Positions 1-10,064 of a stretch of 10,064 nt of DNA are shown piece by piece (the stretch's first letter is position 1; each line of letters opens with the position of its first letter). The notes under the pieces were generated by a model. The model was not told where the DNA came from. It did not search any database and was given only the letters and a program-made list of their open reading frames with translations. This stretch comes from Desulfobacterales bacterium (GTDB lineage Bacteria > Desulfobacterota > Desulfobacteria > Desulfobacterales > JAUCGF01), in contig JAOZRC010000042.1 of the NCBI GenBank assembly GCA_029940345.1, forward strand, positions 5,814 through 15,877, written 5' to 3'. A program made the position numbers and the translations under genes.

Positions 1-125
1 ATAGGTCTTCTAAAAAAGATGATACGTCTTCTAAAAAAGATGATACGTCTTCTAAAAAAGATGATACGTCTTCTAAGAAAGATGATACGTCTTCTAAGAA
101 AGACGATACGTCTTCTAAAAAATAA
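1..125 (+). CDS. 3' end of a gene with a (DDTSSKK)n C-terminal repeat tail (partial)
   Basis: This is the end of a coding region that enters from the left edge; the first complete codon is at 3-5 and the TAA stop is at 123-125. The frame reads R-S-S-K-K followed by five exact copies of the heptapeptide DDTSSKK, each encoded by a 21-bp unit (18-38, 39-59, 60-80, 81-101, 102-122). The frame was chosen because every base difference between units is silent in it (AAA/AAG for Lys, GAT/GAC for Asp), whereas the alternative open frame, which gives a MIRLLKK-type repeat, would turn some of them into Lys/Arg changes. The tail is highly charged, hydrophilic and surely disordered. Similar Lys-rich low-complexity tails occur on nucleic-acid-binding and polymer-granule proteins, but the body of the gene is outside the window, so no function can be given. 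Confidence 0.8.
   Translation, partial: RSSKKDDTSSKKDDTSSKKDDTSSKKDDTSSKKDDTSSKK
18..122 (+). repeat. 21-bp tandem repeat, five copies
   Basis: Five head-to-tail copies of a 21-bp unit (GATGATACGTCTTCTAAAAAA type), with a partial sixth at the left edge. Copies differ only at two or three third-codon positions. The array is coding and produces the heptapeptide tail of the truncated gene. Because it is an exact multiple of three, copy-number change by slippage would lengthen or shorten the tail without breaking the frame. Confidence 0.95.
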
Positions 126-479
126 GAGCGATGGTTTTTTCCAGGCTATGACATTAATTTTGGATATTAATTCGACCTGTGCGATTGCAATTATCGGCAG
201 GGTGGGCATCGCCGGAAACCAAACCTGGTTTATTGAACTGATCTTTGCCGGCGATGACCACCATCTTACCATTGATGCTTTATTTTGAAGCGTTGTCTTC
301 GTTGAAGCGCTAAAACAGGGCTAAAATGGTGGGCAAATTTATTTCTTTAAACCAAGTCCGTTTCTTTACCTTATCATCAGCGATAAATGGGGGAAATGGA
401 AAAACGTTGCCCACCCTACAACTGATAGCAACCACACATTTGGGGCATTGGCGCCATTAGCCTTCGCTGTTAACTCGTA
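126..479. other. Gene-free interval with GTGGGCA-type inverted repeats
   Basis: A 354-bp stretch with no credible gene. The open frame running on from the tandem repeat to about 288 has no ribosome binding site and only exists because the repeat is open in that frame. The interval contains an imperfect hairpin at 201-262, and a separate inverted pair GGTGGGCAA (328-336) and TTGCCCACC (407-415). AGGGTGGGCA at 199-208 is also perfectly complementary to TGCCCACCCT at 408-417. GGGTGGGCA-type words are common in dispersed intergenic repeats of many bacteria, so this may be a decayed repeat element. No clear promoter or Rho-independent terminator was found. Confidence 0.6.
201..262. repeat. Intergenic hairpin with 15-bp arms
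   Basis: GGTGGGCATCGCCGG at 201-215 and CCGGCGATGACCACC at 248-262 are inverted copies that match at 14 of 15 positions, separated by 32 nt. A smaller AAACC/GGTTT hairpin sits in the loop. It has no following run of T, so it is not a classic terminator; a REP-like or transcript-end structure is more likely. Confidence 0.65.
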
Positions 480-1334
480 ATGTCAATTCATCTTGAAGAA
501 TTCCCAGGCAGCATCAAACCAGGCAGTATCAAAATAGGCCTTGATATTAATCGGATCAGCCGCAACATTTTTCTTTTTTGCCTGGCTGCTGCGATCAGCT
601 TCGTCTTGTTAGACCTGTTCGTCAATTATTATGAATTATCACAATATAGAATCATTCATCAGTTTTGTAATATCACGCGCGAAGATTCATTCGCTTCATG
701 GTATTGTTCCACCCAGACGTTTATGGCCGCGTTGACGCTATGGTTGCTTTTTTTCTTGCTTAAACACACTTCAGCATCGCGGCTAAGAGTTTTCGGATGG
801 TTTTTAATCGCTAGCCTTTTCAGTTATATCGCCATTGATGACGGCATTGAACTGCATGAAAGGTTGGGGTCTGTATTTAAGATTGCTTTTCAACCCAAAC
901 CGTATCTAGGTTTACCTCTTTCCTGGCCATCAAAACTTCTCTACCATTTTCCCAGTTACCCGTGGCAAATCCTGTTCGCGCCCTTTTTCGGTGTGATGGG
1001 TTTGTTCGCTTTTATTTTCCTGTGGCGTGAATTCAGGCTTAAATCTATAAAATTATTACTTGTTCTTGCAATGGCCTGCTTCGTCATTGCGGTGGGGGTT
1101 GATTTTATTGAGGGATTGGATAAATATCACAAATGGAATATCCATACGATGATTCGGGATCGCTATGATTTGCAGGCATATACCGTGCGCCATTTTTCCA
1201 AATCAATGGAAGAATTTTTAGAGATGCTCGGTGTTACGCTATTTTGGACCGCATTCATTCAATATTTCAAATTGCTGCCGGAACACAGCATCTGTTTTCT
1301 TATCAAAACCAAGGCATCTTTCATTAAAGGGTAA
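480..1334 (+). CDS. Six-helix integral membrane protein of unknown function
   Basis: A 284-residue hydrophobic protein. Likely membrane segments lie near residues 28-49, 78-96, 103-120, 163-182, 188-208 and 245-263. Charged residues recur at helix ends: an IDDGIELHER motif (119-128), DFIEGLDK (208-215) and MEEFLEM (243-249). Such D/E-x-x-E-x-H-E patterns at helix ends are reminiscent of uncharacterised bacterial and archaeal membrane proteins in which acidic and His residues are conserved, but I cannot name a family. The ATG at 480 is the first possible start because an in-frame TAA lies at 471-473; no good Shine-Dalgarno sequence precedes it, so expression may be weak. The N-terminus carries a short GSIKPGSIK duplication. 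It stands alone between repeat-rich gaps, and no partner gene is evident. Confidence 0.8.
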   Translation: MSIHLEEFPGSIKPGSIKIGLDINRISRNIFLFCLAAAISFVLLDLFVNYYELSQYRIIHQFCNITREDSFASWYCSTQTFMAALTLWLLFFLLKHTSASRLRVFGWFLIASLFSYIAIDDGIELHERLGSVFKIAFQPKPYLGLPLSWPSKLLYHFPSYPWQILFAPFFGVMGLFAFIFLWREFRLKSIKLLLVLAMACFVIAVGVDFIEGLDKYHKWNIHTMIRDRYDLQAYTVRHFSKSMEEFLEMLGVTLFWTAFIQYFKLLPEHSICFLIKTKASFIKG

Positions 1335-1337
1335 AAG

Positions 1338-1466
1338 TAAGTACTTGGCCAAAAGTTTTCGGGTATTTTCCGCACTGCTCAAGGTGGGTTTGTAACCCAT
1401 CGCACAATGCCGCCGGGTTGCAAACCCGGCGGGAGCTATGCTGGGAAACTTGTGGTCAAGTACTTA
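1338..1466. repeat. 129-bp palindromic MITE-like element with 21-bp terminal inverted repeats
   Basis: The ends 1338-1358 (starting TAAGTACTTGGCC) and 1446-1466 (ending GGTCAAGTACTTA) are inverted copies matching at 19 of 21 positions. Inside lie two stem-loops: TGGGTT-TGT-AACCCA at 1385-1399, and a perfect 10-bp stem CCGCCGGGTT/AACCCGGCGG with a GCA loop at 1410-1432. There is no coding capacity. It begins three bases after the stop of the membrane protein and ends 29 bases before the next ATG. This architecture fits a non-autonomous miniature element or a structured intergenic repeat; no clear target-site duplication was seen. Confidence 0.8.
1410..1432. repeat. Perfect 10-bp stem-loop inside the palindromic element
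   Basis: CCGCCGGGTT (1410-1419), loop GCA, AACCCGGCGG (1423-1432). This is a very stable GC-rich hairpin between two plus-strand genes. It is not followed by a T-run, so it is not an obvious Rho-independent terminator, though it could shield mRNA ends. Confidence 0.8.
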
Positions 1467-1495
1467 GTTGGCATCCTTTCTTGGGAATTCTCTAA

Positions 1496-4400
1496 ATGAA
1501 GGAAGTCAAAAATTCAATGCAAAAAATCATCGCTAAATGGCTTAAAATCTATGAAGATGAAATCAGTCTCTTTTTTTGGGCCTTGATTTTACTTTTCTTC
1601 ATTCGCAGCGCCTGCATTATTTTTAACAATTTTTCCGAAACCGCCTTTCTTAAACGCTTTGGCGTGGAGTATCTGCCGATTGTCTATGTGATTAACTCGA
1701 TCACGACGTTCATTATCATGGCGTTTATGACCGGCTATATGAAACGTCTTCCGGGCGCCCGCTTATTGTTTTACTTGCTTTTGTTTTGCAGTGCCGTCGT
1801 TGCTGCATTTCGTTTCGTGATTCCATTTGGATTTGAACTGATCTATCCGGTTTTATTCGTTCTCAACACCCAGTTTGAAGTGCTGCTGATCCTCATTTTT
1901 TGGAACCTGGGCAACGATCTGTTCAACACCCGCCAATCCAAGCGCATCTTTCCGCTGATCACCATTGGGGGGGTAATCGGAAGAATTTTAGGCAGTTTCG
2001 GAACTCCTTTTTTTGTCAAAGCCTTTTCATTTGACAATCTGATGTGGGTTTATTGCGGTTTTGCACTGGCCGGCGCGTTGGTCGCGCGCCAAATGGGCGT
2101 TCGTTTCCCCACGCTGCTTATTTCCGATCAGGAACCGGGCCAGGTTAAGAAACGAACGCCGATGATTGAAGAGTTTAAAATGGTTTGGCCGATGATCCAG
2201 GAATCGACCCTGGCCAAAATCTTTATCTTTTTAACGCTCCTGCCCAATATCGCTATTCCCATATTAAATTACCAGTTTAATTTTGCCGTGAATGATCATT
2301 TTGCCTCTGAAGGTGGGATGGTTCAATTTTTTGGCTATTTCAGAGGTGTCATTAATATTATCAGTCTGATTTTGCTGCTGTTTATCGGTCGGGTGTATGG
2401 CCGTTGGGGCTTACCTGTGGTGATGCTGTTTCATCCGATCAATTATTTTATTGTGTTTCTCTCTTTTTTCTTGCGATTAAACATTTTTACGGCGATGTAC
2501 GCCCGGCTTTCGACAAATATCATCCGCACTACCATGAATGCACCCGCTACCGGAATACTCATGGGGTTGTTTCCCCTGTCTTACCGTAATGTCATTCGCC
2601 CCTTTCTGAGAGGCACGGTGGTGCGCATCGGCGTATTGATCGGGTCCGGTCTGATTTTAGTATTAGAGCACAGCGCGAATCCGCGTTGGCTCTCTCTGGC
2701 CGGTATGATTGTTATTAGCGGATGGATCATCACGACGCTGTTTCTTAAAAAATCGTATCCCCAAATTCTGTCAGACCTGATTTCCCGCAACTTGATAGAT
2801 TTAAAAGCAATGAAGCCCGATGATGTCAAACAAGTGTTTAATGATAAGGCGGCGCGCAACCGCTTGAAAGATCGTTTTTTGGCAGCCAGGGGGGCGGAGT
2901 GTCTATGGTATGCCCGCTTGCTTCAATCGCAAGGCGCCGAAAACTTGGATGCGCTGATCTTAACCGTGTTAGATAAACACGACGATACGGTGAAAGCCGA
3001 ATTGTTGGGTCTGTTATCCGCTGACGCCGGCAAAAAGGCAATCCCCATACTCAAAAAAATGGCCGCGTCCGCCAATCCGGAATTGCAGATCGCAATTGTC
3101 AAAACGCTTGCCCGTATGCCTGAGCCATCCGCTCTGAAAATATGCCGGGAAATTTTTAAAACCGCTGTCCATCCGAGGGGCAAAGCCTACGCTCTTATCC
3201 CGCTTTATACCGATGCACCGGAAAAGTACGCCGCTGTCATTGACGCCTGGCTGCAATCGGATGATCCAGAAAAACGCCGCGCCGGCGTCATTATTGCTGG
3301 CGCTAGCCGTGATGCGGCTTATATTCCCAAACTGGGGAAGTTAGCCGACAAAGAGGAGATAGGCGCTATTTTGCCCGACCTGCTTAAAGCGTTTCATCAG
3401 TTAGGCCTGAAAAAAATCAATGACCGTATTGATCCCTATCTCAGCCATCATCGGACGGATGTTCGTCTGGAAGCACTGAATTTATATGAAATTCACAACG
3501 ACACAGAAATGGAAAAGGTCGTATGGTTGTTAAATGACCCTTCTGCGACCGTATGCAAAGCCGCTTATAACAAACTTAAAGAATCTTCTTATCAAAATCC
3601 GCAGGTGTTGATCAAAGCAATCAACCTTCCACGGCGCAAAATTCGGGAAAGCATTTTTAAACTTTTGCAATTGTTAAATATTGTCGATCTGGATGTTTTC
3701 CGCTATGCGCGTAACGAAATTCACCGCGGGTATATCTGTCTGGCCGAATCACAGGGCATTGCCATGCTCCGGGACAGCCAGGAAAAAGAGTTGCTTTTCG
3801 ATCACCTGAATCAAAAAATCGAAGTGATGATGGAAAATGTTTTAAGAGTGCTTGCCAGCCAGGACAATTCCGGGAAAATGCGCATCGTATGGCGCGGCGT
3901 GTTTTCCAACGATGCCCGACAGCGCTCCAACAGCCTTGAAGCATTGGAAAATCAGACGGATCGTTCCTTGTCTGAAATTATGATCCCTCTTTTGGAAAAG
4001 CTCTCTTTGGAAGAAAGCCTTGAAACTGGTCGGCAACATTTCGATCTACCCGTTTTTGACGGCAAACCGGCTGAACTGTATACCAACTTATTGTCACACG
4101 CGGATTGGGTCACGGCGCTGCTGTGCCTGGGGCATTCGGTTCGTGTGGGTGCCGACAGCGCCGCCGATCGGATTGAGCCGGAAATGCTCAAGGATCTGAT
4201 AAAATGGGACAATCCCTATGTTCGCCACATGGCGCAATGGGCCCTTGATGTTAATCATGTTCATCCGGAGGAAAATATGAACGCATCCATATCCGTTTCG
4301 GATAAAGTACTCCATCTCAAAAGCATTCAAATTTTTAAAGACCTGGCTGTAAGCGAATTGGCGGCCATTGCATCCGTCACGGATGAAGTTACCGTCGAAG

Positions 4401-4753
4401 CGGGAGAAGACTTTATCAAAGAAGGCGACGCAGGTGACATCATGTACCTGGTGATTGAAGGTGACGTGGCGGTTATAAAAGGCGCCGAACAAACGGGTGG
4501 GCGCGGCATCGAACTGGCCCGCATCAAAACCGGCGATTATTTCGGTGAAATGGCGCTTTTTGAAGACGCTCCGCGCGCGGCAACGATCCGCACAGTTGAT
4601 AAATCATGGTTGTTAGCGCTGCCTAAAGATGAGTTCGCCGAAATCGTTAGAGAATATCCGCAAATTGCCTTGCATATCTGCAAAGCCTTTGGGGGACGGA
4701 TTCGCGAATTGCATGATGTCATTAAGGGGTATGAAAAGCAGTTGCCAACTTAA
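1496..4753 (+). CDS. NTT/MFS-like membrane transporter fused to HEAT-like repeats and a cyclic-nucleotide-binding domain
   Basis: A 1085-residue, three-part protein. Residues about 22-418 form roughly 10-12 membrane helices resembling the ATP/ADP (NTT/TLC) and MFS-like carriers. Residues about 440-920 are soluble and rich in paired amphipathic helices of HEAT type (for example 480-540 and 640-700). Residues about 930-1070 form a cyclic-nucleotide-binding domain: GEDFIKEGDAGDIMYLVIEG, then the phosphate-binding cassette FGEMALFEDAPRAAT at 1016-1030, with the expected Glu1018 and Arg1027 both present. The simplest inference is a membrane transporter or sensor gated by cAMP or a related nucleotide. 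Related fusions occur in environmental bacteria, but the substrate is unknown, and nucleotide transport should not be assumed. The ATG at 1496 has only a poor ribosome binding site; the in-frame ATG at 1517 (Met8) follows AGGAAG at 1500-1505 at reasonable spacing and may be the true start. The gene stands alone on this strand, flanked by palindromic repeats. Confidence 0.88.
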   Translation: MKEVKNSMQKIIAKWLKIYEDEISLFFWALILLFFIRSACIIFNNFSETAFLKRFGVEYLPIVYVINSITTFIIMAFMTGYMKRLPGARLLFYLLLFCSAVVAAFRFVIPFGFELIYPVLFVLNTQFEVLLILIFWNLGNDLFNTRQSKRIFPLITIGGVIGRILGSFGTPFFVKAFSFDNLMWVYCGFALAGALVARQMGVRFPTLLISDQEPGQVKKRTPMIEEFKMVWPMIQESTLAKIFIFLTLLPNIAIPILNYQFNFAVNDHFASEGGMVQFFGYFRGVINIISLILLLFIGRVYGRWGLPVVMLFHPINYFIVFLSFFLRLNIFTAMYARLSTNIIRTTMNAPATGILMGLFPLSYRNVIRPFLRGTVVRIGVLIGSGLILVLEHSANPRWLSLAGMIVISGWIITTLFLKKSYPQILSDLISRNLIDLKAMKPDDVKQVFNDKAARNRLKDRFLAARGAECLWYARLLQSQGAENLDALILTVLDKHDDTVKAELLGLLSADAGKKAIPILKKMAASANPELQIAIVKTLARMPEPSALKICREIFKTAVHPRGKAYALIPLYTDAPEKYAAVIDAWLQSDDPEKRRAGVIIAGASRDAAYIPKLGKLADKEEIGAILPDLLKAFHQLGLKKINDRIDPYLSHHRTDVRLEALNLYEIHNDTEMEKVVWLLNDPSATVCKAAYNKLKESSYQNPQVLIKAINLPRRKIRESIFKLLQLLNIVDLDVFRYARNEIHRGYICLAESQGIAMLRDSQEKELLFDHLNQKIEVMMENVLRVLASQDNSGKMRIVWRGVFSNDARQRSNSLEALENQTDRSLSEIMIPLLEKLSLEESLETGRQHFDLPVFDGKPAELYTNLLSHADWVTALLCLGHSVRVGADSAADRIEPEMLKDLIKWDNPYVRHMAQWALDVNHVHPEENMNASISVSDKVLHLKSIQIFKDLAVSELAAIASVTDEVTVEAGEDFIKEGDAGDIMYLVIEGDVAVIKGAEQTGGRGIELARIKTGDYFGEMALFEDAPRAATIRTVDKSWLLALPKDEFAEIVREYPQIALHICKAFGGRIRELHDVIKGYEKQLPT

Positions 4754-5012
4754 ACTGCGATAATGATTTCCCCCAATAAAATGATGGAACATTCGGTAAT
4801 TTGAATGATTTGATTGTTTAAGTAATTTGAAGGGATAGGGGTGCAGGGAGCGATTTGGTGTTTTTGTATCTACAAGGATTTTATATAAGAAGAGGATTAT
4901 AAGAAAAGGATTGATTCTTACTGATATGGCCCGCTCCTATATGAATTCGTGCAAATCTGGAAATCATGCAGAAAGCGATTTCTTCGGACTTTGCATTAAT
5001 ATGATCAATCCT

Positions 5013-5155
5013 TTGGCATCCTTCATTTGTCGGTTTACATGTTGTCCCGTTAGGGACATAATATCTATAGAAAAATGCTTGCTAATACAACAAGTCCCGT
5101 AGGGACGATATAGAAAAAGTGTAAACTACTTTCAGACTCTTGTGAAGGATGCCAA
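5013..5155. repeat. Nested inverted repeat bounded by TTGGCATCCTTCA
   Basis: TTGGCATCCTTCA at 5013-5025 and its exact reverse complement at 5143-5155 bound a 143-bp unit. A second inner pair, GTTTACA (5033-5039) and TGTAAAC (5120-5126), lies on the same axis. Between them are the two GTCCC/GGGAC hairpins. It looks like one repeat unit sitting inside, or at the right end of, the larger palindrome. Confidence 0.8.
5043..5117. repeat. Two direct copies of a GTCCC-loop-GGGAC hairpin repeat
   Basis: TGTCCC-GTTA-GGGACA at 5043-5058 and GTCCC-GTA-GGGAC at 5094-5106 are small hairpins. Both are followed by an ATAT...AGAAAAA tail, so they are direct copies about 50 bp apart that differ by small indels. 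GTCCCGTAGGGAC-type motifs occur as abundant intergenic repeats in several bacterial phyla (recalled, not checked here). Confidence 0.75.
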
Positions 5156-5250
5156 TCCTTTTCTTATGAATCCCTATTCTTATAAAAAATCCTTGTAGAT
5201 CAACGGAATGTCTCGCACCCGATACAAGAAATTTCGAATCCCATCTACCT

Positions 5251-7395
5251 TCAAAACGACATCTCCTTCTGAAACACATTCAAAATAGTGCGCAAGTAGC
5301 CGCCGAATAAAGACGAATACACATAAATTTTGGCGGTTCCGGTGCGTCCGACAGGCAAGTCGGATTCCGCTAGCGGAGCAATGGTAATGCGATAATAGGG
5401 TTCAGCCAGTTTGAATGAATCCTGATTGTCCGGCAAGGTGGCCAACGGGCCGCCAAAAATATCCATCAGCGGGGTGGCTGGCAGGGTTCGCACCGGAGCC
5501 AGATTTACGGAAACCACTTTACCCGCAATCTTGCGCAGTTCATTTTGGAGCGTGATCGTCACTTTTGCTTCTGGATGAATGTCGATAATTTTCTTTTCTT
5601 TTACATACGCATAAATAAGCGAATGCGCCGGTGAACAGACTTCGCCGATCTTATCACCCCGGGCAAGCCATTTGCCGGATTCTAACAACGGATCATATAA
5701 GGTTAAGACACCTGCAAAAAACGCACCGGTTTCAAGAAGGGCTTCACGGCGTTGAAACTCTTTATAACTGTTGATCGCGGCATCCAGGCGCTCAATGGCC
5801 GCATTTTTCAACGCAATCGTACGAGCGCGGCTTTGAATCTGATCCAATTCGGATTGCAATTGTTTGATTTCCAGTTGCCAGCGTTCCCCCTCCAGTTCAA
5901 AAAGTGGATTCGACTGGGTGAAAAGTGCTTGATTCCGCTTTACGTTGCTTCCATCGCTGGCATGTAGTTGCGCTAAAAACCCTTCCTGGCGCACATATAG
6001 AATTTGAGAATCCTTGGCTTTGACTTCGCATGGCATGGACACCGGCCAAGGCAACGGTGCGATGCAAAGCGCTGACAATATACTGATAACCATGATCAAA
6101 CCGATTAAATTGGCTTTCCGAATCATATGTTTATGTCTCCCAATTACGCGTCCTTCGGCAATCAGCGGCCTGATAATAAATATATATACCTCCAGGCTTG
6201 CCAGAAACAGCCCCACCGCTTTGGTGAATTGATAATAAACAATCAGAATAATAACGGTGTAAAGAAAAATTCGATACGCCATGGCTGCAAGGCCATACCA
6301 GAATAAAAAAACAGCTTGCCATTCGATCAATTTTATATTTTCTGGCCGTTTTTGTGAATCCGAAGGGATGCCTAACAGGCGTGTACGCAGAAACGTTTTA
6401 ACCGCATCAAACCCGCGACGCTGCAAGTTGTCAATGCCGGTCAGGTCCATTAACAGGTAATAGCCGTCGTAGCGGATAAAGGGATTGCCATTAATGAACA
6501 CCGTATTGACGACACTGACGGCAAATATATAATAGCAGAGCGTGTTGGCGAAGCCAGGCGCGGTGTTAAGCCAGACTAAAATGGCCAGACCGCCGATAAG
6601 CATCTCTGCCAAAATACCGGCGGCATCAATTAACATCCGTTTGCGGCGCTGGGTGACGCGCCAGGCATCGGTGATATCCGTATAAAGCCGGGGAAAAAAC
6701 ACCATGAAACCGATGCCGAATCGGCGCACGCGCACGCCGGCCCATTTGGCGGTGTAGGCATGCGCAAATTCATGCCCGATTTTCAGGAATATAATTACGA
6801 TTCCATATTTAAACAGGCCCTGAAATGTCAAAGAACGCATCATGGCGTCCATAAACTTAGGCCAGTGAACAGCCAGATGAACATAGCCGGTCAGCGCGAT
6901 GAGGCTCAAAACAAGAAGCGTCCAGGGATTGACAAACCAGGCTACGGTCGCGTAAGTTTTGGAAAGAAAATTATCCGGCTTCCACAAGGGCACTTTAAAA
7001 AACAGGTAGGATGACATCAGGCGCGTCACGGCTGAACGCGCCCGTGCTTCACGCGCCGATGCCAGGCGTTGCTCCGTTTTGCCATACACCGGGAGCATTA
7101 AGTTATTGTGGTTGAGGAAATTGAGGCGCGTCATAATGCCGGTCGCATCCATAAGAACACCCGGTCGGGTCAATTGATCGGCAAGGGCGGACACTGTCTG
7201 ATTCTGATAGAGACGACTGATAATCGCATAGTCCGTCAGCGCCATTTTGTAATATTTGTCGGCCACCGGATCAAACAGCATCCAGGTGGGTTCACCTTTG
7301 GCATCTGTCGTTCCGGAAAGCACCTGGATATCGGCACGCAACTGTCCGGTGTCTATTTTATTTTTTGAGGTTGATTGATGAGAGGCTGCGGTCAA
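5251..7395 (-). CDS. PqqD-like / M50 zinc metalloprotease / HlyD adaptor fusion
   Basis: A 714-residue membrane protein, last in the three-gene minus-strand operon. Residues about 18-105 resemble a PqqD-like winged-helix peptide-binding domain. Residues about 150-450 form the multi-helix M50 (site-2-protease-like) core, with the zinc motif HEFAH at 208-212 and the third-ligand region NGNPFIRYDGYY at 302-313 (Asp310); both are intact, so it is predicted to be active. After the last helix (about 428-448) comes an HlyD-type adaptor: the first lipoyl half at about 465-492, a coiled-coil hairpin at about 500-555, the second lipoyl half at about 559-590, then a beta-barrel. Such fusions belong to the 'putative peptide zinc metalloprotease' family associated with export of peptides or large surface proteins. 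The start is a TTG at 7393-7395 that overlaps the upstream TGA stop (TTGA), implying translational coupling; the next Met (39) would cut into the PqqD-like domain. The substrate is unknown. Confidence 0.88.
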   Translation of the reverse strand: MTAASHQSTSKNKIDTGQLRADIQVLSGTTDAKGEPTWMLFDPVADKYYKMALTDYAIISRLYQNQTVSALADQLTRPGVLMDATGIMTRLNFLNHNNLMLPVYGKTEQRLASAREARARSAVTRLMSSYLFFKVPLWKPDNFLSKTYATVAWFVNPWTLLVLSLIALTGYVHLAVHWPKFMDAMMRSLTFQGLFKYGIVIIFLKIGHEFAHAYTAKWAGVRVRRFGIGFMVFFPRLYTDITDAWRVTQRRKRMLIDAAGILAEMLIGGLAILVWLNTAPGFANTLCYYIFAVSVVNTVFINGNPFIRYDGYYLLMDLTGIDNLQRRGFDAVKTFLRTRLLGIPSDSQKRPENIKLIEWQAVFLFWYGLAAMAYRIFLYTVIILIVYYQFTKAVGLFLASLEVYIFIIRPLIAEGRVIGRHKHMIRKANLIGLIMVISILSALCIAPLPWPVSMPCEVKAKDSQILYVRQEGFLAQLHASDGSNVKRNQALFTQSNPLFELEGERWQLEIKQLQSELDQIQSRARTIALKNAAIERLDAAINSYKEFQRREALLETGAFFAGVLTLYDPLLESGKWLARGDKIGEVCSPAHSLIYAYVKEKKIIDIHPEAKVTITLQNELRKIAGKVVSVNLAPVRTLPATPLMDIFGGPLATLPDNQDSFKLAEPYYRITIAPLAESDLPVGRTGTAKIYVYSSLFGGYLRTILNVFQKEMSF

Positions 7396-8792
7396 ATTTT
7401 ACGCCAGGCCAAAATAAGATTGCGAAAAAGATAGTAGCCCAAAGAGACTTCCCGGCCTTTTACACGGGCAACACCGCGCATACCATATATAAGATTCGGC
7501 GTCGTCTCATTTAATGCCATTCTGATAATATAACAAAACTGATTCGTCTCTGAAAGCACCGGCTTGGGACTGATTGAAACAATCTGTCCGTTGATGGCTG
7601 TTTCCGGCCGGGTGTGCAGGTAGAGCGCGATCAGAGGCTGTTCGCGCAAGACAACGGCATCAATTTCGTTTAACCATATTTTGGCAAAAGGCTTGCCAGG
7701 GCGGATAATTTCAAACAGTTTTTCACCCGCGGCAACGGATCTTCCCATGAGTTTTTCTTGTTCTTCAATGACCAAAACACCGCTGTGTTGAGCTGTAATA
7801 CGGCTTTGGGAGAGATACCAATTGATTTTGCGGATGTCGATTTGCTGTTTTTGCTGTTTGATCTTGAGCAATTCGATTTTACCACGCTGTTTGGGGTCAC
7901 TAAAAGATTCCTGGCGGATCAGATCCAAGTCGGCGCTGATTTCATCATATTTTTTGCGAGCGTCCGCCAGTTCAAACTGCAATTTGGCGGTGTCATAAAT
8001 GATCAACAGATCACTTTTGGCGATGGAGTCGCCGTTTTTAAAATAGGATTCGCCCAAAATACCGCTAAACGGCGCATATTGCATAAAAATATTTTCAGGA
8101 ACAAGTTCGAAATCGGCGGCCACATTCTGATGCGTGCGGACAAACACAAGCGCCAGGAAAAATACAATCAAGCTTAAGCCTAACATTTTAAGCGGTGTGA
8201 TCCGGCGGCGTCCTTTCAGCGCTGCCAGTGTTACTTTGCTTTTGCGCTGCAGCATCGCCCAGAGGGCCTCACTGTAATGTTGGGCTAAAAGAAATAAAAG
8301 TCCTTGAACCCCATCTTCCGAGTGGTTTTTGAATTCGAGCATCCATAGGAAAAGGTTACTTGCGGGCGCCGGACTTCCTGGTTCTCTCAAGGGAATCAGA
8401 TCAATCCGGCCGGGGAAATTTTCTTTAAAATAGTGATAAGCATCAGACGCTTTTTTTGATGCGTTATTCCGTTTCAGTATTTCGGCATCCACAGAAACCG
8501 GTTGTTTTAGCGCATGAAAAGATCTCAGCAGGTTGCGCACCTGGATGCAATATTCGGAATTGGCTTTGACCTCACTTTGCCCCATGACAGCGATAATATG
8601 CGGGCGCTCCGAACGCATATCCACCAGGCAGGCGCGGTCATAAGCGGCAATATGGCGGCTGTTATTCAAGATATGGGCGGCAAGGGCATCCGGATTGCCT
8701 TTTTGAAAGGCTTCGTGCCCTAAACGGATAATCGCGGATAAAACATTGATTTTACCTTTGAGTTCGTTCAGTTTATCAGAATGGTGATCCAT
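7392..8792 (-). CDS. GAF-like domain / single helix / HlyD-family adaptor fusion
   Basis: A 466-residue protein. Residues about 10-180 form a soluble cytoplasmic domain with GAF-like character (long N-terminal helix, YDRACLV strand, VMGQSEV, LLFLLAQHYSEALWAM terminal helix). A basic stretch and one membrane helix follow (about 202-220), then a periplasmic HlyD/membrane-fusion region: first lipoyl half at about 235-268, coiled coil at about 268-325, second lipoyl half at about 330-365, beta-barrel to about 445. The topology suggests an inner-membrane adaptor whose cytoplasmic part senses a ligand or docks a partner. It starts 23 bp after the upstream stop with AAGGCGG as ribosome binding site, and its stop overlaps the start of the protease-adaptor gene. 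The GAF assignment is by fold-like pattern only; the adaptor part is more secure. Confidence 0.83.
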   Translation of the reverse strand: MDHHSDKLNELKGKINVLSAIIRLGHEAFQKGNPDALAAHILNNSRHIAAYDRACLVDMRSERPHIIAVMGQSEVKANSEYCIQVRNLLRSFHALKQPVSVDAEILKRNNASKKASDAYHYFKENFPGRIDLIPLREPGSPAPASNLFLWMLEFKNHSEDGVQGLLFLLAQHYSEALWAMLQRKSKVTLAALKGRRRITPLKMLGLSLIVFFLALVFVRTHQNVAADFELVPENIFMQYAPFSGILGESYFKNGDSIAKSDLLIIYDTAKLQFELADARKKYDEISADLDLIRQESFSDPKQRGKIELLKIKQQKQQIDIRKINWYLSQSRITAQHSGVLVIEEQEKLMGRSVAAGEKLFEIIRPGKPFAKIWLNEIDAVVLREQPLIALYLHTRPETAINGQIVSISPKPVLSETNQFCYIIRMALNETTPNLIYGMRGVARVKGREVSLGYYLFRNLILAWRKI

Positions 8793-8815
8793 GATCGGAA
8801 TCCGCCTTGCGGGTT

Positions 8816-9619
8816 TTATTCAATCAGCACGCCTGACATGCCGGGTGCCAGGGTTTGGGCCTTATTATCCAAAACCGCTTTGACTTCGAAGGTGCGGCTG
8901 CCCGGATCAATCATACCGGCGATTTCGTAGACCACACCCTCATGTTTAACACCGGTTTCATCAATCCTGAACGTCATTTTAGCGCCTGTTTTAACAGCGT
9001 TGATCCGAGATGAAGGCAGGTGCATAAAGGCAAGCAGTTTATGGTCGTCGATAATTTCCATCACCGCTTCACCGGTTTTGACAAATTCATGTTCAAAAAT
9101 AATTTTGCGAATCAGTTTGCCGGCGAAAGGCGCTGTGATATTACAGAAATTAACGTTAAGCTGGGCCATCTTCAGTGTCGCCCGCACCAGACGAATTTTG
9201 GACTTGGCGATTTCATTGTCTGTTTTGCTTCGTTCCAGTTCCTGATTGCCCAGCGCGCCATCCCGGTATAATTCCATATTGCGTTGAAATACTTTTTCAC
9301 TGAATCTAAGTTGGGTTTCCGCCTCCAGCAGCACCGCTTTGGCCTTTAAGAGTACCTGGCGATATTGACTGTTGTCAAGTTTGACGATGGAAACGCCTTT
9401 GGTAAATTTTTCACCTGGTTTATAATTATACGTGGTAATCACCGAATCAATACGCGCCGCGATGACAGCTTTGCGATAGGGAAAGAGAACAATTTTGGTT
9501 GACCGATCGCTATCATTACTTGCCGCATACGCACTCACTGGAAAAAGCAAAAAATAGAAAACAGCTAACAGAAGTGTATCAATGCACCGAGCGAATGGCT
9601 TAATCTTTCGTTTCGACAT
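8816..9619 (-). CDS. Secreted RND/HlyD-type periplasmic adaptor, first gene of the operon
   Basis: A 267-residue protein counted from the ATG at 9617-9619, which has an AAGGA ribosome binding site 7 bases upstream. A TTG-initiated extension to 9643 would overrun that site and is disfavoured. Residues 1-32 are a classic signal peptide: basic start, hydrophobic LLLAVFYFLLF core, cleavage likely after AYA. The split biotinyl-lipoyl domain is at about 51-87 and 160-191 (NITAPFAGKLIRK), separated by an alpha-hairpin (88-155), and a beta-barrel ends the protein. It stops after the beta-barrel, so it is shorter than the usual 350-400-residue RND adaptors and lacks a membrane-proximal domain. There is no lipobox Cys, so it should be soluble in the periplasm. 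A pump gene, which normally follows such adaptors, is absent here; two further adaptors follow instead. Confidence 0.87.
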   Translation of the reverse strand: MSKRKIKPFARCIDTLLLAVFYFLLFPVSAYAASNDSDRSTKIVLFPYRKAVIAARIDSVITTYNYKPGEKFTKGVSIVKLDNSQYRQVLLKAKAVLLEAETQLRFSEKVFQRNMELYRDGALGNQELERSKTDNEIAKSKIRLVRATLKMAQLNVNFCNITAPFAGKLIRKIIFEHEFVKTGEAVMEIIDDHKLLAFMHLPSSRINAVKTGAKMTFRIDETGVKHEGVVYEIAGMIDPGSRTFEVKAVLDNKAQTLAPGMSGVLIE

Positions 9620-9701
9620 AATATTTTCCTTTTTGCTGTACAATCCCGAATAGCGCTAGTATATACCATCAAACTGTTATTTCTTACAAGGAGTGATTTT
9701 A
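9620..9701. promoter_or_regulatory. Divergent intergenic region, likely promoters for the adaptor operon and the small gene
   Basis: An 82-bp AT-rich region between two divergent starts. On the minus strand TATACT (9658-9663) resembles a sigma-70 -10 box, with TTGTAA upstream but at over-long spacing (about 20 bp). On the plus strand TTGCTG with TAGTAT at 18 bp spacing is possible. The assignments are weak; that promoters exist here follows mainly from the divergent gene arrangement. Confidence 0.4.
9688..9693 (+). promoter_or_regulatory. Ribosome binding site AAGGAG deciding the start of the small gene
   Basis: AAGGAG at 9688-9693 lies 8 bases before the ATG at 9702. The longer reading frame that begins with GTG at 9693 would start inside this site, so the ATG is the real start. 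Confidence 0.85.
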
Positions 9702-9971
9702 ATGAGTGATGAAAAAGAAATTTATGTGGATGGTATTGGGAAGGTGCATTTCGTCGGCGGCATGGTGCGGTTTGATATGGTGACGCTTAAGCCCAACGAA
9801 GATGGGACCAATCGTGAACCCGTGCCTGAATTTAAGCAACGGATTATTATGCCGCCGAACGGTTTGTTAGGTATGTACAATACGATGAAGCAATTTATTG
9901 ATCAATTGGTGGATGCCGGCGTATTGCGCAAAACTCAAAAAGCGCCAACGCCTAAAAAGAAACTGCACTAG
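9702..9971 (+). CDS. Small conserved-looking soluble protein, 89 residues, unknown function
   Basis: An 89-residue protein with a strong ribosome binding site. The sequence has beta-strand-like segments (EIYVDGIGKVHFVGGMVRFD, then QRIIMPPNG), a predicted helix (LLGMYNTMKQFIDQLVDAGVL) and a Lys/Pro-rich tail. There is no signal peptide and no membrane helix, so it should be cytoplasmic. The arrangement of strands followed by an RI-M-P helix region faintly recalls DUF3467-type small proteins, but this is a guess. It is divergently transcribed from the adaptor/protease operon, so it may share its control region; whether it works with the operon is not known. Confidence 0.8.
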   Translation: MSDEKEIYVDGIGKVHFVGGMVRFDMVTLKPNEDGTNREPVPEFKQRIIMPPNGLLGMYNTMKQFIDQLVDAGVLRKTQKAPTPKKKLH

Positions 9972-10064
9972 CAGGCGTCGGCATGATAATTGCTGTAAGG
10001 CGCTTCCCATTTCTTAGAGCCTGTTTGGAAAGTCGTGATCGAAGCGAAAAAGTGTGAGAGCGAG
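9972..10064. other. Downstream non-coding end of the window
   Basis: Ninety-three bases after the small gene with no recognisable terminator, repeat or gene start. Confidence 0.5.

Follow-up and report, generated by a model that had tools for sequence, protein, structure and literature searches.

The window, that is, the entire stretch of 10,064 nt that was analyzed from the genome of an uncultured Desulfobacterales bacterium related to sulfate reducers, contains three adaptor genes arranged in tandem on the minus strand (Table 1). As a preceding sequence-only reading had described, these genes encode a soluble adaptor, a GAF-TM-HlyD fusion and an M50-HlyD fusion, with a gap of 23 bp between the first two genes and an overlap of 4 bp between the second and the third. 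The soluble adaptor (MFP) has a single hydrophobic stretch (residues 12-30), and an N-terminal signal peptide was assigned by eye. The M50 fusion matches the Pfam families M50 (E = 9.8e-9) and HlyD_3 (E = 2.8e-7). The intact zinc ligands noted in the earlier reading were indeed present in this membrane protein, in the form of an HExxH motif and a distal Asp motif, which makes it a putative protease. Its N-terminal domain has a PqqD-like (RRE) fold, seen against a leader-bound structure, and Pfam recognized neither PqqD nor GAF in the window's branch. In a Foldseek search with the predicted model of the M50 protein (pTM 0.48), all 50 matches listed were adaptors.

Table 1. Features of the adaptor locus and of the adjacent contig end (positions in the window).
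Feature	Positions	Strand	Remarks
MFP, soluble periplasmic adaptor, 267 aa	8816..9619	-	HlyD_3 E 3.6e-17; RND_mfp 137 bits
GAF-TM-HlyD fusion adaptor, 466 aa	7392..8792	-	
GAF-like domain of the GAF fusion	~8220-8777	-	
TM segment (one) of the GAF fusion	8139-8195	-	
Adaptor part of the GAF fusion	~7437-8138	-	
RRE-M50-HlyD fusion, 714 aa	5251..7395	-	Leader-binding-like domain, putative intramembrane metalloprotease, adaptor
RRE/PqqD-like domain, residues 17-103 of the M50 protein	7087..7347	-	
HExxH zinc motif HEFAH, residues 208-212	6760..6774	-	Invariant in two alignments
Second zinc-site motif NPFIRYDG, residues 304-311	6463..6486	-	P305 and D310 invariant in two alignments
Adaptor domain of the M50 fusion, residues 448-701	5293..6054	-	
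Divergent 92-aa ORF (ATG at 9702)	9693..9971	+	Between adaptor and TolC gene in HSG9; candidate member only
Arm of a short, high-copy inverted-repeat element (MITE-like)	10013..10064	+	Contig end

Elsewhere in the window, on the strand opposite to the trio, positions 1496-4753 encode a 1085-aa fusion of a weak NTT/MFS-like membrane part, HEAT repeats and a cNMP-binding domain. Positions 1-290 encode repeated MIRLLKK/MIRLLRK units in a frame that, by eye, is open on both strands.

No ABC, RND or MFS pump partner was recognized in the window's locus. Adaptors normally serve ABC, RND or MFS pumps, so that the three proteins could simply be spare parts for such a pump whose genes lie at another site of the fragmented genome, given that pumps were searched for in the trio loci. 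However, the domain composition of the GAF and M50 fusions differs from that of known pump adaptors, and the gene neighborhoods in other genomes render the explanation improbable. The three-gene order, for which the earlier reading had called for a survey, does recur. In all 16 loci that were chosen by the M50 gene only and had at least 3 kb of sequence on each side, a set that includes five plasmids hand-picked among 30 listed M50 matches, both other adaptors are encoded within 8 kb. Within this distance, GAF-HlyD and MFP genes occurred at all 16 loci, an OEP/TolC gene at 12, a gene for a short SecA-like ATPase at 6, and an ABC ATPase gene at just one, where it lies on the opposite strand. 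No ABC pump was co-conserved in the loci examined; RND genes were searched for among the Pfam-scanned neighbors. In a wider set of 22 loci with the same flanks, which adds six loci (L097-L102) found via the GAF-HlyD protein and left out of the counts above, the corresponding values within 8 kb were 22 for GAF-HlyD, 20 for MFP, 16 for OEP, 7 for SecA-like and 3 for ABC ATPase genes. None of these three ABC genes adjoins the trio: in two cases the gene is on the opposite strand, and in the third it is 6.6 kb away.

Altogether, a match to the M50-HlyD protein was found in 23 of the 58 genomes of the order, the window's own genome counted. Among 42 loci with labeled ORFs, an M50-HlyD protein scored above 400 bits in 39 (the other three being two fragments and an HSG9 locus that lacks M50), and both other adaptors accompanied it in 28 of these 39 loci, many of which are truncated by contig ends. 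Because the loci are related to each other, these counts do not represent independent trials. At L051 the other adaptors lie on the opposite strand, as does the OEP gene at L052. The genes of the trio do co-occur across genomes. In HSG9, the M50 gene is located on an 8.5-kb contig with other neighbors, and the GAF and MFP genes are found together on a 93-kb contig. Barring an assembly error, the three genes thus need not lie close together. The HSG9 neighbors of the M50 gene (L038, G001:C84) are RuvB-, SAM_HAT- and bactofilin-sized genes that resemble those on the window's contig. A scan of genome contigs with one protein yielded HSG9 as the sole match. For Lentisphaerae, linkage is suggested by 37 contig sizes common to the M50 and GAF match lists, in a comparison that took in 35 of the 120 MFP matches.

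The outer-membrane channel, which the earlier reading had assumed to be encoded elsewhere, turned out to be linked to the adaptors. Not only is a TolC-family gene present within 8 kb at the 12 loci mentioned above, but one also adjoins two of the adaptors in HSG9 (L070:12019-14103, 694 aa, OEP E 1.7e-28), where it has a lipoprotein-like start by eye and begins 55 bases past the 92-aa ORF. This ORF is 97% identical between the window and HSG9, and the gene order at L070 is the same. The window stops 93 bases beyond the ORF, within a short repeat that has at least 45 matches in the genome (40 of the 222 candidates were scored), many of them at contig ends. The window's own genome encodes a TolC-type protein on contig C938 (bases 53-2122, OEP E 1.5e-28) that is 77% identical to its HSG9 counterpart over residues 3-651. 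The start of this contig is the opposite arm of the repeat, with a score of 53 compared to a maximum of 32 in 5000 shuffles and to at most 16 for nine other contig ends. The HSG9 gene order and the matching arms of this high-copy repeat on the window and on C938 suggest that the TolC gene is probably the next gene after the 92-aa ORF in the window's own genome as well, with the repeat inserted between them.

The 92-aa ORF itself had matches in three of the 58 genomes, the window's own and HSG9 counted. It was considered as a candidate DUF3467 protein, such as occurs in SecA-type operons, and this assignment was not supported, given that there was no Pfam match and an hhalign probability of 4.3%. 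DUF3467 proteins recur in the SecA-type operons and in Thalassospira (L050:4769-5116, L056:6148-6486, L099:10591-10932, and L100:10559-10855). The TolC-type proteins of the window's genus have a long C-terminal extension in which FMLD-like motifs recur, as judged by eye (L070:12019-12700; L107:53-750, minus strand); a relative at L044 has rubredoxin-like and weak SPOR matches instead of this extension.

The trio itself is not new, since a SecA-linked locus of this composition was described in 2015: Kamneva, Poudel and Ward reported M50/HlyD, GAF/HlyD and HlyD proteins next to a SecA, with an OEP in some cases and no ABC transporter, and proposed a role in secretion, with SecA providing the ATPase activity and the M50 protein as a possible pore (PMC4452313). 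The window shares with this SecA_DEAD, or type I-like, locus the co-occurrence of an M50-HlyD, a GAF-HlyD and a third HlyD protein. However, the defining feature of the published locus is a secondary SecA, whereas no SecA-like gene was found beside the trio or anywhere on the window's contig, and the window's own genome (93% complete and fragmented) contains a single SecA_DEAD match, in an 847-aa frame. The sections of the paper that deal with the locus name no RRE, leader motif or substrate, and the terms DUF3467 and cadherin are absent from its main text. The literature search revealed no publication on HSG9 and no link between LEPR proteins, the RRE and the trio, nor one between LEPR proteins and an export machine, with most subscription papers and bioRxiv preprints outside its coverage. 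Accordingly, with the SecA-linked form already published, the system is better known than the earlier reading had assumed.

In a tree of 49 M50 proteins, the SecA-associated loci group together, and this group includes Thalassospira L100, which lacks a SecA gene in the stretch examined. The proteins of the window, HSG9, a near relative and ten sequences from the homologue search form a clade with a support of 1.000, and three of these ten are named Lentisphaerae or Victivallis. The plasmid loci with TolC and DUF4347 genes and several loci of the same order fall outside both the SecA group and the window's clade, with uneven deep supports. Beyond its near kin, the closest relatives of the window's M50 protein are 42-44% identical and those of the GAF protein up to 49%, the named ones being Lentisphaerae/Victivallales; the identity of the M50 protein to genomes of its own order other than HSG9 is 23-32%. 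The closer match to Lentisphaerae/Victivallales than to the same order suggests horizontal transfer.

In several other genomes, the trio is accompanied by candidate cargo. On plasmids of Burkholderia anthina, Azospirillum, Niveispirillum, Kosakonia and E. coli, the gene order is large Ig-like/DUF4347 protein, TolC, MFP, GAF-HlyD and M50-HlyD; a Magnetospirillum locus has an ELWxxDGT protein in the first position, and several trios in genomes of the window's order adjoin large cadherin/Ig/DUF4347 proteins. The large neighbors have in common an N-terminal motif, L/F/I-E-x-R-x-[LVM]-[FLY]-[DS]-[AG]. This motif is present in 14 of the 17 large neighbors with a readable start (those with a cut-off start were excluded), in 13 by pattern and in Pseudosulfitobacter (FEPRVLLSAD) by eye; it is absent in a HrpK-type protein of Phyllobacterium, in a G018 protein with a Sec-like start, and in the Magnetospirillum ELWxxDGT protein. 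The motif was defined from part of the same proteins that were then counted; among the five starts first examined after the motif was known, four carry it. In Azospirillum brasilense, it is the DUF4347 gene that carries the motif, and an Ig-like gene between this gene and TolC does not have it. The motif was also found in Tistrella and in Caballeronia, in the latter case in a frame separate from the rest of the gene. In a control set of 366 ORFs, each having its own start codon, six matched, all of them large proteins in trio loci, versus an expectation of 0.01 from shuffles. The motif was absent from all 345 proteins of the homologue search and from 15 other ORFs of at least 900 aa in trio loci. 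The hydrophobic maximum of the eight leaders measured was 0.61-1.51, compared to 2.41 for a Sec-like control; that is, these leaders have no Sec-like core.

The nearest named motif is LEPR-XLL (NF012209), which similarly marks the N-termini of large surface-type proteins, although most of the leaders described here are outside the model scans or under the cut-off. In scans of five proteins and six genomes, the cut-off was reached by a G010 protein only, and the model missed known cases in G023 and G025; the large Thalassospira protein carries a LEPR-XLL annotation. The second-best match of the model in the genome scans, located in G019, is a frame of 3605 aa that begins with MFKLLRLEDRIVLDGAA, right after a frame that is TolC-like by eye, so that a leader beside a putative channel gene was found here without using the trio. 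This frame (L084, G019:C79) is on a different contig from the two trio-type loci of that genome and is a second leader-bearing giant there.

DUF4347 was tried as an export signal and rejected: it is present in 129 plasmid records, 40 of which are from Phaeobacter, compared to 78 with M50-HlyD relatives. Four DUF4347 starts were examined, on records absent among the 60 listed of the 78 M50-HlyD matches. DUF4347 starts without the motif were found in Phaeobacter, Dolichospermum and one A. brasilense plasmid, for which a plasmid with a consecutive accession, probably of the same strain, has the M50 gene. A Qingshengfaniella DUF4347 protein has a variant of the motif (LEQRIAFDA), with no trio in the stretches examined.

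The E. coli plasmid pABWA45_1, of the IncF type, harbors the full cassette (L077:9769-16064), with the large Ig-like gene at positions 118682-132055 of the record. The part from TolC to M50 was matched in 24 of 5426 complete E. coli genomes, in 22 over at least 80% of its length, and 21 of the 25 places are on plasmids; we know of no named description of this cassette. The Pseudosulfitobacter plasmid NZ_CP085155.1 contains a 38.2-kb gene (positions 43731-81944; L099, L111) whose product, of about 12,700 aa, has a LEPR-type N-terminus, adjoining DUF3467, GAF-HlyD, M50-HlyD and SecA-like genes.

The corresponding search in the window's own genome and in HSG9 revealed no convincing leader-bearing cargo. 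DUF4347 had no match in the own genome, nor in 14 control genomes, and cadherin was found in neither the own genome nor HSG9. The best match of the LEPR-XLL model in the own genome was 11.7 bits in a 57-aa frame, with none in HSG9. A LEPR-type DNA pattern, for which the reversed control gave as many or more matches in three of four genomes, did not occur in the own genome and had one match in HSG9, located close to the end of an ORF of 302 aa, presumably an aminotransferase gene. Big_9 had no match in HSG9 and two in the own genome; the one above the cut-off is in a 620-aa frame with a Sec-like start and without the motif. The combination of leader and trio is thus seen in other branches only, and for the window itself the claim is limited to a secretion core of this kind. 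The earlier proposal of a processing-coupled export machine gains from the RRE-like domain fused to M50 and from the motif on large proteins beside other trios, but no such cargo was found in the genome for which it was made.

The apparent lack of a giant substrate in the two genomes raises another explanation, namely that in the window's branch (the HSG bacteria and, by sequence, Lentisphaerae) a small ribosomal peptide is made and exported, and that the M50 protein has a function similar to that of the daptide protease or EpeP, cleaving the peptide and perhaps also exporting it. Among NCBIfam models, the protease part is indeed matched best by the daptide protease model NF041824 (residues 114-406, E 2.9e-39). 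In daptide biosynthesis, an RRE is N-terminally fused to a site-2 protease, the leader motif is ELExMEAP, its Leu and Met are needed for modification via a second RRE protein, MpaB, and MpaP, an RRE-dependent peptidase, removes the leader (PMC10036551). A precedent for a combined role in cutting and export, as has been suggested for this M50 protein, is EpeP (PMC10885120). The window's protein resembles MpaP in that an RRE precedes an intramembrane protease, and the daptide leader motif likewise contains LE; however, no adaptor domain is named for MpaP in the sections concerned, and its cargo consists of small modified peptides (PMC10036551). Moreover, the match reaches only 135.3 bits, compared to a curated cut-off of 300, the Pfam scan of the contig shows no peptide-modifying enzyme, and three MacA-like adaptors with a TolC gene suit a large cargo. 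We therefore regard a small-peptide exporter as unlikely.

Alternatively, the complex might be mainly a sensor, with GAF as the input, M50 cutting a regulator, the adaptors reading the envelope, and export being secondary. Sensing is the usual function of GAF domains, and the release of regulators is common among M50 enzymes. The 2015 paper, too, suggests that the GAF protein has a regulatory role (PMC4452313). However, TolC genes and large surface-type proteins are linked to the trio in other genomes, there is no sigma/anti-sigma gene among the Pfam matches of the contig, and the RRE fold points to leader binding, so that this explanation appears quite improbable.

On balance, with a likelihood slightly above even, the trio forms the core, in the inner membrane and periplasm, of a pump-less, leader-reading, protease-linked, TolC-dependent protein secretion system. 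Compared to type I and tripartite efflux systems (HlyB-HlyD-TolC and MacAB-TolC), it shares a linked TolC-family channel (in HSG9; by probable adjacency in the own genome) but has no recognized ABC/RND pump and has three different adaptors, two of them fused. In the mechanism we propose, the substrate would be made with an N-terminal leader. By analogy, the cytoplasmic RRE-like domain of the M50-HlyD protein would bind this leader and deliver it to the intramembrane protease, and the M50 part would cut it while the chain is passed on. The three unlike adaptors would form one mixed ring that links the inner membrane to the TolC-type channel, and the GAF domain may gate or sense. Because the adaptor part of the M50-HlyD protein would already be in the periplasmic conduit, recognition, cutting and export would be coupled in one chain. 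The inner-membrane drive would come from SecA, namely from the dedicated short SecA-like ATPase in one branch and perhaps from the housekeeping SecA in the window's branch. We infer that the window's cargo resembles the cargo found elsewhere.

It is conceivable, although we hold this only tentatively, that the core trio, with a range from Desulfobacterota and Lentisphaerae to E. coli plasmids, represents a general route by which giant surface proteins with a RiPP-style leader are read by an RRE fused to an intramembrane protease and reach TolC via three adaptors joined in a mixed ring, in some branches without a dedicated ATPase. If true, this would join the leader recognition of small ribosomal peptides with the secretion of giant surface proteins, and it would offer a testable answer to how LEPR-type proteins, which have no evident Sec signal, exit the cell. 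It would also extend, by forms that lack SecA, a machinery for which the authors of the 2015 paper termed the broader role "completely unknown" (PMC4452313).
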